Positions 1-64,000 of a stretch of DNA of 64,000 nt are shown piece after piece. A program made the translations under genes and the position numbers. Source of the DNA: Aquimarina algiphila. Lineage in GTDB: Bacteria > Bacteroidota > Bacteroidia > Flavobacteriales > Flavobacteriaceae. The notes under the pieces were generated by a model. The model did no database searches. It worked only from the letters and a program-made list of their open reading frames with translations, and was not told the DNA's origin. The DNA is taken from positions 1 through 64,000 of the forward strand of contig NZ_VLNR01000006.1 of the NCBI RefSeq assembly GCF_007489275.1, written 5' to 3'. Positions within the stretch are counted from its first letter, which is position 1, and each line of letters opens with the position of its first letter.

Positions 1-110
1 GATTTAAAAATAGAATCTTATCAAAGATCACAGCAATGACCATTATTCAATATATCAATAGGTTTGAATTCAACAGAAATATAAACAACCTAAAAATTAA
101 TATTAACTAA

Positions 111-704
111 ATGCACAACGGGTTAATATATTCAATGATAAACGATTTGTTAATACAAAATATAGAAAAGAACATACAACTTTCTAAAACAGATTCGGAG
201 CAACTATGCGGTTATTTTAAACAAAAAGTAATTTCGAAAAAAGAGTTTTTATTGACTCAAGGTAGTATTTGTAAGTTTGAAGGTTTTGTATTGGAAGGTT
301 GTTTTAGGGTTTTTATAATAGACAATAAAGGAAATGAAAATATATTATATTTTGCGATTAAAGATTGGTGGTTAATGGATATAGATAGTTTTATGAATCA
401 GAAACCATCTCAATTAAATATACAGGCGTTAGAAGACAGTAAGGTACTGCTTATTAACCGAAAAGATAAATCAACACTTTATAATTCAATACCTGCGGCT
501 GAGAAGCTCTTCCGTATTATGTCTCAAAAAGCCATAGTAGCATGGCAACGTCGTTTAATTCGCAACCATTGTCAAACAGCGAAAGAACGGTACTATCATT
601 TCATAGATACTTACCCTCAGATAGTATCGAAACTCACGGATAAGCAAATTGCCAGCTATTTGGGTATAACCCATGAGTTTTTAAGTAAAATTAAAAAACC
701 CTGA
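111..704 (+). CDS. Crp/Fnr-family transcriptional regulator
   Basis: A 197-residue protein with a cyclic-nucleotide-binding-like sensor domain (about residues 30-125, with the typical GSICKFEGFVLEG jelly-roll stretch) and a short C-terminal helix-turn-helix (about 150-197, LTDKQIASYLGITHEFLSKI). This is the usual architecture of Bacteroidetes Crp/Fnr regulators. The effector cannot be told; no Fe-S cysteine cluster of the Fnr type is visible. The ATG at 111 is used here, but an in-frame ATG at 135 would also give a complete sensor domain. It lies 94 bases upstream of the GlcG-like gene on the same strand and may control that run of genes (inference). Confidence 0.88.
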   Translation: MHNGLIYSMINDLLIQNIEKNIQLSKTDSEQLCGYFKQKVISKKEFLLTQGSICKFEGFVLEGCFRVFIIDNKGNENILYFAIKDWWLMDIDSFMNQKPSQLNIQALEDSKVLLINRKDKSTLYNSIPAAEKLFRIMSQKAIVAWQRRLIRNHCQTAKERYYHFIDTYPQIVSKLTDKQIASYLGITHEFLSKIKKP

Positions 705-798
705 AAAGTCTCATAATTTTTTTATCAAGTTGAACAAGTTCAACTATTTTTTCAACATAGTTTATAATTTTTGTAACACGAAATTAGAAAACAGAATT

Positions 799-1287
799 AT
801 GAACTTACTGAAATCTTTCAAAATTTGTGTAATTATGTTTACACTAATAATACTCTCAAACAATACATATGCGCAAATCACCAAAGACATTAAGCATGAT
901 GAAGCTCTTTCAGTACTTTTAGCTGCTAAGAAAATGGCAGAAAAATCGAACATATTAGTAAATATTGCGGTAGTTGACGCTGGTGCCAATCTAAAAGCTT
1001 TTATAAGAATGGATGAATCATTTATTGGAAGTATTGATGTAGCCATAAAAAAAGCCAAAACCGCACGATATTTTAATATTGATACTGGAAAATTAGGAGA
1101 ATTGACACAACCAGGAGGCATAATATACAACATAGAACATTCTAATGGTGGTTTGATTACATTTCCTGGTGGAATACCAATTAAAAACAAAGACGGAAAA
1201 ATTATTGGAGCCATAGGTGTAAGTGGCGGCACCATTGATCAAGATAGAGCTATTGCTACTGCTGGCGCAGCATCAGTTATAGAATAA
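799..1287 (+). CDS. GlcG/HbpS-family exported heme-binding-like protein
   Basis: A 162-residue protein of the GlcG/HbpS (DUF336) family, members of which bind heme or act in oxidative-stress sensing and corrinoid or glycolate gene clusters. Visible family signatures are the VNIAVVDAGANLKAFIRMD strand, IDVAIKKAKTA, the PGGIPI turn and IGAIGVSGGT near the end. Residues 1-26 form a signal peptide ending at TYAQ, which fixes the start at the ATG at 799; a TTG-led extension to 730 would bury the signal peptide and is not credible. The next gene starts 29 bases downstream, so co-transcription with the propeller/Dabb gene and the SDR is likely. The ligand is inferred from the family only. Confidence 0.85.
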   Translation: MNLLKSFKICVIMFTLIILSNNTYAQITKDIKHDEALSVLLAAKKMAEKSNILVNIAVVDAGANLKAFIRMDESFIGSIDVAIKKAKTARYFNIDTGKLGELTQPGGIIYNIEHSNGGLITFPGGIPIKNKDGKIIGAIGVSGGTIDQDRAIATAGAASVIE

Positions 1288-1316
1288 TAATATATTAAAT
1301 TCAAAAAGATAAAACC

Positions 1317-2837
1317 ATGAGCAATATAAAAAAAGGAATCTTCGCGATAGCATTGGTTGTATCTCAAATTTGTTTGGCACAAATATCTGATGAATTGATG
1401 CTTTACAGACAGGATTTTAAGGACATATCTGGTAATAATACAGTTTCTGTAACAAGCTATAAAAAAGATAGCTTTCATTTTGTATTTGCTGGAGGTGCTG
1501 GAAATATAGATATATATGAGTTAGATAAAGAAGGCAAACTAACTCATATAAATAATCATGAACTTTACAAGAGCAAGGGACCAGCTAGAGGTATGGTTGC
1601 TGATAATATTAATGGTACAGACTTTCTATTTGTTGCTAATAAACACGGAAACGTTATTGAAACCTTTAAAATTTTAAGCAATGGTTCTCTTAAGCGCGTT
1701 GCTTTAGTAGAAGATACAGATGAAACACATCTTGGTACTGCTATTACGCTTCAAATCATTCACATGAAAAACGCTTCATATTTATTTGTTGGTGGTTTAG
1801 AAGAAACTCCTGGATTAAGCTCTTTTAAAATTGAATCTGATGGAAAACTAACTCATGTACAATCCATGAAAGATGATGAAACCATTCATACCGACGGTAT
1901 CATTGGTATGTTTACGCATAAAATAAACGGAAAAACCTTTTTATATACTGGTGGCTTTCAGGATAATGGGGTAAGTAGTTTTAGGATATATGAAAATGGT
2001 GAGTTTAAGAATATTAATAGTATAAGTGATAATACAGAAGACAGGTATTTAACTGGAGCATACCCTGTAACAGGTGTGGCTTTAGGAGCCAATAATTATG
2101 TGATTGTTGGTCATCGACATCATAAATATTATAAAAGAAGTAATTTTATAAAAAGACCAGATTTTGTCTACCATGGTGATGGAGTGAGTGTTTTTAAAGT
2201 CAACAAAAAAGGTGCTTTGATTCCCCACTTCGTTTTGAAAGACGACGAAACGACAAAGTTACAGGGGCAAACAAGAATCGAAGTAGTTTCAACAACTAGT
2301 AGTGAAGCTATTTTGGCAGTGGGTACCAGAGATGATGCCAGTATTCAATTGTGTAAACTCAGCGAAGATGGAATACTGACTCCCATAAATTATCTAGAAA
2401 CTGGATTTTCTATTTATTATGGTTTAAGGTCTCACAAAATTGAAGAAAACAATTTTCTTATCGCGGGGTCTTTCAGGTTTGATTTGAAAAAGATAGCTAC
2501 TTATAAAGTCTCTCCTAAAATCGATAGAGAAGGAAAGGTGTTGAGGCATATGGTTAACTTTAAATACAAGGAGACTGCGACGAAACAACAGGTACAGGAA
2601 GCGGTTGATACTTTTATCAATCTTAAAAATGAAATCCCTGAAATCGCAGAGATGGAATGGGGTGTCAATGATAGTGAGGAAGGACATAGTAAAGGTTTGA
2701 CGCATTGTTTTACTCTAACATTTAATGATGAACATGCCAGAGAAGTTTACCTCTTTCATAAAGCACATTTAGATTTAGTTAGTAAAATAGGGGCAATCAT
2801 TGCTGACGTATTAGTGTTAGATTATTGGACAAAATAA
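1317..2837 (+). CDS. Secreted beta-propeller (lactonase-like) protein with C-terminal Dabb domain
   Basis: A 506-residue protein with a signal peptide (about 1-22, ending CLAQ). Residues of about 30-395 are built from repeats of the form FLFVANKHGNVIETFKI, YLFVGGLEETPGLSSFKI and FLYTGGFQDNGVSSFRI, resembling the 7-bladed lactonase propeller. Residues of about 403-506 match the Dabb (stress-responsive A/B barrel) domain, including the RHMVNFKYKE start and the HxxFTLTFND...HKAHLDLV core. Joining these two folds in one exported protein is uncommon. The gene is 29 bases after the GlcG-like gene and 42 bases before an SDR. The substrate is unknown; the propeller may be purely structural or act on a lactone. 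Confidence 0.78.
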   Translation: MSNIKKGIFAIALVVSQICLAQISDELMLYRQDFKDISGNNTVSVTSYKKDSFHFVFAGGAGNIDIYELDKEGKLTHINNHELYKSKGPARGMVADNINGTDFLFVANKHGNVIETFKILSNGSLKRVALVEDTDETHLGTAITLQIIHMKNASYLFVGGLEETPGLSSFKIESDGKLTHVQSMKDDETIHTDGIIGMFTHKINGKTFLYTGGFQDNGVSSFRIYENGEFKNINSISDNTEDRYLTGAYPVTGVALGANNYVIVGHRHHKYYKRSNFIKRPDFVYHGDGVSVFKVNKKGALIPHFVLKDDETTKLQGQTRIEVVSTTSSEAILAVGTRDDASIQLCKLSEDGILTPINYLETGFSIYYGLRSHKIEENNFLIAGSFRFDLKKIATYKVSPKIDREGKVLRHMVNFKYKETATKQQVQEAVDTFINLKNEIPEIAEMEWGVNDSEEGHSKGLTHCFTLTFNDEHAREVYLFHKAHLDLVSKIGAIIADVLVLDYWTK

Positions 2838-2879
2838 TAATGAGCTATTTATAATATAACTCATTCAAAACGATAAAAA

Positions 2880-3599
2880 ATGGAGGACTTAAAAAATAGA
2901 AAGGCAATTATAACGGGAGGTAGCAGAGGGCTAGGAAAAGCAACTGCAATAGCACTTGCTAAAGAAAGTGTTGACGTCGCTGTAACTGGTAGAAATGAAA
3001 AAGCGTTGAAAGAAACCGTTTCTGAATTAGAGGCATTTGGAGTTAAAGCTATTTATTCAGTATTCGATATCAGTAATTATGAAGAAGTTAAAAGCTGTAT
3101 AAAGAGTATTGTTGATGCTTTAGGTTCTGTTGATATTTTAGTTAATAACGCTGGAATTGCTGCTATTGGGTCTTTTAATGAAATGGAAGTAAGTCAATGG
3201 CATCAAATTATTCAAACCAATGTAATGGGGATGTATTATGTTACTAAAGAAGTCTTGCCGTATCTAATCGATAAGAATGAGGGAGATATTATTAATGTCT
3301 CTTCTACTGCAGGTTTAAATGGAAATGCCAATATATCTGCTTATTCAGCCTCAAAGTTTGCTGTGATAGGAATGTCTGACTCCTTAATGAAGGAAGTTCG
3401 AAAAAATAATATAAGAGTTAACACATTAACTCCAAGTACCATAGAATCTGATATGACTATTGAGTTAGGTATTGCAAATAAGGGCTCTCAGGATAGTGTT
3501 TTACAACCAGAAGATTTTGCAGAATTAATAGTCGCAGGTTTAAAACTGCCAAGAAGAGCAATGCTTAAAAGTGCAGCACTATGGTCCACAAATCCATAA
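2880..3599 (+). CDS. SDR-family oxidoreductase, FabG-like (3-ketoacyl-ACP reductase type)
   Basis: A 239-residue classical short-chain dehydrogenase/reductase. The cofactor motif TGGSRGLG is at 12-19, NNAG at 89-92, the catalytic serine at about 142 and the YxxxK pair at Y155/K159. The length and the C-terminal KSAALWSTNP ending are typical of FabG-like proteins, so the gene is complete. The protein is cytoplasmic, whereas the two genes before it encode exported products. The operon position after GlcG and propeller/Dabb genes suggests reduction of a small carbonyl compound rather than fatty-acid synthesis (inference). Confidence 0.88.
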   Translation: MEDLKNRKAIITGGSRGLGKATAIALAKESVDVAVTGRNEKALKETVSELEAFGVKAIYSVFDISNYEEVKSCIKSIVDALGSVDILVNNAGIAAIGSFNEMEVSQWHQIIQTNVMGMYYVTKEVLPYLIDKNEGDIINVSSTAGLNGNANISAYSASKFAVIGMSDSLMKEVRKNNIRVNTLTPSTIESDMTIELGIANKGSQDSVLQPEDFAELIVAGLKLPRRAMLKSAALWSTNP

Positions 3600-3939
3600 T
3601 TCTAATTAAGGTGATAGAAATAGAAGGTTTCTCGATAAATTAAAAGAAATACGGCAAAATCGTATAAAACTAAGAGCTTTGGGGTATAATAAAACAAGAT
3701 CGCTTCTTAACAGAAAGCTTCATTCATGAACTTCATAAATTAATATGAAAAGAATATAAAAATTTTAGTTACATCAAAATGTAATTAATCAAAAGTATAA
3801 ACTGATCAATATTAACATGTTTTAGTAATCATTTATCATTTTTTTTTTAAACTTAATAATTAGGCAATTCTAAATTGAAAAAATTATCTTTAGAAAGTAT
3901 TTTTTAGTTATACCGACTCTTTACATAAACAATTTTAAA
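3600..3939. other. Intergenic stretch with a possible gene relic
   Basis: No gene is called in these 340 bases. On the plus strand, 3610-3729 is open for 39 codons, is rich in Lys and Arg (it includes the run DKLKEIRQNRIKLRALGYN) and has no start codon. It could be a fragment of a decayed gene or chance. The part nearest the next gene is very AT-rich, with no clear -7 box. Confidence 0.3.
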
Positions 3940-5154
3940 ATGAGCCTATCCAAAGTCACTTTTATCAATTCTGAGGGTCAAACACTATCTGGTCGTTTAG
4001 AGCTTCCTGTAGATCAACATCCTCACAATTTTGTATTATTTGCACATTGCTTTACTTGTAATAAAAATCTGGGCGCTGTAAGAAATATTAGTAGAGGACT
4101 TACTTCTCAAGGATTTGGTGTACTTAGATTTGATTTTACAGGACTTGGGGAAAGTGAAGGAGATTTTGCAGACACTAATTTCTCTGGAAATGTAGAGGAT
4201 CTTATTGCAGCCGCAGACTTTCTCAAAAAAGAATATAAAGCCCCTACTCTTATTGTTGGGCATTCACTTGGTGGAGCTGCTTCTATTTTTGCTGCAGTTG
4301 CAATTGATTCTATAAAAGCGGTAGCAACAGTTGGAGCCCCTTCAAACCCAAAACATGTAAAACATTTATTAAAAAGTGGCTTAGAAGAGATCGAAGCAAA
4401 TGGTAAGGCTGTCGTAAACTTAAGCGGTCGCGATTTTACTATTAAAAAACAATTTATTGATGACCTGGAAACCAAATCATTACCCCAAGTTGCTAAAGGT
4501 TTAGATAAAGCTATTCTTGTGATGCATTCTCCTCAAGATATCACCGTAGGAATAAAAAATGCAGAAGAAATATATCACGCAGCAAAGCATCCTAAAAGCT
4601 TTGTTACTTTGGATGGTGCGGATCATTTACTAATGCGAAAAGAAGATTCTATCTATGTCGGGAAAGTAATTGCCGGGTGGTCTTCTCGATATGTAGACAT
4701 TCCCGAAAAATCAAAAATTAAAAGTCAGCATCATGTTGTTGCAAGTTTGGGTAATGCCGAAGGATATACTACCCAGATGAAAGTAGGGAATCACTATATG
4801 ATTGCAGATGAACCAGAAAGTGTTGGAGGTCATGATTTTGGGCCCTCTCCTTATGAACTTGTATCCGCAGGTTTATCTGCATGTACAGCTATGACCATAA
4901 AAATGTATGTTGCCAGAAAAGGTTGGGATCTCCAAAATGTAGAAGTACACACCAGCTATAGTAAGACGCATGCTGTAGATTGTGAAAATTGTGAAGATCC
5001 TATGGCAAAGATTGACACTTTTGAGAGAGAAATCAAATTAGAGGGTGATCTTGATGAAAAACAAATAGCAAGAATCTTACAAATTGCAGATAAATGTCCT
5101 GTACATAAAACATTACATAGTGAAACGCAAGTAATAACAAATTTGATACCCTAA
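3940..5154 (+). CDS. Bifunctional alpha/beta hydrolase / OsmC-family protein
   Basis: A 404-residue fusion. Residues of about 1-260 are an alpha/beta hydrolase with the nucleophile elbow GHSLGG (serine at 109) and a late DGADHLL stretch carrying the likely catalytic histidine. Residues of about 270-404 are an OsmC/Ohr domain with the two redox cysteines expected for peroxidase activity, in LSACTAMT and DKCPVHKTL. This fusion is known in many bacteria. OsmC proteins reduce organic hydroperoxides with thiols; the hydrolase could release the lipid-like substrate (inference). It is flanked by AT-rich gaps and seems to be a single-gene unit. Confidence 0.92.
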   Translation: MSLSKVTFINSEGQTLSGRLELPVDQHPHNFVLFAHCFTCNKNLGAVRNISRGLTSQGFGVLRFDFTGLGESEGDFADTNFSGNVEDLIAAADFLKKEYKAPTLIVGHSLGGAASIFAAVAIDSIKAVATVGAPSNPKHVKHLLKSGLEEIEANGKAVVNLSGRDFTIKKQFIDDLETKSLPQVAKGLDKAILVMHSPQDITVGIKNAEEIYHAAKHPKSFVTLDGADHLLMRKEDSIYVGKVIAGWSSRYVDIPEKSKIKSQHHVVASLGNAEGYTTQMKVGNHYMIADEPESVGGHDFGPSPYELVSAGLSACTAMTIKMYVARKGWDLQNVEVHTSYSKTHAVDCENCEDPMAKIDTFEREIKLEGDLDEKQIARILQIADKCPVHKTLHSETQVITNLIP

Positions 5155-5800
5155 TCCTTATCAAGGTATCTAAATTTAATTATTGTTTAAAATAGAAAAT
5201 ACAGTATTCTAACATGGTATTAATTTAGGGTTATATGATTCTGAGGCCAAAACATCTTATACTGTGATTTTAAACCGATCAAGAATCATTATTTTAGGTT
5301 AAAAAGATGCAGAGTATAAAGACCACATATCTTTCATTTCAACATTGTAGTTAATTTTAAGAATATCAATCTGATATAAAGAGATACAGAAACAGAAAAC
5401 TATAATGTTGGGTTGAAACGAGCAAAAGACACTAACGAATTTGCCCCGCTACCAATTAGAGTATTCACATTATTAAAATGAATAACGAAGTATATACTAG
5501 AGAGACATAAACCCAGAAAATTATTTAAGTAAACTAATAGAAGTACAGAAAGAATTCATAAATCTTCAAATGATAGAAGGTTTAGAAAATTAATTTATAT
5601 CGAACCAAAATAAGCAACACACAACAATTTATATAATTCATTTCCTCTCTTTGGAAATAAACTACTATATAACATATTAACAATAATAGCCGTACTCTAA
5701 TCCTTACTAAAGTAGATTTGGCTATCATTTTCATAGATTTGGAAAAGTAAATGAAACTATATAAAATCACCTTTGTATCATAATTCAAAACTAAAGAATA
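5155..5800. other. Long AT-rich gap with possible decayed coding fragments
   Basis: No intact gene is visible in these 646 bases. On the plus strand, 5380-5481 is open with a gene-like composition (for example NYNVGLKRAKDTNEFAPLP). It is followed in another frame by 5501-5593 (for example INPENYLSKLIEVQKEF). Neither piece has a credible start, and together they look like a frameshifted relic of an unidentified gene. A 68-codon open frame on the minus strand here has low-complexity composition and was not called. Confidence 0.3.
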
Positions 5801-6646
5801 ATGAACACAAAAAAAGTATGGTTTATTACAGGCACATCTAAGGGCTTAGGATTAATATTAGTAAAAAAGTTATTAGAGAACGGATTTAATGTTGCTGCAA
5901 CTTCTAGAAATAAACAAGCTCTAATAAGTAAAATTGGTAAAGAAAATGAACATTTTCTGCCTATTGAAATGGACCTCACTCAAAGTAAAAATGTAAAAAA
6001 AGGTATTGAAGATACAATTGATCATTTTGGTCAAATAGATGTTGTAGTCAATAATGCTGGTTATAGCCAAATAGGGACATTAGAAGAGCTTACAGAAGAA
6101 GAAGTAAGAAATAATTTTAATGTAAACGTCTTTGGTTCAATAAATGTAATTCGTAATGTGGCACAATATCTTCGTAGGCAACAATTTGGGCATATTTTTA
6201 ATATAGCATCAATTGGTGGTTATGTTGGCAACTTTGCAGGGTTTGGTATTTATTGTTCTACAAAATTTGCAGTAGCTGGTTTTACCGAAGCACTTGCAGA
6301 AGAAATGAAACCCTTTGGTATTAATACTACTTTACTTTATCCCGGATATTTTAGAACGAACTTTTTATCAGAAGGATCTATTCAAAGACCATCTAACCCA
6401 ATTTTAGAATATACATCAGCTCGCGAAATAGAACAAGCCCACTTAAACGACATAAACGGAAATCAACCCAATGACCCTGAAAAAGCTACAGACGTCCTTA
6501 TCGCTTTAAGTGAACAAGAAAAACCTCCTGTTCATTTTTTTATGGGGGAAGACGCATATCATTATGCTAATCTAAAAATTGAAGCTATTCAAAAAGCAAT
6601 GAAAGAGCATCAAAATTTAGGAATATCTACTGGATTTGAAGATTGA
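5801..6646 (+). CDS. SDR-family NAD(P)-dependent oxidoreductase
   Basis: A 281-residue short-chain dehydrogenase with TGTSKGLG at 10-17, NNAG at 84-87, catalytic serine at about 137 and Y151/K155 in the YCSTK motif. It has the longer C-terminal tail seen in the retinol-dehydrogenase-like branch of Bacteroidetes SDRs. Arg36 after the second strand (AATSRN) suggests NADPH use. An AraC regulator follows 124 bases downstream on the same strand and is a plausible local regulator (inference). The substrate is unknown. Confidence 0.9.
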   Translation: MNTKKVWFITGTSKGLGLILVKKLLENGFNVAATSRNKQALISKIGKENEHFLPIEMDLTQSKNVKKGIEDTIDHFGQIDVVVNNAGYSQIGTLEELTEEEVRNNFNVNVFGSINVIRNVAQYLRRQQFGHIFNIASIGGYVGNFAGFGIYCSTKFAVAGFTEALAEEMKPFGINTTLLYPGYFRTNFLSEGSIQRPSNPILEYTSAREIEQAHLNDINGNQPNDPEKATDVLIALSEQEKPPVHFFMGEDAYHYANLKIEAIQKAMKEHQNLGISTGFED

Positions 6647-6663
6647 GTTATGTGAAAAAATAA

Positions 6664-6774
6664 AGAATACTCAGGGATAAAGATTTCTCTATCGATGAGA
6701 ATTTAAAAATAAAACCCTATACAAACAAAGATGATTTTGCGAAAAGAAAACTGATTACTAAATTTCAAAAATGA
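6664..6774 (+). pseudogene. Possible 3' fragment of a decayed gene
   Basis: Between the SDR and the AraC gene, 36 codons are open with a charged, gene-like composition (includes DENLKIKPYTNKDDF). They end in a TGA that overlaps the ATG of the AraC gene in an ATGA junction, as translationally coupled genes do. There is a stop just upstream and no start codon, so at best this is the tail of a lost gene. It may equally be chance in AT-rich DNA. Confidence 0.2.
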
Positions 6775-7685
6775 ACAATATGTATCAATTTAAAACCATA
6801 AGTGAGTTTCATAAATATAGTAATTTACCTGCTCCAGAACACCCTCTAATTAGTCTGATTAATTACAGTAAAGTGAAGTATCCAACAGATACTGAAGAAA
6901 TTAAATGGACACAAAATTTTTATTCAATTGGTTTAAAACGAAATGTGAGTGAAAAGTTTAATTATGGTCAACAAAAATACGATTTTGATGAAGGTGTTTT
7001 AGCCTTTGTTTCGCCACAACAAATTCTTACAATTGAAATAAATCAAAATGCAACAGTAAATGCATCTGGGTGGTTATTACTTATTCATCCAGATTTTTTA
7101 TGGGGCACACCATTAGTAAAGACTATTAAGAACTATGATTTCTTTGGTTACGCTGTTAATGAAGCACTTTTTCTATCCAAAAAAGAAGAAAATATTATTG
7201 TAGACATATTGGAAAATATACAAAGAGAATATCAATCTAATATTGATAAATTTAGCGAAAGTATTATCATTTCTCAGATTGAATTATTACTCAACTATGC
7301 AGAACGTTATTATGAACGTCAGTTTATTACTCGAAAAATCACAAATCATCAAATTCTCATAAAATTAGAGGAAACACTAAATAAATGTTTCAATGAAGAA
7401 AATACTTCTACTAAAGGAATTCCCAAGGTTGCAGAAATTGCCAAAAACCTAAACCTTTCGCCTAACTATTTAAGTACTATATTAAAGATAATTACCGGAC
7501 AAAGTACGCAGCAGCATATTCACAATAAACTAATTAGTAAAGCAAAAGAAAAACTTTCTACAACCGAATTAAGCATTAGTGAAATTGCATATGAATTGGG
7601 TTTTGAACATCCTGCATCATTTAGTAAACTATTTAAGAATAAAACAAAAATTTCTCCCTTAACATTTAGGCAATCTTTTAATTAA
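6771..7685 (+). CDS. AraC-family transcriptional regulator
   Basis: A 304-residue regulator with an N-terminal effector domain (about 1-180) and a C-terminal double helix-turn-helix (about 210-304). The DNA-binding part shows VAEIAKNLNLSPNYLSTILK for the first HTH and ISEIAYELGFEHPASFSKLF for the second, a classical AraC signature. The adjoining SDR gene upstream is the natural candidate target. A hairpin just after the stop ends transcription. The inducer is not predictable. Confidence 0.92.
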   Translation: MNNMYQFKTISEFHKYSNLPAPEHPLISLINYSKVKYPTDTEEIKWTQNFYSIGLKRNVSEKFNYGQQKYDFDEGVLAFVSPQQILTIEINQNATVNASGWLLLIHPDFLWGTPLVKTIKNYDFFGYAVNEALFLSKKEENIIVDILENIQREYQSNIDKFSESIIISQIELLLNYAERYYERQFITRKITNHQILIKLEETLNKCFNEENTSTKGIPKVAEIAKNLNLSPNYLSTILKIITGQSTQQHIHNKLISKAKEKLSTTELSISEIAYELGFEHPASFSKLFKNKTKISPLTFRQSFN

Positions 7686-7703
7686 AAAAATAAAAAAATA
7701 AAA

Positions 7704-7733
7704 AACCGCTATTTCTATTGAGAATTAGCGGTT
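7704..7733. terminator. Bidirectional terminator between convergent genes
   Basis: An 8-bp stem (AACCGCTA / TAGCGGTT) with a 14-base loop sits between the AraC stop and the stop of the leftward phosphatase gene. It is flanked by A-runs on the left and T-rich sequence on the right, so it can serve both strands. Confidence 0.7.
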
Positions 7734-7766
7734 CTTAAAATATTCGTTTTTTATGTATTCAGACTA

Positions 7767-10700
7767 TTATTTCCTGATAAGCCTTTTGGTTTCTATTACC
7801 TTACCATTCTCATCACTAATTGAAAGCAAATAAATTCCCGAATGATTAACTTTAGGAGTTATCGTAACACTTTCATTCTTTGACCCGGATGAAATTCCTT
7901 CTTTATGCACTACCTTACCTTGTAAGGTATAAATAATTACAGTATAGTTACTATTAGATTTTGATAATGATGCTGAAATATCGATAGTATTAACAAATGG
8001 ATTAGGATGAATATTAAAAGCTTCTTTTTGATTTAAAGGTATATTAGCGATCTCTAAAGATCTGGCACTATTTGTTGTGTATTCTACGATCAATTTTGCA
8101 GCCTTATTCGCACCTCCTTCATAAGAATCTGCTACTCTTTTTGCAGATGTACTGGTTAAGCTATTTCCTTTACCTCTAATAATAAAACTTACATTATTAC
8201 CTGATACCCAGCTGGTGTTATTGACTAAACTTTGTACCATACTTTTCAGATTAGGAGAACGCTGAGCACTTCCATTTTGATTACTTGACCAAGATTGTGG
8301 ATTCCAGGTAACTTTTTCAGAAAAAACACTTCTTCCGGAGACGTTATTTGATGAAGAGAATCCTGGCGAATTACCACTATTATGTAAAGATATCTCTAAA
8401 GATGCACTTGCACTATTGCTTTCATCTGCTGTAAACTGAAGATACGCGTTGGTTATTATAGCATTCTTAGGAATTCCCACAGATTGAAAACGTAAACCTA
8501 TTTTCTGATATCCATTATTATTATAACTATCATAAACCATTTCGAGATCGCTACTATTAGCATATATAGTACCATTTTCACCTTCCTCTACATCATCACT
8601 TCCATTACTAATAGCAACTTCTACACTTCCTGTTTGTCCTCCTCCTGTATTTGTTTCTGTGAAGGTTGCTGTAACAGTTTTATTAGTATTCATAGTTAGA
8701 CTAGCTGGGTTTGCTGATCCCGATAATGCTCCACTCCATCCATCAAATTGCCATCCAGATGCCGGAGTTGCAGTAACAGTAGCCGAACTTCCATCATTAT
8801 ATGTTCCAGCACCGCTTACAGAACCTTGTCCTGTGGTATTTGTAGTTAACGTATATGTTGTACTTGATGTATTTCTTGTATAGTTTGCATATACTGAGTA
8901 TCTATAATTGCTTTGAGCTCCACTTCCGTAACTGGATGGCATATTACCTCCACTTGAAGACCAACTGGTTCCATCAGCTTGATATCTTCCAGGGCTGCCT
9001 GATACATAAGCCACACCAGGATTCGCAGAAAAAATCCAAGCTAACCATATAGTATCTCCGCTATCTACATTAACAGGGTTTTCTAATGCTATCGTTTGCC
9101 ATCCTCTGGTGGATCTTATTGATGTAATAGCAGTTTGCCCTATCCTATTACCCGGAGCTCCATTATTATCTGCATAAACTCCTAATTGGGTATTTCCTGT
9201 ACCTCCTTCAATATGTATAGCAATACTTTGCAGTATCCCATTTTCTGATAAGGTATACGGCATTGCTCTTCGTGTTGAATGAGTAGAATTACTAGTTCCT
9301 ACTGTTGTAATACCTACAGTAAATAAAGCTGTAGAACCATCTAACGTTGTTACACTCTCTGTAGTACTAAATCCAGAAACGTTACCTGCCGCATCTTTTG
9401 CCTTAATTTTAAAAGCATATGAAGTATTAGGAGATAACCCTGTAACATTATATGTTGTCGTACTAGTAGTTCCTATTTTTGTATTATCTTGATATATATC
9501 ATATCCAGAAACTGCTACATTATCTGTAGAAGCATTCCAATCTAAAGAAGCCGTATTTGATGTTACATTTAATGATGTTAAGTTAGTTGGAGTTGATGGA
9601 GCTTCAGTATCTGGAGTGGTTACCGTAGCATTAATAGTTACTACACTTCCATTAGATGGATTCCAAATATCCAGATTACTTGGTATTGTAAACACATTAT
9701 TATTAGATACCGAACCTACTTGTGATGCATTATCTACTTTAATAGTCCTTGTTTCAATTTTATTTTCATCCACAAAGATCCATTTAAACTGATTAAATCT
9801 AGCAGAATTACGAGTCCAGCTTTTATTATCATTATTAGATCGCAATGGTGCTCCCCAGCAACCTTCTCCTGCATATACGGTCCCATTGGTATCATCTCTT
9901 ACAAATCCTTCATCATTTCCCGACCCTGTAGTTGGTCTTAATGGCCATGTAGTTTTTACAGTATGAGCATCACATTCTATAACTAGTTTTACTCCTTTGT
10001 CATAAAAAAGATTTGCCCAGTTACTATATTGACTATTCCCTTCTCTCTTGGAAGAAACATGTGGTCTCATTGGTTTATGATATTGAGCCATTTTCCAAAC
10101 TGTATTGGGATTTGCATTTAAATCATTTCGCAACCATGTTGTTTGGCTTCCTGAAATCGAAATTTCAGTATTCAGTGTATAAGTTCTTACCAAATTTTGA
10201 CCAAAAGTAATTGCATAATATACATTTGAAGAAGGTACATCAAAAAGGTTATAGACACTATTATTACTATCTTCGTGATTTCCTCTTGTAGCCACAATTG
10301 GAAACATTCTATTGTCACTTGCAATTGTTAGTTGCCAATCATCGAACCATTCTCTCCATTCTGATGAACTATCTCCATTAGTCATATCACCACCAAATAG
10401 TACAGCATGTGGTTTTAATTTTGCAACCAGACTATTTGCATTTCTACGTGGTGTTCTATTATTACGAGAATCTCCTCCTGCAATAAAAGATAATCTACTA
10501 TTATCTGATGGTGCCGTTTTAAACCAAAAACGTTGGCTAGTTCCCTGACTATCTCTTATAACAAAATAATATGCCGTATTAGGAGTCAAGCCTGTAAGAC
10601 GGGCAAAATTATTATTCATTCCCTTATAGGAAACGGTTCTATCGGGAGTCTTAGAATTGGGATAGCTGTTGTAATTGGTTCCAAAATCGGTTGTCCCATA

Positions 10701-10850
10701 ATACACTGTGGGGCTACTCCCAGAGGTCTGATCCCATCCTATAACAATAGAAGTGGCTGGGTTACCTCTTAATGTTAATCGATATTTACCGTTGGACGCT
10801 TGTGCTTGTAATCCCATAAGAATCACAAACAAAAAATAGAGCTTTTTCAT
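7767..10850 (-). CDS. T9SS-exported purple-acid-phosphatase-like metallophosphoesterase, multidomain
   Basis: A 1027-residue exported protein. A signal peptide (about 1-18) is followed by a purple-acid-phosphatase N-terminal FN3-like domain (about 20-112) and a metallophosphoesterase domain (about 118-370). The latter shows GGDSR (D127), GGDMTNG (D155), RGNHED (N191-H192), YHKP (H258) and CDAH (H296). Then come an FN3 domain (about 417-505), a jelly-roll-like segment (about 508-655), an InlB-type B-repeat (about 660-735), a DNRLRE/CBM96-like domain (about 740-930) and a T9SS type A sorting domain (about 945-1027, IHPNPF...). The usual GHxH motif reads CDxH here, so one metal ligand differs. 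It probably releases phosphate from organic esters at the cell surface. Confidence 0.85.
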   Translation of the reverse strand: MKKLYFLFVILMGLQAQASNGKYRLTLRGNPATSIVIGWDQTSGSSPTVYYGTTDFGTNYNSYPNSKTPDRTVSYKGMNNNFARLTGLTPNTAYYFVIRDSQGTSQRFWFKTAPSDNSRLSFIAGGDSRNNRTPRRNANSLVAKLKPHAVLFGGDMTNGDSSSEWREWFDDWQLTIASDNRMFPIVATRGNHEDSNNSVYNLFDVPSSNVYYAITFGQNLVRTYTLNTEISISGSQTTWLRNDLNANPNTVWKMAQYHKPMRPHVSSKREGNSQYSNWANLFYDKGVKLVIECDAHTVKTTWPLRPTTGSGNDEGFVRDDTNGTVYAGEGCWGAPLRSNNDNKSWTRNSARFNQFKWIFVDENKIETRTIKVDNASQVGSVSNNNVFTIPSNLDIWNPSNGSVVTINATVTTPDTEAPSTPTNLTSLNVTSNTASLDWNASTDNVAVSGYDIYQDNTKIGTTSTTTYNVTGLSPNTSYAFKIKAKDAAGNVSGFSTTESVTTLDGSTALFTVGITTVGTSNSTHSTRRAMPYTLSENGILQSIAIHIEGGTGNTQLGVYADNNGAPGNRIGQTAITSIRSTRGWQTIALENPVNVDSGDTIWLAWIFSANPGVAYVSGSPGRYQADGTSWSSSGGNMPSSYGSGAQSNYRYSVYANYTRNTSSTTYTLTTNTTGQGSVSGAGTYNDGSSATVTATPASGWQFDGWSGALSGSANPASLTMNTNKTVTATFTETNTGGGQTGSVEVAISNGSDDVEEGENGTIYANSSDLEMVYDSYNNNGYQKIGLRFQSVGIPKNAIITNAYLQFTADESNSASASLEISLHNSGNSPGFSSSNNVSGRSVFSEKVTWNPQSWSSNQNGSAQRSPNLKSMVQSLVNNTSWVSGNNVSFIIRGKGNSLTSTSAKRVADSYEGGANKAAKLIVEYTTNSARSLEIANIPLNQKEAFNIHPNPFVNTIDISASLSKSNSNYTVIIYTLQGKVVHKEGISSGSKNESVTITPKVNHSGIYLLSISDENGKVIETKRLIRK

Positions 10851-11560
10851 TTTTTTGTGTTTAAGTTAGTTGTATAGAAGGTATTGGTTTTTTAAAATCA
10901 GATTTGTTTTTCATAAAATACTTTTTATGAGATATTGATTATTTAAAGCTATTATAATCGAATCGTTATGTTTTTTACAATTAGGTATTGAATATTTTTA
11001 GGAGTTTGCATCTAATCATTTCACACATTAGATATACCAAGATTATGAGCTGTTATTTACCCATATTTATCATTTATAGAATTCAATTGTAAACATGATT
11101 TTATTGCAATTAGAAAGCAGATTTTTTTCATGATCGTAGTACATCAGGTTTTAAGGAATTCAAATTTAAAAAATTGGCCAGCAGCAAATTACCACACATA
11201 AATTCTTAATGTATCCTTAAATCATTTAACGTAAGTTTTCACAAAGCATAACATTGAATTTAGATCCAATTAACATTGCTTATTTTTTTGTTCTGAAATC
11301 TGCCTTATGTTTATATTCGACATAAGCATTATAAATACTACTGGAGTGAAGTGGTGGTGAGTTTTCATGATTTGGTTTGAGGTTTGTGTTTAAGAGTTTA
11401 TTTTTTTCAAAATTAGTTACTTCTTACAATTTAAATATAGGCTTTTGTCAATTATAAACTTGATATTAATCAATGAAATCAAAACAATATTTTTTGAGAT
11501 TTTAAGTTGGCAAATGTCTTATTCTTTTAAAAAAGTAAAAAACTCACGACATGACAACTA
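10851..11560. other. Long intergenic region without a recognisable gene
   Basis: Only AT-rich sequence and very short open frames (under 20 codons) are seen between the phosphatase start and the terminator of the protease gene. A TAATTTTG box on the minus strand at 11408-11415 resembles a -7 element but lacks a properly spaced -33 TTG. The long leader may carry the phosphatase promoter. Confidence 0.5.
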
Positions 11561-11596
11561 ATAAAAAAGAAAGGTCATCGCATACGATGACCTTTC
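11561..11596 (-). terminator. Rho-independent terminator of the M36 protease gene
   Basis: A perfect 12-bp stem (GAAAGGTCATCG / CGATGACCTTTC) with a CATA loop lies just beyond the stop at 11618. On the minus strand it is followed by a run of six T. Confidence 0.88.
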
Positions 11597-11617
11597 CTCA
11601 ATTACTCTATAAATCGG

Positions 11618-14600
11618 TTATTGCTTAATAAAACGTTTTATTGTTTCGCTTCCCGAATTTTGAATTTTAAGCATATACATGCCTGCACCCAAGCGGTCCA
11701 CGTTTATAAAACCGTTATTATTAATCTTTCCTTCTCCAACTACTTGTCCCATTAAGTTAACTATAGAATACGAAGTGTCTGAGATTGTTTTACCAGGAAT
11801 AAATACTCGAAGTACATCCCCTTTATTTAACGGATTTGGAAAAACAGCTATACTTGATAAAACATCTTCATCTTCGTCTCCTATGATTGGAGTATTTCCT
11901 CCAAATCCAGAAGTTGCTATTTCTGCTAATGATCCACCACAAGATCCTTCATAAATTTTCACATTAGAGAATATTGAACTATTTCTAGAACCAGCATCAT
12001 TATCGTTGATAAACACTAATCTATCCATTGCACCTGTATAGAAATCTCCTACCGGAATAACATATGTTCTGGTTCCACTAGTATAGTTATCAAAGTTCGT
12101 TACTCCATAATTTTGAGTACCATGAACTTTAAAATATTGAGTTTGTGTTAAGGTATTGTCATTTTCGAAACCAATTCCGTGAATTTCACCTTGAGCTGCA
12201 CTACTAAATTCAAATTCTATGACAGTATTTGTAGTTACCGTATAATTAAGAGGAATATACTTCCAGGTATTATTTTGAATAGATAATCCAGCACCTCCAT
12301 TTACAATAGAGAAATTACCAGCAGAATCTTGATTAGAAAAAGGAGTGATTTGGAAATCATTAAAGTCTAATGTAGTACATCCAGTTGGAGGGTTGACTGT
12401 TCCATTTTGAATACTTACAGCATCAATTGTAATATCTCCTTGCCAGCTATTACCAGTTACTGCATTAAATCTAAGTTGTACGCTAGCCTCTCCTGCATAC
12501 GCAGAAAGATCAATATCGGCAGCATTCCAGTCTGTTCCCTGAGCTCCAGTTCGGGTAAATACACTAGTCCAATTTCCTGTATTATTAGTTCTTGCTTCCA
12601 CTGTAAAAGTACCAACTGCACTACCTATCATATGATATTGAAATGTAAGGCTAGGTGAAGTCAAACTACTAAAATTTAAACATGGTGAATTAAGAATTGC
12701 TCTTTTATTAGGGAATCCTGCTCCAGTAACTGATGCTTCTACATAAAGATAGAAATTACCATCGATTGCACTTCCTGGGCCGGTTCCGTTTGAAGGTGTT
12801 CCTCCAGAATCTCTGGTCCAGTCAAGATCATCTCCAGAAGTGGCTTGTTTCCATTCTCCTAAATTAGTTTCAAAACTTTCACTAAATGGAAATGATGCCA
12901 CATCACCAGAACAATTTCCTGTTCCTGGTCCTGGTCCCGGATCATCGCAAGGGTTTACAAAAGAAACCGTTTGATCTGTTTGACCATTAGATCCCCCATT
13001 ATTATTTTCGTTCGCATCTTGTCCTACTCCACGTTCTGCAAAAGCTTTCCATATCAAACAGTTATATTTTCCCGCATATAAATCTTGATCAGCCTGAAGA
13101 ATTCCGTCACGTCCAGAAACAAATCCTGGATTATTCGCCGTGTTTTTCAATCCTTCTATTACAAGTGCCATTGCTATGTTATTACCTCCTGTACCATTAT
13201 AGAAATCAGCATCAAAACCTTCGGCATCAATTAATGCCCAAGTCATATCCCATAAAATTGTTGCAAAAGCATACCCAACTCCGTGTGGTCTTGCTAATCC
13301 ACCAATATCTGCATAATCTGTATCATTAATAGATCTATTTGTAGAATACCTTGTTGGACGAATTCCTGCTCCATCAATAGGTTGTCCTAATACATAAGGA
13401 CCAACACCTCTTCCATCGGTACCGGTGTCTCCAGCTTTCATTGTTAACATTAATCCAAACCAATCAGACCATCCTTCTCCCATTTGCTCAGAACCTCCTA
13501 GTGCATTAGTATTACGTCCTCCTACAAGTCTGGTTGAAATACCATGTCCATATTCGTGAGCAATAATAATGTTATCAAAACTTCCATCTCTACCTGGGCT
13601 TGTTCTATTCCAAAGAAACATCTGCATTCTTGGATTGCTTCCATCTCCTGGTGTTGCAAAGTTGGCATTATTAGTACCACTACCATCTTGTGCATCTGCA
13701 TTTACAGAATCACTTCCTGATCCACCATTACCATAATTATTTTCCTGGAAATTACCACTAGCTTCATCAAAACCATATTGATACCACACATCGTGCATGA
13801 TATTATTCCAATAAAACAAATTAGTTATTGATGCATCTCTATATGAGCTAGGTTGCTGATTTAGATTAACTGGGAAACTAAAATCTAGACTACCGCCTCC
13901 GCTTGGAGAAAATCCTGTTCCATTGTTTCCATTACTATCATCCTGTGCCCAAACATTATTACCTCTTGTAATAGTAAACTCAGCTCCTGAGCTTCCATTG
14001 GTATCATGCCAGCCAAAAGGTGATGCTGTAGTATTAGCCGGATTTGTTTCAATAGTACGATTTCCTTCATCGGGACTTGCCAAAGGCATCGCATATACAT
14101 TATATGAATCTGGTGCTAAAGCGGCAGTTGGCGCTTCTGCAACGGTAGCTACTTCTTTATTAAAAAGCACTGAATTATTATGATTGTGAGAAGTATTATC
14201 AGGAGTATCAAAATTACATTTGATCACCCAATTTTCCTCATATATGATGCTCCCTGAACTTGCATCTACATAACTATTCCACCAATTTTGACCACTTTTT
14301 TCGTATAAACTCACATTCCAACAAAGTTTAAGTTGATCGTTGTGTAATTTATATACTTGTTGTACTTTGATAGCTTCACCTTCCATAGTGATTCCAGAAT
14401 CTTTGAATTCATAAATTTCTGATCCTCCAGACTTGCTATTTACCGTTTTTGAAAGCCTCTGAGCAGAAGGTAAATTATGCGCCCTAATAACCGCATTTAT
14501 AGCTGCTATTTCATTAGAAGATGCTTTAGCAGAAGTTATCTTGGATGTTACATCTTTTATAAATTGATCGATCTGATAAGTAATTTGACCATTTTCAATA

Positions 14601-14857
14601 GATAATTTAAAAGTACCATCGACAATTGGAATATTGTTGTGAAGCTGATTTACATATACATGTTTTAATCCAGGTTTTAATGAAGTTGCTTCACTAGTAA
14701 TTCTCCATTCTGAATAATCGTTAATTGAAGAAGAGCTTTTTGACGTCGTAGTCTTAAAATCTTCAAAGTGACTTCGAACTATTGCATCTGAATTCTGTGC
14801 AAGAATTGTTTGCCCTACCAAAAATAATAGAATGGCAAACGAGTAGACTTTTTTCAT
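11618..14857 (-). CDS. T9SS-exported M36 (fungalysin-type) zinc metalloprotease
   Basis: A 1079-residue exported protease. It has a signal peptide (1-20), a fungalysin/thermolysin propeptide plus PepSY-like region (about 45-210) and an M36 catalytic domain (about 250-635). The zinc motif HEYGH is at 434-438, and the third ligand lies in the EQMGEGWSDWF helix. Beyond are a jelly-roll/MAM-like adhesion segment (about 655-825), a second beta-sandwich region starting at TTLDFNDFQITPF (about 830-985) and a T9SS type A sorting domain (about 1000-1079, VFPNPL..., GMYMLKI). It probably digests extracellular protein for nutrition. The gene is monocistronic, with a terminator on its downstream side. 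Confidence 0.93.
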   Translation of the reverse strand: MKKVYSFAILLFLVGQTILAQNSDAIVRSHFEDFKTTTSKSSSSINDYSEWRITSEATSLKPGLKHVYVNQLHNNIPIVDGTFKLSIENGQITYQIDQFIKDVTSKITSAKASSNEIAAINAVIRAHNLPSAQRLSKTVNSKSGGSEIYEFKDSGITMEGEAIKVQQVYKLHNDQLKLCWNVSLYEKSGQNWWNSYVDASSGSIIYEENWVIKCNFDTPDNTSHNHNNSVLFNKEVATVAEAPTAALAPDSYNVYAMPLASPDEGNRTIETNPANTTASPFGWHDTNGSSGAEFTITRGNNVWAQDDSNGNNGTGFSPSGGGSLDFSFPVNLNQQPSSYRDASITNLFYWNNIMHDVWYQYGFDEASGNFQENNYGNGGSGSDSVNADAQDGSGTNNANFATPGDGSNPRMQMFLWNRTSPGRDGSFDNIIIAHEYGHGISTRLVGGRNTNALGGSEQMGEGWSDWFGLMLTMKAGDTGTDGRGVGPYVLGQPIDGAGIRPTRYSTNRSINDTDYADIGGLARPHGVGYAFATILWDMTWALIDAEGFDADFYNGTGGNNIAMALVIEGLKNTANNPGFVSGRDGILQADQDLYAGKYNCLIWKAFAERGVGQDANENNNGGSNGQTDQTVSFVNPCDDPGPGPGTGNCSGDVASFPFSESFETNLGEWKQATSGDDLDWTRDSGGTPSNGTGPGSAIDGNFYLYVEASVTGAGFPNKRAILNSPCLNFSSLTSPSLTFQYHMIGSAVGTFTVEARTNNTGNWTSVFTRTGAQGTDWNAADIDLSAYAGEASVQLRFNAVTGNSWQGDITIDAVSIQNGTVNPPTGCTTLDFNDFQITPFSNQDSAGNFSIVNGGAGLSIQNNTWKYIPLNYTVTTNTVIEFEFSSAAQGEIHGIGFENDNTLTQTQYFKVHGTQNYGVTNFDNYTSGTRTYVIPVGDFYTGAMDRLVFINDNDAGSRNSSIFSNVKIYEGSCGGSLAEIATSGFGGNTPIIGDEDEDVLSSIAVFPNPLNKGDVLRVFIPGKTISDTSYSIVNLMGQVVGEGKINNNGFINVDRLGAGMYMLKIQNSGSETIKRFIKQ

Positions 14858-15104
14858 AAAAAATAAGTTTTGAGTTTGTGATATCTAAAATTAACGATTT
14901 TTAGAATGTTTATGATTATACTTAACAATAGTGTATTAAATTACCATAAATTAACACTTATATTGAACTATTTTTACACATATTGTTAAAATACAACATT
15001 CAAGAGACGACATTTCTGTTAACCTTTATAAACATTGACACTCTAATTAAAAATGTTTTAAGAAAAAATTATAAAAGAAATCCAAAAGAATAAAAATGCC
15101 TTTT
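14858..15104. other. Divergent intergenic region, upstream part
   Basis: This AT-rich spacer separates the leftward protease gene from the rightward YdeI-like gene. A short inverted repeat (AATGC / GCATT, about 15094-15111) is the only structure seen in it. Confidence 0.4.
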
Positions 15105-15138
15105 TTGCATTACGGTAAACATGTCGAAATTAATTTTG
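15105..15138 (+). promoter_or_regulatory. Bacteroidetes-type promoter for the YdeI-like gene
   Basis: TTG at 15105-15107 and TAATTTTG at 15131-15138, spaced 23 bases, match the flavobacterial -33 TTG / -7 TAnnTTTG pattern. The predicted transcription start would fall at about 15145, giving a leader of about 130 bases. Confidence 0.5.
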
Positions 15139-15146
15139 TTTTTTTT

Positions 15147-15164
15147 ATAACTAACGTTAGTTAT
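15147..15164. promoter_or_regulatory. 18-bp perfect palindrome at a predicted transcription start (candidate operator)
   Basis: ATAACTAACGTTAGTTAT is a perfect 18-bp dyad sitting right after the TAATTTTG box. Its size and position fit a repressor binding site. The cognate regulator is unknown. Confidence 0.45.
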
Positions 15165-15273
15165 CTTAACAAAAAGACAAATTTTGATTAACAAAATTCT
15201 TCAAAGTCTAAACAGGTTATTCCTAAATTATGATTTATGACTAATTCAAGTTACTTTTATTAAAATTAAAACA

Positions 15274-15756
15274 ATGAAAATCAAGACGTTTGAAACCTCT
15301 CTTCAATCTAGTCATAGTATTATAGTCCCAGATCAGATAGCAAATCATTATTTAAATAAAGGTTATAAAAGAGTAGTTGTTGAAATTGTTTTCAAAGAAA
15401 AATCGGTGCAATTTCACGCAGCATTGCAAAAAATAAAAGAAAGGTATCATATCACTTTTAACAAACAAAATCAGAAAAAATTAGGTATTTTTCCTTCTGA
15501 TTATTTTACTGTACGATTATTAGAAGATACTTCTAAATATGGTGTAGAAATACCAGAAGAGTTCGAAGCAGTATTGCAAAGTGATCCAGAAGCTCTGCAG
15601 ATTTTTGACACCCTTACTGCTGGTAAAAAACGAAGTATAATCTATTATATTTTAAAAATAAGAAACACTCAAAATCGTATCGACAAAGCACTTATCATTA
15701 CAGAAAACTTAAAACTAGGAATTAGAGATCATAAAGAATTAATAAAAAGACTATAA
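15274..15756 (+). CDS. YdeI/OmpD-associated family protein
   Basis: A 160-residue cytoplasmic protein. The N-terminal part (about 1-90) resembles the DUF1905-like beta fold in this group. The C-terminal part (about 100-155, EEFEAVLQSDPEALQIFDTL followed by AGKKRSIIYYILKIRN) matches the YdeI/OmpD-associated helical domain. Some members are linked to bacteriocin resistance, but their biochemical role is not settled. It stands alone with its own promoter-like sequence and palindrome. Confidence 0.8.
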   Translation: MKIKTFETSLQSSHSIIVPDQIANHYLNKGYKRVVVEIVFKEKSVQFHAALQKIKERYHITFNKQNQKKLGIFPSDYFTVRLLEDTSKYGVEIPEEFEAVLQSDPEALQIFDTLTAGKKRSIIYYILKIRNTQNRIDKALIITENLKLGIRDHKELIKRL

Positions 15757-15965
15757 CGCACTGAATGATATTTCTATTTTATAATGATATCATACCAATC
15801 CATTTATTATTAATTTTCACAATAGTTACACTATGCATAAAACGTTTAACATATAAGCATTTTACGCTATCTTATACACCTATAACAAAATTCTATATAT
15901 AATCTTTGTCATAAACTAAAACTGCATTATATTACGTTAACAAAATAAATACAAATCATAAAACT

Positions 15966-16556
15966 ATGAAAACCCTAAAATTAGCAGTACTTACTTTTTT
16001 ATCTATAGCTGTATTTAGCTGTAAAGGAGAAAAGAAAGAGGCTACGGATCAGGAAGATACTACAGAAACGGTAGAGACTGTAGAAAAGAAAGAAGAGGAT
16101 AAGACTATTACTCTATCATTTGCTCTTGAACCAAAAAGTGACAGTAAAGTTTCTGGCAAAGTTACTTTTACTGAATCTGAAGGTATGGTAAATATGGTTG
16201 CAGATTTAACTGGATTAAGTGAAGGAGAACATGCTATTCATATTCATGAAAAAGCAGATTGTTCTTCTCCAGATGGTAAATCTACAGGTGGTCACTGGAA
16301 TCCTACAATGGAACCTCATGGTAAATGGGGAGTAAAAGAAGGATATCATAAAGGTGACATAGGAAATTTTAAAGCAGATGCCGATGGCACCGGAAGTATT
16401 ACTTTTGCAACCAACGAATGGTGTATCGGTTGTGATGATGACAAAAAGAACATTGTTGGGAAAGCAATTATTGTACATCAAGGGACCGATGATTTTACCT
16501 CACAGCCTTCAGGTGCTGCTGGTAGTCGAGTAAGTTGCGGTGGTATCATACAATAA
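15966..16556 (+). CDS. sodC: Cu-Zn superoxide dismutase-family lipoprotein
   Basis: A 196-residue lipoprotein with lipobox cysteine at about C19 (AVFSC) and an acidic linker to about residue 46. All expected metal ligands are present: copper by H92, H94, H110 and H171; zinc by H110, H118, H128 and D131. C99 and C191 can form the conserved disulfide. The enzyme would remove superoxide in the periplasm or at the outer membrane. A strong terminator follows, so the sigma-factor gene downstream is a separate unit, but the proximity of an ECF system may hint at shared stress control (inference). Confidence 0.93.
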   Translation: MKTLKLAVLTFLSIAVFSCKGEKKEATDQEDTTETVETVEKKEEDKTITLSFALEPKSDSKVSGKVTFTESEGMVNMVADLTGLSEGEHAIHIHEKADCSSPDGKSTGGHWNPTMEPHGKWGVKEGYHKGDIGNFKADADGTGSITFATNEWCIGCDDDKKNIVGKAIIVHQGTDDFTSQPSGAAGSRVSCGGIIQ

Positions 16557-16571
16557 ATTACTAAAAAAGAC

Positions 16572-16610
16572 AAAAAAGAGGTTGCTATATAACAACCTCT
16601 TTTTTGTTTT
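16572..16610 (+). terminator. Rho-independent terminator after the SOD gene
   Basis: A 13-bp stem (AAAAAAGAGGTTG / CAACCTCTTTTTT) with an 8-base loop is followed by a T-rich tract, 16 bases past the stop. Confidence 0.92.
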
Positions 16611-16634
16611 AAATTAATGAAAACAGTACCTTCG
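16604..16634 (+). promoter_or_regulatory. Promoter-like sequence for the ECF sigma gene
   Basis: TTG at 16604-16606 and TACCTTCG at 16627-16634, 20 bases apart, fit the flavobacterial consensus with one mismatch in the -7 box. The start codon is at 16657. The -33 element overlaps the tail of the preceding terminator. Confidence 0.4.
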
Positions 16635-16656
16635 ATACTTCTTGTAGATCAACAGA

Positions 16657-17187
16657 ATGCAACCCACAGAACTTATTATAGCGTTACAGAATAAAAATCA
16701 AGCTGCGTTTAAACGTATTTATGATATGTATTCTCAAAATGTCTATGGTATTATTTATAATATTGTTAGAGATGAAGCTCTGTCTGAAGAAGTATTACAA
16801 GATGTATTTATTAAAATATGGAATAGTGCTCATACTTATTCTGAGAAAAAAGGACGGTTTTTTACCTGGATTCTTAATATAGCGCGTAATTCGGCTATTG
16901 ATAAAACCAGATCAAAGAGCTTTAAAAATACATCACAAAACCTAACAACCGATTATTTCGTAGATATATTAGAAGACAAAACTAATTTTAACAGTAAAAT
17001 AGATAGCATAGGAATCAAAAAGTACATTGCTGCACTAGAGCCTCTGTGTAAAAAAGTAATTGATCTGTTATTTTTTAAAGGATTTACACAGAAAGAGACT
17101 GCTGAAGAATTGGAAATTCCTTTAGGTACGGTAAAAACAAGGAATAGAATTTGTATTGATAAACTAAAACAAATATTGGAAGTATAA
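16657..17187 (+). CDS. ECF-type RNA polymerase sigma factor
   Basis: A 176-residue sigma-70-family factor. Region 2 (about 22-95) contains QDVFIKIWNSAHTYSEKKG and the -10 recognition helix GRFFTWILNIARNSAIDKTR. Region 4 (about 125-175) contains the helix-turn-helix FTQKETAEELEIPLGTVKTR. The RskA-like gene follows 6 bases after its stop, forming a standard sigma/anti-sigma pair. The inducing signal is not evident. Confidence 0.93.
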   Translation: MQPTELIIALQNKNQAAFKRIYDMYSQNVYGIIYNIVRDEALSEEVLQDVFIKIWNSAHTYSEKKGRFFTWILNIARNSAIDKTRSKSFKNTSQNLTTDYFVDILEDKTNFNSKIDSIGIKKYIAALEPLCKKVIDLLFFKGFTQKETAEELEIPLGTVKTRNRICIDKLKQILEV

Positions 17188-17193
17188 CAACTC

Positions 17194-17985
17194 ATGGATA
17201 TTAAAGCTTACATAGCATCTGGTATTTTAGAACTATACGTCTACGGTTCACTCTCTGAAAAAGAGAATACCGAAGTATACAAGGTGTTACAAGAATATCC
17301 TGAAGCTGTTAAAGAAGTAGAACGTATTGAAAATGCTTTACAACAATTATCAGCCGCAAAAGCTCCTGAAGATATAGAATCATTATACACTAAGGTACAA
17401 GAACAAATCCAATCTAATAATAATGTAATACCAATTACTCGTAAACGTACTAATCTGCCTGCTTACATTGGATGGGCAGCTTGTATTGCGCTATTAATTG
17501 GACTATTTATTCAATTTAACAAAAATCAAAAATTACAAAAGCAACTTGTCACGAATCAGATTGAACAAACATTACTTGAAGGAAAAATCAATATTGCAGA
17601 AGAAGACCTTTCTAAAGCCAAGTCTTTATTAAAAATATTGAGAAATAAAGATCTCATACAAGTTCCGTTAAAAGCCCAACAAGTTGATCCTACCGCTTAT
17701 GCTGCTGTTTATTGGGATAAAAATAAACAAACAGCTTATATTGATGTAGCTGGTCTTCCTACACCCCCTCCTGGAAAAGTGTATCAGGTATGGTCATTAA
17801 AACTTGACCCATTAACACCTACCAGTATGGGAGTATTGGATACGTTTAATGAGGATGATACTAAAATCTTTATACTAGCGAATCCTAATAAATCTGAAGC
17901 GTTTGGAATAACCCTAGAACCAGAAGGTGGTAGTGAATCTCCTACTTTAGAACAACTATACACCTTAGGAGTTGTAGAGTCCTAG
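17194..17985 (+). CDS. RskA-type anti-sigma factor
   Basis: A 263-residue inner-membrane protein. The cytoplasmic N-terminus (about 1-85) would bind the sigma factor, one membrane segment spans about 90-107, and a periplasmic RskA domain runs from about 160 to 263 (VYWDKNKQTAYIDVAGLP, GKVYQVWSLK, PNKSEAFGITLEPEGG). It lies directly behind the ECF sigma gene and would hold that sigma inactive until a periplasmic signal triggers proteolysis, as is known for the family. Confidence 0.9.
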   Translation: MDIKAYIASGILELYVYGSLSEKENTEVYKVLQEYPEAVKEVERIENALQQLSAAKAPEDIESLYTKVQEQIQSNNNVIPITRKRTNLPAYIGWAACIALLIGLFIQFNKNQKLQKQLVTNQIEQTLLEGKINIAEEDLSKAKSLLKILRNKDLIQVPLKAQQVDPTAYAAVYWDKNKQTAYIDVAGLPTPPPGKVYQVWSLKLDPLTPTSMGVLDTFNEDDTKIFILANPNKSEAFGITLEPEGGSESPTLEQLYTLGVVES

Positions 17986-18025
17986 AAGAATTAATGAAAA
18001 TCAGATTAAAATAGTCATACTAACG

Positions 18026-18514
18026 TTAATGAGTTTCTATTTTTATCGGTTTCTTTCCTAATTGATAGCTATCGAGAATTTCTTTAACTTCTTTTTTTGT
18101 CAATATTTTTATTTCGGTTTTTTTAACCGTTTCTTCTTCAGACATCATTGATCTCATTAAAACTAACTTAAAAGCTTCTTTCCTTTTTTCTACCTGATCA
18201 TCTCCTTTATTTTTTAAAACAAAATTTTTATATGATTCAGCCATAGCTAACCAAACCTCAATCTCATTATCAGGGTTTTGATCTCTCTTAAAATTAGTAA
18301 TTGTCTCATCGAGAGATATAGGATATACTTCTAAAAAAGTGTCATGAATTGTTCTAATATGATCTAATTGTTTATCTGTCAATGATTCATTTACAATAGG
18401 ACCGGGCGTTAATTTCTCTACTTCGATTTCCTGATAATCAGAATTTTCCTTTTTTGTTTCCTGACAGGAAACAATAGTAATAATAATTATCAATAGAAAT
18501 ATATAGTTTTTCAT
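18026..18514 (-). CDS. Hypothetical lipoprotein
   Basis: A 162-residue protein with a lipoprotein signal peptide (lipobox IVSC, cysteine 17). The mature part is helical and charged (DKQLDHIRTIHDTFLEVYP, WLAMAESYKNFVLKNKG) and resembles no family I can name. The gene is convergent with the anti-sigma gene and stands alone between two terminator or promoter regions. Its composition matches the neighbours, so it is probably real. Confidence 0.75.
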   Translation of the reverse strand: MKNYIFLLIIIITIVSCQETKKENSDYQEIEVEKLTPGPIVNESLTDKQLDHIRTIHDTFLEVYPISLDETITNFKRDQNPDNEIEVWLAMAESYKNFVLKNKGDDQVEKRKEAFKLVLMRSMMSEEETVKKTEIKILTKKEVKEILDSYQLGKKPIKIETH

Positions 18515-18623
18515 AATGTGAGTTTGACCTAGATAAATGTATTATACACACCTATTTACATTTGTTTTTCTAAATAAGTTGTAATATCCACAGATATACA
18601 AAGGTAATTTAAATATAAAAACA

Positions 18624-18661
18624 AGAAAAGCTTGTCTGCGCCCCTGCAGATAAGCTTTTCT
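18624..18661 (-). terminator. Terminator of the DUF4331/TPR/barrel operon
   Basis: A 16-bp stem (AGAAAAGCTTGTCTGC / GCAGATAAGCTTTTCT, one G-U pair) with a 6-base loop lies downstream of the leftward stop at 18738. On the minus strand it is followed by TCTTGTTTTTAT. Confidence 0.8.
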
Positions 18662-18737
18662 AAACATCAAAAAACAAACATCAAATTAGTTCTATTGTAC
18701 TGGTTTCAGTTATTTTTTAAAACCTAAGTAAGTGTAA

Positions 18738-19811
18738 TTAAAAACTATATGTTATTCTAGCTTCAAAAGTAAATGGAGTATCAGGCGTAAAATAAATTCC
18801 TTCTGTTTCAGCTTCTAATTCACCGGTTAACCTAGATGCACCGGCCAACCTTGGATCATTGTATGTTCCTCCAAATATATTTTCTACACCAATACCAAAA
18901 TCGAAGTTTTTCCAGGTATAATTAATTTCTGCATCAGCAACTAAATACTCTTGATTTATATCATAATTAGTGGTAAGCCCATCTTGAAAATATCTATACA
19001 TTATTTTTCCAGAGAAATTTTTATAATTCTCAACACCTATACCTCCTTCGGCAACAAACTCATCATTAAATTGTGTATTATCTCCTTCGTTGAATGATTC
19101 TTTACCCCCAAATACATATCCAATATCGGTATCCAGATATAACCAATCATTAACTTGATATCTACTACTAAAATCTAACCCAGTATTTTTGTTTTTCCCA
19201 TTAAATACTGCGATCTCCTCATCTTCAATATATTCAAACTCTTGATCAAAATTAAGATACCACAATGTTGTATTTAAAGAAATCCTAGAGGACAATTGCC
19301 AATCCATCCCTATATCCAACGCATAAATGCTATTTATTTTTTTTTCTTTCATATTAACAACTGCATCTTGATCAATATTACTTTTAATTCCTATTATTGA
19401 CTTTATGAAAAAATTAAGGTCATCATTCTTTTTATATAGGATACTTAATCCAGGAATAAGTAAAGATTGAAAAGAGGCTTGACTCTCAAAATCTTCATCA
19501 ATATTTCTAAAATAATCTATCTGTACCTCGGGTACTACTTCAAATATTCCAAAATCCATTCCTGTATAATTGATAGTACTTGCTTTATATTGAAGCGTAC
19601 CTGTATTTAATATTTTCATCAACGAATTTGTTGTTAAAGTAGATATACTGGATTGATACTCTATTACTTTGGGTAATTTATCTAGACCTAAAGAAAAATT
19701 TTCCTCCACCCAAGTCTTGGTTCCTTTTTCAACTCTACTATCTTGAGATTGATACTGCGCATGAGTACTCCAATAACATATCAGTATCAATATGAATATA
19801 AGATGTCTCAT
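18738..19811 (-). CDS. Outer-membrane beta-barrel protein, TonB-receptor-like but without a plug domain
   Basis: A 357-residue exported protein with a signal peptide (1-18, ending THAQ). The rest is a series of alternating amphipathic strands ending in an aromatic C-terminus (FEARITYSF), the usual signal of an outer-membrane barrel. The strands resemble the C-terminal part of TonB-dependent receptors (for example WKNFDFGIGVENIFGGTYND), but no plug or carboxypeptidase-like domain precedes them. It is the last gene of the leftward operon, 6 bases after the TPR lipoprotein, and may form a complex with the exported products upstream (inference). Confidence 0.75.
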   Translation of the reverse strand: MRHLIFILILICYWSTHAQYQSQDSRVEKGTKTWVEENFSLGLDKLPKVIEYQSSISTLTTNSLMKILNTGTLQYKASTINYTGMDFGIFEVVPEVQIDYFRNIDEDFESQASFQSLLIPGLSILYKKNDDLNFFIKSIIGIKSNIDQDAVVNMKEKKINSIYALDIGMDWQLSSRISLNTTLWYLNFDQEFEYIEDEEIAVFNGKNKNTGLDFSSRYQVNDWLYLDTDIGYVFGGKESFNEGDNTQFNDEFVAEGGIGVENYKNFSGKIMYRYFQDGLTTNYDINQEYLVADAEINYTWKNFDFGIGVENIFGGTYNDPRLAGASRLTGELEAETEGIYFTPDTPFTFEARITYSF

Positions 19812-19817
19812 ACTCTT

Positions 19818-21107
19818 TTATAATTCTAAAATCTTTTGAGATAGTACAGGTCCTAATTCATAATTGCTTTCTATCAATTCTTTCTTTATTGGATTGATTT
19901 CATCTAGCAATTTATTTGCCTTATAAATCTGAGCAACTTGATAATTAGCCTCTGGCTCAAACGTTTTATCGACAACATATTCTTTTGCGATTTTTAATGC
20001 TTGTTCATGATTTCCTATGAGATTAAGAATATTTGCTTTTAGAATATAGGATTGAGGAGTCGGACGATTGGAAATCTCTTTCTCTGCAATTTGTAGGGCT
20101 ATATCATACTCTTGATATTCTTCTGCTAAAAGTAAAGCGGTATATGTATTATACATATCTCCATACCGCTGATCATTAATTGCTTCAAAATAAGCTTTTA
20201 GATTTTGTTCTTTATCCTCTTTATTTCCTTGGTATTCTGCAATTTCTGCTTTTAATAAAAAGTAGTCAGGACTTTGATGCGTTTCTGCAATTGCTTCAAT
20301 GATTTTTAAAGCTTCTTCTGGATTATATTCATAAGAATATACAATCCATGCAATTCCTTTTTTGGCATAGCTATTTGATGGGTCAATCTGTAATGCCTTT
20401 AAATAATGTTCATATGAATCCCGAATTCTCCCGGCATGACCATAATAATCAGCAAGATTTGTATATGACCACAACATTAACCCTTCCTTCTTACTAGATT
20501 CAGCGATCGTTTTGGCCTTTTCCATATTACGTATTGTAGCATCCAGGTTACCTTGATAATCATTCCATTTTGTTAATCGAATTAAAAAATTATAATCGCT
20601 TTGATCGACAATACCTTCTAAATGTTTTTTTGATTTATCGTACTCCCCTAGTTCCATATAAATATCAAAAAGCACCATTTTTGAAGCCTTATTAGGGTTT
20701 AACATATACGCTCCTTCTGCAGCAGTTTTAGCTTCTCTAAATCGATGTTGAGAAATATAATTACGAGCCAAAGCCAAAAGGTATCCTTCTTTTTTTATAG
20801 CAGCTATTTCTACTGATTTAGTCAGTATTTGTTCTGCTTGCTTGAGATATTTAATATTTCCTGTTGTTTGAAACAAATTTGAGTACACTTGTGCTGCTTT
20901 TCCCATAGCCGAAATCTGCATACTATCTTTTTTGATTTTAGTATTCCAGAATTTAAGTTGCACCAAAGCATCTTTCTGCACTTGATTTTCTTTTTTTTGG
21001 AGATACGCTACATAATCTTTTGAATTGGTAACAGTATTTTCTGATTTTTGACATGAAATGATAATAGTACCCATTATCAACACACAGATAAGGTTTATGA
21101 TTTTCAT
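19818..21107 (-). CDS. TPR-repeat lipoprotein
   Basis: A 429-residue lipoprotein (lipobox IISC, cysteine 19) made almost wholly of tetratricopeptide helices from about residue 60 to 410. Examples are YLKQAEQILTKSVEIAAIKK, ESYEHYLKALQIDPSNSYAKK-type units and SYILKANILNLIGNHEQALK. TPR proteins scaffold complexes. Tight linkage (6 bases) to the barrel gene and its place after two DUF4331-like genes suggest a surface or periplasmic assembly with them (inference). Confidence 0.85.
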   Translation of the reverse strand: MKIINLICVLIMGTIIISCQKSENTVTNSKDYVAYLQKKENQVQKDALVQLKFWNTKIKKDSMQISAMGKAAQVYSNLFQTTGNIKYLKQAEQILTKSVEIAAIKKEGYLLALARNYISQHRFREAKTAAEGAYMLNPNKASKMVLFDIYMELGEYDKSKKHLEGIVDQSDYNFLIRLTKWNDYQGNLDATIRNMEKAKTIAESSKKEGLMLWSYTNLADYYGHAGRIRDSYEHYLKALQIDPSNSYAKKGIAWIVYSYEYNPEEALKIIEAIAETHQSPDYFLLKAEIAEYQGNKEDKEQNLKAYFEAINDQRYGDMYNTYTALLLAEEYQEYDIALQIAEKEISNRPTPQSYILKANILNLIGNHEQALKIAKEYVVDKTFEPEANYQVAQIYKANKLLDEINPIKKELIESNYELGPVLSQKILEL

Positions 21108-21242
21108 CTTGATATTTTTTTAGTCTTTTAATATTGATTTCTATTTTGCTTTTTTATAGAGAGCGGAGTTATTTTTTACTATTAATCTTTTAGTAAAATT
21201 CTTGACTCCGCTCGTAATGGTAAGTAGGAACCATTCTATATA

Positions 21243-21857
21243 CTATATTCCGTGGGGTGCCTCTAAATAAGGAAATGCATCTAATGGTGTTTCACCTGCT
21301 GCACTCACACCATCGGTAACCAAAATAGGCAGATCTGGCGTACCATCATTATTGATGTCCTGACCATTAAATCGGTCTCCGGTTTGTCCACCAAATAATA
21401 GAATTAAAGAAACATCAATCACATCATCTGTTAACGTTCTTCCCGTAAGCACATTAGTCCCATCAAAATAAGTAGTTGGCGCATCGGGTGCTACCTGAAG
21501 TACATCTGAAGCTAATACAGTTGTAAGTGTAGTAATGTCTAAATTAAGAATATTATTCTCATATGTTGCCCCAAAAGCTGAATGTAAACCTGCCAATTGA
21601 GTTTCAAATAAAGATTGAAAAGCCGCTCCTTGTTCTGAAGGTATAGTAACATTAAAGTTATTTTCAATATCAGGCGTCGCACTGAATACGGTATTAATAC
21701 CAGGTCTTCCCATTTGATCTTCCTGAGCAAAAGTTCCTGAAAAATCTAAAGTTGGTTCTACAATTATAATACCTTCATCATCATTGTTACAACTCGTTAG
21801 TCCTATCACTAATAAAAGGGTTGCTGTTATACATTTTATACTATTTATTTTCATCAC
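21243..21857 (-). CDS. DUF4331-like lipoprotein, resembling the C-terminal half of the family
   Basis: A 204-residue lipoprotein (lipobox LTSC, cysteine 23). Its motifs QMGRPGINTVFSATPD, GRTLTDDVIDVSLILLFGG and LDAFPYLEAPHG are those found in the second half of full-length DUF4331 proteins. The first half is encoded by the gene just upstream, 22 bases away, which supports a split into two exported subunits rather than a broken gene, because each part has its own start and signal sequence. The function of DUF4331 is unknown. Confidence 0.78.
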   Translation of the reverse strand: MMKINSIKCITATLLLVIGLTSCNNDDEGIIIVEPTLDFSGTFAQEDQMGRPGINTVFSATPDIENNFNVTIPSEQGAAFQSLFETQLAGLHSAFGATYENNILNLDITTLTTVLASDVLQVAPDAPTTYFDGTNVLTGRTLTDDVIDVSLILLFGGQTGDRFNGQDINNDGTPDLPILVTDGVSAAGETPLDAFPYLEAPHGI

Positions 21858-21879
21858 TTTGTGTTTTAAAAATTTCTAA

Positions 21880-22560
21880 TTATTGTTTTCTTTTAGCTTC
21901 TACCCATGTATTAAACACTTGAATTCCAGTTCCTGCTGGATGACTAAACGTTCCTCCCAAAAGAGCATTTGGTACTTCTACCACTATGGATAAAATATTA
22001 GTTCCATCAAAATCATCATTCCCAGGGTTATTAAATCCGTTAGGAGCCATTCCTCCAATAATTGCGTTAAACTGACTTGAATCAAAAAAGAAAGGATCTT
22101 CTCGTAATCCTGCGAAGTACGAAATTCCGTTAGCAGAGGAGCTAATAGCATTTGCCCCTGTACTAATCTCTACTTGCCCTAAATACTGAGCTTCTTCATT
22201 AATAGTACTATTTAGCCCGGTAACAGACGGTCTATATGGGCCAAAGAAATACATTGTACCATTTCTTGGTATCGCTTGTATGATTAGGTCTTCAACCAAA
22301 TCTCCATCGTTGTCAATGTTTATTTCTACCAATATATTTTCATCAAATTCTGCTGTACTTCCTGGAGCCAATAACCCTTGTACATTAGCCACCAAAACGG
22401 TATTGTCAGAATTCGCTCCTTCAAAAGCGTAAAAATCTGTGATATCTGCAGTAGTCCCACCTACCGCTGGAGCATCTAAATGATCAGCTGCCATTAATAC
22501 TATCCCTATAGAAAGGAGACCGCCAATGATAAATAATTTTGTTTTTTTAATGCGATTCAT
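21880..22560 (-). CDS. DUF4331 family exported protein (N-terminal half)
   Basis: A 226-residue protein with a hydrophobic export signal (about 8-24) followed by the family hallmark AADHLDAPAV and DITDFYAFEG, then a calcium-like DNDGD loop. The family normally exceeds 400 residues. This one stops at about the midpoint (VFNTWVEAKRKQ), and its missing part corresponds to the next gene. It is the first gene of a leftward operon with the lipoprotein half, a TPR lipoprotein and a barrel. Confidence 0.85.
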   Translation of the reverse strand: MNRIKKTKLFIIGGLLSIGIVLMAADHLDAPAVGGTTADITDFYAFEGANSDNTVLVANVQGLLAPGSTAEFDENILVEINIDNDGDLVEDLIIQAIPRNGTMYFFGPYRPSVTGLNSTINEEAQYLGQVEISTGANAISSSANGISYFAGLREDPFFFDSSQFNAIIGGMAPNGFNNPGNDDFDGTNILSIVVEVPNALLGGTFSHPAGTGIQVFNTWVEAKRKQ

Positions 22561-22797
22561 TTTTTTAATTTTAAAAGTTTACGCCCATACATACGAGAAT
22601 ATGTAAAGCTTGGTTTTTTTATCTTTGTTAAACATTTGTTAACAGAAATAAAGTTTTGACTGAATATGAGGTAAACAAGCAGAAACAAAGCAATAAAACA
22701 CTATTTAATAAGTCATTACACATGACAGATTAAGGCAATTTCAATTCTATCCATGCGTTTTATAACCTATCAAAATAGAATTTTATTAAAATAAAAC

Positions 22798-22805
22798 TAA
22801 CTTTG
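22798..22805 (+). promoter_or_regulatory. -7 box for the LETM1-related gene
   Basis: TAACTTTG lies 16 bases before the start codon. A -33 TTG at proper spacing is absent. The leader would be only about 10 bases. Confidence 0.4.
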
Positions 22806-22821
22806 TAACAAACCTTACTCG

Positions 22822-24006
22822 ATGAACCCTTCAACTTCTGGTTGGATAGAAAAATTTTTAAGGAATTTCAATGATCATTATAATTCATCTCCATGGTCAT
22901 TTGATCAATTATATTCTGATTTAAGACAAGTGGGTTTTATTTATGGGACTTCTATTGACACCTTGATTTCAAATGATACTGACATTATATATTCTGAAGA
23001 AGAGAAGACAAAATTGAATTTATTTACTGCATTAGTAGTAACTTATTATGATACTATTGAAAATGCAGATAAAAAGGGGTTTATTGAAGCATTAGTTCAG
23101 TTTTATAACTTTCTGGATACTAAAAAATCGATTTTTTCTTTTGGAAATATGCTTACTTCTAATAAAAGTGAAAAGTTAGAAAAGATTATACACACACGAA
23201 TACAAACTAACGAATCTATTTTTAAGAAGAACTTTAGTCACTTACTTACTAATGCTTTATTATTTATTGATGTATTAGCTTTTGATTATTTCCTGATACA
23301 CGATAAGAATCCATTTGAATATGCTGCACAATTAGAAGAAACGTTAACCAACACTGTTTTTCTGGCCTTGAATTCTAAACAAGAGCAAGATGATTATGAT
23401 AAAATGTTGGTGAAATTGTTTGCTTCGTCAGTTCGATACACTAATATTTCAACAGAAGAGGAGGCTAGCTTTGACTATATAGAACTTGATCCTTATACTG
23501 ATGAAATCGAAAAAAAATATATTGTTGACCTCACCAGTCTTGCCGTTTGGAATGATAGAGAGATCGATAGAGGTGAGCAGAGTTTTTTATCTGCGCTTGG
23601 AGCTGAGCTTCAATTACCAAATACAATAATCAAAGAATCAATAAGTTTGGTTCAGGTTTTTATAAATACTCATAAGGAACATATTTCATTTTTTAACTAC
23701 TCACACCCTGCTTTACATTTCTATCAACAGACTTCTAGAACGGTTAGTGTATTGGTATTAAGGAATAAAAAACGTTTGATTAAGGAAATTACAGAAAGTA
23801 AAGATCTTATGATTTTGCTGGGTCAGTCGACGGTACGTGATTTATCTAAAGAAGAAAAACAACAGGTAAAGAAACAGCTATTGGATATTTGCAAAACTAT
23901 CCCATCATTAGCTATTTTTATTCTTCCCGGTGGTAGTCTTTTATTACCTTTATTGGTCAAGTTCATCCCTCAATTATTACCTTCTGCTTTTAATGAGAAC
24001 AAATAA
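22822..24006 (+). CDS. LETM1-related protein of the flavobacterial biofilm-associated type
   Basis: A 394-residue, mostly helical protein. The C-terminal segment (about 340-390) LSKEEKQQVKKQLLDICKTI followed by PSLAIFILPGGSLLLPLL and KFIPQLLPSAF is the LETM1-like membrane stretch that defines the group. The N-terminal 330 residues contain no motif I recognise. In eukaryotes LETM1 acts in mitochondrial cation exchange, and bacterial relatives have been linked to biofilm phenotypes; neither role can be read from this sequence. It converges on the sigma/membrane operon, with only 4 bases between stops. Confidence 0.75.
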   Translation: MNPSTSGWIEKFLRNFNDHYNSSPWSFDQLYSDLRQVGFIYGTSIDTLISNDTDIIYSEEEKTKLNLFTALVVTYYDTIENADKKGFIEALVQFYNFLDTKKSIFSFGNMLTSNKSEKLEKIIHTRIQTNESIFKKNFSHLLTNALLFIDVLAFDYFLIHDKNPFEYAAQLEETLTNTVFLALNSKQEQDDYDKMLVKLFASSVRYTNISTEEEASFDYIELDPYTDEIEKKYIVDLTSLAVWNDREIDRGEQSFLSALGAELQLPNTIIKESISLVQVFINTHKEHISFFNYSHPALHFYQQTSRTVSVLVLRNKKRLIKEITESKDLMILLGQSTVRDLSKEEKQQVKKQLLDICKTIPSLAIFILPGGSLLLPLLVKFIPQLLPSAFNENK

Positions 24007-24010
24007 TTGA

Positions 24011-24634
24011 CTATACCTCTAATTTTTCAAGTTCTTTATAATTCTTTTTTAACCTACGTGTTAAAATCCCATAAACAACCCTATAAAATAGTATAATAAA
24101 TCCAACAAAAACAGCAATAATAAATATTGTTGTAGCTACAACTAACCATATTGGTGCCTGCTCCTCTATTGATCTATTTTGAAATTCGTCTGTAAAGAAA
24201 ACCATATATGCCATAGTTGCAAGTATAGTCAATGTAAAAAATCCAATATTAACCCAGATATATTGCTTAACTGTTCTTCTTGTTTTAATAATATTCTCCA
24301 TCAAAACTCTAGTAGAATCTGTTGCCTTAATCTTTTTATAATTTAAATAAAAACGTGTTATAAAGTATATCAAAATACAATAAGAAGCGATTGAAGCTAT
24401 CAAAGAAAAAGACCCCATGTCTACTTTTTCTACTTTAGCTTGCATTCCATTTAATTTAAAAATGATATCCAAAGAAGCCCATAATAAAAATTCTAAAATA
24501 CTGATGATAAAAATCCATCTTACAATTGAAGAAGATTTTTTCAAGATCATCTGATAAATTTCAGTATAAGACAATTTTGGAAGTCCATGCTCCCGACTCT
24601 TCCAGTCTTTCTTTAATAATTCTAATTCATCCAT
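24011..24634 (-). CDS. Four-helix membrane protein paired with an ECF sigma factor
   Basis: A 207-residue protein with a short soluble N-terminus (1-35) and four predicted membrane segments at about 39-60, 75-97, 125-147 and 162-188. It starts 4 bases after the sigma gene, in the position of an anti-sigma factor, but has no zinc-binding ZAS or RskA motif. A role in membrane control of the sigma factor is an inference from position. Confidence 0.72.
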   Translation of the reverse strand: MDELELLKKDWKSREHGLPKLSYTEIYQMILKKSSSIVRWIFIISILEFLLWASLDIIFKLNGMQAKVEKVDMGSFSLIASIASYCILIYFITRFYLNYKKIKATDSTRVLMENIIKTRRTVKQYIWVNIGFFTLTILATMAYMVFFTDEFQNRSIEEQAPIWLVVATTIFIIAVFVGFIILFYRVVYGILTRRLKKNYKELEKLEV

Positions 24635-24638
24635 GGGG

Positions 24639-25133
24639 TTACGGATTTAATATTTTTTTCAACTTCGTTTTTACTCTATTCATCTTTACTCGGGCATTTA
24701 CTTCGCTAATACCCATTGTATCAGCTATTTCTCTATATGACTTATCTTCCAGATATAAAAAGACCAAAGCTTTTTCAATATCATTTAATTGTTTTACAGC
24801 AGCATACATCAATTTTAACTGTTGTTCTACCTCATCATCATAATCTTCTGCTTTTATTTTAAAATTCATCGTATCAAGATCAGCAGTCTTAATACTTCGT
24901 TTAGATCTTCGATATAAAGTAATCGCAGTATTAAGTGCTACTCTATACATCCATGTACTAAATTTTGCATCTCCTCTAAACTTAGGATAAGCTTTCCATA
25001 GTTGAATGGTTATCTCTTGAAACAAATCATTATGTGAATCCTGATCACTCGTATATATACGACACACCTTGTGCACAATATTCTGATTTTGCTCAAGATT
25101 GGTTACAAAACTATGTTCTAATTCTTTATTCAC
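24639..25133 (-). CDS. ECF-type RNA polymerase sigma factor
   Basis: A 164-residue sigma-70-family factor. Region 2 carries DLFQEITIQLWKAYPKF and the segment AKFSTWMYRVALNTAITLYR; region 4 carries YREIADTMGISEVNARVKMN as its helix-turn-helix. It is divergent from the NADH dehydrogenase gene and forms an operon with the four-helix membrane protein. It is a different lineage from the sigma factor at 16657, judged by the low similarity of the two. Confidence 0.92.
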   Translation of the reverse strand: MNKELEHSFVTNLEQNQNIVHKVCRIYTSDQDSHNDLFQEITIQLWKAYPKFRGDAKFSTWMYRVALNTAITLYRRSKRSIKTADLDTMNFKIKAEDYDDEVEQQLKLMYAAVKQLNDIEKALVFLYLEDKSYREIADTMGISEVNARVKMNRVKTKLKKILNP

Positions 25134-25223
25134 TTCGGCTAGTTACATCTTATATGTAGTCAAGAAAACATTTATGTTACATAAAAATAAATAATATCAT
25201 AATTTTAGTTACAAAAATCAACA

Positions 25224-25259
25224 TTTGATAGGGTATATAACTTTATCATTTTATCTTTG
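25224..25259 (+). promoter_or_regulatory. Promoter of the NADH dehydrogenase gene
   Basis: TTTG at 25224-25227 and TATCTTTG at 25252-25259 give a -33/-7 pair (24-base spacer). The -7 box lies inside the longer open frame that begins at 25225, so the real start must be the ATG at 25279. Confidence 0.5.
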
Positions 25260-25278
25260 TAAAACAACACAAGATAGT

Positions 25279-26574
25279 ATGAATATCCCTTACACTAATT
25301 TACCCAGATTAGTAATTATTGGCGGTGGTTTTGCCGGAGTTGCATTGGCAAGAAATATGATAAAAGAAGATGTCCAATTAGTCTTATTAGACAGACATAA
25401 CTACCACACTTTTCAACCTTTACTTTATCAGGTATCTACATCTTCATTAGAACCAGATTCTATTGCTTATCCACTTCGTAAAATTGTAAAAAAAGGTAAA
25501 AATACTTTTTTTAGAATGGCAGAAGTTATGTCTATAGACCCTAAAACTCAACACGTAAATACTAATATCGGTAATATATCATATGATTATCTTGTAATTG
25601 CAACAGGTGCTAGAACAAACTTCTTTGGTAATACAACCATAGAAAGTAATGCCATGCGCATGAAAAACTTACCGCAAGCGCTTAATTTGCGAAGTTTAAT
25701 GCTTGAAAATCTTGAACAAGCGGTTATTACTACAGATACCGAAAAGAGGAAAGAATTATTAAGTTTTGTATTGGCCGGAGCAGGTCCTACTGGAGTTGAG
25801 TTAGCAGGAGGAATTGCAGAACTAAAACTGAATGTCCTACCCAAAGATTATCCTGATATGGACTTTGACGATATGGAAATTCATTTAATAGAAGGCGCTT
25901 CCCGTATCTTACCTCCTATGAGTGAAAATGCTTCAGAAAAAGCCACAAAATTCTTAGAAAAAATAGGAGTACATATTCATACAAACACTCAGGTACAAAA
26001 CTACGAGAACAATCTTGTAACCACCAATACAGATCTTTCTCTAAAAACCGCAACCTTTATTTGGTCTGCCGGAGTAACAGGAGCTCCTGTATCTGGTATA
26101 AATGCTGAATCTCTAATTCCAAGGGCTAACCGTTATAAAGTAAATGAGTATAATCAAATCGATGGGTATGATACTATTTTTGCCATTGGAGATATCTCTG
26201 TAATGGAAACCGAAGGTTACCCTAAAGGGCATCCTATGGTGGCTCAACCGGCTATTCAACAGGGAAAACACCTGGCGAAAAACTTAAAACGTCACTTAAA
26301 AAACAAACCCATGATTCCTTTCAAATATTTTGATAAAGGATCTATGGCTACTATTGGCCGCAATAAAGCGGTAGTAGATCTTGGAAAATTTAGATTTGGT
26401 GGTTTCTTCGCATGGTTTATCTGGATGTTTATTCATTTATGGTTTTTGGTAGGATTTAGAAATCGTTTTGTTACTTTTTTTAATTGGGTATACAACTATA
26501 TTAATTATGACAAAGCGGCTCGACTTATTGTAAGGCCTTTTAAGAATAAGGATTATACAAGAGAGAGTGTATAA
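25279..26574 (+). CDS. ndh: Type II NADH dehydrogenase (NAD(P)/FAD-dependent oxidoreductase)
   Basis: A 431-residue flavoprotein from the ATG at 25279. The FAD-binding motif VIIGGGFAGVALAR is near residue 10, the second dinucleotide motif LAGAGPTGVELAGGIAEL near 165, and the late FAD motif IFAIGDIS near 300. The C-terminal part has the hydrophobic stretch FGGFFAWFIWMFIHLWFLVG, which anchors NDH-2 proteins to the membrane. It passes electrons from NADH to quinone without pumping protons. A longer frame starting at 25225 is rejected because a promoter lies within it. Confidence 0.9.
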   Translation: MNIPYTNLPRLVIIGGGFAGVALARNMIKEDVQLVLLDRHNYHTFQPLLYQVSTSSLEPDSIAYPLRKIVKKGKNTFFRMAEVMSIDPKTQHVNTNIGNISYDYLVIATGARTNFFGNTTIESNAMRMKNLPQALNLRSLMLENLEQAVITTDTEKRKELLSFVLAGAGPTGVELAGGIAELKLNVLPKDYPDMDFDDMEIHLIEGASRILPPMSENASEKATKFLEKIGVHIHTNTQVQNYENNLVTTNTDLSLKTATFIWSAGVTGAPVSGINAESLIPRANRYKVNEYNQIDGYDTIFAIGDISVMETEGYPKGHPMVAQPAIQQGKHLAKNLKRHLKNKPMIPFKYFDKGSMATIGRNKAVVDLGKFRFGGFFAWFIWMFIHLWFLVGFRNRFVTFFNWVYNYINYDKAARLIVRPFKNKDYTRESV

Positions 26575-26669
26575 CTCTTGTTACCTACATCTGGTTTCTA
26601 AAAGAGTAAATGGATTTATCCAAAGATTTATCCATCTCTAACAGAAAGTGATCATCATTATTTTTAGCT

Positions 26670-26712
26670 CTTTCTCTAATCCTTTCTTTATTAGAGAAAG
26701 TCATTTTTTGAC
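26670..26712 (+). terminator. Terminator after the NADH dehydrogenase gene
   Basis: An 11-bp perfect stem (CTTTCTCTAAT / ATTAGAGAAAG) with a 9-base loop is followed by TCATTTTTTG. It is 95 bases past the stop. Confidence 0.7.
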
Positions 26713-26876
26713 TATCTATAAAATATGCTAAAACAATTATTAGGATAATGTAGTTCAAAAGCTTTTTCTATAAAATTTACAGTTCATCTTTTACTTTCTA
26801 CAATTGGGTAATATTCAATTCTGTTTTCTAATGACATATTAGACTTTTGATCTATCAATCAAAACATAATATGTAA

Positions 26877-29033
26877 ATGAAACTTTTATTGACTTTCACT
26901 TTTATTTTAGCATTATCTAGTAACATAACTGCACAAACAACCATCACAGGAACTGTCAAAGATTCTTCAGGAAACCCTATTCCTGGAGCAAATGTATATC
27001 TGGATGGCACCTATGATGGAAGTTCTTCTAATGACACAGGAGCTTTTTCCTTTACTACTCAAGAAACAGGTTCACAAACATTATTAATTTCATTTTTATC
27101 CTTCGAAACCTATTCATTTATGGAAGATGTTGCTACAATGAAAAATTTAAACATTGTACTGAAGGAAGATGTGAATTCTTTAGGCAGTGTGGTTTTAAAC
27201 GCAGGTACATTTTCTGCTGGAGACAACAGTAAAGCTTCTGTATTAACACCTTTAGACATTGTAACCACAGCTGGAGCTGCAGGTGACTACATTGGAGCTC
27301 TTCAAACTTTACCCGGCACTTCCAATGTTGCCGAAGACGGTAGACTTTTTGTACGAGGTGGAGATGCTAACGAAACAAACATTTACATAGATGGTTTGCG
27401 AGTTTTTCAACCATTTACAGCTACAACTAATAATATACCGACCAGAGGACGATTTTCATCTTTTCTTTTTAAAGGAACCAATTTTTCTACAGGTGGATAT
27501 TCTGCAGAATATGGAGATGCTCTATCTAGTGTATTACTTCTTAACACTATAGATGAACCTGATCAGGAGAAAACAGAATTTCAATTCATAAATGTAGGTA
27601 TTGGTGGAGGAAACACTCAGAAATGGAAAAATAACTCATTAAGTGTAAATGCTTTTTATGTAAACCTTAAACCCTATCAAAACATTATCAAACAACGAGT
27701 AGAATGGATTAAACCTTTTCAATCTTTATCTGGAGAAGCTGTGTACCGTCATAAATTTAATAAAGGACTTCTAAAAATATATGGAGGGTTAAGTTATACC
27801 GATTTCGAACTTATACAAGATGATATTAATGTCCCTGAAGGGGTTAATTTTGGTCTTAAAAACCGAAATCTATACATAAACTCTTCATATAAGAGCAATC
27901 TGAGTAATGGTTGGAAAATTGCTGCCGGAACCAGTTTTGCAAATGACTACAATGATATTAGTATTGTAAATACAGATATTAATAATCAAGAAAACAGTTT
28001 CCATGCTAAAGTAAAACTTAGAAAGCGTTTTAGTAATCGGTTTAAGTTGAATTTTGGGGCTGAACAATTTTTAAATTCCTTCACAGAAAAAGTGGAAACT
28101 TCCGATTTTGGTAATTTCAGAACTTCAAACAATAATAATAGTACTGCGGCTTTTACAGAAGCTAATATATTCTTCAGTAAAAAGCTAGCATTACAACTTG
28201 GAGTTAGAGGTGTACACAATTCTTTATTAGAATATACTAAAATTTCTCCAAGAGTTTCTTTAGCCTATAAAACTTCATCAAGATCTCAAATATCATTGGC
28301 TTATGGGGATTTCTATCAATCACCTCAACAAGAAGTTTTAAAATATGATACCACATTAGATCCCGAAAAATCGTCTCATTATATTCTTAACTATCAGTTC
28401 CAAAAAAATCGAAGAACATTTAGAGCAGAAGGATATTATAAATCTTATGACAGACTAGTTAAATTCGACACCGACATTCCAGAATTTAACAGTACATATA
28501 GTAATCTGGGAGATGGATATGCTGCAGGAATTGATCTTTTCTGGCGAGATAATGAATCGATAAAGAATTTTGAGTATTGGGCAAGTTATTCTTATCTGGA
28601 CACCAAAAGAGATTATAGAAACTATCCTTCTCAAGCGACACCAAACTTTGCAGCTAAACACAACCTTTCGCTAGTAACTAAATATTGGATTAAAGATTGG
28701 AAATCTTTATTAAGTACAACCTATAATTTTGCATCTGGAAGACCTTACAATAATCCCAATGAATCTGTTTTTCAAAATAGTAAAACAAAGAACTTCAATG
28801 CTATCAATTTTAGTTGGGCATACTTAATTAGTCAGCAAAAGATTTTATACTTCTCTGTCTCAAATGTATTAGGTACAGATAACATTTTTAACTACCAATA
28901 CGCAAACAACCCTAATGCTAATGGAAATTTTTCCAGAAGAGCCATTCGACAAAATGCCGATCGATTCTTCATCGTAGGATTTTTCTGGACCATAAGTGAT
29001 AATAAAACAGATAATCAATTAGACAATTTATAA
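26877..29033 (+). CDS. TonB-dependent receptor with carboxypeptidase-like regulatory domain
   Basis: A 718-residue outer-membrane receptor. It has a signal peptide (1-19), a carboxypeptidase-D-like domain (about 20-100, TGTVKDSSGNPIPGANVYL), a plug (about 115-225, with LQTLPGTSNVAEDGRLFVRG and the ETNIYIDGLRV turn) and a barrel to the C-terminus. Its closest type is the receptor class with a short barrel and no SusD partner, often used for small ligands. A DUF2141 gene follows after 19 bases. The ligand is unknown. Confidence 0.9.
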   Translation: MKLLLTFTFILALSSNITAQTTITGTVKDSSGNPIPGANVYLDGTYDGSSSNDTGAFSFTTQETGSQTLLISFLSFETYSFMEDVATMKNLNIVLKEDVNSLGSVVLNAGTFSAGDNSKASVLTPLDIVTTAGAAGDYIGALQTLPGTSNVAEDGRLFVRGGDANETNIYIDGLRVFQPFTATTNNIPTRGRFSSFLFKGTNFSTGGYSAEYGDALSSVLLLNTIDEPDQEKTEFQFINVGIGGGNTQKWKNNSLSVNAFYVNLKPYQNIIKQRVEWIKPFQSLSGEAVYRHKFNKGLLKIYGGLSYTDFELIQDDINVPEGVNFGLKNRNLYINSSYKSNLSNGWKIAAGTSFANDYNDISIVNTDINNQENSFHAKVKLRKRFSNRFKLNFGAEQFLNSFTEKVETSDFGNFRTSNNNNSTAAFTEANIFFSKKLALQLGVRGVHNSLLEYTKISPRVSLAYKTSSRSQISLAYGDFYQSPQQEVLKYDTTLDPEKSSHYILNYQFQKNRRTFRAEGYYKSYDRLVKFDTDIPEFNSTYSNLGDGYAAGIDLFWRDNESIKNFEYWASYSYLDTKRDYRNYPSQATPNFAAKHNLSLVTKYWIKDWKSLLSTTYNFASGRPYNNPNESVFQNSKTKNFNAINFSWAYLISQQKILYFSVSNVLGTDNIFNYQYANNPNANGNFSRRAIRQNADRFFIVGFFWTISDNKTDNQLDNL

Positions 29034-29052
29034 ACTTTAAAATTACATTATT

Positions 29053-29478
29053 ATGAAAATTACAAAATTTGCATTTTTTCTAATCGCAATATGTTCCTTT
29101 AATTTAGGTATTGCACAAGAGTTAGAAGGACATACAATTACGGTTACAATCAATAATATAAAATCTAATGAAGGCACATTGCGTGTTGGTCTATACGATG
29201 CACAAGAAAGTTTTCTAGGAAAACCCTTTACATCCATTAGTGCAAAAGCCAAAGTAGGAAAGGTAACAGCATCCTTCGAAAATATTCCTAATGGGACATA
29301 TGCAATTTCATTATATCACGATGAAGATAATAATCAAAAACTCAATACTTTTTTAAAAATACCTACAGAACCTTATGGAGTAAGTAATAACGCTAAGGGA
29401 AGATTTGGTCCTCCAAAATGGGAAGATGCAAAATTCAAAGTTACCGATAGAGGAGTATCGCAGTCAATCTCTCTATGA
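29053..29478 (+). CDS. DUF2141 domain exported protein
   Basis: A 141-residue protein with a signal peptide (1-21, ending GIAQ). The mature part is a single DUF2141 beta-sandwich: ITVTINNIKSNEGTLRVGLY, the IPNGTYAISLYHDEDNN motif and the YGVSNNAKGRFGPPKW ending. It directly follows the TonB receptor and probably belongs to the same unit. A paralogue lies at 61224. The function of the family is unknown. Confidence 0.9.
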   Translation: MKITKFAFFLIAICSFNLGIAQELEGHTITVTINNIKSNEGTLRVGLYDAQESFLGKPFTSISAKAKVGKVTASFENIPNGTYAISLYHDEDNNQKLNTFLKIPTEPYGVSNNAKGRFGPPKWEDAKFKVTDRGVSQSISL

Positions 29479-29607
29479 TTTCATCAATATATCAGAGTAT
29501 ACCTCTAATTACATTTCATCCTTAAAAAAATACACTTCGGTCATAAATACTATAAAAAGAGGATAGCTCTGATGATATTTACACTGTAATTCAAAAACAA
29601 AACAACC

Positions 29608-30228
29608 ATGAGAACATTACTAATTATAATTTCCTTTTTAAGCATAACAACGATTCATTCACAGACGGCATACGAAAAAGGAATGAACAAAGCTTTTGAA
29701 CTATGGGGAAGCAAAAACCCTGATGAAGCAATTAATCTTTTCGAACGTATTGCCAGAGCCGAAAAAGAAAATTGGTTACCTTTTTATTATGCCGCTCAAG
29801 TACACATTATTACTACATTTGGTATTAAAGATGGTAATGAAATTGAAACCAGATTAAAAAAAGCGCAGGATTTTTTAAATGAAGCCAGGACATTCTCTAA
29901 GGAAAATGCAGAAATTTCAATTATGGAAGCTATGCTCAATACTGCATATGTAGTTTATAATCCTTCTGTATATGGCCCAACACTTTCTGCAAAAGTAGAA
30001 GAATTATATCGAAAAGCTAAAGCCCTGGAGCCAGAAAACCCTAGAGCAATGCTATATCATGCAGAATGGAAAATGGGAGGTGCTAAATTCTGGGGTAAAG
30101 ACCCAAAAGCCTTTTGTCCTGAAATAGAAAAAGCTATCTTGTACTTTGAAAACGAAACAAATGACGTTCCTTTTTATCCAAAATGGGGAATGGATCAAAT
30201 AGAAAGAATTCAAAAAAATTGTCAGTAA
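29608..30228 (+). CDS. TPR-like exported protein
   Basis: A 206-residue protein with a signal peptide (1-19, ending IHSQ) and helical repeats of the tetratricopeptide type (AFELWGSKNPDEAINLFERI, KVEELYRKAKALEPENPRAM). It lies between the DUF2141 gene and the histidine kinase, 45 bases before the latter, on the same strand. Its role is not known; periplasmic scaffolding is an inference. Confidence 0.8.
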   Translation: MRTLLIIISFLSITTIHSQTAYEKGMNKAFELWGSKNPDEAINLFERIARAEKENWLPFYYAAQVHIITTFGIKDGNEIETRLKKAQDFLNEARTFSKENAEISIMEAMLNTAYVVYNPSVYGPTLSAKVEELYRKAKALEPENPRAMLYHAEWKMGGAKFWGKDPKAFCPEIEKAILYFENETNDVPFYPKWGMDQIERIQKNCQ

Positions 30229-30273
30229 CTATTTTATTATTTGAAACAAATTGAAAATAATTGATTTAATCAC

Positions 30274-31635
30274 ATGAAAGACTTTAAAAAAATAATCCTA
30301 GTTTCTGTCGTAGTTGCCCTATTTGTGGGACTGGTAACCTTGATATTAAATGGGTTTAATTTTACCAGAGTTTTTACACTAGAATGGTGGGGGATCGCTT
30401 TTATGTATTCCTTTGTAATAACCGCTATTAATTCTTATTATTTTCAATATATAAATCGTAAAGTTAATTGGCAAAATAGAGGATTACAACGTGTTCTCGC
30501 TGGTGCCTTCGGTTCAATTATAATTACAATACTAGCCTTTGCTTTTTGTGAGTATATCACAACCGTAGTGATTTTTCAAAAATACACTACAGAAGAATTT
30601 ATCACTAATCAATCCTTTAACAACTATATTTTTCCGTTAGTGATCATGATGATTTTTTCATTATTCTTTCATACGGTTTATTTCTACAAGGTATTACAAG
30701 AAAAAAAGGTTACAGAACAAAAAATAATTGCGGGTACGGCATCAGCTAAGTTTGCTGCATTAAAGAATCAATTAGATCCACATTTTTTATTTAACAGTCT
30801 CAATGTTTTAACATCATTAATCGAGGAAAATCCAAGGATGGCACAAAAGTTTACCACTTCGCTATCAAAAGTATATCGATATGTTTTAGAACAAAAAGAT
30901 AAAGAATTGGTTACGGTTGATGAAGAATTAAATTTTGCAAAAACTTACATGACATTGATACAATTGCGCTTCGAGGATAGTATTGTATTTGAAATTCCTG
31001 ATCAGGCCATTAATCCAGAAGCAAAAGTAGTACCATTATCATTACAAATTTTATTAGAAAACACGGTAAAACATAATGTGGTAATGCCACAAAAGCCGTT
31101 ACATATCAAAATTTATGAAAAGGATGGATTTCTAGTGGTTGAGAATAATCTTCAACCAAAAGAAGTAATAAAGCAAAGTAGTGGTGTTGGATTGGGTAAT
31201 GTACAACAACGTTATGCATTATTAACGAAAAGAAAATTTTCGGTATACAAAACAGAAGAGGCTTTTATTGCTGAGCTTCCGATATTAACCAAAAAAATAA
31301 AATTCGCAGATATGGAAATTTCACAAACAATAGAAAACATAGAAAGCGCAAAAAAAATAAAATACGAACGCGCAAAAGAACAAGTACAAAAAATAAAAGA
31401 ATTTTACTGGAATCTAGCATCATATTGCATTGTCATTCCTTTTTTAGTGTTTATTAATTATAAAACCACTGGTTTTAGTATTCCATGGGTAATATTTCCA
31501 ATAGCAGGATGGGGAATTGGTGTTCTTTTTCACTATATGGAGGCTTCAGGCCATCATCCTATATTTGGGAAAGACTGGGAAAAGAAGAAAATCAGAAAGT
31601 ATATGGATGAATCTAAAAGTAAATATTATGACTAA
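30274..31635 (+). CDS. LytS-type sensor histidine kinase with C-terminal 2TM domain
   Basis: A 453-residue membrane kinase. Four membrane segments lie in the N-terminal 140 residues. The His_kinase domain has the phospho-acceptor in KNQLDPHFLFNSLN (H170), the N-box LLENTVKHN (about 260-268) and the GVGLGNVQQRY loop (304-314). Unlike most kinases of this class it continues into a 2TM domain (about 364-447: two membrane segments, AGWGIGVLFHY, DWEKKKIRKYM). Four separate 2TM genes and a LytTR regulator follow, so it is presumably the partner kinase of that regulator. Confidence 0.9.
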   Translation: MKDFKKIILVSVVVALFVGLVTLILNGFNFTRVFTLEWWGIAFMYSFVITAINSYYFQYINRKVNWQNRGLQRVLAGAFGSIIITILAFAFCEYITTVVIFQKYTTEEFITNQSFNNYIFPLVIMMIFSLFFHTVYFYKVLQEKKVTEQKIIAGTASAKFAALKNQLDPHFLFNSLNVLTSLIEENPRMAQKFTTSLSKVYRYVLEQKDKELVTVDEELNFAKTYMTLIQLRFEDSIVFEIPDQAINPEAKVVPLSLQILLENTVKHNVVMPQKPLHIKIYEKDGFLVVENNLQPKEVIKQSSGVGLGNVQQRYALLTKRKFSVYKTEEAFIAELPILTKKIKFADMEISQTIENIESAKKIKYERAKEQVQKIKEFYWNLASYCIVIPFLVFINYKTTGFSIPWVIFPIAGWGIGVLFHYMEASGHHPIFGKDWEKKKIRKYMDESKSKYYD

Positions 31636-31948
31636 TAATAAAGAACAAAATGCTTATAAAAAAGCAAAAAAGAGACTAGATGAAGAAAGAGGCTTTTATA
31701 TGCATGTTATTATATATGTGGTTATGAATATAGCTATTACCATATTTCAATATGCTTTAGATGGAAATAAAGACTGGCTAATATGGGTTATTACACTTAG
31801 ACCTCTACTATGGGGGATAGGATTACTATGTCATGGTCTTTGGACATTTAGAAGAAATATTAAGTGGTTTAAAAACACAATATATAGTAAACAATGGGAA
31901 GAACGTAAGATTATGGAGATTATGAAAGATGATGATTTTAAATTTTAA
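31628..31948 (+). CDS. 2TM domain protein 1
   Basis: A 106-residue protein with an amphipathic start (AYKKAKKRLDEERGFYMHV), two membrane segments and the WGIGLLCHGLWTF plus WEERKIMEIM ending of the 2TM family. The ATG at 31628 overlaps the kinase stop by 8 bases, a sign of translational coupling. A longer frame from 31517 overlaps the kinase in another frame and is rejected. The function is unknown; the C-terminus of the preceding kinase carries the same domain. Confidence 0.88.
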   Translation: MTNNKEQNAYKKAKKRLDEERGFYMHVIIYVVMNIAITIFQYALDGNKDWLIWVITLRPLLWGIGLLCHGLWTFRRNIKWFKNTIYSKQWEERKIMEIMKDDDFKF

Positions 31949-31958
31949 ATCTATTACA

Positions 31959-32258
31959 ATGGAAAATTTTGAACAACAACGATACGAAAAAGCAAAAAAA
32001 AGAGTAGAAAGAGAAAAGGGATTTTATTCACATTTAACGGTATATATTATTATAAATCTCGCTCTATTATTTATTAATTCTGATTTTATAGATGAAGGTT
32101 TTAACAACTGGTTTCAGTGGCATCTATATGCTACTCCATTATTTTGGGGAATCGGTTTGTTTTTTCATGGAGTTTCAGTATTTGGGAAGAACAGTATTTT
32201 TAATAAAGAATGGGAAAAGCGTAAGATTAAAGAATTAATGGACAAGGATGATTTCTAG
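31959..32258 (+). CDS. 2TM domain protein 2
   Basis: A 99-residue 2TM-family protein (QRYEKAKKRVEREKGFYSHL, two membrane segments, LFWGIGLFFHGVSVFG, EWEKRKIKELMDK). The ATG at 31959, 10 bases after the previous stop, aligns with the start of the sister proteins; an upstream ATG at 31929 overlaps the previous gene and gives an unrelated leader. It is part of a tandem run of four. Confidence 0.88.
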   Translation: MENFEQQRYEKAKKRVEREKGFYSHLTVYIIINLALLFINSDFIDEGFNNWFQWHLYATPLFWGIGLFFHGVSVFGKNSIFNKEWEKRKIKELMDKDDF

Positions 32259-32276
32259 AAACCAAATAAAAAAGTT

Positions 32277-32603
32277 ATGGATAATCACGAAGACTTAAAA
32301 GCTTATGAAAAAGCTAAAAAAAGAGTAAAAAATGAAAAAGACTTTTTTGGTCATCTAGTAACTTATATCGTAATCAATATCGCCATATTCTTTTTTAAAC
32401 AAAAAATTCTGATGCTTATTGATGTAGATGTAAAAGATAAAGACTTTCTTTCCTGGTGGAGTTTTGGCAATCTTGCAACGCCTGTCTTCTGGGGTATTGG
32501 ATTATTTTTTCACTGGCTTTGGGCTTTTCAGAAGTCTTTTATCTTTAACAAAAAATGGGAAGAACGAAAGACCAAAGAATTTATGGATAAAGAAGATTAT
32601 TAA
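32277..32603 (+). CDS. 2TM domain protein 3
   Basis: A 108-residue 2TM-family protein (LKAYEKAKKRVKNEKDFFGHL, two membrane segments separated by a longer loop, VFWGIGLFFHWLWAFQ, KWEERKTKEFMDK). It lies 18 bases downstream of its sister gene. The loop between the two membrane segments (KQKILMLIDVDVKDKDFLSW) is longer than in the others, which could matter for partner recognition (inference). Confidence 0.88.
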   Translation: MDNHEDLKAYEKAKKRVKNEKDFFGHLVTYIVINIAIFFFKQKILMLIDVDVKDKDFLSWWSFGNLATPVFWGIGLFFHWLWAFQKSFIFNKKWEERKTKEFMDKEDY

Positions 32604-32624
32604 AAACAATCTAAAAAATATATT

Positions 32625-32933
32625 ATGAAAAATTTTAACGAACAAAAAAGATATGAGCGTGCCAAGGAACGTGTCGAGGAATTAAAGAAATTTTATAATA
32701 ACTTAATTTCATATATAGTTATCATAAGCCTTTTGGCAGGGTTAAATTATTATCAAAACGAATGGAGTCATGCTTGGTTTTTGTGGGCTGCATTTGGATG
32801 GGGAATCGGAATTGTATTTCACGCCATCAAAGCTTACAGAGTAAACCCTATGTTTAACAAAGACTGGGAAGAACGTAAAATTAGAAAATATATGGAAGAA
32901 GAACAGGATGACCAAAAGCAACTTTGGGAATGA
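32625..32933 (+). CDS. 2TM domain protein 4
   Basis: A 102-residue 2TM-family protein (QKRYERAKERVEELKKFYNN, two membrane segments, GWGIGIVFHAIKAYR, DWEERKIRKYMEEEQ). Its C-terminal motif is closer to the 2TM domain of the kinase (KDWEKKKIRKYMDE) than to the other three, suggesting that the fused and free forms are recent duplicates. The response regulator gene starts 92 bases downstream. Confidence 0.88.
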   Translation: MKNFNEQKRYERAKERVEELKKFYNNLISYIVIISLLAGLNYYQNEWSHAWFLWAAFGWGIGIVFHAIKAYRVNPMFNKDWEERKIRKYMEEEQDDQKQLWE

Positions 32934-33025
32934 AATATTGTATGATTTCAAAAGAATAAAACAAAAAATCAACTAATATACCTTCTTCAACTTTGCTTCT
33001 CTGAAGTTTTGTAATTTATAAAAAA

Positions 33026-33781
33026 ATGAATGTAATAATTATCGAAGACGAAAAACCAGCTGCAAGACGCCTTAAACGAATGCTTGAAGATTTAAATATA
33101 GAAGTGCATACTATGTTGCACTCTGTACAAGAATCAATAGAATGGTTTAGTACTAATGAACATCCCGACCTTATTTTTCTAGATATTCAACTTAGTGATG
33201 GCTTATCTTTTGAAATATTTGATGCGATCACTATTAAAAGCTCTATAATATTTACTACTGCTTATGATGAATACGCCCTAAAAGCATTTAAGTTAAATAG
33301 TATCGATTATTTATTGAAACCAATAGATGATGAAGATTTGGAGATAGCTGTAAATAAATACAAAGAACAACTTCCTGAAAAGCAGCAGTTACAAGTAGAT
33401 TTTGAAGATATCAAAAAACTCCTTATAAACCCGATGGATCGTTCATATAAAAAACGATTTACTGCCAGAGTTGGACAACATCTAAAAATATTTTCGGTAG
33501 AGGATATTGAATGTTTTTATTCTGAAAACAAAGGAACATATCTTCATACCACCGACAATAGAAATTATCTAATTGATACTACTTTAGAATCCCTGGAAGA
33601 AGAATTAAACCCTCAGCAGTTTTTTAGAACTAGTCGAAAATTCTATATCAATATAAATGCCATTAAAGATATCATTTCGTATACTAATTCGAGATTACAA
33701 ATAAAATTGAATCATTTTAATGAACAAGATATTATTGTAGCACGTGAACGAGTAAAAGATTTTAAAGAATGGCTAGAATAA
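33026..33781 (+). CDS. LytTR-family response regulator
   Basis: A 251-residue response regulator. The receiver domain (1-about 120) has the phospho-acceptor D53 in LIFLDIQL, acidic E7/D8 and the switch residues T/K (TTAYDEYALKAF, LLKPIDD). The LytTR DNA-binding domain spans about 143-250 (SVEDIECFYSENKGTYLHT, FFRTSRKFYININAI). It is the partner of the LytS-type kinase upstream and closes the 2TM cluster; a terminator follows. Confidence 0.93.
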   Translation: MNVIIIEDEKPAARRLKRMLEDLNIEVHTMLHSVQESIEWFSTNEHPDLIFLDIQLSDGLSFEIFDAITIKSSIIFTTAYDEYALKAFKLNSIDYLLKPIDDEDLEIAVNKYKEQLPEKQQLQVDFEDIKKLLINPMDRSYKKRFTARVGQHLKIFSVEDIECFYSENKGTYLHTTDNRNYLIDTTLESLEEELNPQQFFRTSRKFYININAIKDIISYTNSRLQIKLNHFNEQDIIVARERVKDFKEWLE

Positions 33782-33788
33782 TTATAAA

Positions 33789-33829
33789 GAAAAAACCTTC
33801 TGGATAAATTCCAAAAGGTTTTTTCTTTA
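33789..33829 (+). terminator. Terminator after the LytTR regulator
   Basis: A stem of about 14 pairs (GAAAAAACCTTcTGG / CCAaAAGGTTTTTTC, one mismatch) with a 7-base loop runs into TTTTTTCTTT. It may act on both strands, as the leftward GH16 gene ends at 33866. Confidence 0.85.
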
Positions 33830-33865
33830 TTTCATAATATTAGTTTTGACCAAAACTAAACAGGA

Positions 33866-35407
33866 TTATTCTATCATAATTTTTGTCATATTAACTTCAT
33901 TATCCAAAGTAACTTTTGCTATATACAACCCGATTCTTAATAATCCTTTTACATGACTTAAGGAAACAGAATTTCTTCCTGCCTCAAGACTTCCCAACTT
34001 TTCACTAGCAACTATCTTACCGGTAAGATCTGCAATCTCGAGCGATGTAGAATTAACGTTCTTAGATGTACTTATTTCTAGATTTAAGTTATCTACAGTA
34101 CTTGGGTTTGGGTAAAAAGAAATAGTGTTTTTCAACTCTGGTTTTTCAATAGATAAAGATTTGTTATTATTTAGACCAGCTATAGTAAACTTTTCCCAAG
34201 CTCCTATAACATTTCTATTACAATTCATTGGACCATTACCATTTTCATGACTTACATATTTACCATTATTACCTCTGATAGCATATACATTACCACCTTG
34301 TGACACTAATGTAAACTTTTCCCATGCTCCGACAGAAACTCTAGAACAAGTCATAGCCTGTAGCCCATCTTCAGAACTAATGTATCTGCCATTATTTCCC
34401 TGAATACTTACTTGTCCATTACCTTCTGATTTTACTGTAAATACCTCCCAAGCTCCCGGGTTTGCTCTATTACAAGTGATAGGGCCAATACCATTTTCGG
34501 AGCTCACATAAGTATTAATTCCTTGTCCTCTAAACGTTACATTAGTATCAGAACCACCACCAGTATTCTCAATAGTACCTCCTCGCCATACTCTGACCCA
34601 ATCAACCTCCAAAGAAGCTAATGAGCGACCAGGAACGGCGGCAAATTCTGGCACATTACTTGGTTGAAATCCTCCAAAATCCTGATTGGCATTCTGTACA
34701 TTTCTAGTATGAGGAGAAGATGAAAATATAAGGTATAAAGGAAATGGATCGTTAGCAGCATCTGCTGGCTGATCTGATGACATATATTTTACTCCGTCAT
34801 AATAAAAATCAATTTTTGTCGGAGTCCAATGCATACCCCAAACATGCCATTGAAATGCATTTCTACTTTCTGTAGAAGCTCTGGTTGATGTAATATTACT
34901 TTTACCATTAATATTTCTTTTATCAAAATAGTGGTGAGAAGTTGTTGCTCCTCCAAAAAACTTTTTACCAAAACCACTATATTCCATTAAATCGAATTCT
35001 GTACCACTAGGCCCAGGAGCTCCATTTCTAAAATTTTTCCCCCATATCCACCAAGTAGGCCAAATATCACCTCTATCTGGACCGTCAATACGTAATCGAG
35101 CTTCATAATAACCGTATCTGTTGTTTCCGCTAAAACCAGTTTTAGACTCTAACCATCCTCCTTGAGATACGCTATTACTTGTGAACGTATTTCTAATTTT
35201 TAAAGTTCCGCCATTTACTTCTGCTTTATTAGGCTTAAAAGCTACATCATTTCTCACATTCCAGATATTAGTATTAACAGAGCTTCCCCCAAACTCATCT
35301 GCAAATACATTAGTCCATCCACTTCCTGGTGGGGGCTGAGAATGTACATTTAAACCCATTAATAATAGTGAAATAATGAATATTGACTGTGTAATTTTCC
35401 ATTTCAT
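33866..35407 (-). CDS. T9SS-exported GH16 glycoside hydrolase with fascin-like beta-trefoil
   Basis: A 513-residue exported enzyme. It has a signal peptide (1-24, ending VHSQ), a GH16 catalytic domain (about 28-275) and the catalytic motif ExDxxE at E137/D139/E142 (GTEFDLMEYSG), the longer form used by agarases, porphyranases and kappa-carrageenases. Three repeats of about 42 residues (about 285-415; each with NGxYVSxENG-like and GAWEKFT parts) make a fascin/ricin-like beta-trefoil, and a T9SS sorting domain ends the protein (SFYPNPSTVD..., GLYIAKVT). It is expected to act on sulfated or neutral red-algal galactans, but the exact substrate is not determined. There is no SusC/D partner nearby. 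Confidence 0.88.
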   Translation of the reverse strand: MKWKITQSIFIISLLLMGLNVHSQPPPGSGWTNVFADEFGGSSVNTNIWNVRNDVAFKPNKAEVNGGTLKIRNTFTSNSVSQGGWLESKTGFSGNNRYGYYEARLRIDGPDRGDIWPTWWIWGKNFRNGAPGPSGTEFDLMEYSGFGKKFFGGATTSHHYFDKRNINGKSNITSTRASTESRNAFQWHVWGMHWTPTKIDFYYDGVKYMSSDQPADAANDPFPLYLIFSSSPHTRNVQNANQDFGGFQPSNVPEFAAVPGRSLASLEVDWVRVWRGGTIENTGGGSDTNVTFRGQGINTYVSSENGIGPITCNRANPGAWEVFTVKSEGNGQVSIQGNNGRYISSEDGLQAMTCSRVSVGAWEKFTLVSQGGNVYAIRGNNGKYVSHENGNGPMNCNRNVIGAWEKFTIAGLNNNKSLSIEKPELKNTISFYPNPSTVDNLNLEISTSKNVNSTSLEIADLTGKIVASEKLGSLEAGRNSVSLSHVKGLLRIGLYIAKVTLDNEVNMTKIMIE

Positions 35408-36082
35408 GATTAAAAAGTTTTAATTTAGTTAGTGTGTGTTATCTTTTTTAATTCACTTATAAATTAATATCAATTCTCACTATTTCTCAATTTTTTAACA
35501 CCAAAATCACAATACCTTAATTTAAATCTTAAATAAATTCAATAATCACAAAAAATCACCTTTCCCTATTATTAAAAAGAAGAATCATATGATTTAAAAA
35601 AAACAAAATCAACACAAAACACTAATAATCAAATAAATAACTAAATATGTTTATAATAAAATCATCACTTTAATTTATACACAGATATATAATTATCTTT
35701 GAAAATATCAATGCTATGGTCAAATACGAAAACGATTTCGTAATTTTTTTTAAATAATATTACGACTATTCAAAAAATTGAAAATAAGGCTATTATTTTT
35801 TTTGATTTTCTTTTTAGAGATAGACCATTGTGCAAAAAAGCCAAAAGAAAAATCTACTCTTGGTTTCTTTTGAGAAAAGAATTAGTGTATTTATAAAAGC
35901 ACCTATTTTCTTTTTATATCGCTACATTACCAAAATATTGGTATCTGCTAGTTAGATGGCTAACAAATAATAAAAGTACTCTAGTTGTATTTATTTAAAT
36001 TCATATAAAACTTAAACTATTTACAATGACAAAGAGGTTGCTTTTTAGACAACCTCCTTAGTACTAATTCAAAAACAACAAT
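35408..36082. other. Long AT-rich intergenic region
   Basis: No gene is visible. An inverted repeat CAAAAGAAA (35842-35850) / TTTCTTTTG (35864-35872) and the terminator of the GH18 gene are the only structures noted. A plus-strand TATCTTTG box at 35694-35701 has no gene to serve. Confidence 0.5.
36034..36056 (-). terminator. Weak terminator after the GH18 gene
   Basis: A 7-bp stem (GAGGTTG / CAACCTC) with a 9-base loop lies downstream of the leftward GH18 stop. The T-tract after it on the minus strand is short (TTTGTCATTG). Confidence 0.5.
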
Positions 36083-37045
36083 TCAATTTTTTAAGGTCCC
36101 TGTTAAACTTGTTTTTTTACCATACAATTTTTGCGATATTCCATTTAGATAACTTTCGCGATTTACCCCGTCCAAATTATACATCACAAAAGCTCCATAC
36201 CCATCATTTTTTGTTCTTTGCGCAAAATTACTTGCCGTAGAAGAAGGTGTTTGTGTAACATCAACTGCTGCTGCAGACAGTTTTCCTTTTCCTAATCCTG
36301 GAACTGTAATATTACTATATGATCCATAAAATGGTTGAAAACCATAATCTAAAAACTGACCCGCTTTTTTACCATTCGACATCATTTGATTAACAGATTC
36401 TCCTATACGATAATAGGTAATTATTTTATTACTAGGCATAGCAGCTCTTAATTCTTGTAGTAACCAAATAAATGATTTATTATTAATAGCTGGTCGTCCT
36501 GATATAGTTTCATATTTTGCAAATTCATCATCTAAGTCTACTCCATCTAATCCATTATTCTTAACCACATTAGCTACTTGTTTCGCAAATTTTTTAGCTG
36601 CACCTCGTGTAGGAAAATTTGAAATACCAACTGCCTGATGATTCCCTAAAATCGAAAGCAGTACTTTAATCCCTTTTCTTTGTAAAGGTTTGATAGTTGT
36701 ATTTCTATTCCTTAATACCTTTGTCACATTGTTATTCATAAATAATACATGTGTTCTAGATGCATTTTTGTAATTAATATTAGCAGCAAAAATTACAGCA
36801 ATATCAATCATTGGTTTTCCATTTGGTAATGTATAAGCTATTGCATTTTCCATAGCATTATCATTCACTTCTATATACATTACAGATGCTGGGTTTTTTA
36901 AACCATGTGCTTTTACTTCTACCTCATTGAATTCTTCTTGATTAACCTGTTCTTCATTAATTTCATCTTTAGAACATGATAGTGCTAAAAACATTAAAAA
37001 CAAGACAAAAACAGTTCCTTTAATTTTTCTAATTTGTGTGTACAT
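36083..37045 (-). CDS. GH18 endo-beta-N-acetylglucosaminidase (Endo H-like) lipoprotein
   Basis: A 320-residue lipoprotein (lipobox ALSC, cysteine 24) followed by a GH18 barrel (about 50-315). The catalytic motif LDGVDLDDEFA gives DxxDxDxE at D167/D170/D172 with acid/base E174, and the DDE(F/Y)A sequence around it is the Endo H/Endo F1 type that cleaves the chitobiose core of N-glycans. It may release high-mannose glycans from glycoproteins at the cell surface. It is not part of a visible glycan-utilisation operon. Confidence 0.87.
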   Translation of the reverse strand: MYTQIRKIKGTVFVLFLMFLALSCSKDEINEEQVNQEEFNEVEVKAHGLKNPASVMYIEVNDNAMENAIAYTLPNGKPMIDIAVIFAANINYKNASRTHVLFMNNNVTKVLRNRNTTIKPLQRKGIKVLLSILGNHQAVGISNFPTRGAAKKFAKQVANVVKNNGLDGVDLDDEFAKYETISGRPAINNKSFIWLLQELRAAMPSNKIITYYRIGESVNQMMSNGKKAGQFLDYGFQPFYGSYSNITVPGLGKGKLSAAAVDVTQTPSSTASNFAQRTKNDGYGAFVMYNLDGVNRESYLNGISQKLYGKKTSLTGTLKN

Positions 37046-37242
37046 ATTTATTGAGTTTTAAAAGTTACTTGATCATTATTTTCTAAGCTCTCCATACTAT
37101 AATCATGAAAAATTCAGAAAATTTGTGCATCGCACAAGTAAATAAATTGATAATACGATAACAGTTGGTTAATTGCGAGAAAACTTTTAAAGTTTCTAAC
37201 AAGAAGTTTTTACATCAAATAAAATATATTCTTATACTGTAT
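37046..37242. other. Intergenic spacer between the GH18 start and a promoter-like site
   Basis: AT-rich DNA with no open frame of interest; the GH18 promoter should lie here but no CAAAnnTA box (minus-strand -7) is obvious. Confidence 0.4.
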
Positions 37243-37510
37243 TTGATAGATACGTTGACAATATATTTGATCTAGTACTTATTCTCCCAAAAAAAAAGAC
37301 GAATGACGAATCAAAAACGATGAATGTAGATTAAATTCTTTAAAAATTTAATCATACAACTATTATCTATAGTGTTTTTAGAATTTAAAAAAGGAAAGAG
37401 AGTTTCTTGTATAAGAAAGAATACAACATAGTCCATATTTTTTATAAAATAACTATGAATAAAATTATGAAGCCTCTTTTCAAAAAAATGAAAGAGGCTT
37501 TTTTTGTCCA
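37243..37510 (+). ncRNA. Candidate small RNA: orphan promoter and terminator
   Basis: TTG (37243-37245) and TATATTTG (37262-37269) form a promoter-like pair, 16 bases apart. A strong hairpin with AAGCCTCTTT / AAAGAGGCTT arms (37470-37500) and a run of seven T follows about 200 bases later. No plus-strand gene precedes the terminator: the nearest coding sequence upstream, GH18, is on the other strand. A 65-codon frame here (37407-37604) runs through the terminator and is not credible. The region could express a transcript of about 230 bases, either a small RNA or a very short peptide. Confidence 0.35.
37470..37507 (+). terminator. Strong rho-independent terminator with no upstream gene
   Basis: Arms AAGCCTCTTT and AAAGAGGCTT (extended by a C-G pair) enclose an A-rich loop and lead into TTTTTTTG. 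The T-tract is only on the plus strand, so it acts rightward. Confidence 0.85.
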
Positions 37511-37796
37511 TTCCAAAATCAGATCATTAATCATCGATATGAAATTTGTGTTTACCTATGGATTGCATTTGAAGAAGATGCTGGAAGCTCTTTTAAAAAT
37601 TTAACAACAGTTCGTAAGCTTAACCCTAGTCTTAAAAATATTCTTGAAAATTTCATAATACGTTTTTCTTTATATAACGTATGAATACTTTTGAGCCCTA
37701 CCCTATCCTCTAAACTTTATCATTATAGAATAATGAAAAAAAGTTTAGCCATTACCGTATATAACTACAATGAGGCATATTTATTAAAACTATATT
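37511..37796. other. Intergenic tail before the acyltransferase stop
   Basis: No gene or clear structure is seen in these bases. Short frames in it are AT-rich and unsupported. Confidence 0.4.
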
Positions 37797-38600
37797 TTAA
37801 TATTCCCATTTTCTTTTTTTATTCAATTCCTCTTCTGCCTCTAATTCTTCTTGAGGAATCACTTTTAGAAAAGAAGGGTGTTGTTCTATAGCAAATTCTA
37901 ATTTACCTACAATATCATCTGTAGTGTCATTTTCATAATCGATATCCAGCGGTTCCTTGATAACCATTGACTGTAATATTCCACGCTTTTTAATTCGAAT
38001 ACCTTTTTTATCAAAAGATCTTCTAAATCCATCAATAACTATAGGAATGACAATAGGTTTATATTGTTTTATAATATGGGCAGTTCCTTTTCTAATAGGC
38101 TTAAACGGTTTTGTTGTTCCTTGTGGAAATGTAATTACCCATCCATCTTCTAAAGCCCGTGAGATATTAGTAATATCGCTCATTTTTACCTGACGATTAA
38201 CATCTTTTCCTTTATCTCTCCAGGTACGTTCTACTGTTATCGCTCCAGCATATGCTAAAATCCTTGCTAACAGCCCAGCTCTCATTGTCTCTTTTGCCGC
38301 AACATAATAAAGATTCATTTTTGGTTGCCACAAGTATCCCACATTTTTAATCGAATCTGTACGTCCGCTTAAACTAGCATTAAATACATGAAACATTGCT
38401 ACCACATCTGCAAAATAGGTTTGGTGATTAGAAACAAATAGAACACCATTATCTGGAAGGTCTTTAAAAACTTCACTTCCTTCTATTTGTAATTCATTAA
38501 AACCTCTATACCGTCTATGCGTTAGCCCTCCCATGATACGGATGAGCCATTTTTTTAGAAATAATATATGACCAAATGGATTTCTTTTAAATAATCCCAT
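37797..38600 (-). CDS. Lysophospholipid (1-acylglycerol-3-phosphate) acyltransferase family protein
   Basis: A 267-residue PlsC-type acyltransferase. The acceptor motif reads SNHQTYFAD (H59 and D65), one residue longer between His and Asp than the textbook HX4D, and motif III reads FPQGTTK where FPEGTR is usual. A hydrophobic N-terminal region would hold it at the inner membrane for phospholipid synthesis. It is 45 bases downstream of the Nudix gene, with its own -7 box. The changes from consensus may mark a flavobacterial subfamily. Confidence 0.82.
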   Translation of the reverse strand: MGLFKRNPFGHILFLKKWLIRIMGGLTHRRYRGFNELQIEGSEVFKDLPDNGVLFVSNHQTYFADVVAMFHVFNASLSGRTDSIKNVGYLWQPKMNLYYVAAKETMRAGLLARILAYAGAITVERTWRDKGKDVNRQVKMSDITNISRALEDGWVITFPQGTTKPFKPIRKGTAHIIKQYKPIVIPIVIDGFRRSFDKKGIRIKKRGILQSMVIKEPLDIDYENDTTDDIVGKLEFAIEQHPSFLKVIPQEELEAEEELNKKRKWEY

Positions 38601-38632
38601 ATGTTTTAGAAAACTCGTTGTATTAAGAACGT

Positions 38633-38640
38633 CAAATATA
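38633..38640 (-). promoter_or_regulatory. -7 box for the acyltransferase gene
   Basis: CAAATATA on the plus strand reads TATATTTG on the minus strand, 32 bases before the start codon. A well-spaced -33 TTG is not seen. Confidence 0.35.
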
Positions 38641-38645
38641 CAAAA

Positions 38646-39290
38646 TCATAAGGCCATTGACTGCCTTATAGAGATTTTAAGCTCGCTAAGCATCATCGCT
38701 GTTGCACCCCAAACCACATAACCATTTAATTCAAAGGAAGGTACCTCTATATTTTTCGCATAAGATGTTGACAATTTTTGTGGGACCACGTTTCTTTCAT
38801 CCAATAATTTTGATAATGGTACTTCTATGATTTTTGCCACCTCTTCTTCTTGTGCTACAAAGTCGGGACGGTTTTCTGTAAAACCTAAAAACGGATGCAC
38901 CCAAAAATTAGATGGAGGAATATATACTTTTGTTAAAGTTTTAATGACTTTAACTGTATTTGTGTTTACGCCTACTTCTTCCTGAGTTTCACGTAATGCA
39001 GTTTCTTTATAATTTAAATCATGTTGTTCTACTTTCCCTCCTGGTAATGCAATTTGTCCAGAATGTACTCCTTCATAATCTGGTCTTAATATCAAAACTA
39101 TATGAGTAATCCCTTCCTTGGGATAAAAAAGCATCATAACCGCAGCATTTCGAGGATTTCTTTCTTCTATTTTAAGTTTATTTAATTCTTTTATTCGAAG
39201 ATCAGGAGCCATAATAAAATGCGAAGATTCGCCCGGTACTGACATTTTCTTTATTTTTGGAATTAAATTTTTAAATGTTTCAAATGTCAT
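38646..39290 (-). CDS. CoA pyrophosphatase-type Nudix hydrolase
   Basis: A 214-residue Nudix protein. The UPF0035/NudL-type sequence SGQIALPGGKVEQHD lies before the Nudix box core ETALRETQEEVGV (about residues 108-120). This branch hydrolyses coenzyme A and its derivatives to acyl-phosphopantetheine and 3',5'-ADP. The start at 39290 overlaps by 16 bases the divergent cyclophilin gene, so the two genes share their promoter region. Confidence 0.88.
   Translation of the reverse strand: MTFETFKNLIPKIKKMSVPGESSHFIMAPDLRIKELNKLKIEERNPRNAAVMMLFYPKEGITHIVLILRPDYEGVHSGQIALPGGKVEQHDLNYKETALRETQEEVGVNTNTVKVIKTLTKVYIPPSNFWVHPFLGFTENRPDFVAQEEEVAKIIEVPLSKLLDERNVVPQKLSTSYAKNIEVPSFELNGYVVWGATAMMLSELKISIRQSMAL
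39252..39259 (+). promoter_or_regulatory. -7 box for the cyclophilin lipoprotein gene
   Basis: TATTTTTG fits TAnnTTTG and is followed 15 bases later by the ATG at 39275. It lies inside the 5' end of the divergent Nudix gene. No -33 TTG is seen at the right distance. Confidence 0.4.
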
Positions 39291-40036
39291 TTACCAAATC
39301 AATTTTATGCTTTTGCGTAAGTATTATCTTATTCTCTAATTGTGAAGATACACATTCTAAAAAAAACAAGCAGAGTACAGAAAGAAATAAAGATACTATC
39401 AGGATAAAGGAAACAAAGAAAATAAATGAAGAAGTTTCTTCTAAGGTAAAAGCTGATATAGAAGAAAAAATCTATAACGAAGAACCATTTAAACTTTCAA
39501 ACAAAAACCTAAGAGAATTCATGAGTGCCTATGGTAAAGAGAATCCAGAAACTTTGGTTAACATAAAGACAACATATGGTGATATACATATAAAATTATA
39601 TAAAGAGACTCCTATACATAGAGCAAACTTTATTTATCTGGTTAAACAAAAGTATTTTGATGAGACTTTTTTCTACCGTGTAGCCAAAGGATTTGTTATT
39701 CAAGGAGGCAATAGTGATCGTCAACAAACCGCAAACAAACGTTTTGAAATTGGAGAATATACTATCCCCCAAGAGCCGGTAAAAGGCCTTAAACATGTTC
39801 GTGGTGCGGTTGCCCTATCCAAACAATGGGTGGATAACCCTTCTAATCGTTCTACACCTTATGAGTTTTTTATTGTAATTGCAAAGAAAGGAGCTGCTCA
39901 TTTGGATGGAGAACACACTATTTTTGGAAAAGTTGTTAAAGGAATGAATGTAGCTGATAAAATATCTAATGTTCCTGTCGATGGAAGCGAATGGCCTAAA
40001 GAAAATATTTTTATAACAGCCGAAGTCATTCAATAG
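39275..40036 (+). CDS. Cyclophilin-type peptidyl-prolyl isomerase lipoprotein
   Basis: A 253-residue lipoprotein (lipobox FSNC, cysteine 23) with a lysine/glutamate-rich linker and a cyclophilin domain (about 88-253). The domain shows TTYGDIHIKLYKETPIHRAN, FFYRVAKGFVIQGG, the VRGAVALSKQ strand and HTIFGKVVKGMNVADKI. It would fold exported proteins in the periplasm or at the outer membrane. The ATG at 39275 is used; the in-frame ATG at 39284 gives an equally good signal peptide. The first 16 bases overlap the divergent Nudix gene. Confidence 0.9.
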   Translation: MFQMSFTKSILCFCVSIILFSNCEDTHSKKNKQSTERNKDTIRIKETKKINEEVSSKVKADIEEKIYNEEPFKLSNKNLREFMSAYGKENPETLVNIKTTYGDIHIKLYKETPIHRANFIYLVKQKYFDETFFYRVAKGFVIQGGNSDRQQTANKRFEIGEYTIPQEPVKGLKHVRGAVALSKQWVDNPSNRSTPYEFFIVIAKKGAAHLDGEHTIFGKVVKGMNVADKISNVPVDGSEWPKENIFITAEVIQ

Positions 40037-40176
40037 GTTTGAGGTTTGAGTAATAAACCTTAACACTTAAACTGTAAACTGTTTTACTTTTTTAATATTC
40101 CATAATTTAGAAAATTCTTGATTTATTAAATGCCTGAGAACACTTGATTAAAAAAGCAAACAAAAATCAAATAGAT

Positions 40177-42864
40177 TTAGAACCTATAACTAGCCTTAAG
40201 CAAAGCGTATCTTGGGAGCAATCTATATGCTGTACTTGAAATGTTGGTATCGCTCACCAAATAATTTCTAAAACTTTCTGTATTTAACAAATTGTTTCCA
40301 ATCAAAGAAAAACTTAGAGCTTTGTTATTTGGTTTGTAATTGATCTCAAAATCTATAAAATTATAAGTGTTGTCATCATTTTCTAAATTAGTAAAATAAT
40401 AACGTTCTGATTGTAATTGTAAGTTTAGTTTGGAACTAACTACAAATGAAAGGTCAAGAAAAGATGTGTTTTGTGTTGCAGTATTCGTTACACTTGTTGT
40501 CTCAATTTCTGTTGTATCCCAAGTTGTGCCAAAGTGATAATTAAAAATCCCTCTAAAACCAGATCTTATTTCAAAACCATATTTGTAATTCTGATTTTCT
40601 ACTGATCTTAAATCTGTACTGTTTACTATATTTTTAAATTCTGCCTGCGAATACGAAAATTTAATTTTAATATTATTCCTAATGAATCTTAAATATCGAT
40701 CTAAACCAGCATTAATTCTATAAAACTCTCTATCAGGAATAATCAATTTTGTGGTTTGTATAACATTTTGAGTGATTATAGAATTAGTACTTAAAAAGTC
40801 TTTGTCTTTAATATATGATAATGATATGTTAGCGATAAAACGATCTCCAAAATTACCAAGATTATATCCCGCAAATATCCTGATAGAATTAAGTTGATTA
40901 AATTTTCCCGTTCCTCTTGAAAAATTTCTGTAACCCGTACTTATATAATTACTGTAAAGATCTGATATGTTGGCATTAGAATTAGAGTTTTCAATATATG
41001 TAAAAGCTCTATTTCTTTTATTAATCTCCCAGTCAAAACTTAATTTTGAATTTACTAAAACAGGAGACTCCTCTACTTTCTGATTGGTTTCATCTAACAT
41101 ATTAAACAACTGGTGTCCTTCTAAATTGAAACCTATACTAGTATTATTTAACTTTTTTCTATACCCTGAACTCAAATATAGATCGTGTGTCTGATATTTA
41201 ATACTATTTTTATATTCTTCTGGGTTAAGTACTATGTTTTCATTTTCTTTTAGAAAAAAATCAGAAAATAATTCATCTTCTCTGAATTCGTAACCCACAC
41301 TAAAATCTAGTAAATCTTTATTCTTTTTTCTATCTAGTACATGGGCTTTTATCCCAGTGTACTTAAATTCATTCTCACTAAATTGTTGTATTCTATTTAC
41401 TTCTTGAACAGCGGGAAATAACTCTTCAAATAAAAATTGGTTGGTAGTATACTCCTGAGGTTTTTTCTCATTAATATATCTAGCTGTTAACAATAGCACC
41501 TTATTATCTTTAAACCTATTACTATATTTAACCATATGATCATGCAACGCATTGGTATCATCTAGCTCTTCATTATTTTCGAGATCGTTGAATACTAATA
41601 GCGAACCTGTCTTTACTGATGATCTATTATATTTTCCTTCATATTCTAACATCTTGGTTTCTGAGATGTCATAGTTCAACTCGACTCTTCCAAATCCAAC
41701 ATTGGTCGTTTTACCTAAAGCATAATTTTCAGTATTGGTAAATGATGACGTATTTATAAAAAAAGCATCAAATCCTTCTCTAAAAAATTTAGTGTTATCT
41801 GAATTAAATAAACCGAGTACTTTAAGATCTATTTTAGAGGATAATTTAAAAATAGAGTTTAAAGAGACTAACTCTGCGTTATTAAAATTTGTTCTTGACT
41901 TCTTTAACCCTGGTACTTGTGCACTCAAAGTAATCAAAGAATATACTCTTTGATTCTCTCCTACCATACCTGGTTCATCATCATAATTTTGAGCTTCGAT
42001 TAAACCTCGTACATCATCTGTTACATCTTCACCAATATTATTAAGGCTTCCTAATAAGAAGTATTTATTTTTTTTACCAAAACTAGACACTGTTGCATCC
42101 ACATCGTACCTATCCTCTGAAATTACTCCGTAACCAGGTGATATACTCCCGAACCATTCTCTTTTAAAATCTTCATCGAGTTTTAGATTAAGTGCTACTT
42201 TTTCACTTTCTTCAATCCCTTTTAATAGCTTATTGTTGGAGTATCGTCTTAGTACCTCAACCTTATCCACAGCATCTACATTTAGGTTTTTGGTCAATAG
42301 TTTATATCCTTTTTTAAAGAAATCATCACCTTCTACCATTACCTTTTCTACCTCTCTGCCATCTACTTTGATTGTGCCTGTTTCTGAAACATCGACACCA
42401 GGTAATTTTCTAAGTAAATCCTCTACAACAGCTTCTTCTCCCTGTTTAAATGAGGAAGCATTAAAAACAATGGTATCTCTTTTTTCTGTTATCGCTCTTT
42501 CTGATGCAATAATCACTTCGTCTAACTCATATGAGGTCGCATATAAAACGGCATCTTTTTGGATGGCTATATGGTCTTCTAAAGTAACCTCAACATTTTG
42601 TGTAGCGTACCCTAACCCTGAAAAACTTAAGGTAAATTCTCCTGTAGCATCAGACTGTAAAACATACTGCCCTTTTTGATCTGTATAGGCAAAAGCAATA
42701 ATGGTTTGGGAATCTTTTTGTTTTAAAAAGACATTAGCGGATACAATAGGATTAGCGATAGAATCCTTAACTGTACCCGAAATCGTAGATTGGGCAGATA
42801 AAAAATTGCCTAATAAAATAAATACTAGGCAACTATAATAAGATAATGTTCTATTTTTGATCAA
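40177..42864 (-). CDS. TonB-receptor-like outer-membrane beta-barrel protein (GLPGLI partner)
   Basis: An 895-residue outer-membrane protein from a TTG at 42864. This start gives a clean signal peptide ending FLSAQ and leaves 22 bases to the upstream stop. An ATG at 42936 would overlap the GLPGLI gene by 50 bases and put a 24-residue leader before the signal. A carboxypeptidase-like domain (TISGTVKDSIANPIVSANVF) is followed by a plug-like part (LLRKLPGVDVSETGTIKVDG) and a long barrel. This receptor type recurs beside GLPGLI genes in Bacteroidetes. The ligand is unknown; a peptide is one possibility given the small exported peptide in the operon. Confidence 0.85.
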   Translation of the reverse strand: MIKNRTLSYYSCLVFILLGNFLSAQSTISGTVKDSIANPIVSANVFLKQKDSQTIIAFAYTDQKGQYVLQSDATGEFTLSFSGLGYATQNVEVTLEDHIAIQKDAVLYATSYELDEVIIASERAITEKRDTIVFNASSFKQGEEAVVEDLLRKLPGVDVSETGTIKVDGREVEKVMVEGDDFFKKGYKLLTKNLNVDAVDKVEVLRRYSNNKLLKGIEESEKVALNLKLDEDFKREWFGSISPGYGVISEDRYDVDATVSSFGKKNKYFLLGSLNNIGEDVTDDVRGLIEAQNYDDEPGMVGENQRVYSLITLSAQVPGLKKSRTNFNNAELVSLNSIFKLSSKIDLKVLGLFNSDNTKFFREGFDAFFINTSSFTNTENYALGKTTNVGFGRVELNYDISETKMLEYEGKYNRSSVKTGSLLVFNDLENNEELDDTNALHDHMVKYSNRFKDNKVLLLTARYINEKKPQEYTTNQFLFEELFPAVQEVNRIQQFSENEFKYTGIKAHVLDRKKNKDLLDFSVGYEFREDELFSDFFLKENENIVLNPEEYKNSIKYQTHDLYLSSGYRKKLNNTSIGFNLEGHQLFNMLDETNQKVEESPVLVNSKLSFDWEINKRNRAFTYIENSNSNANISDLYSNYISTGYRNFSRGTGKFNQLNSIRIFAGYNLGNFGDRFIANISLSYIKDKDFLSTNSIITQNVIQTTKLIIPDREFYRINAGLDRYLRFIRNNIKIKFSYSQAEFKNIVNSTDLRSVENQNYKYGFEIRSGFRGIFNYHFGTTWDTTEIETTSVTNTATQNTSFLDLSFVVSSKLNLQLQSERYYFTNLENDDNTYNFIDFEINYKPNNKALSFSLIGNNLLNTESFRNYLVSDTNISSTAYRLLPRYALLKASYRF

Positions 42865-42886
42865 GATATAAAATATACTTCTAAAA

Positions 42887-43681
42887 CTATTTAAAAATCT
42901 CCAAACTAAGATCCTCTGCTTTGGGGCATTCATCACAATCTCGTTTTAATTGTGTTCCTCTTGGAAGAGTAGAAAGCAACATTGCTTCAAAATTCTTTTG
43001 CCTATTTTTAATGGCTTCAATATATTTATCCATAGTAGACATATTATCAACCATAGGTGAAATCAATCCATCCTCAATTTCTTTAGTCTTAACATTTACA
43101 CTCAATTTAGCAACCCTAAAGCTAAATTTATTTCTATCCTCATCAACTTGCAAAATTAACCCAGGTAATCCACCTAATTTCCATGGACCAAAAGATACTG
43201 GTATGTCAGTTGTAAACCAAACTGTATATTCTCTTCCTCTAAAAAGTCCAATTGCTTTTTGACAAGAATATTTCCCTATTTTTTTTCTTTCTTTTGACAA
43301 CTTCCATTTAATATTAGCTACGTCTTCTTTTACAATGAACATTTCACGAACTATCTCTTCCTGAAAAAGCATTGTTTTTTCTTTCAAATCAGTGTATACA
43401 TAATCCCTAGGAGAATCTGAGTCTATAACTTTTCTTTGTATCATTTCACCAGTTGTTTCCATTACACCAAGATCATCTATATTATCAATACGCTCAGCTC
43501 TTCCATTAGCTACGAAATTTGAAAATTGATTATTAAAATAAAGTAAATATGGTCTAACAAAAGTGGTTCCATCAGGATTATTAATCACAAAATTATAATC
43601 AATTATCCCATTTATCTTTCCTTGCGCATTTGCGGAATAATTAATTACTAATGCTAATACTATGTATATTATTTTTTTCAT
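42887..43681 (-). CDS. GLPGLI family protein
   Basis: A 264-residue exported protein with signal peptide (1-19, ending ANAQ) and the family motif GGLPGLIL at about residues 170-177, preceded by WFTTDIPVSFGPWKL. The protein ends with a CDECPKAEDL stretch holding two cysteines. The function of GLPGLI proteins is not known; they are usually encoded beside the receptor type found downstream here. A small secreted peptide gene lies 54 bases upstream. Confidence 0.92.
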   Translation of the reverse strand: MKKIIYIVLALVINYSANAQGKINGIIDYNFVINNPDGTTFVRPYLLYFNNQFSNFVANGRAERIDNIDDLGVMETTGEMIQRKVIDSDSPRDYVYTDLKEKTMLFQEEIVREMFIVKEDVANIKWKLSKERKKIGKYSCQKAIGLFRGREYTVWFTTDIPVSFGPWKLGGLPGLILQVDEDRNKFSFRVAKLSVNVKTKEIEDGLISPMVDNMSTMDKYIEAIKNRQKNFEAMLLSTLPRGTQLKRDCDECPKAEDLSLEIFK

Positions 43682-43735
43682 TTTTATTTTATTTTAAACC
43701 GTTTCTGTATAAAATTTATTCTATAATTTAATTAT

Positions 43736-43903
43736 TTAACATGGTTGATCATGAATTATAGTCATGAGTACACCATTCTCATATACGTATATATCTTTCG
43801 TACAAAAATCTTCTTCAACATTTATCTCATTATTACTATTACTTGTAGCATATGTTGCATATGCGCTTAATACGATTCCTAAGGTTAAAATGATTTTTTT
43901 CAT
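43736..43903 (-). CDS. Small exported peptide (55 residues) upstream of GLPGLI
   Basis: A 55-codon gene with an ATG at 43903 and TAA at 43736. Residues 1-19 form a signal peptide (MKKIILTLGIVLSAYATYA). The mature part is about 36 residues, acidic, with cysteines at 34 and at the last position 55 that could form a disulfide, and a hydrophobic patch YVYENGVLMTII. No family is recognised. It lies on the same strand just before GLPGLI and its receptor gene, so all three may be one operon. It may be a substrate, ligand or accessory subunit of that system (inference). Confidence 0.65.
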   Translation of the reverse strand: MKKIILTLGIVLSAYATYATSNSNNEINVEEDFCTKDIYVYENGVLMTIIHDQPC

Positions 43904-44216
43904 AATATTATTAATTTTAAAATTAATGATTTGTTTTTTATTATATAATTACAGAAACGGTTTTCTTTTTTATTCAATCCAAAATCAATAGCATTTTTAT
44001 ATAGTACTTCTATCTTATTACAATAAGAAATAAGTACATACCATCAATTTGATATTGATTAATAAAATTTATGTTGAAAATCCGATTACTGGGTAGGATA
44101 GTTGTATCGAATAATGTTACAATAGTACTACATTTTTTTGATAGAACGTATACGGTTATCGCGTACAATATTTACGCTACAATGTAATTAATTAAAAATA
44201 AGCGAAGTAGAATAAC
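43904..44216. other. Intergenic region upstream of the small peptide gene
   Basis: AT-rich DNA with no supported open frame. It should contain the promoter of the leftward peptide/GLPGLI operon, but no clear CAAAnnTA box was found. Confidence 0.4.
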
Positions 44217-44254
44217 AAAAAACAGAATACTAAATAAAAAGTATTCTGTTTTTT
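44217..44254. terminator. Terminator after the helical-protein gene, perfect 15-bp stem
   Basis: Arms AAAAAACAGAATACT and AGTATTCTGTTTTTT enclose an 8-base loop. The A/T-runs at both ends would allow action on either strand. It lies just beyond the leftward stop at 44276. Confidence 0.88.
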
Positions 44255-44275
44255 GATCATCATCAAAACCACCTA

Positions 44276-44956
44276 CTATTCTTCAATAGTATCATTACCC
44301 GATGTATTTCTAGATGGTGGTCGGTATAATTCTCGTTTGGCAGCTTGATCTTCGAATACATTATCTGCTGCTGCATTGATCTTACGCAATATTGCATGCA
44401 AATTGTTTAATCGTTCTACACGATCTGCTGTATCTACAGTACGTGTTCCTTTTTTTTGTTCTTGTTCTTTATTAGCAACCCGTAAAGTTTCTGCTAATAC
44501 CTGTGATTGATCGAGCAACTCAGCAGGTGCCCCTGCTTTTTCAAGTTCTATGTAATATTGTTTAATGGTATCTTTAAGCCCTTCCATATATTGGATCATC
44601 TTGGTTTGATTATCTTTTATTTTAGTAAACCCACCGATACCAAATTGTTTTTGTATGGCTTTTTTGCCAGGAAACGCATCTAACACCCAATATTTTAATC
44701 GTTTAAAATACTTCTGGCAAGCTTGCATAGCTTCTTCTACAACCTCTGTTTTTTGTCTTAATTGTGCCAGGTTAATGTTGTCTCCTCCTTCTGCCAGGGC
44801 ATTATCTACCATTTTTTCAAGAGTAGTCAAAAAATCCTGATTTAATTTTTTATCAAATGCAGAGAATGCCTTAATATCTGCTTTTAAATGTTCTGCGGTA
44901 GTATCTCCCCATTCTAATAGCGAACTGTCACTATATGGATAGTTTCTTCTTGACAT
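44276..44956 (-). CDS. Hypothetical helical protein
   Basis: A 226-residue soluble protein without signal or membrane segment. It is almost wholly helical and charged (KLNQDFLTTLEKMVDNALAE, LRQKTEVVEEAMQACQKYFK, RVERLNNLHAILRKINAAAD), probably a helical bundle or coiled coil. I do not recognise a family. Codon use matches the neighbours and a good terminator follows, so the gene is likely real. The repeat island lies upstream of it. Confidence 0.8.
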   Translation of the reverse strand: MSRRNYPYSDSSLLEWGDTTAEHLKADIKAFSAFDKKLNQDFLTTLEKMVDNALAEGGDNINLAQLRQKTEVVEEAMQACQKYFKRLKYWVLDAFPGKKAIQKQFGIGGFTKIKDNQTKMIQYMEGLKDTIKQYYIELEKAGAPAELLDQSQVLAETLRVANKEQEQKKGTRTVDTADRVERLNNLHAILRKINAAADNVFEDQAAKRELYRPPSRNTSGNDTIEE

Positions 44957-45074
44957 ATTATATATTTAAGTGGTTAAAATTACTTGTGAATATACAATAA
45001 AGTTTATATTAACAAAATCTAGGTGATCTCTTATGTAAAGTAAAAAGTGTGTAACCTTTATATTGTTATTTTGG

Positions 45075-45094
45075 ATTCCAGCCTACGCTGGAAT
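45075..45094. repeat. Palindromic intergenic repeat element
   Basis: ATTCCAGC CTAC GCTGGAAT is an 8-bp stem with a 4-base loop. It resembles the short dispersed GGATTCC...GGAATGAC palindromes seen in many bacterial genomes. Confidence 0.55.
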
Positions 45095-45145
45095 GACAAA
45101 AACATTGCAAAATGTATTGCTAAAGATCAATACTAAGTTGTTATT

Positions 45146-45481
45146 TTTTTCTATTATGTTGCATCTCTTACTCTATTTGTTTTCAACCTTATTCACCATG
45201 TTGTAACTCTTATCTTACTTGTTGTAGGTCTTACTTGATCTGTTGTAGGTATTGCTCTACTTGTTGTTAATTTTACTTGATATGTTGTAGCTTCTACTCT
45301 ACTTGTTGTCAGCTTTACTTAAAATGTTGTAGGTATTACTCTACTTGTTGTTAGCTTTACTTACTATGTTGTAGGCGTTACTCTACTTGTTGTTAGCTTT
45401 ACTTACTATGTTGTAGGTATTGCTTTACTTATTGTTAACCTTACTTGATATGTTGTAGGTGCTACTCTACTTGTTGCAAAA
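45146..45481. repeat. 21-bp tandem repeat array, 16 units, with 42-bp alternation
   Basis: Sixteen consecutive 21-base units fill 336 bases without interruption; the first unit is degenerate. Two types alternate over most of the array, one like TTACTCTACTTGTTGTTAGC and one like TTACTTACTATGTTGTAGG, giving a 42-bp higher-order period. The units diverge from each other by several bases. Translation meets stop codons in all frames, so the array does not encode a protein now. It is neither a CRISPR (no spacers) nor an inverted repeat. It sits between two leftward genes and near two palindromic repeats. Confidence 0.9.
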
Positions 45482-45552
45482 AAACCTTAGTATATTGTCG
45501 ATAATTCTCACTTTATATTTTCCAAGCTCCAGCGTCTAGCTTCATAAAACTG

Positions 45553-45575
45553 TCTTCGACAAGATCAGACTGACA
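45553..45575. repeat. Short dispersed-type repeat fragment
   Basis: The stretch around TTCGACAAGATCAGACTGAC resembles an intergenic repeat motif common in Bacteroidetes genomes. Only one copy is present in the window, so the call rests on general resemblance. Confidence 0.3.
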
Positions 45576-45669
45576 AAGGATACACTGTTTTCTTCTAACT
45601 TCAGTCTTCCAACATCTTTCTTCTTTTCGTTTTTCACTTTAAACTTTTCACTTCTTTATACTTTTACCT

Positions 45670-46386
45670 TTAAAGCTTCTGCGTATAATAATTATAATCT
45701 GCTATTACCTTATCCACAAATTGTAATGGTTTCTCCTGAGGGGTCACATCCATCAAAGTACTTACTTTTTTTGAAAGTTCCAGAATGATATTATGATCTG
45801 CATTTCGTCTTGCATCGGTATAAATGGTTTTGATTTTTCGCATTTCTTCATCACTAAAAACTGTAACCTGTGGATATACCGCTATATAATCGTCTGGGAT
45901 ATCAACAAGTATAGTCTCATGAAATTGTACCCTTTGTCGCTCACTAATTATGGTCGTACCTGCAGCCATATCTCCTAAACGTTGCCCTTTTCCTCCCAAT
46001 AAAATAGAGACTACCGCTATTCCTCCAAAAGCAAAAGAAATATCCAACAAACGAAGTAACCATCTAATTAAATAATTAGAAAAAGCAGGTCTTGACCCAT
46101 CTAATTTTGCCACCTTTATTTTCATTGCTGCTTTACCTGGAGTCTTACCATCCCAAAATGTTTCCCACAATAAAAAATATAAAAAAACCGGCAAACTTAA
46201 AACTAACCAATATGTCCATTGATCTCCAGGATCCAATCCTAAAACCCCAAGAATAAATATAGTAACAATAAAATACCCTATAATAATTAAGAGATCAATA
46301 AGATATGCCAATATTCGCTCTCCTATTCCAGCAGCATTTTGCTGTATACTAACATTTTGAGCCGTTTCTATTTGAAAATTATCCAT
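45670..46386 (-). CDS. RDD family membrane protein
   Basis: A 238-residue protein whose RDD domain (about 18-155) shows GIGERILAYLIDLLIIIGYF, the second membrane segment and DGKTPGKAAMKIKVAKLDGS, followed by RWLLRLLDI. Three membrane segments are expected. The rest (about 160-238) is a soluble tail. It is divergent from the SpoIIM/MoxR cluster with only 37 bases between starts, as RDD genes often are in Bacteroidetes. Some RDD proteins are Na+ or proton antiporters; the role here is unknown. Confidence 0.87.
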   Translation of the reverse strand: MDNFQIETAQNVSIQQNAAGIGERILAYLIDLLIIIGYFIVTIFILGVLGLDPGDQWTYWLVLSLPVFLYFLLWETFWDGKTPGKAAMKIKVAKLDGSRPAFSNYLIRWLLRLLDISFAFGGIAVVSILLGGKGQRLGDMAAGTTIISERQRVQFHETILVDIPDDYIAVYPQVTVFSDEEMRKIKTIYTDARRNADHNIILELSKKVSTLMDVTPQEKPLQFVDKVIADYNYYTQKL

Positions 46387-46423
46387 TAATTATGTTTCTT
46401 TGAACCTCTTAATTGATCGATAC

Positions 46424-47389
46424 ATGCGTGAGGCAGCTTTTGTGAAGCAAAATAAAGATAAATGGTTAAAATTTGAAAGTGTTCTGGTTAATAATACCCA
46501 AATAACTCCAGATGAGCTTTCTAATTTATATATTGAAATAACGGATCATCTTAGTTATGCACAAACATTTTACCCTAATAGTCAAACACTTAACTATATA
46601 AATAGTTTAGCTTCAAGCGCACATCAAAAAATTTACAAAACAAAAAAGGAGAAAAAAAATAGGTTATACTCTTTTTGGGTCAAAGAATTTCCTTTAGAAT
46701 TCTACAAATATCAAAAACAATTACTCATTACTTTTTTAATTTCTGTTCTATTTACTGCAATTGGGGTTTATTCATCTGCAACAGATGGCGCATTTGTAAG
46801 ATCAATATTAGGCGACGGATATGTTAATATGACTTTAGAGAATATTGCTAACGATGATCCTATGGCCGTATACAAAAAAATGGAAGAAACCAATATGTTT
46901 CTTGGTATTACTATTAATAATATTAGAGTAGCCTTATTATGTTTTTCATTTGGTGTATTATGTGGTATTGGAACTATTTACATACTGATGAGTAATTTTA
47001 TTATGCTTGGTTCTTTTCAATACTTTTTTTATGACAAAGGATTGCTTTGGGAAAGCGCTCGTACCATTTGGATCCATGGAACCATTGAAATATCTGTAAT
47101 TATAATAGCAGGTTGTGCTGGCTTGGTCGTCGGAAATTCAATTTTATTTCCAAAAACATATACTCGGTTAACTTCTTTTGTAAGAGGAGTAAAAGCAGGA
47201 TTAAAAATTGTAATCAGTACAATTCCCTTTTTTATAATAGCAGGATTTTTAGAAGGTTTTGTTACAAGACACACAGAAATGCCAGATTGGCTGGCAATTA
47301 TTATCATATCAGGATCTTTAGCTTTAATCCTGTTTTATTATGTTATATACCCCAGAATACTCTATAAAAAATTAGCAAATGAACAATAA
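46424..47389 (+). CDS. Stage II sporulation protein M-like membrane protein
   Basis: A 321-residue membrane protein of the SpoIIM (DUF95) family. The ATG at 46424 (MREAAFVKQNKDKWLKFESV) matches the usual N-terminus of flavobacterial members, and a TTG frame from 46400 is rejected. A soluble helical part (1-105) precedes five or six membrane segments with the TINNIRVALLCFSFGVLCGI motif and WIHGTIEISVIIIAG. The gene overlaps the next by 11 bases. Non-spore-forming bacteria carry it in the MoxR/DUF58 cluster, with unknown function. Confidence 0.88.
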   Translation: MREAAFVKQNKDKWLKFESVLVNNTQITPDELSNLYIEITDHLSYAQTFYPNSQTLNYINSLASSAHQKIYKTKKEKKNRLYSFWVKEFPLEFYKYQKQLLITFLISVLFTAIGVYSSATDGAFVRSILGDGYVNMTLENIANDDPMAVYKKMEETNMFLGITINNIRVALLCFSFGVLCGIGTIYILMSNFIMLGSFQYFFYDKGLLWESARTIWIHGTIEISVIIIAGCAGLVVGNSILFPKTYTRLTSFVRGVKAGLKIVISTIPFFIIAGFLEGFVTRHTEMPDWLAIIIISGSLALILFYYVIYPRILYKKLANEQ

Positions 47390-48251
47390 CTACATAGAAT
47401 TTAAGAAAAAAAGAGAATTAGGAGATATTATCACAGATACCTTTGCCTTTATAAGACAAAATGGTAAGCACTTGTTATCAATTTTACTAAAAACTTCGGT
47501 AATACCATTCGTATTACTTCTATTAGCATCTGCATATTACACCCATACTTATGCTAATGTATTTGACCCAGTAAGCCTATCACGAGGAGAGCTTTCGGAT
47601 ATGGGAATTTTATTGATTGCATTAGTTGCAATGTTTGCTATGTTATTAATTTTTTATGGTGCCCTTTTCGGTACTGTTTTGCACTACATAAAAAACTATA
47701 TCGAAGGTAAAGGTGTGGTGAATTCTGAAACTGTAGTACAAGGAGTAAAAAATGATTTCGGTAAAATTATCGGATTAGGAGTTCTCTCTGGTTTAATTAC
47801 TTTCTTCGGAACCTTATTATGTGTCTTCCCTGGTATATATTTATATGTTCCTATGAGTCTTGTTTTCTCCATATTAATATTTCGAAATTCTAGTGTTTCA
47901 GATGCTATAAGTGATAGCTTTAATCTGATAAAGAATGAATGGTGGATTACCTTTGCTACTCTTTTTATTGTTGGGATAGTGATATGGATTATAAGTATGG
48001 TATTTTCTATTCCTGCAGCCGTCTATTCGTATACAAGATTATTAACATCTGCCTCTGAAGGTTCTATGGTAGATCCTACGGCAATGATAGATTGGGTCTT
48101 TATTGCTCTAAATACGATATCATCTGCCGCACAATATGTATTATATATTATAACCGCAATTTCTACAGCATTTATTTATTTTAACCTGAACGAAATAAAA
48201 CATGCTACAGGAGCTTTGGAACAAATAGATTCACTAGGTAACAACAAATAA
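47379..48251 (+). CDS. Polytopic membrane protein of the MoxR/DUF58 cluster
   Basis: A 290-residue membrane protein with about six hydrophobic segments (for example VIPFVLLLLASAYY, LLIALVAMFAMLLIFYGALF, WWITFATLFIVGIVIWIISM) and a soluble start (EFKKKRELGDIITDTFAFIR) typical of glycerophosphodiester-phosphodiesterase-like membrane domains in this cluster. The ATG overlaps the end of the SpoIIM-like gene. No catalytic motif is seen. Confidence 0.82.
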   Translation: MNNNYIEFKKKRELGDIITDTFAFIRQNGKHLLSILLKTSVIPFVLLLLASAYYTHTYANVFDPVSLSRGELSDMGILLIALVAMFAMLLIFYGALFGTVLHYIKNYIEGKGVVNSETVVQGVKNDFGKIIGLGVLSGLITFFGTLLCVFPGIYLYVPMSLVFSILIFRNSSVSDAISDSFNLIKNEWWITFATLFIVGIVIWIISMVFSIPAAVYSYTRLLTSASEGSMVDPTAMIDWVFIALNTISSAAQYVLYIITAISTAFIYFNLNEIKHATGALEQIDSLGNNK

Positions 48252-48252
48252 T

Positions 48253-49002
48253 TTGAAAATTCTTTATTGCTTTTTATTTTTCATCTCCTTTTCCTTATCT
48301 GCTAAGATTCAAGACAGCACGGTTACTTCTATAGCGCAGGAAATAGTATATGATCTTGATTCTCCCAAAGAAATCATAAAATTGGATGATCAAAAAATAC
48401 AAGAATTTCAAAAGCAAGATGATTTCAACTATACAGAATACCAAGAACCCGATAATTGGTGGACTCGATTGAAAAAATGGTTTAACCAGCTTTGGAGAAA
48501 ATTTAAATCCTGGTTTTTTGGGGTTGATGAAATTACAGGTTTTTGGGCAATCATATTTCAGCTACTACCATATTTATTAATTATTGGTATATTATTTTTA
48601 TTAAGTTGGTTATTCATGAAAGTGAATCCCGGTGATATGCTTTTAGAAAAACAAATCCCTCCTCAAGTGGAGCTTACAGAGGATGAAGACATTATTCAAA
48701 ATAAAGATATTCAACAATTGATCAATCAAGCATTACAAAATAATAATTACAGATTAGCTATTCGGTATTACTATCTATTTGTTTTAAAAAAATTATCTGA
48801 TTTAGAATTGATCACATGGGAAGCTCAAAAAACAAATACCGATTATACCAAAGAAATATCGAATGATATCATAAAAAAGCAATTTAAATCCATAACCAAA
48901 TTATATGATTTTATCTGGTATGGTAGTTTTGAGGTCAATGAAAAATCATATCTGCAAGCAGAAAAAGAGTTTAAATCTATAACCAATAGCATACAATCTT
49001 AA
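48253..49002 (+). CDS. DUF4129 domain protein (TTG start)
   Basis: A 249-residue protein beginning with TTG at 48253, directly after the previous stop. The TTG is supported because it opens a signal peptide (1-17, MKILYCFLFFISFSLSA) and no ATG occurs before the middle of the protein. A membrane segment lies at about 95-118 and a C-terminal DUF4129 helical domain at about 150-245 (YRLAIRYYYLFVLKKLSDLE, LYDFIWYGSFEV). DUF4129 proteins accompany MoxR and DUF58 genes; the function is unknown. Confidence 0.85.
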   Translation: MKILYCFLFFISFSLSAKIQDSTVTSIAQEIVYDLDSPKEIIKLDDQKIQEFQKQDDFNYTEYQEPDNWWTRLKKWFNQLWRKFKSWFFGVDEITGFWAIIFQLLPYLLIIGILFLLSWLFMKVNPGDMLLEKQIPPQVELTEDEDIIQNKDIQQLINQALQNNNYRLAIRYYYLFVLKKLSDLELITWEAQKTNTDYTKEISNDIIKKQFKSITKLYDFIWYGSFEVNEKSYLQAEKEFKSITNSIQS

Positions 49003-49006
49003 TTTG

Positions 49007-50218
49007 ATGACAAAAGGATCCAAAATATTTATCATCATCATTATAGGGCTTATTGCATTCTTAACGTACATGGAGGCTAGTGAACCAGCTCCCATTAATT
49101 GGTTTCCTAGTTATTCTAAAACAGATAAAATTCCTTTAGGTACTTTTGTTTCCTATAATTTAATTAAAGAAGCATTTGATAACAAGGGGCTTAAAGACAT
49201 TAATCAGCCGCCTTATGAGTTTCTTACAGATAATAATAGCATAACCGGAACTTATTTCTTTATTAATGGTTCTGTAGGTTTTGATAAAAGTGAGCTGGAT
49301 AAAATATTAAGTTGGGTAGAAAAAGGAAATACTTTATTCATTTCTTCAAAAAATATTGGGTATACACTATTAGATACTCTTAATATAGACACTGATAATT
49401 TGTTAGCTCTTGATGATATTAATACCAAACCTCTTGTTGCATTAACCAATACCAATCTAAAAAATGAAATTCCATTTTTATACGATCGAGATATTAGCAA
49501 CCCTTATTTTAGCAAAATAGATACCATAAACACAACGGTTTTAGGTGTTTCTCAATTATACAATGACACCTTAGTCATAAAAGATCCAGAAATCAATTAT
49601 ATCAGACAATCCTTTGGGAATGGTCATATTTTGCTTCATACTTTTCCCGAAGCATTTGGAAATTATTTTATGCTAAAAGAAAATAATTATCAATACACTC
49701 AAAATCTTCTGGCGTATATCAATCCTAAACAACAAATCCTCTGGGATAACTATTATAAATCTGGAAAAACATTTTATACCTCTCCACTTTTCTTTCTTTT
49801 AAACAATCGTTATCTTAAATGGGCGTATTATTTTGTTGTTATTGGAGTAGTATTATTTATTCTTTTTGAAGGCAAACGAAAACAGAGAAGTATTCCTATA
49901 ATTACACCGCTAAAAAATCAAACTTTATCTTTTACAAGGACTATTAGCGGTATGTATTTTGAAAAAGAAAAGCATAAAGAAATAGCAACAAAACAAAATC
50001 TATTATTTTTGGATTACGTGCGTAATACATTAAGAATACCAACAGATACTTTGGATGAAAAAACCTTAACAGATATTGCCGCCAGAAGCAGTAATACTAT
50101 GGAAGATACCAAAAACTTATTCAAATATTTTGAAGAAATAAATAGAAAACCAAAGATAGAGAAAGATGAATTAATATCGCTATATGAATTGATTACCAAA
50201 TTCAAAAGTAAATCTTAA
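49007..50218 (+). CDS. DUF4350 domain protein
   Basis: A 403-residue membrane-anchored protein from the ATG at 49007 (a TTG one codon earlier is ignored). It has an N-terminal anchor (about 5-22), a periplasmic DUF4350 GATase-like region (about 40-245, containing GVSVGF-like turns and LLHTFPEAFGNYFML) and a second membrane segment at about 268-286. The cytoplasmic tail (290-403) includes FLDYVRNTLRIPTDTLDEKT. It belongs to the MoxR cluster. Confidence 0.85.
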   Translation: MTKGSKIFIIIIIGLIAFLTYMEASEPAPINWFPSYSKTDKIPLGTFVSYNLIKEAFDNKGLKDINQPPYEFLTDNNSITGTYFFINGSVGFDKSELDKILSWVEKGNTLFISSKNIGYTLLDTLNIDTDNLLALDDINTKPLVALTNTNLKNEIPFLYDRDISNPYFSKIDTINTTVLGVSQLYNDTLVIKDPEINYIRQSFGNGHILLHTFPEAFGNYFMLKENNYQYTQNLLAYINPKQQILWDNYYKSGKTFYTSPLFFLLNNRYLKWAYYFVVIGVVLFILFEGKRKQRSIPIITPLKNQTLSFTRTISGMYFEKEKHKEIATKQNLLFLDYVRNTLRIPTDTLDEKTLTDIAARSSNTMEDTKNLFKYFEEINRKPKIEKDELISLYELITKFKSKS

Positions 50219-50246
50219 TCATCACTTCTCTTTTAAAGTATTATAT

Positions 50247-51287
50247 ATGGAAAACGAAGAAATCACAAACGATACAAATTCAGAACAGACTTCACCTATA
50301 GCATCATCTGAGCAAGATTTAAATTTTCAAAACAGAATTGATCTTAGTGAATTACAACAAGTAGTAGAAAAATTAAGAGCCGAGCTTGCCAAAGTTATTG
50401 TCGGCCAACAAGATTTTATCGAATTATTGATTGTTTCCTTGTTAGCCAATGGTCATGTTTTAATAGAAGGAGTACCTGGAATTGCTAAGACGATTACAGC
50501 CAAATTATTTGCTAAGACACTAAAGACTGAATTTAATCGTATTCAGTTTACCCCTGATCTTATGCCAAGTGATGTATTAGGAACTTCTGTTCTTAATATG
50601 AAAACCAGTGATTTCGAATTTAAAAAAGGACCTATTTTTTCAAATATGGTACTCATTGATGAAATCAACCGTGCTCCTGCCAAAACTCAAGCAGCTTTAT
50701 TTGAGGTTATGGAAGAACGACAGGTAACTATAGATGGTACACGATATCCTATGGATCCTCCATTTATGGTATTAGCAACACAAAACCCTGTAGAACAAGA
50801 AGGGACCTATGCATTACCAGAAGCACAATTGGATCGGTTTTTATTTAAGATTAAAGTCGATTATCCTACATTGGAAGAAGAAGTAAATATCTTAAAAACA
50901 CATCATGAGAGAAAAGCCACAAAACCCTTAGAGTTAGTTAATACAATCTTAACTCCACAAAAACTAATAGAGTTTAAGGCAAAAACTCAAGAAGTAATCA
51001 TAGAAGAAAAGATTCTAGGGTATATTGCAGAAATCGTAACCAAAACCAGAACACATCCGCATTTATATTTAGGTGGATCACCAAGAGCATCTATAGCAGT
51101 GATGAATGCTTCTAAAGCTTTTGCAGCAATTAACGGAAGGGACTTTGTGACACCAGAAGATATTAAAAAATCTCTTTTCCCAGTATTACGTCATCGTATT
51201 ATCTTATCACCAGAACGTGAGATGGAAGGAATGACTACTGAAAATGTTATCGAAATGATCTTACAATCTGTTGAAATACCACGTTAG
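50247..51287 (+). CDS. MoxR-family AAA+ ATPase
   Basis: A 346-residue AAA+ ATPase of the MoxR/RavA-like group. Walker A is GVPGIAKT at 75-82, Walker B VLIDEI at 135-140, sensor 1 in LATQNPVEQEG (about 174-184) and the sensor 2 arginine in YLGGSPRASIAV. The extra MoxR helix FEVMEERQVTIDG is present. MoxR proteins act as chaperones for the maturation of membrane or periplasmic complexes. The next gene, DUF58, starts 2 bases after the stop. Confidence 0.94.
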   Translation: MENEEITNDTNSEQTSPIASSEQDLNFQNRIDLSELQQVVEKLRAELAKVIVGQQDFIELLIVSLLANGHVLIEGVPGIAKTITAKLFAKTLKTEFNRIQFTPDLMPSDVLGTSVLNMKTSDFEFKKGPIFSNMVLIDEINRAPAKTQAALFEVMEERQVTIDGTRYPMDPPFMVLATQNPVEQEGTYALPEAQLDRFLFKIKVDYPTLEEEVNILKTHHERKATKPLELVNTILTPQKLIEFKAKTQEVIIEEKILGYIAEIVTKTRTHPHLYLGGSPRASIAVMNASKAFAAINGRDFVTPEDIKKSLFPVLRHRIILSPEREMEGMTTENVIEMILQSVEIPR

Positions 51288-51289
51288 TT

Positions 51290-52624
51290 TTGATCAAGTT
51301 CTTGAAATCATTATATTTTAGTTTCAGAGTATTTTATACACTAGCATTCCTATCGATTCTTTTTTTAATATCGTATTGGTTTAATGAGTTGTATCCGATT
51401 GCCTGGCTTTTAGTATGGGGATTTACAATTATCGTTTTATTTGACGTTATTGTTCTTTACAATACAAAAAAGGGTATTGAAGCTAATAGAATTTTACCTG
51501 ATAAATTTTCGAATAGTGATTTTAATGCCATTCCCGTTCGCATAAAAAGTAATTACCAATTTACCACAACTGTCGAGATCATTGATGAGATACCTGTTCA
51601 ATTTCAGAAACGTGATTTCCTTAAGACCGTTAGAATTCCTGTTAAATCTATTTTTGATTTTGAATATGCTCTGCGTCCTGTACAACGTGGAGAATATATT
51701 TTTGGAAACTTATATATATATGCCATGACCAGGATAGGTTTTGTAAAACGGCGTTATAGTTTTGACAAATCAGCTATGGTAAAAGTATATCCATCTTTTA
51801 TTCAAATGAAAAAATATGATTTCTTAGCCATTGATAACAAATTAACTCAGATTGGTCTTAAGAAAATTCGTCGTATTGGTCATACCATGGAATTTGAACA
51901 AATTAAAGAATATGTAGTTGGGGATGATGTGCGTACCATAAACTGGAAAGCAACAGCAAAGCATGGAAATTTAATGATTAATCAGTTTCAGGATGAGAAA
52001 TCTCAACCTATCTATTCTGTAATCGATGCCAGTCGTGTTATGAAAATGCCTTTTAATGAATTGAGCTTATTAGATTATGCCGTAAATAGTACCTTAGCTT
52101 TTTCTAATATCGCGCTCAAAAAACATGACAAAGTAGGCATGTTATCGTTTTCTAATACCGTAAATAATTTTTTACCGGATAGCGGAAAAAAAACATACAT
52201 TAATGCCATATCTGAAACTTTATATAATGTAAAAACTCAGTTTTTAGATTCTGATTTCGGATTATTATATGCTCATATAAAGCGGCAAATTAACCATAGA
52301 AGTTTACTGTTATTATATACTAATTTTGAGCATATTTCCTCATTAAAAAGACAACTGCCTTATCTTCAGGCCTTAGCTAAGAAGCATTTATTAGTTGTGA
52401 TTCTCTTTCAAAATACAGAGTTAGATCACTTAATTCATCAAAAAGCAGAAAACACGCAAACCATATATGATCAAACTATAGCCCAACAGTTTGCCTATGA
52501 TAAAAAAGTAATGGTAAAAGAGCTACAAAAGCACGGTATCCAAACGATACTTACCACTCCCGAAAACCTCACCGTAAATACTATTAACAAATACCTGGAG
52601 ATTAAAGCCAGAGGGTTGTTATAA
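51290..52624 (+). CDS. DUF58 domain membrane protein (TTG start)
   Basis: A 444-residue protein beginning with TTG at 51290, 2 bases after the MoxR stop. The frame has no ATG before the middle of the protein and the TTG opens two N-terminal membrane segments (about 10-30 and 34-55), so the start is well supported. The DUF58 motif lies at about 205-235 (VVGDDVRTINWKATAKHGNL), followed by a von Willebrand-A-like fold. DUF58 and MoxR genes are typically co-transcribed. The gene ends the cluster. Confidence 0.9.
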   Translation: MIKFLKSLYFSFRVFYTLAFLSILFLISYWFNELYPIAWLLVWGFTIIVLFDVIVLYNTKKGIEANRILPDKFSNSDFNAIPVRIKSNYQFTTTVEIIDEIPVQFQKRDFLKTVRIPVKSIFDFEYALRPVQRGEYIFGNLYIYAMTRIGFVKRRYSFDKSAMVKVYPSFIQMKKYDFLAIDNKLTQIGLKKIRRIGHTMEFEQIKEYVVGDDVRTINWKATAKHGNLMINQFQDEKSQPIYSVIDASRVMKMPFNELSLLDYAVNSTLAFSNIALKKHDKVGMLSFSNTVNNFLPDSGKKTYINAISETLYNVKTQFLDSDFGLLYAHIKRQINHRSLLLLYTNFEHISSLKRQLPYLQALAKKHLLVVILFQNTELDHLIHQKAENTQTIYDQTIAQQFAYDKKVMVKELQKHGIQTILTTPENLTVNTINKYLEIKARGLL

Positions 52625-52636
52625 AGCTTCAAAAAA

Positions 52637-52676
52637 TAAGTTTAGCAAAACAAATTAATTTGTTTTGCTAAACTTA
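52637..52676. terminator. Perfect 40-bp palindrome between convergent genes
   Basis: Two 20-base arms (TAAGTTTAGCAAAACAAATT and its exact complement) meet with no spacer. It lies between the stops of the DUF58 and alginate lyase genes and has A-runs on both sides. It probably ends transcription on both strands. Confidence 0.7.
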
Positions 52677-52714
52677 AAAATAAACTCAAGTTATAAAATT
52701 GCTTCTTTATATTA

Positions 52715-53578
52715 CTACCAATTTAACGAACTAAAAGAAACTTTGGCTTCTCCTGATTGTTGATTATAAGCTCCTGCCTTAAGGTAAAATCCTTTTCCCC
52801 AATCACTTTGTTTTATATCAGCAATAGCAATTGAATTTTTAGAATCATTATTAACAACTACCGAAACCTTTGCTCTTGCTTCTTTACTACCATTTTTCTT
52901 AGTATGCGTGTAAGGTCGATATCTAATCTGAAATTTAGCAGAACTACCACCTTTTAAAAGTTTGGTTCTTCCACTAGTAGATGCACCCGGTTTGTTTCGG
53001 TTTACCGCATAAAAACCACCAGTAACGTACTTTCCTTTACTATTCTTTTTTGCTTTATATTCAATCTTTAATAAAGGGCTATTTTTAACACTATGATGTA
53101 ACTGCATAACAGTAAATTCTTTATGAGAAGTACTATGAACTTTTAAGTTCCCCGTAGAAGTTATACTTGCCGAAGCTTCATAATCACCAAGTCTACGTAA
53201 CTCTGTTCTTTTTTTACTATTCTTTGGGCTTTTGAAATACATTTGGTTACCTGCCATATAAAATTTGTCACTTTTATATCCTTTAAAATTCCCTTTTTCT
53301 ACATTAACCCAAACATCTTTTTTACCTTTTTTCACCTTTTTTTTAACTATGCCACTCCCAGGCCCTTGTAATTTTGCCTTATTAAGAGCTCCTGAAAATT
53401 TATCATAAGGTACAGGCGTCTTCTTCTTTTTAGCTAAAAAATCATGAGATTCTGGTTCATTAACAGGGTCATCTTTAGAACAAGAAACAGCACCTAATAA
53501 CGATAAACATAGTATCAATTGAAGGCTTAATTTAAAAAAGTGTATCGCATATCTTTTTTTTATTTTTTTAATTGTCAT
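52715..53578 (-). CDS. PL7-family alginate lyase lipoprotein
   Basis: A 287-residue lipoprotein (lipobox AVSC, cysteine 33) with a lysine-rich linker and a PL7 jelly-roll (about 55-287). All three family signatures are visible: RTELR at 124-128, QLH at 159-161 (usual form QIH or QVH) and YLKAGAYNQ at 265-273. PL7 enzymes cut alginate of brown algae by beta-elimination. There is no full alginate operon next to it, so it would act as a single surface enzyme. Confidence 0.87.
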   Translation of the reverse strand: MTIKKIKKRYAIHFFKLSLQLILCLSLLGAVSCSKDDPVNEPESHDFLAKKKKTPVPYDKFSGALNKAKLQGPGSGIVKKKVKKGKKDVWVNVEKGNFKGYKSDKFYMAGNQMYFKSPKNSKKRTELRRLGDYEASASITSTGNLKVHSTSHKEFTVMQLHHSVKNSPLLKIEYKAKKNSKGKYVTGGFYAVNRNKPGASTSGRTKLLKGGSSAKFQIRYRPYTHTKKNGSKEARAKVSVVVNNDSKNSIAIADIKQSDWGKGFYLKAGAYNQQSGEAKVSFSSLNW

Positions 53579-53783
53579 GATTTTAATGTTTTTAAATTAA
53601 TATTTAAGTTGGAATGCATTCATTTCTAAAACACACTTACCGTGCATCACCCTAAATAAACTTATGTTAAACACTATTAAATTATGTTAAACCATGATAG
53701 ACTTAGCTATTTTTCTATTATTAATTTAAACAAAAACTAGATCATTATACTCTACTTATTTTCTGTTTTTACATTATAAATTA
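53579..53783. other. Intergenic spacer upstream of the alginate lyase
   Basis: No gene or clear promoter is seen; AT-rich. Confidence 0.4.
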
Positions 53784-53814
53784 AAAATGCTCCCGGTTTC
53801 CCTGGGAGCATTTT
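53784..53814 (-). terminator. Terminator of the phosphodiesterase-SusC-SusD operon
   Basis: An 11-bp stem (AAAATGCTCCC / GGGAGCATTTT) with a 9-base loop lies 46 bases beyond the SusD stop and is followed by TTTAATTT-type sequence on the minus strand. Confidence 0.85.
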
Positions 53815-53860
53815 AGATAATTGGAATTACATAAAGTAATTATTTAAACTCAATCAATTC

Positions 53861-55273
53861 TTACCACCACCAGGATGAAGCATTAATATTATCTCCACCC
53901 ATAGCTGCAGAAGCTTGCTCATAGTTACTTGCATTTACAGATTGTTCTAAACTTGGATATCTTAATCGTACAGGAACCATATCATTATTAAGATTTCCTG
54001 ATCCCGCCTGAATAAAAGATGGTTTACCGGTCCTTTTCCAATCAAACCAGGGTTCTACTCCGGTATGATAAAGTGCTAACCATTTTTGTTCATATAATCT
54101 ATCCGTACTATTATCATATGGCACTGTAGTCGTAAGAAAATCAGTAGGTATGGTTACTTCCCATTGATCAAAAGATGACTGTACAGCAATATCGTAGTAA
54201 TCCTTAGCTACACCTGCAGAGATCATATTCTTTTCTTTAGCCTCTGCCAAAATAAAATTCAACTCACTATAGGTCATAAATATTCCCTCGATGCTCTCTG
54301 CTTCTTCAAAAAACTCAACCGCTTTTCTACTAAAATCTGCGGGACGTCCTATTTCTCCAAGTGGTTGTCCAGGTATTATTCCCAGTGTTCGATCGTCGGT
54401 TCCCTCCTTCGGACTTATCCATAAATTTAAACGAGGGTCATTATTAGCATCTAGCAATCCCAAAAAGTGAGCTGTTGGTATACGTAAAAAGTATTCATAA
54501 TCTCTTCCTCCTCCTGCTTGAGATACATTAGATACATCTGGGACAACTCCGCTATATTTATATATAGCATTATCATCATTTGAAGTAAATACAGGATATC
54601 TATCTGGATTATTTATGATATTATTCATACCTGAGCTTACATTTTGTACTCCAGATATTCTCATTAGCAAGCGTAAACGTAAAGAATTTGCAAACTTTTT
54701 CCATTTACCTAAATCCCCATTGTACATAATATCACCCTTAATTGTTTCTGTAATATTAGCAATAGTATTCGCTTCTTCTAACTTTGAGAATATAGCTGTA
54801 TAAATATCTTCTTGTTTATCATAGACAGGAGTAGTGATACCTTCAATTGTTCTATTAGCTTCTGTCATAGGCGCATCACCATATGCATCTGTGATAACAC
54901 TGTAAATATATGCTTCTAGAATTAACGCAATTGCTTTATAATTTTCATTATTATTCTCTTCAGCAATTGCTTTTAAATCATTAATATCTTGCAATATACT
55001 ATACATTGGGGACCAGAATCTATCGTCTGCCTGCCAACGATATATATCAATATCATTAAATTCATAATTCCCTGTATATTGTCCTATAACATCCCCAAAA
55101 CCATAAGTTTGATTCACTGTAATATTTGATAAATCAAACAAAACTGTTGGCAATAATAAGTTTTCACTTGCTGTTACCGGATCATTTGGATTGGTATTCA
55201 ACTCTTCGAACTGATCTGTACAAGCTCCTAAAATAATCAGAGTTAATAAATAAACTATTTTTTTCATGATCAT
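53861..55273 (-). CDS. SusD/RagB-family outer-membrane lipoprotein
   Basis: A 470-residue lipoprotein (lipobox LGAC, cysteine 18). It carries the SusD-like start DQFEELNTNPNDP, helical TPR-like repeats (about 100-210, ENYKAIALILEAYIYSVITD), and the late DYYDIAVQSSFDQW and WLALYHTGVEPWFDWKRTG stretches of the SusD_2 group. It binds substrate on the cell surface for the SusC channel encoded 8 bases upstream. The substrate is unknown. Confidence 0.93.
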   Translation of the reverse strand: MIMKKIVYLLTLIILGACTDQFEELNTNPNDPVTASENLLLPTVLFDLSNITVNQTYGFGDVIGQYTGNYEFNDIDIYRWQADDRFWSPMYSILQDINDLKAIAEENNNENYKAIALILEAYIYSVITDAYGDAPMTEANRTIEGITTPVYDKQEDIYTAIFSKLEEANTIANITETIKGDIMYNGDLGKWKKFANSLRLRLLMRISGVQNVSSGMNNIINNPDRYPVFTSNDDNAIYKYSGVVPDVSNVSQAGGGRDYEYFLRIPTAHFLGLLDANNDPRLNLWISPKEGTDDRTLGIIPGQPLGEIGRPADFSRKAVEFFEEAESIEGIFMTYSELNFILAEAKEKNMISAGVAKDYYDIAVQSSFDQWEVTIPTDFLTTTVPYDNSTDRLYEQKWLALYHTGVEPWFDWKRTGKPSFIQAGSGNLNNDMVPVRLRYPSLEQSVNASNYEQASAAMGGDNINASSWWW

Positions 55274-55281
55274 GTTACTTT

Positions 55282-58200
55282 TTATAATTTCATATTAAGT
55301 TTAAAACCGTACGTTCTTGCAGAGGGTAGTTGAGTCACTTCAAATCCTGGTAATAGGGACCCTCCATTTAATGCCTGAGCTTCAGGGTCTATATTGGGAA
55401 CATCTGTCCACAACACTAAATTGGATCCTACAAGACTTATAGAAAACTGTTGTAAACCTAGTGGTTTAACAACCTTTTCAGGGAAAGTATACCCCAGACT
55501 TAACTGACGTAGCTTTATATATGAAGCATCAAAGATATTTGCTTCTGCATTACTTCTGGGCACTCCATAGGCCCATGCTTCTGCGGTTACTTCTTGAGTA
55601 TTTGGAACAAAACCTCCTGCACCATCAGGTACTACCCCTTCTCCAACAACTCCATCTCTCCATCCGGCTGTAAGTGCTAGAATTCCGCTTTCTCTTCCGA
55701 TTGCATTGGTATAAGAATAGATTTCTCCCCCTTGTCTGATGTCGAATAATACAGATAAATTTACTCCTTTATATCTTAGATTTGTTGATAATCCTAACAT
55801 CCAATCAGGGTTGTAGTTTCCTACTTTTTTTCTATCTCCTGTAAGTGGTAAACCATTTTCAAATATAATTTCTCCAGCATCATTTCTAACATAGGCTTGA
55901 CCATAAATATCTCCCATTTGTTCTCCTGGTCTAGCCTCTACTGTAACGCCATCAGGTCCTTGAGCAATAATAAATGTATCCAGATCACCTGATAATGATT
56001 TTACTTCGCTTTCATTTTTTGAAAAATTAGCATTTATACGCCATTCAAAATTCTCTGTTCTAAGTGGCACTATACCTAATGCTAATTCTATACCCGAATT
56101 TTGAATCTCTCCTGCATTGGTCACCAAAGAATTGAATCCATTACTACCGGATACTCCTACATTAAGAATTTGGTCTCTCGATGTTGATGTATAATAAGTC
56201 GCGTCTAAAGAAATTCGCTTATTGAATAAAAAGGTTTCTAATCCAAACTCTGTAGAAGTTGTTCTTTCTGGTTTCAAATTAGCATTTGGCAATTGAGATG
56301 GATTGGTCAATGTACCAGGTAGTGTAGCAAAATTAAATGTTTTTGAAAGTCTGTATGGATCTGTATCCTTACCTACTTCTGCTATATTAAACCGAAGTTT
56401 TAAAAAATCTATTGCTTCTGGCATAGAAAACAATGCTGAAGGAATAAAAGACAAGGAAGCTGCAGGATAGAAATACGAATCATTTCCTGCTGGTAGCGTA
56501 GAAGACCAGTCATTTCTCGCAGATATATCTAAATATAAAAAGTCCTTATATCCTATATTTGTAAATGCATATACACTATTAATCCTTTTCCTGAAAATAT
56601 CGCTTCTCAACTCTGGAGTCACATCAATATTTTGTGAATTATAAATTCCAGGAATCGTTAATCCATTACCTAATAAAAAACTTTCAGTGATTTTTTGATC
56701 GAATCTATTACCTCCTATTGATGTTTTGGTCTCAAAATTGCCAAATTCTTTTTCATATGAAAGCAGAAAATCTGCATTGATTTCAGAGAAATTAATTCTT
56801 TGTTCTCTATATAATCCATTTGGAGCTCGTTGAGCCCCAATAGATCTACGTGACCATCTAAAATCATTTGATTCATCTGCACCAATTCGAGCTAATAAAC
56901 TTAGGTTTTCTGTTAATTGATACGTTGTATTTACATTTCCAATAAATCTTTTCTTATTAAATGCATTGATATTCTCATTTACAATAAACCAGGGATTATC
57001 TCCCCAAGTAAATAATTTACGTTGTTCTTCATTTTCTACATTCCAATAATTCCTTAAATCATTTAAATCAACATTTATGTAGTTCCAAAGTAACGTATAC
57101 ATTATACCTTGTGATCCATATCCTGCTACAGGAAGGTTGTCAGAACTTCTACTTATATAATTAGCTAATCCCTGAATTTTCCATTTATCATTGATGTTAT
57201 AACCAGCATTTAACCTAAAGCTATTTCCTTTTAAGTTTGTATTAGGGATTATTCCTTCGTTATAATTATTTCCATAACTGAATAAAAAATTTCCTTTTTC
57301 ATTAGCTCCAGAAATAGAAACTGTATTATTTAAATTTACACCTGTTTCAAAAAAGTCATCTAAATCATATCTATTTATAAATGGCCTATCGATTGGTTCT
57401 CCTAAAGCTAATTCTTGAGAAACAATGGACCCATCAAGTCTTGGACCATAATTAGTACCAAAATTTGAGGCATATGCTCCTGCCCATCCACCACCATATT
57501 CGGTCTGTAAATCTGGTAGTCTTAATGCAGAGCTAAACATAGTAGAAGATGAAATTTCAACCCCTAAACCACGCCCTTCTTTTCCTTTTTTTGTAGTGAT
57601 TACAATAACTCCGTTTGCTGCTCTGGATCCATATAGCGCTGATGCTGCAGCACCTTTAAGTACAGTTACAGATTCAAAATCATCAGAATTCAGTTCTGAA
57701 AGTCCGTTACCATAATCTGTGGGAAGATCTGCTTGATCAGTAGAATTTCCTCCAACTCCAAAAATGCGATTGTTTACAGGTATCCCATCCAAAATAAACA
57801 AAGGTTCATTGCTATTTAGATTTAAAGAATTCTCTCCTCTTATCACCACCCTTGCAGAACTTCCTAAACCATTACTTGCTCCTGTCACCTGTAAACCCGG
57901 AACCTTACCAGACAGCGTATTGATAACATTAGTCGCTTTAACTCTATTAATATCTTCAGATTTCAATTCACTAACTGCATACCCTAAAGCCTTTTTTTCT
58001 TTTCGAATACCTAAAGAAGTTACTACGACTTCTTCTAATAAATCAGCCCCTTCTTGTAATGAAATATTGATGACCGTTTGATTCTTTATCATTATTGTTT
58101 GAGTCTCATATCCCAAAACAGAAAATTCTAAAATTTCTCCTTCGTTAACTTCTAAAGTATAATTTCCATCAAAATCTGTTGCAGTACCTCTTGTTGTATT

Positions 58201-58332
58201 TTGTATTATTACATTTACTCCCGGAACAGGTGTCCCCGCAGGATCTACTACAACACCCGTAATTTGTTTTTGAGCAAAAAGGGAAGTAGAAAAAATGAGG
58301 AATAAAATAATCAGGTTCTTGTTCATTTTCAC
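55282..58332 (-). CDS. SusC/RagA-family TonB-linked outer-membrane protein
   Basis: A 1016-residue outer-membrane channel. It has a signal peptide (1-20), a carboxypeptidase-D-like domain (about 22-100), a SusC linker (LLEEVVVTSLGIRKEKKALG), a plug (about 115-235 with LSGKVPGLQVTGASNGLGSS and EPLFILDGIPVNNRI) and a barrel with an aromatic end. It forms the SusCD pair with the gene downstream. It lies 37 bases after a phosphodiesterase-like gene, which suggests that the cargo could be a nucleotide or other phosphorylated compound rather than a polysaccharide (inference). Confidence 0.94.
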   Translation of the reverse strand: MKMNKNLIILFLIFSTSLFAQKQITGVVVDPAGTPVPGVNVIIQNTTRGTATDFDGNYTLEVNEGEILEFSVLGYETQTIMIKNQTVINISLQEGADLLEEVVVTSLGIRKEKKALGYAVSELKSEDINRVKATNVINTLSGKVPGLQVTGASNGLGSSARVVIRGENSLNLNSNEPLFILDGIPVNNRIFGVGGNSTDQADLPTDYGNGLSELNSDDFESVTVLKGAAASALYGSRAANGVIVITTKKGKEGRGLGVEISSSTMFSSALRLPDLQTEYGGGWAGAYASNFGTNYGPRLDGSIVSQELALGEPIDRPFINRYDLDDFFETGVNLNNTVSISGANEKGNFLFSYGNNYNEGIIPNTNLKGNSFRLNAGYNINDKWKIQGLANYISRSSDNLPVAGYGSQGIMYTLLWNYINVDLNDLRNYWNVENEEQRKLFTWGDNPWFIVNENINAFNKKRFIGNVNTTYQLTENLSLLARIGADESNDFRWSRRSIGAQRAPNGLYREQRINFSEINADFLLSYEKEFGNFETKTSIGGNRFDQKITESFLLGNGLTIPGIYNSQNIDVTPELRSDIFRKRINSVYAFTNIGYKDFLYLDISARNDWSSTLPAGNDSYFYPAASLSFIPSALFSMPEAIDFLKLRFNIAEVGKDTDPYRLSKTFNFATLPGTLTNPSQLPNANLKPERTTSTEFGLETFLFNKRISLDATYYTSTSRDQILNVGVSGSNGFNSLVTNAGEIQNSGIELALGIVPLRTENFEWRINANFSKNESEVKSLSGDLDTFIIAQGPDGVTVEARPGEQMGDIYGQAYVRNDAGEIIFENGLPLTGDRKKVGNYNPDWMLGLSTNLRYKGVNLSVLFDIRQGGEIYSYTNAIGRESGILALTAGWRDGVVGEGVVPDGAGGFVPNTQEVTAEAWAYGVPRSNAEANIFDASYIKLRQLSLGYTFPEKVVKPLGLQQFSISLVGSNLVLWTDVPNIDPEAQALNGGSLLPGFEVTQLPSARTYGFKLNMKL

Positions 58333-58369
58333 AAGTTTTTAGTGTTATTTAATAATTGATTTAGATTGC

Positions 58370-59641
58370 CTATTTGGGTGTAACTTTTACCCAGGTATTA
58401 ATAGTTTGATTTTTAGTTTTCAAAACAATTTTTATATACTTTGTACCGGTAGGAGGTTTTATTTTGGTAGTAAATTCTTTTTTTTGAATATCAACTTCTC
58501 CCAAAAGAGTGAAGTTATCTTTCTCTCCTTTTTTATAATTATCGGTATAGCTTATATATACTTTTCCTATTTCATTTCCCTTATGTTCTGTTAACCACTG
58601 CAGATGTAAAAATTCATTATGTATACACACTCCTTCTAACTTAGATACATCTACTTTTTTCATTAGAGAAATTCCATCTAACTCTAATGATGTCTCTTCT
58701 GGAACAGTAATACTCAGATAATCGCAGATAGTAGGGAATATATCTACGATAGCTACTTTATTATTTTTAAAGTAAGTATTATCAATAGGCTTACTAAGTG
58801 CTATCCAAGTACTTCGCTCTCTATAGGATTGTTGACCATGGTGTTTTCCATCAGTGGGCATTCTTCCATGATCAGTGGTGACTATGATAAGCCAATCTTC
58901 TCCAGTTTTTTGTTCTCTTAATTTGACTGCATCCCAAATAAGCCCAAGTAGCGAATCTTCAAAAGACACTGCATTAAAATATGTAGGGCTTTCTCCAAAA
59001 ATATGTCCCATATCATCACTATGTTCCAGATATATCCAGGACAAATCTGGTCCTGTTTCAAATATGTGATTGGCTGCTTCTCTAGCAACCTCTGCATCTA
59101 TTCGTTTTAGATATTTCTTTAATTTATCATGTGGAAATTTTTCTTCATTTAACTCTAAACCATCAAAAGAATAATCCATTTTTATTGCGCTTGTCTCCTT
59201 TAATCCTTCTCCTACAAGTTTGGTTCTGTTATCCAACCATGACGAATAAATAGCAATTTTCTTATCAGGATATGTATCTTTAAATACTCTAAATATCGAT
59301 GGGTAATTATAATTGGGGTTTACAATAGAATTTCCATAAACATTATGTTTATTAACCCAGGTGCCTGTCAGTAAACTATTATAACCTACCGCGGATATTG
59401 TTGGTGTTTCTGAGTATTTTCCTTTTTCTCCTCCAACATATGCTTCAGAAAAAGCGCCTTCTTTAGACATTGTATCTATAAAGGGAGTATTAGATTTATA
59501 AAATAAATCTGTTGAAATACCATCAATAATAACGAATACTACTTTTTTAACACCTTCTGTACTAGTCTTTTTAGAAGCCTTATCCTGACCATTAACAGAA
59601 CATCCAATCAGTATAATTACTGCGTATAAAAAAAATCTCAT
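58370..59641 (-). CDS. Alkaline phosphatase-superfamily nucleotide pyrophosphatase/phosphodiesterase lipoprotein
   Basis: A 423-residue lipoprotein (lipobox LIGC, cysteine 14). The metal site begins with VIIDG (D40). The nucleophile is in the ETPTISAVGYNSLLTG segment (T81 most likely), DDMGH carries further ligands and TTDHGRMPTDGKHHG closes the site. This layout fits the type I nucleotide pyrophosphatase/phosphodiesterase family. It is the first gene of an operon with SusC and SusD and would process phosphate esters at the surface before uptake. An N-terminal DGxSTDLF sequence is shared by related sequences. Confidence 0.85.
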   Translation of the reverse strand: MRFFLYAVIILIGCSVNGQDKASKKTSTEGVKKVVFVIIDGISTDLFYKSNTPFIDTMSKEGAFSEAYVGGEKGKYSETPTISAVGYNSLLTGTWVNKHNVYGNSIVNPNYNYPSIFRVFKDTYPDKKIAIYSSWLDNRTKLVGEGLKETSAIKMDYSFDGLELNEEKFPHDKLKKYLKRIDAEVAREAANHIFETGPDLSWIYLEHSDDMGHIFGESPTYFNAVSFEDSLLGLIWDAVKLREQKTGEDWLIIVTTDHGRMPTDGKHHGQQSYRERSTWIALSKPIDNTYFKNNKVAIVDIFPTICDYLSITVPEETSLELDGISLMKKVDVSKLEGVCIHNEFLHLQWLTEHKGNEIGKVYISYTDNYKKGEKDNFTLLGEVDIQKKEFTTKIKPPTGTKYIKIVLKTKNQTINTWVKVTPK

Positions 59642-59812
59642 AAGAGTTATTAATTAGTTAAAACAAGATTAATCATCAGGGAGAAAGATTAAATTATTAC
59701 TGTTTTCCCGTTGCAAATCTACAGCGAAGTAAAAATAGATTGAACAACCAGTCAATTAAAAAAAGTTTACTGTATGGTTAAACTAATGTTAGAGATTTTC
59801 TATTTAAGTTAA

Positions 59813-59938
59813 TTAAATTGTTTTTAGCAATTTTAATAGATCAACACCTATACATAAGGCAAAACATCCTATTACTAAAGCATTTCCAGATGTTATAGTA
59901 TCTAAACCTGTGTTGATTTTAATTCCTTTTAACAGCAT
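59813..59938 (-). CDS. Candidate small membrane peptide (41 residues)
   Basis: A 41-codon frame with ATG at 59938 and TAA at 59813. It has a basic start (MLLKGIKINTGLD), a hydrophobic segment with two cysteines (ALVIGCFALCIGVDLL) and a basic end (KLLKTI), so it could span the membrane once. A TACGTTTA box (one mismatch to TAnnTTTG) lies at 59952-59959 on the minus strand. There is no homologue that I recognise. It lies between the phosphodiesterase gene and the TetR gene; coding status rests on composition and layout only. Confidence 0.4.
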   Translation of the reverse strand: MLLKGIKINTGLDTITSGNALVIGCFALCIGVDLLKLLKTI

Positions 59939-60014
59939 AATTTTGTTAGTTTAAACGTATGTATGTTTTGAATTCTAAAACAAGTGGAGATTTAATAAAT
60001 CAAGTTTAAAGCTA

Positions 60015-60022
60015 TATTTTTG
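60015..60022 (+). promoter_or_regulatory. -7 box for the TetR gene
   Basis: TATTTTTG fits TAnnTTTG, 19 bases before the ATG at 60041. No TTG is found at the right distance upstream. Confidence 0.4.
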
Positions 60023-60040
60023 ACAAAAATTAATAGTTTA

Positions 60041-60646
60041 ATGGGTAGAAAAAACTTAAGTGAAATACGACAAAAAGAAATTATAATTGCTTTTTATACT
60101 GTAGCCAAAAAAATTGGCTTAGAAAATACTTCCATCGCAAAGGTTGCAGAGGAAATGGGAATTAGTAAAGGTTTAGTAATGCACTATTTTGCAACAAAAG
60201 AGAGTCTTCTAGTTGCTTTAAAAGATTATATTCTCGAAAAATACTTAAGTTTTATTGATTCAGAAAAACTTAAATCCATAGATAGTAAAGAAAAATTAGA
60301 AGAATTTATTATGCTATTATTTTCCAGAAAATGGAATGATTACGTGGATGACGGACTCTTTTATAGCTTTTATGCTCAAGTATATAGAAATAAAGATTTC
60401 AATAAAAGTTTTAAATCATTTTTAGAAACACTACATAACGTTTTAAAAAACAGACTACTGGATGCAAGAAACAACGGAATCATAGTGAATACAAATATAG
60501 ATGAGCTTACAGAAATTATTTTTGCTCTAATTGATGGGGCTTATTATTATCTGGGAACTTTTACAGATAACAGAAAAGAGTATGAAAAGCAAGTCACGAT
60601 ATATATGAATCATGTAAAACAATTAATTGAATATAAAACATCTTAA
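60041..60646 (+). CDS. TetR-family transcriptional regulator
   Basis: A 201-residue regulator with an N-terminal TetR helix-turn-helix (about 8-55, NTSIAKVAEEMGISKGLVMH and the YFATKESLL wing) and a helical ligand domain (about 60-200). The ATG at 60041 is chosen; a TTG seven codons earlier lies within the -7 box. It is divergent from the phosphodiesterase/SusCD operon and may repress it or the small peptide gene (inference). The resemblance to the BetI branch is only general. Confidence 0.88.
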   Translation: MGRKNLSEIRQKEIIIAFYTVAKKIGLENTSIAKVAEEMGISKGLVMHYFATKESLLVALKDYILEKYLSFIDSEKLKSIDSKEKLEEFIMLLFSRKWNDYVDDGLFYSFYAQVYRNKDFNKSFKSFLETLHNVLKNRLLDARNNGIIVNTNIDELTEIIFALIDGAYYYLGTFTDNRKEYEKQVTIYMNHVKQLIEYKTS

Positions 60647-60662
60647 ATATCTTCATATTGAA

Positions 60663-60914
60663 TTAATTGATTAATTTTCTTTTCAAAACAATTCTAATTA
60701 TTGATATTATACCGATAAGACCCCAAACTACATTTACAACAATTGTAGGGTAATCCTCTACTGGCAATGCATTAATAACTAAACATAGAGCTCCAAAAGT
60801 ATTTACACCGTGAAACACTTCTTTATCAGATTTTAAAATTTCTAAACTTAGCAACAAATAAGCTAGTACATAAGCAATAGCTCCTAGCCAACCAATAATT
60901 TGAGGTATAGTCAT
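60663..60914 (-). CDS. Small membrane protein of the CBU_0592 type
   Basis: An 83-residue protein with two or three membrane segments (IPQIIGWLGAIAYVLAYLLL, VFHGVNTFGALCLVINALPV, IVVNVVWGLIGIISIIRIVL). It matches the small CBU_0592-like membrane family. It converges on the TetR gene with 16 bases between stops. Its function is unknown. Confidence 0.8.
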   Translation of the reverse strand: MTIPQIIGWLGAIAYVLAYLLLSLEILKSDKEVFHGVNTFGALCLVINALPVEDYPTIVVNVVWGLIGIISIIRIVLKRKLIN

Positions 60915-61223
60915 TCTTATACAATTTTACATCAAATTAACTGCTATTTTCAAGAAACCTATATACATGTCTGACATTATTTACCTTTTCATAACATTAC
61001 ATCTATACCTGGCATCTTTACACATAACATGATTAGATTTTACAATGCTATCAAAACTTGAACATCATAACTGATCAGTGATAGTACTAAAAACAAGTCC
61101 ATTCTGGAGATACCTACATTTCATCCTCTAAAAATAACAACTCAGTATTTTACTTTATAAAAGACTCCTGGTTTTATAGACTTTTGAATCATCAAAAAAC
61201 AATAACTATAAAACTTTAATCAT
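60915..61223. other. Intergenic region upstream of the second DUF2141 gene
   Basis: No gene or defined regulatory site is visible in these 309 bases; AT-rich with short chance frames. Confidence 0.4.
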
Positions 61224-61646
61224 ATGAAAACTCTAGCTTTAATCGTAGCCCTTCTAATTTCCAATTTTTTCACAAACGCACAAGAAAACATCAATGGAAT
61301 AACCATTACAGTAACTGTCCCTAATGCTACAAGCTCAGAAGGTGAAGTTCTTTTTGGACTATATGACGAAAATACCTTTATGAAAGCTGCCCCTATAAAA
61401 GGTGAAAAAAGTATAATCACTGATGGTGTAGCAAAAATCACTTTTACCAATGTTCCTGCAGGAGTATATGCCATCTCATGTTTTCATGATATAAATGGAA
61501 ATAACAGAATGGATTTTGAACCTAATGGAATGCCAAAAGAAAATTATGGAGTATCCAACAATAGTATGAGTTACGGACCACCAATGTGGGGTGAAGCAAA
61601 ATTTGAAGTGACTTCAGAAAACCTAGAACTTGAAATTAGAATGTAA
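61224..61646 (+). CDS. DUF2141 domain exported protein (second copy)
   Basis: A 140-residue protein with signal peptide (1-19, ending TNAQ) and a DUF2141 domain (GITITVTVPNATSSEGEVLF, VPAGVYAISCFHDINGNN, YGVSNNSMSYGPPMW). It is clearly paralogous to the protein at 29053 but lacks a TonB receptor beside it. It is monocistronic, with a strong terminator. Confidence 0.9.
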   Translation: MKTLALIVALLISNFFTNAQENINGITITVTVPNATSSEGEVLFGLYDENTFMKAAPIKGEKSIITDGVAKITFTNVPAGVYAISCFHDINGNNRMDFEPNGMPKENYGVSNNSMSYGPPMWGEAKFEVTSENLELEIRM

Positions 61647-61674
61647 ATATATAAATACAAGTATTCATCAATCA

Positions 61675-61711
61675 AAAAAAGAATTGCACTAATGAAGTGC
61701 AATTCTTTTTT
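61675..61711 (+). terminator. Terminator after the second DUF2141 gene
   Basis: A perfect 16-bp stem (AAAAAAGAATTGCACT / AGTGCAATTCTTTTTT) with an AATGA loop lies 28 bases past the stop. Confidence 0.92.
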
Positions 61712-61776
61712 GTGATCAGCACATAGACAAAACAAATTTTTAGTAATTTTTTAATAAATAATATCGATAGCTTTCA

Positions 61777-61784
61777 TATTTTTG
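61777..61784 (+). promoter_or_regulatory. -7 box for the oxyR gene
   Basis: TATTTTTG lies 18 bases before the start codon at 61803. No -33 TTG is visible. Confidence 0.4.
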
Positions 61785-61802
61785 TTGCCCAAAATATAAC
61801 CT

Positions 61803-62753
61803 ATGACCATTACACAATTGAAATATGTTTTAGCAGTTGCCGAAAACAAGAATTTTACCAAAGCTGCAGAAAAAACTTTTGTTACTCAGCCTACCTTAAG
61901 TATGCAAATTCAAAAGCTCGAAGAAGAACTCGATATTCTAATTTTTGATCGAAGTAAAAAACCTATTGAGCTTACAGAAGTTGGCAGCAAACTTGTACAG
62001 CAAGCTAGAAATATTGTAAATGAAAGTGAACGTATTCAGGATATTGTAGATCAACAAAAAGGGTTTATTGGAGGAGAATTTAAGATTGGGGTTATCCCGA
62101 CAATAATGCCTACTCTATTACCAATGTTTTTAAATAATTTTATAAAAAAATACCCAAAAGTAAAGTTAAAAATTGAAGAGTTAAATACCGAAGCAATAGT
62201 TGAACGTCTTCTAGATGGTCATCTCGATGCTGCTATTGCTGCAACTCCGTTAGAAGACGAAAATATAAAAGAAAGGGTATTGTATTATGAACCTTTTGTT
62301 GGGTATATCCCTTCTAATCACAGGTTAAATCAGAAGAAAAAAATAGATACTGCAGATCTTGACATTGATGATATGCTACTGTTAGAAGATGGTCATTGTT
62401 TTAGAGATGGCATTATTAATCTGTGTAAAACCAAAAAGAGTTATGAAGAAGACCATTTTCAATTAGAAAGCGGAAGTTTTGAAACATTAATAAAACTTGC
62501 TAATGAAGGTTTAGGAATGACTTTATTACCTTATTTACATACTTTGGATATCAAAAATAATGAAAAGAGTAACTTGCATTACTTTAATGAACCTTCTCCT
62601 GCCAGAGAAGTAAGTCTGATTTTTAATAAAAGTGAATTAAAAATGCAAATCATTGAAGCCTTGCATTCTACTATAGCTGGTATTGTAAAAGGAGCCATTG
62701 CTTTCCAAAACGTGCAGATTATCAGCCCTCTGTCAAAAATAAAAAGCGACTAA
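61803..62753 (+). CDS. oxyR: Hydrogen-peroxide-responsive LysR-type regulator
   Basis: A 316-residue LysR-family protein. The helix-turn-helix is at about 18-38 (FTKAAEKTFVTQPTLSMQIQ), followed by a periplasmic-binding-like sensor domain (about 92-300). Two cysteines, C199 and C208, lie in EDGHCFRDGIINLCK, the same positions as the redox pair of E. coli OxyR; a disulfide between them is the known peroxide switch. Targets would be catalase, peroxiredoxin or Dps genes elsewhere. The stop codon overlaps the start of its terminator. Confidence 0.93.
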   Translation: MTITQLKYVLAVAENKNFTKAAEKTFVTQPTLSMQIQKLEEELDILIFDRSKKPIELTEVGSKLVQQARNIVNESERIQDIVDQQKGFIGGEFKIGVIPTIMPTLLPMFLNNFIKKYPKVKLKIEELNTEAIVERLLDGHLDAAIAATPLEDENIKERVLYYEPFVGYIPSNHRLNQKKKIDTADLDIDDMLLLEDGHCFRDGIINLCKTKKSYEEDHFQLESGSFETLIKLANEGLGMTLLPYLHTLDIKNNEKSNLHYFNEPSPAREVSLIFNKSELKMQIIEALHSTIAGIVKGAIAFQNVQIISPLSKIKSD

Positions 62754-62769
62754 AAGTCGCTTTTTATAT
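62741..62769 (+). terminator. Terminator after oxyR
   Basis: An 11-bp stem (AAAAAGCGACT / AGTCGCTTTTT) with an AAA loop begins within the last codons of oxyR and may serve both strands, since the small leftward gene ends at 62769. Confidence 0.88.
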
Positions 62770-62966
62770 TATGATTTTAAATAAATTAAACAAGATTGTA
62801 ATTCTGGTTGCTTTACTGTTAGTGATTGAATCCAAATTTTTAATTCTTCAATCTCATGTGGAAGTAGTCTGTTTAGTGCTTTCAGGACTTCCTTTGTAAA
62901 AAGATTAACATCAAAACTTACTTTCTTAAGTACAGTCTTAGTGTAATCAAACATCGCTCTGGCCAT
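62769..62966 (-). CDS. Small conserved flavobacterial protein
   Basis: A 65-residue soluble protein (MARAMFDYTKTVLKKVSFDV, LFTKEVLKALNRLLPHEIEE) that I recognise as a type found widely in Flavobacteriia, often beside housekeeping genes. It is likely helical with a basic N-terminal half. No function is assigned. It converges on oxyR and shares the terminator. Confidence 0.78.
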   Translation of the reverse strand: MARAMFDYTKTVLKKVSFDVNLFTKEVLKALNRLLPHEIEELKIWIQSLTVKQPELQSCLIYLKS

Positions 62967-63098
62967 AAATTAATAGGGGTTTAAATATTAGGTTTAAACA
63001 AGTAATTGTAGGAATAAGCTTACTGTTTTTAAAGTTGTTCATGCTAATATATGCAAATAAAACCAAAAAAATAGTCATTTAGCGCTTATTTAACATTG

Positions 63099-63899
63099 TT
63101 AAAAATTGTTATCGCCATCTAAAAGATCTCCTAATCCTCCCAATATACTTCCTTCTCCCTTACTTTTACCTCCTCCTCTAGGAGCTAAAGCCAATACTCT
63201 ATTAGCTAGCCTACTAAAAGGTAGTGATTGGACATACACCACGCCAGGTCCTATTAGTGTAGCAAAGAAGAGCCCTTCTCCTCCAAAAATTGTGTTTTTA
63301 ATTCCTCCTACAAACTCTATATCATAATTTACATTTTTAGAAAATCCAATAATACAACCTGTATCAATTTTTAATTTTTCTCCTGGTTGTAGTTCTTTTC
63401 GTGCTGTAGTTCCTCCTGCATGAACAAAAGCCATACCATCGCCTTCTAACTTTTGCATAATAAAACCTTCTCCTCCAAATAAACCTCTACCTAATTTTTT
63501 GGAAAACTCTATTCCAATAGAAACTCCTTTGGCTGCACATAGAAAAGCATCTTTTTGGCAAATAAATTTATTCCCGTATTTGGTTAGGTCTATCGGAATA
63601 ATTTTTCCCGGATATGGCGAAGCAAAACTTACTTTCTTTTTTCCTCCAACCTGGTTATAAAAAGCAGTCATAAATAAACTTTCACCAGTTAACAATCGTT
63701 TACCCGCTCCAAAAATTTTACCAAAAACTCCTTTATCTTTCTCTGATCCATCTCCAAAGATGGTATCCATTTTTATACCATCATCCATCATCATAAAACT
63801 TCCTGCTTCTGCAATTACTCCTTCTTGTGGATCAAGTTCTATTTCTACATATTGCATTTCTTCACCTATGATTTCATAATCGATTTCGTGTGCTGTCAT
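63099..63899 (-). CDS. TIGR00266/AIM24 family protein
   Basis: A 266-residue protein with the beta-rich AIM24 fold. Visible family features are EIIGEEMQYVEIELDPQEGV and IAEAGSFMMMDDGI near the start, glycine-rich hairpins (LLTGESLFMTAF, GRGLFGGEGFIMQKL, GIKNTIFGGEGLFFATL) and a glycine-rich C-terminus. Bacterial members have no proven biochemical role; the mitochondrial relative affects cristae shape. It appears complete. Confidence 0.9.
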   Translation of the reverse strand: MTAHEIDYEIIGEEMQYVEIELDPQEGVIAEAGSFMMMDDGIKMDTIFGDGSEKDKGVFGKIFGAGKRLLTGESLFMTAFYNQVGGKKKVSFASPYPGKIIPIDLTKYGNKFICQKDAFLCAAKGVSIGIEFSKKLGRGLFGGEGFIMQKLEGDGMAFVHAGGTTARKELQPGEKLKIDTGCIIGFSKNVNYDIEFVGGIKNTIFGGEGLFFATLIGPGVVYVQSLPFSRLANRVLALAPRGGGKSKGEGSILGGLGDLLDGDNNF

Positions 63900-64000
63900 A
63901 TTTTTAAATGTTTAAAATATTTTGATTAATGAATAACTACTTTATGAGTAAACATTTTTTTAAATATGTTACATCATATTATTCGTACAGAAACGTATTT

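Follow-up and report, generated by a model that had tools for sequence, protein, structure and literature searches.

An earlier note on this DNA had described a tandem array in the window, which is the whole 64,000-nt stretch of the Aquimarina algiphila genome analysed here. That note overlooked that the array belongs to a cassette of which a gene is the other half; the array starts 190 bp upstream of the start codon of this partner gene. The features of the locus are listed below; here and throughout, L-numbers label DNA loci around homologues or relatives and G-numbers label genomes.

45146..45481, minus strand: tandem array of ~16 units, 21/42-bp period, two alternating unit types (TRF, register, lag identities, z = 28)
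44276..44956, minus strand: partner gene, 226 aa, product predicted to be all-helical and two-lobed, no Pfam family (open reading frame; homologues mostly with upstream arrays)
44227..45669: stretch unaligned with cassette-less relatives, ~1.44 kb, holding array, gene and short flanks, its ends approximate and not to the base (alignments to L062, L063, L064)
44216..44255: 16-bp perfect inverted repeat with 8-nt loop, by its look a probable terminator 3′ of the partner gene (repeat search)
45670..46386, minus strand: RDD-family gene, a conserved flank outside the cassette (Pfam PF06271)

Within 45155-45476 TRF returned period 21, as the earlier note had anticipated, together with periods of 42, 84 and 126. 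Sixteen consecutive 21-mers from 45146 are in register, bearing out the sixteen head-to-tail units described previously, with the first unit degenerate and ~15 good units. Identity within the array was 0.765 at lag 42, compared with 0.575 at lag 21, 0.586 at lag 63 and 0.23-0.39 at the remaining lags between 10 and 69, indicating two alternating unit types and the 42-bp higher period that had been proposed. The array had z = 28 when compared with 60 first-order Markov resamples of the upstream region, none of which scored as high. All six frames of the array contain stops, and it is non-coding now, as had also been stated; the threonine-rich block read on its minus strand is present (ATSRVAPTTYQVRLT) but is 15 residues long, not 14. 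Both flanking genes do run leftward, but the 'repeat island' said to lie between them is weak, because the only other repeat feature seen there by eye is a short palindrome at 45073-45097. This palindrome (GGATTCCAGC..GCTGGAATGAC) lies between array and gene, lacks a T-run on the gene's sense side, and is of a kind that we take to resemble a dispersed bacterial palindrome. No Rfam family matched in the window at gathering score.

The RDD gene was matched in 47 of 52 genus genomes; the 226-aa gene is rare in the genus (6/52). Gene and array are both absent at the RDD site in three of 19 compared relatives (L062, L063 and L064), where the RDD gene is followed, after ~150-250 bp, by sequence that in the window lies past the 226-aa gene. 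Alignments to these three relatives stop at window positions 45670-45671 and restart at 44227, 44176 and 44201, respectively, so that the unaligned insert comprises the array and the gene with short flanks, ~1.44 kb in all. The remaining 16 relatives gave no alignment at all after the RDD gene. Among 23 named loci around the family gene, no other cluster of open reading frames was found in more than six.

No convincing second copy of the array sequence was detected by blastn in the own genome and 55 relatives, so the search for the same unit proposed in the earlier note failed at the level of sequence; what recurs is the architecture of gene plus array. The own genome holds three family copies, namely the window, L094 (64% identical) and L175, each with its own array, and the units differ among the three. 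Taking the absence of same-unit copies as a refutation, as that note had suggested, would have misled, since the architecture recurs and the genome itself carries two further gene + array pairs.

The partner protein and its relatives

No Pfam family scored above its cut-off in scans of the window and of four family members, and no known DNA-binding domain was recognised by Pfam or structure comparison. The AlphaFold2 model, built with 42 homologues (mean pLDDT 91.9, pTM 0.67), is all helices, and its helix order 10-34, 40-56, 58-94, 99-104 repeats as 117-133 plus 135-140, 145-200, 205-209. Profile alignment of the N half with the C half over ~100 columns gave a probability of 94.3-95.7 with all 42 sequences, 98.4-98.8 in the PQLLE subset and 0.3 in the Aquimarina-type subset. 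Together, profile and model suggest an internally duplicated protein with two helical lobes. Proteins of the family are mildly acidic (median pI 5.75 and net charge -4, compared with a median pI of 6.27 for open reading frames of the own genome), which is unusual for a DNA binder.

The best profile match to a solved structure had E 0.21, and Foldseek found no match in the PDB at E <= 0.001, nor did the first model against viral structures. At the top of the VIA matches stood a LemA protein (Z 9.4, 121 aligned, rmsd 3.0); the McpS sensor domain aligned with most of the protein (Z 8.5, 180 aligned, rmsd 3.5). Such scores fall in the range given as common for helical proteins. Nop56/58 was among many weak helical structure matches (Z ~7), the window protein had a weak match to Cas11a (E 0.018), and PHROGs and Pfam matches were all weak.

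A profile of 12 proteins identified 23 relatives in named genomes, belonging to Aquimarina, Reichenbachiella, Marinoscillum, and uncultured Cyclobacteriaceae, Flammeovirgaceae and Bacteroidia. Among 395 sampled Bacteroidota genomes, this profile matched 11, the NCBIfam 'PQLLE family' 10, and a profile of more distant members 19; the union of the three is 22/395, own genome included, provided that the sample was identical each time. The NCBIfam entry (NF052641, 'PQLLE family protein') belongs to the same wider protein family as the window protein, which at 30.6 bits scores below its cut-off of 80; L175, at 253.3 bits, scores above it. NF052641 had no match in 14 control genomes beyond Bacteroidota, and the term 'PQLLE' did not occur in the open-licence PMC literature searched. 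No relatives were found among 72,556 plasmid records with L177 as query, among phages with the window protein as query, or in viral contigs with the protein alignment as query.

Several members are decayed or extended. L098 (G017:C3) has a truncated gene with an intact array, L185 has a premature stop in the gene, and the gene of L251 contains two stops with the array still there. Seven long members (L161, L168, L171, L172, L173, L183 and L189) extend at the C-terminus into beta-rich sequence that resembles fibronectin type III domains; by eye the extensions of some distant members look like fibronectin type III or other beta domains, and Pfam did not call fibronectin type III on those of L161, L172, L173 and L189.

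Arrays beside the gene across the family

A period scan of 13 other homologue loci (129-base fragment L093 left out, truncated L098 counted in) identified a 42-bp array beside the gene in 10, mostly with unrelated units, and a weak 41/61-bp array in an eleventh, L100. For a wider test 60 loci were assembled; L166, L184, L190, L192 and L194 had been dropped as repeats before counting, and L089-L092, L095-L097 and L099-L102 as the same loci as named ones. Testing required at least 230 bp upstream of the gene, and L150 and L168 had too little, leaving 58 loci, which include the truncated L098, the premature-stop L185 and the near-identical pair L142/L143. With a threshold of z > 6 against 60 resampled sequences, 50 of the 58 passed, and an upstream array of 20-21 bp units is present in 49; L191 passed with a period of 33 in T-rich low-complexity sequence and is hence outside the 49. 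PQLLE members above the family cut-off that have an upstream array by this criterion are L175, L177, L178, L180, L185 and L186. Where measured (35 arrays), the arrays end 55 to 582 bp before the gene start.

The nine loci without an array by the criterion are L144, L154, L155, L156, L159, L165, L183, L189 and L191. By eye, L154 and L156 show a small number of degenerate units, of 20 and 21 bp. In L155 degenerate units lie upstream of the gene, and their motif recurs in an 18-unit array ~7 kb beyond the gene; this distant array, at 17685-18245, lies just after an open frame ending at 17747. All matches to the distant-member profile that were absent from the earlier testing were added as 22 later loci, of which 18 have an array (7/9, 9/10, and 2/3 for L257, L258 and L275) and four lack one by the criterion. 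Within this later set L258 is clear of the threshold (z 11.5) and L240 only just above it (z 6.3); L257 falls short (z 5.4), although its units are visible; and L247, which passes at z 6.4 with period 63 in apparent coding sequence, was counted as lacking an array.

As a control, 220 upstream regions were drawn at random from the 441 in the own genome and tested with 15 resamples per region (60 in the family test). Four passed, two of them being family arrays and two marginal (z 6.4 and 6.8). The DNA scanned for arrays came to 1.30 Mb, made up of the window, the 23 named loci and 0.8 Mb from the own genome (7.0 Mb in all); arrays of 20-21 bp units were found only at family genes, plus the distant one in L155. 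Three other arrays in the scanned DNA, with 16-/48-bp periods, lie off family genes, at L148:17462-17810 and at L146:17251-17683 and 18623-18879.

The best periods were 42 (31 loci), 63 (9), 21 (4), 41 (3), 40 (1) and 62 (1). At most loci the units are unrelated in sequence and range widely in base composition, yet the unit remains 20-21 bp. Unit types alternate in 15 of 35 arrays (identity at lag 42 exceeding that at lag 21 by >0.1). L265 (G096:C85:22400-24800) shows three alternating 21-bp unit types with a 63-bp higher-order period.

Conserved columns within the unit form two clusters half a unit apart. Conservation autocorrelation over 37 arrays was -0.264 at lag 5 and +0.113 at lag 10 (null -0.05, sd 0.035). 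In a spectrum with one array for each of 19 groups, conservation power at two cycles per 21 bp was 2.77 against 1.05 expected, a value reached by none of 5000 permutations; the next harmonic, at one cycle per 21 bp, was 1.53. The same power was 2.12 (p = 0.0002) in 16 later arrays, two of which have only 2.4 units and some of which may be related to those of the 19 groups. The codon signal, at seven cycles per 21 bp, was 0.67 in the 19 groups and 0.75 in the later arrays, with an expectation of 1. The earlier note had remarked that the period equals two turns of B-DNA and would suit protein binding; family periods of 20-21 bp or their multiples and the 10.5-bp recurrence of conservation agree with that suggestion, and the role itself is putative.

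Two further candidate properties were rejected. A closing inverted repeat around the array reached p <= 0.05 in 5 of 41 loci, four of them related Aquimarina arrays, and had p = 0.22 in the window. Half-sites are not mutual copies, and dyad symmetry was 0.401 against a null of 0.419. Inverted repeats of the AAATACATATACAC type flank the arrays of L094, L136, L138 and L139, which form one Aquimarina group, and a DUF805 RNA (RF03081) match lies away from the arrays at L138:13663-13732.

Array similarity tracks protein identity (Mantel r = 0.34, with 0/2000 permutations as high), and little array similarity is left below ~65% protein identity. Where similarity exceeds 0.5 and two arrays are plainly alike, both point the same way relative to the gene. 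The correspondence is loose in individual cases: the proteins of L136 and L138 are 86% identical and their arrays unlike (0.25), and those of L136 and L140 are 67% identical with arrays alike (0.82). Unlike arrays beside proteins that are >80% identical require either that specificity changes quickly or that arrays are exchanged. Six residues separate two array types, four of them at 98-112, between the lobes, and residues 101-118 score best for tracking array type (window test p = 0.11); a role of residues ~98-118 in tracking array type is suggestive only.

A candidate protein-array cassette and its alternatives

In our preferred reading, to which a probability of about 0.6 is given, the cassette protein and its array form a self-contained two-part unit, the protein attaching to that array on a single face of the DNA duplex; both the protein-array binding and the double-stranded nature of the target are inferences of ours. 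The reading draws on the gene-array linkage, the constant spacing of units whose sequence turns over, the 10.5-bp conservation rhythm, the non-coding arrays, fold scores at null on average, the relatives lacking the cassette and the internal duplication of the protein. Against it count the mild acidity of the proteins, the negative searches for a known DNA-binding domain, half-sites that are not mutual copies and show dyad symmetry below its null, the loci that lack an array, and the halves of the Aquimarina-type sequences, which do not align when taken alone. The array would be the cis-acting half of a stand-alone cassette consisting of one gene and its own 20-21 bp sites, usually directly upstream. 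The protein may row up cooperatively on the array, with a single protein on each 21 bp or, in arrays of alternating units, a pair on each 42 bp, and with each of the two tandem helical lobes contacting one duplex turn on the same face. Under this mechanism the two lobes of the modelled protein would correspond to the two contact clusters of each unit. Binding would probably regulate the gene itself, and the bound array might serve as an anchoring, pairing or segregation-like site, in the manner of direct-repeat arrays for plasmid proteins like StbA. At slightly better than even odds, the cassettes scattered through Bacteroidota share a two-lobed helical protein that polymerises on its own array in exact helical phase, with specificity turning over fast, the 21-bp geometry frozen, and each copy a private pair.

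The system nearest in working principle is StbA with its repeats on R388. Passages of PMC3098194 describe StbA as binding direct repeats in vitro, by way of which it contributes to plasmid stability, perhaps with no active motor; its sites (stbDR) are two sets of five 9-bp repeats with 2 bp spacing, on a conjugative plasmid and in an operon with stbB and stbC. The likeness lies in phased direct repeats before the gene, which for StbA are placed around its promoter (PMC3098194). The cassette differs in its 20-21 bp units, in having no neighbour conserved in more than six of 23 loci, and in the lack of a plasmid match for L177. ParR/parC-type centromeres are a further comparable system.

The cassette fits no tested known family. 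We rate it categorically new because no tested family contains it or explains its protein, geometry or function; the functional claim is putative. No paper on such a cassette was found in the open-licence PMC literature searched. If the protein does bind the array, dozens of protein-array pairs would be at hand in which sequence varies and geometry is constant, showing DNA specificity evolving under fixed helical phase. They would also be mutually independent DNA-tagging pairs, and would provide an initial clue to a protein family at present known only by a placeholder name. The locus illustrates how an intergenic minisatellite that seems 'unique' can belong, as one of two halves, to a widespread system invisible to sequence search.

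Transcription of the array, with repeat RNA rather than DNA as the protein's partner in the style of a type III toxin-antitoxin or an RNA scaffold, is an unlikely but serious alternative. Type III toxin-antitoxin systems are nearest in layout; they too place a tandem array upstream of a single small gene, as in 49/58 loci here. Passages of PMC5086642 describe ToxIN with repeats upstream of the gene that differ between systems; they also give ToxI repeats as 34-36 nt and variable in length, whereas here 20-21 is kept across proteins ~15% identical to that of the window. Two clusters per 21 nt would also suit a two-lobed binder of single-stranded RNA (or DNA), and self-complementarity is slightly below its null, as unstructured RNA might show. 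No promoter pattern is clearly enriched around the arrays, the highest count being a -7-like box upstream of the array in 9 of 39 loci against 5.5 (sd 2.0) expected. Fold predictions argue against structured RNA on average, with a mean z over 39 arrays that is close to null on both strands, at -0.27/-0.11 (consensus) and 0.11/0.08 (whole array; SE 0.14-0.19 for each), and a simple script found a terminator-like hairpin between array and gene in 0/39 loci. The absence of an Rfam match in the window points the same way.

Consensus-fold z was low in two arrays, the window (-3.9, gene's sense strand) and L175 (-4.0). On a re-run the window fold was a 4-bp stem of -2.5 kcal/mol in 4 of 6 phases, with a null near zero, and near relative L133 has no such stem on that strand; L175, which offers only 3 rows, gave a longer stem in one of its phases. 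We read both values as chance, though they count against the DNA reading. A ToxI-like pseudoknot finds no average nested-structure signal behind it, only the weak stem in the window array, in a test that is blind to pseudoknots. No ToxN/CptN/TenpN-type endoribonuclease matched four members in Pfam or NCBIfam at E up to 5, and the model is all-helical.

TIGR-Tas systems, as passages of PMC12045711 describe them, are similar in having two alternating half-units beside a single-protein gene and locus-specific repeats, and have units with ~9-nt variable spacers and a Nop-domain protein. Here, in contrast, a variable run of at least 8 columns was found in 0/28 arrays with at least 8 units, the longest run being at most 6 of 21 columns, and Pfam matches of four members at E up to 5 included no Nop family; Nop56/58 is one of the many weak structure matches mentioned above. 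Not found in these cassettes were the terminator and the endoribonuclease of type III toxin-antitoxin systems and the variable spacers of TIGR-Tas.

It is improbable that the array is an operator for another host regulator or a nucleoid protein, with the gene product itself not binding it. The position of the arrays upstream of the gene would fit such a role, but a shared regulator would be expected to keep one motif, and the units differ even among the window, L094 and L175. That array similarity follows protein identity, and that one array lies ~7 kb beyond its gene (L155), also speak against it.

Still less probable is a neutral minisatellite hitchhiking with the gene. Unit turnover and the high homogeneity of some arrays resemble ordinary tandem-repeat dynamics; 20-21 bp units and a 10.5-bp rhythm kept in 19 groups are hardly neutral, and in the DNA scanned such arrays are confined to one gene family. 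The idea of a decayed repeat-protein gene, raised in the earlier note, or of a live one encoding heptads, is scarcely credible: 21 bp would make seven codons, and open frames do run through some arrays, such as those of L136 and L139, but the array here has its stops in all frames, the 41- and 40-bp periods at some loci are not multiples of three, and the codon harmonic shows no excess.

The genus relative G026 contains the pattern TTACT-N5-TGTTGT-N5-TTACT 37 times in forward and 10 times in reverse orientation, an asymmetry that may mark another array.
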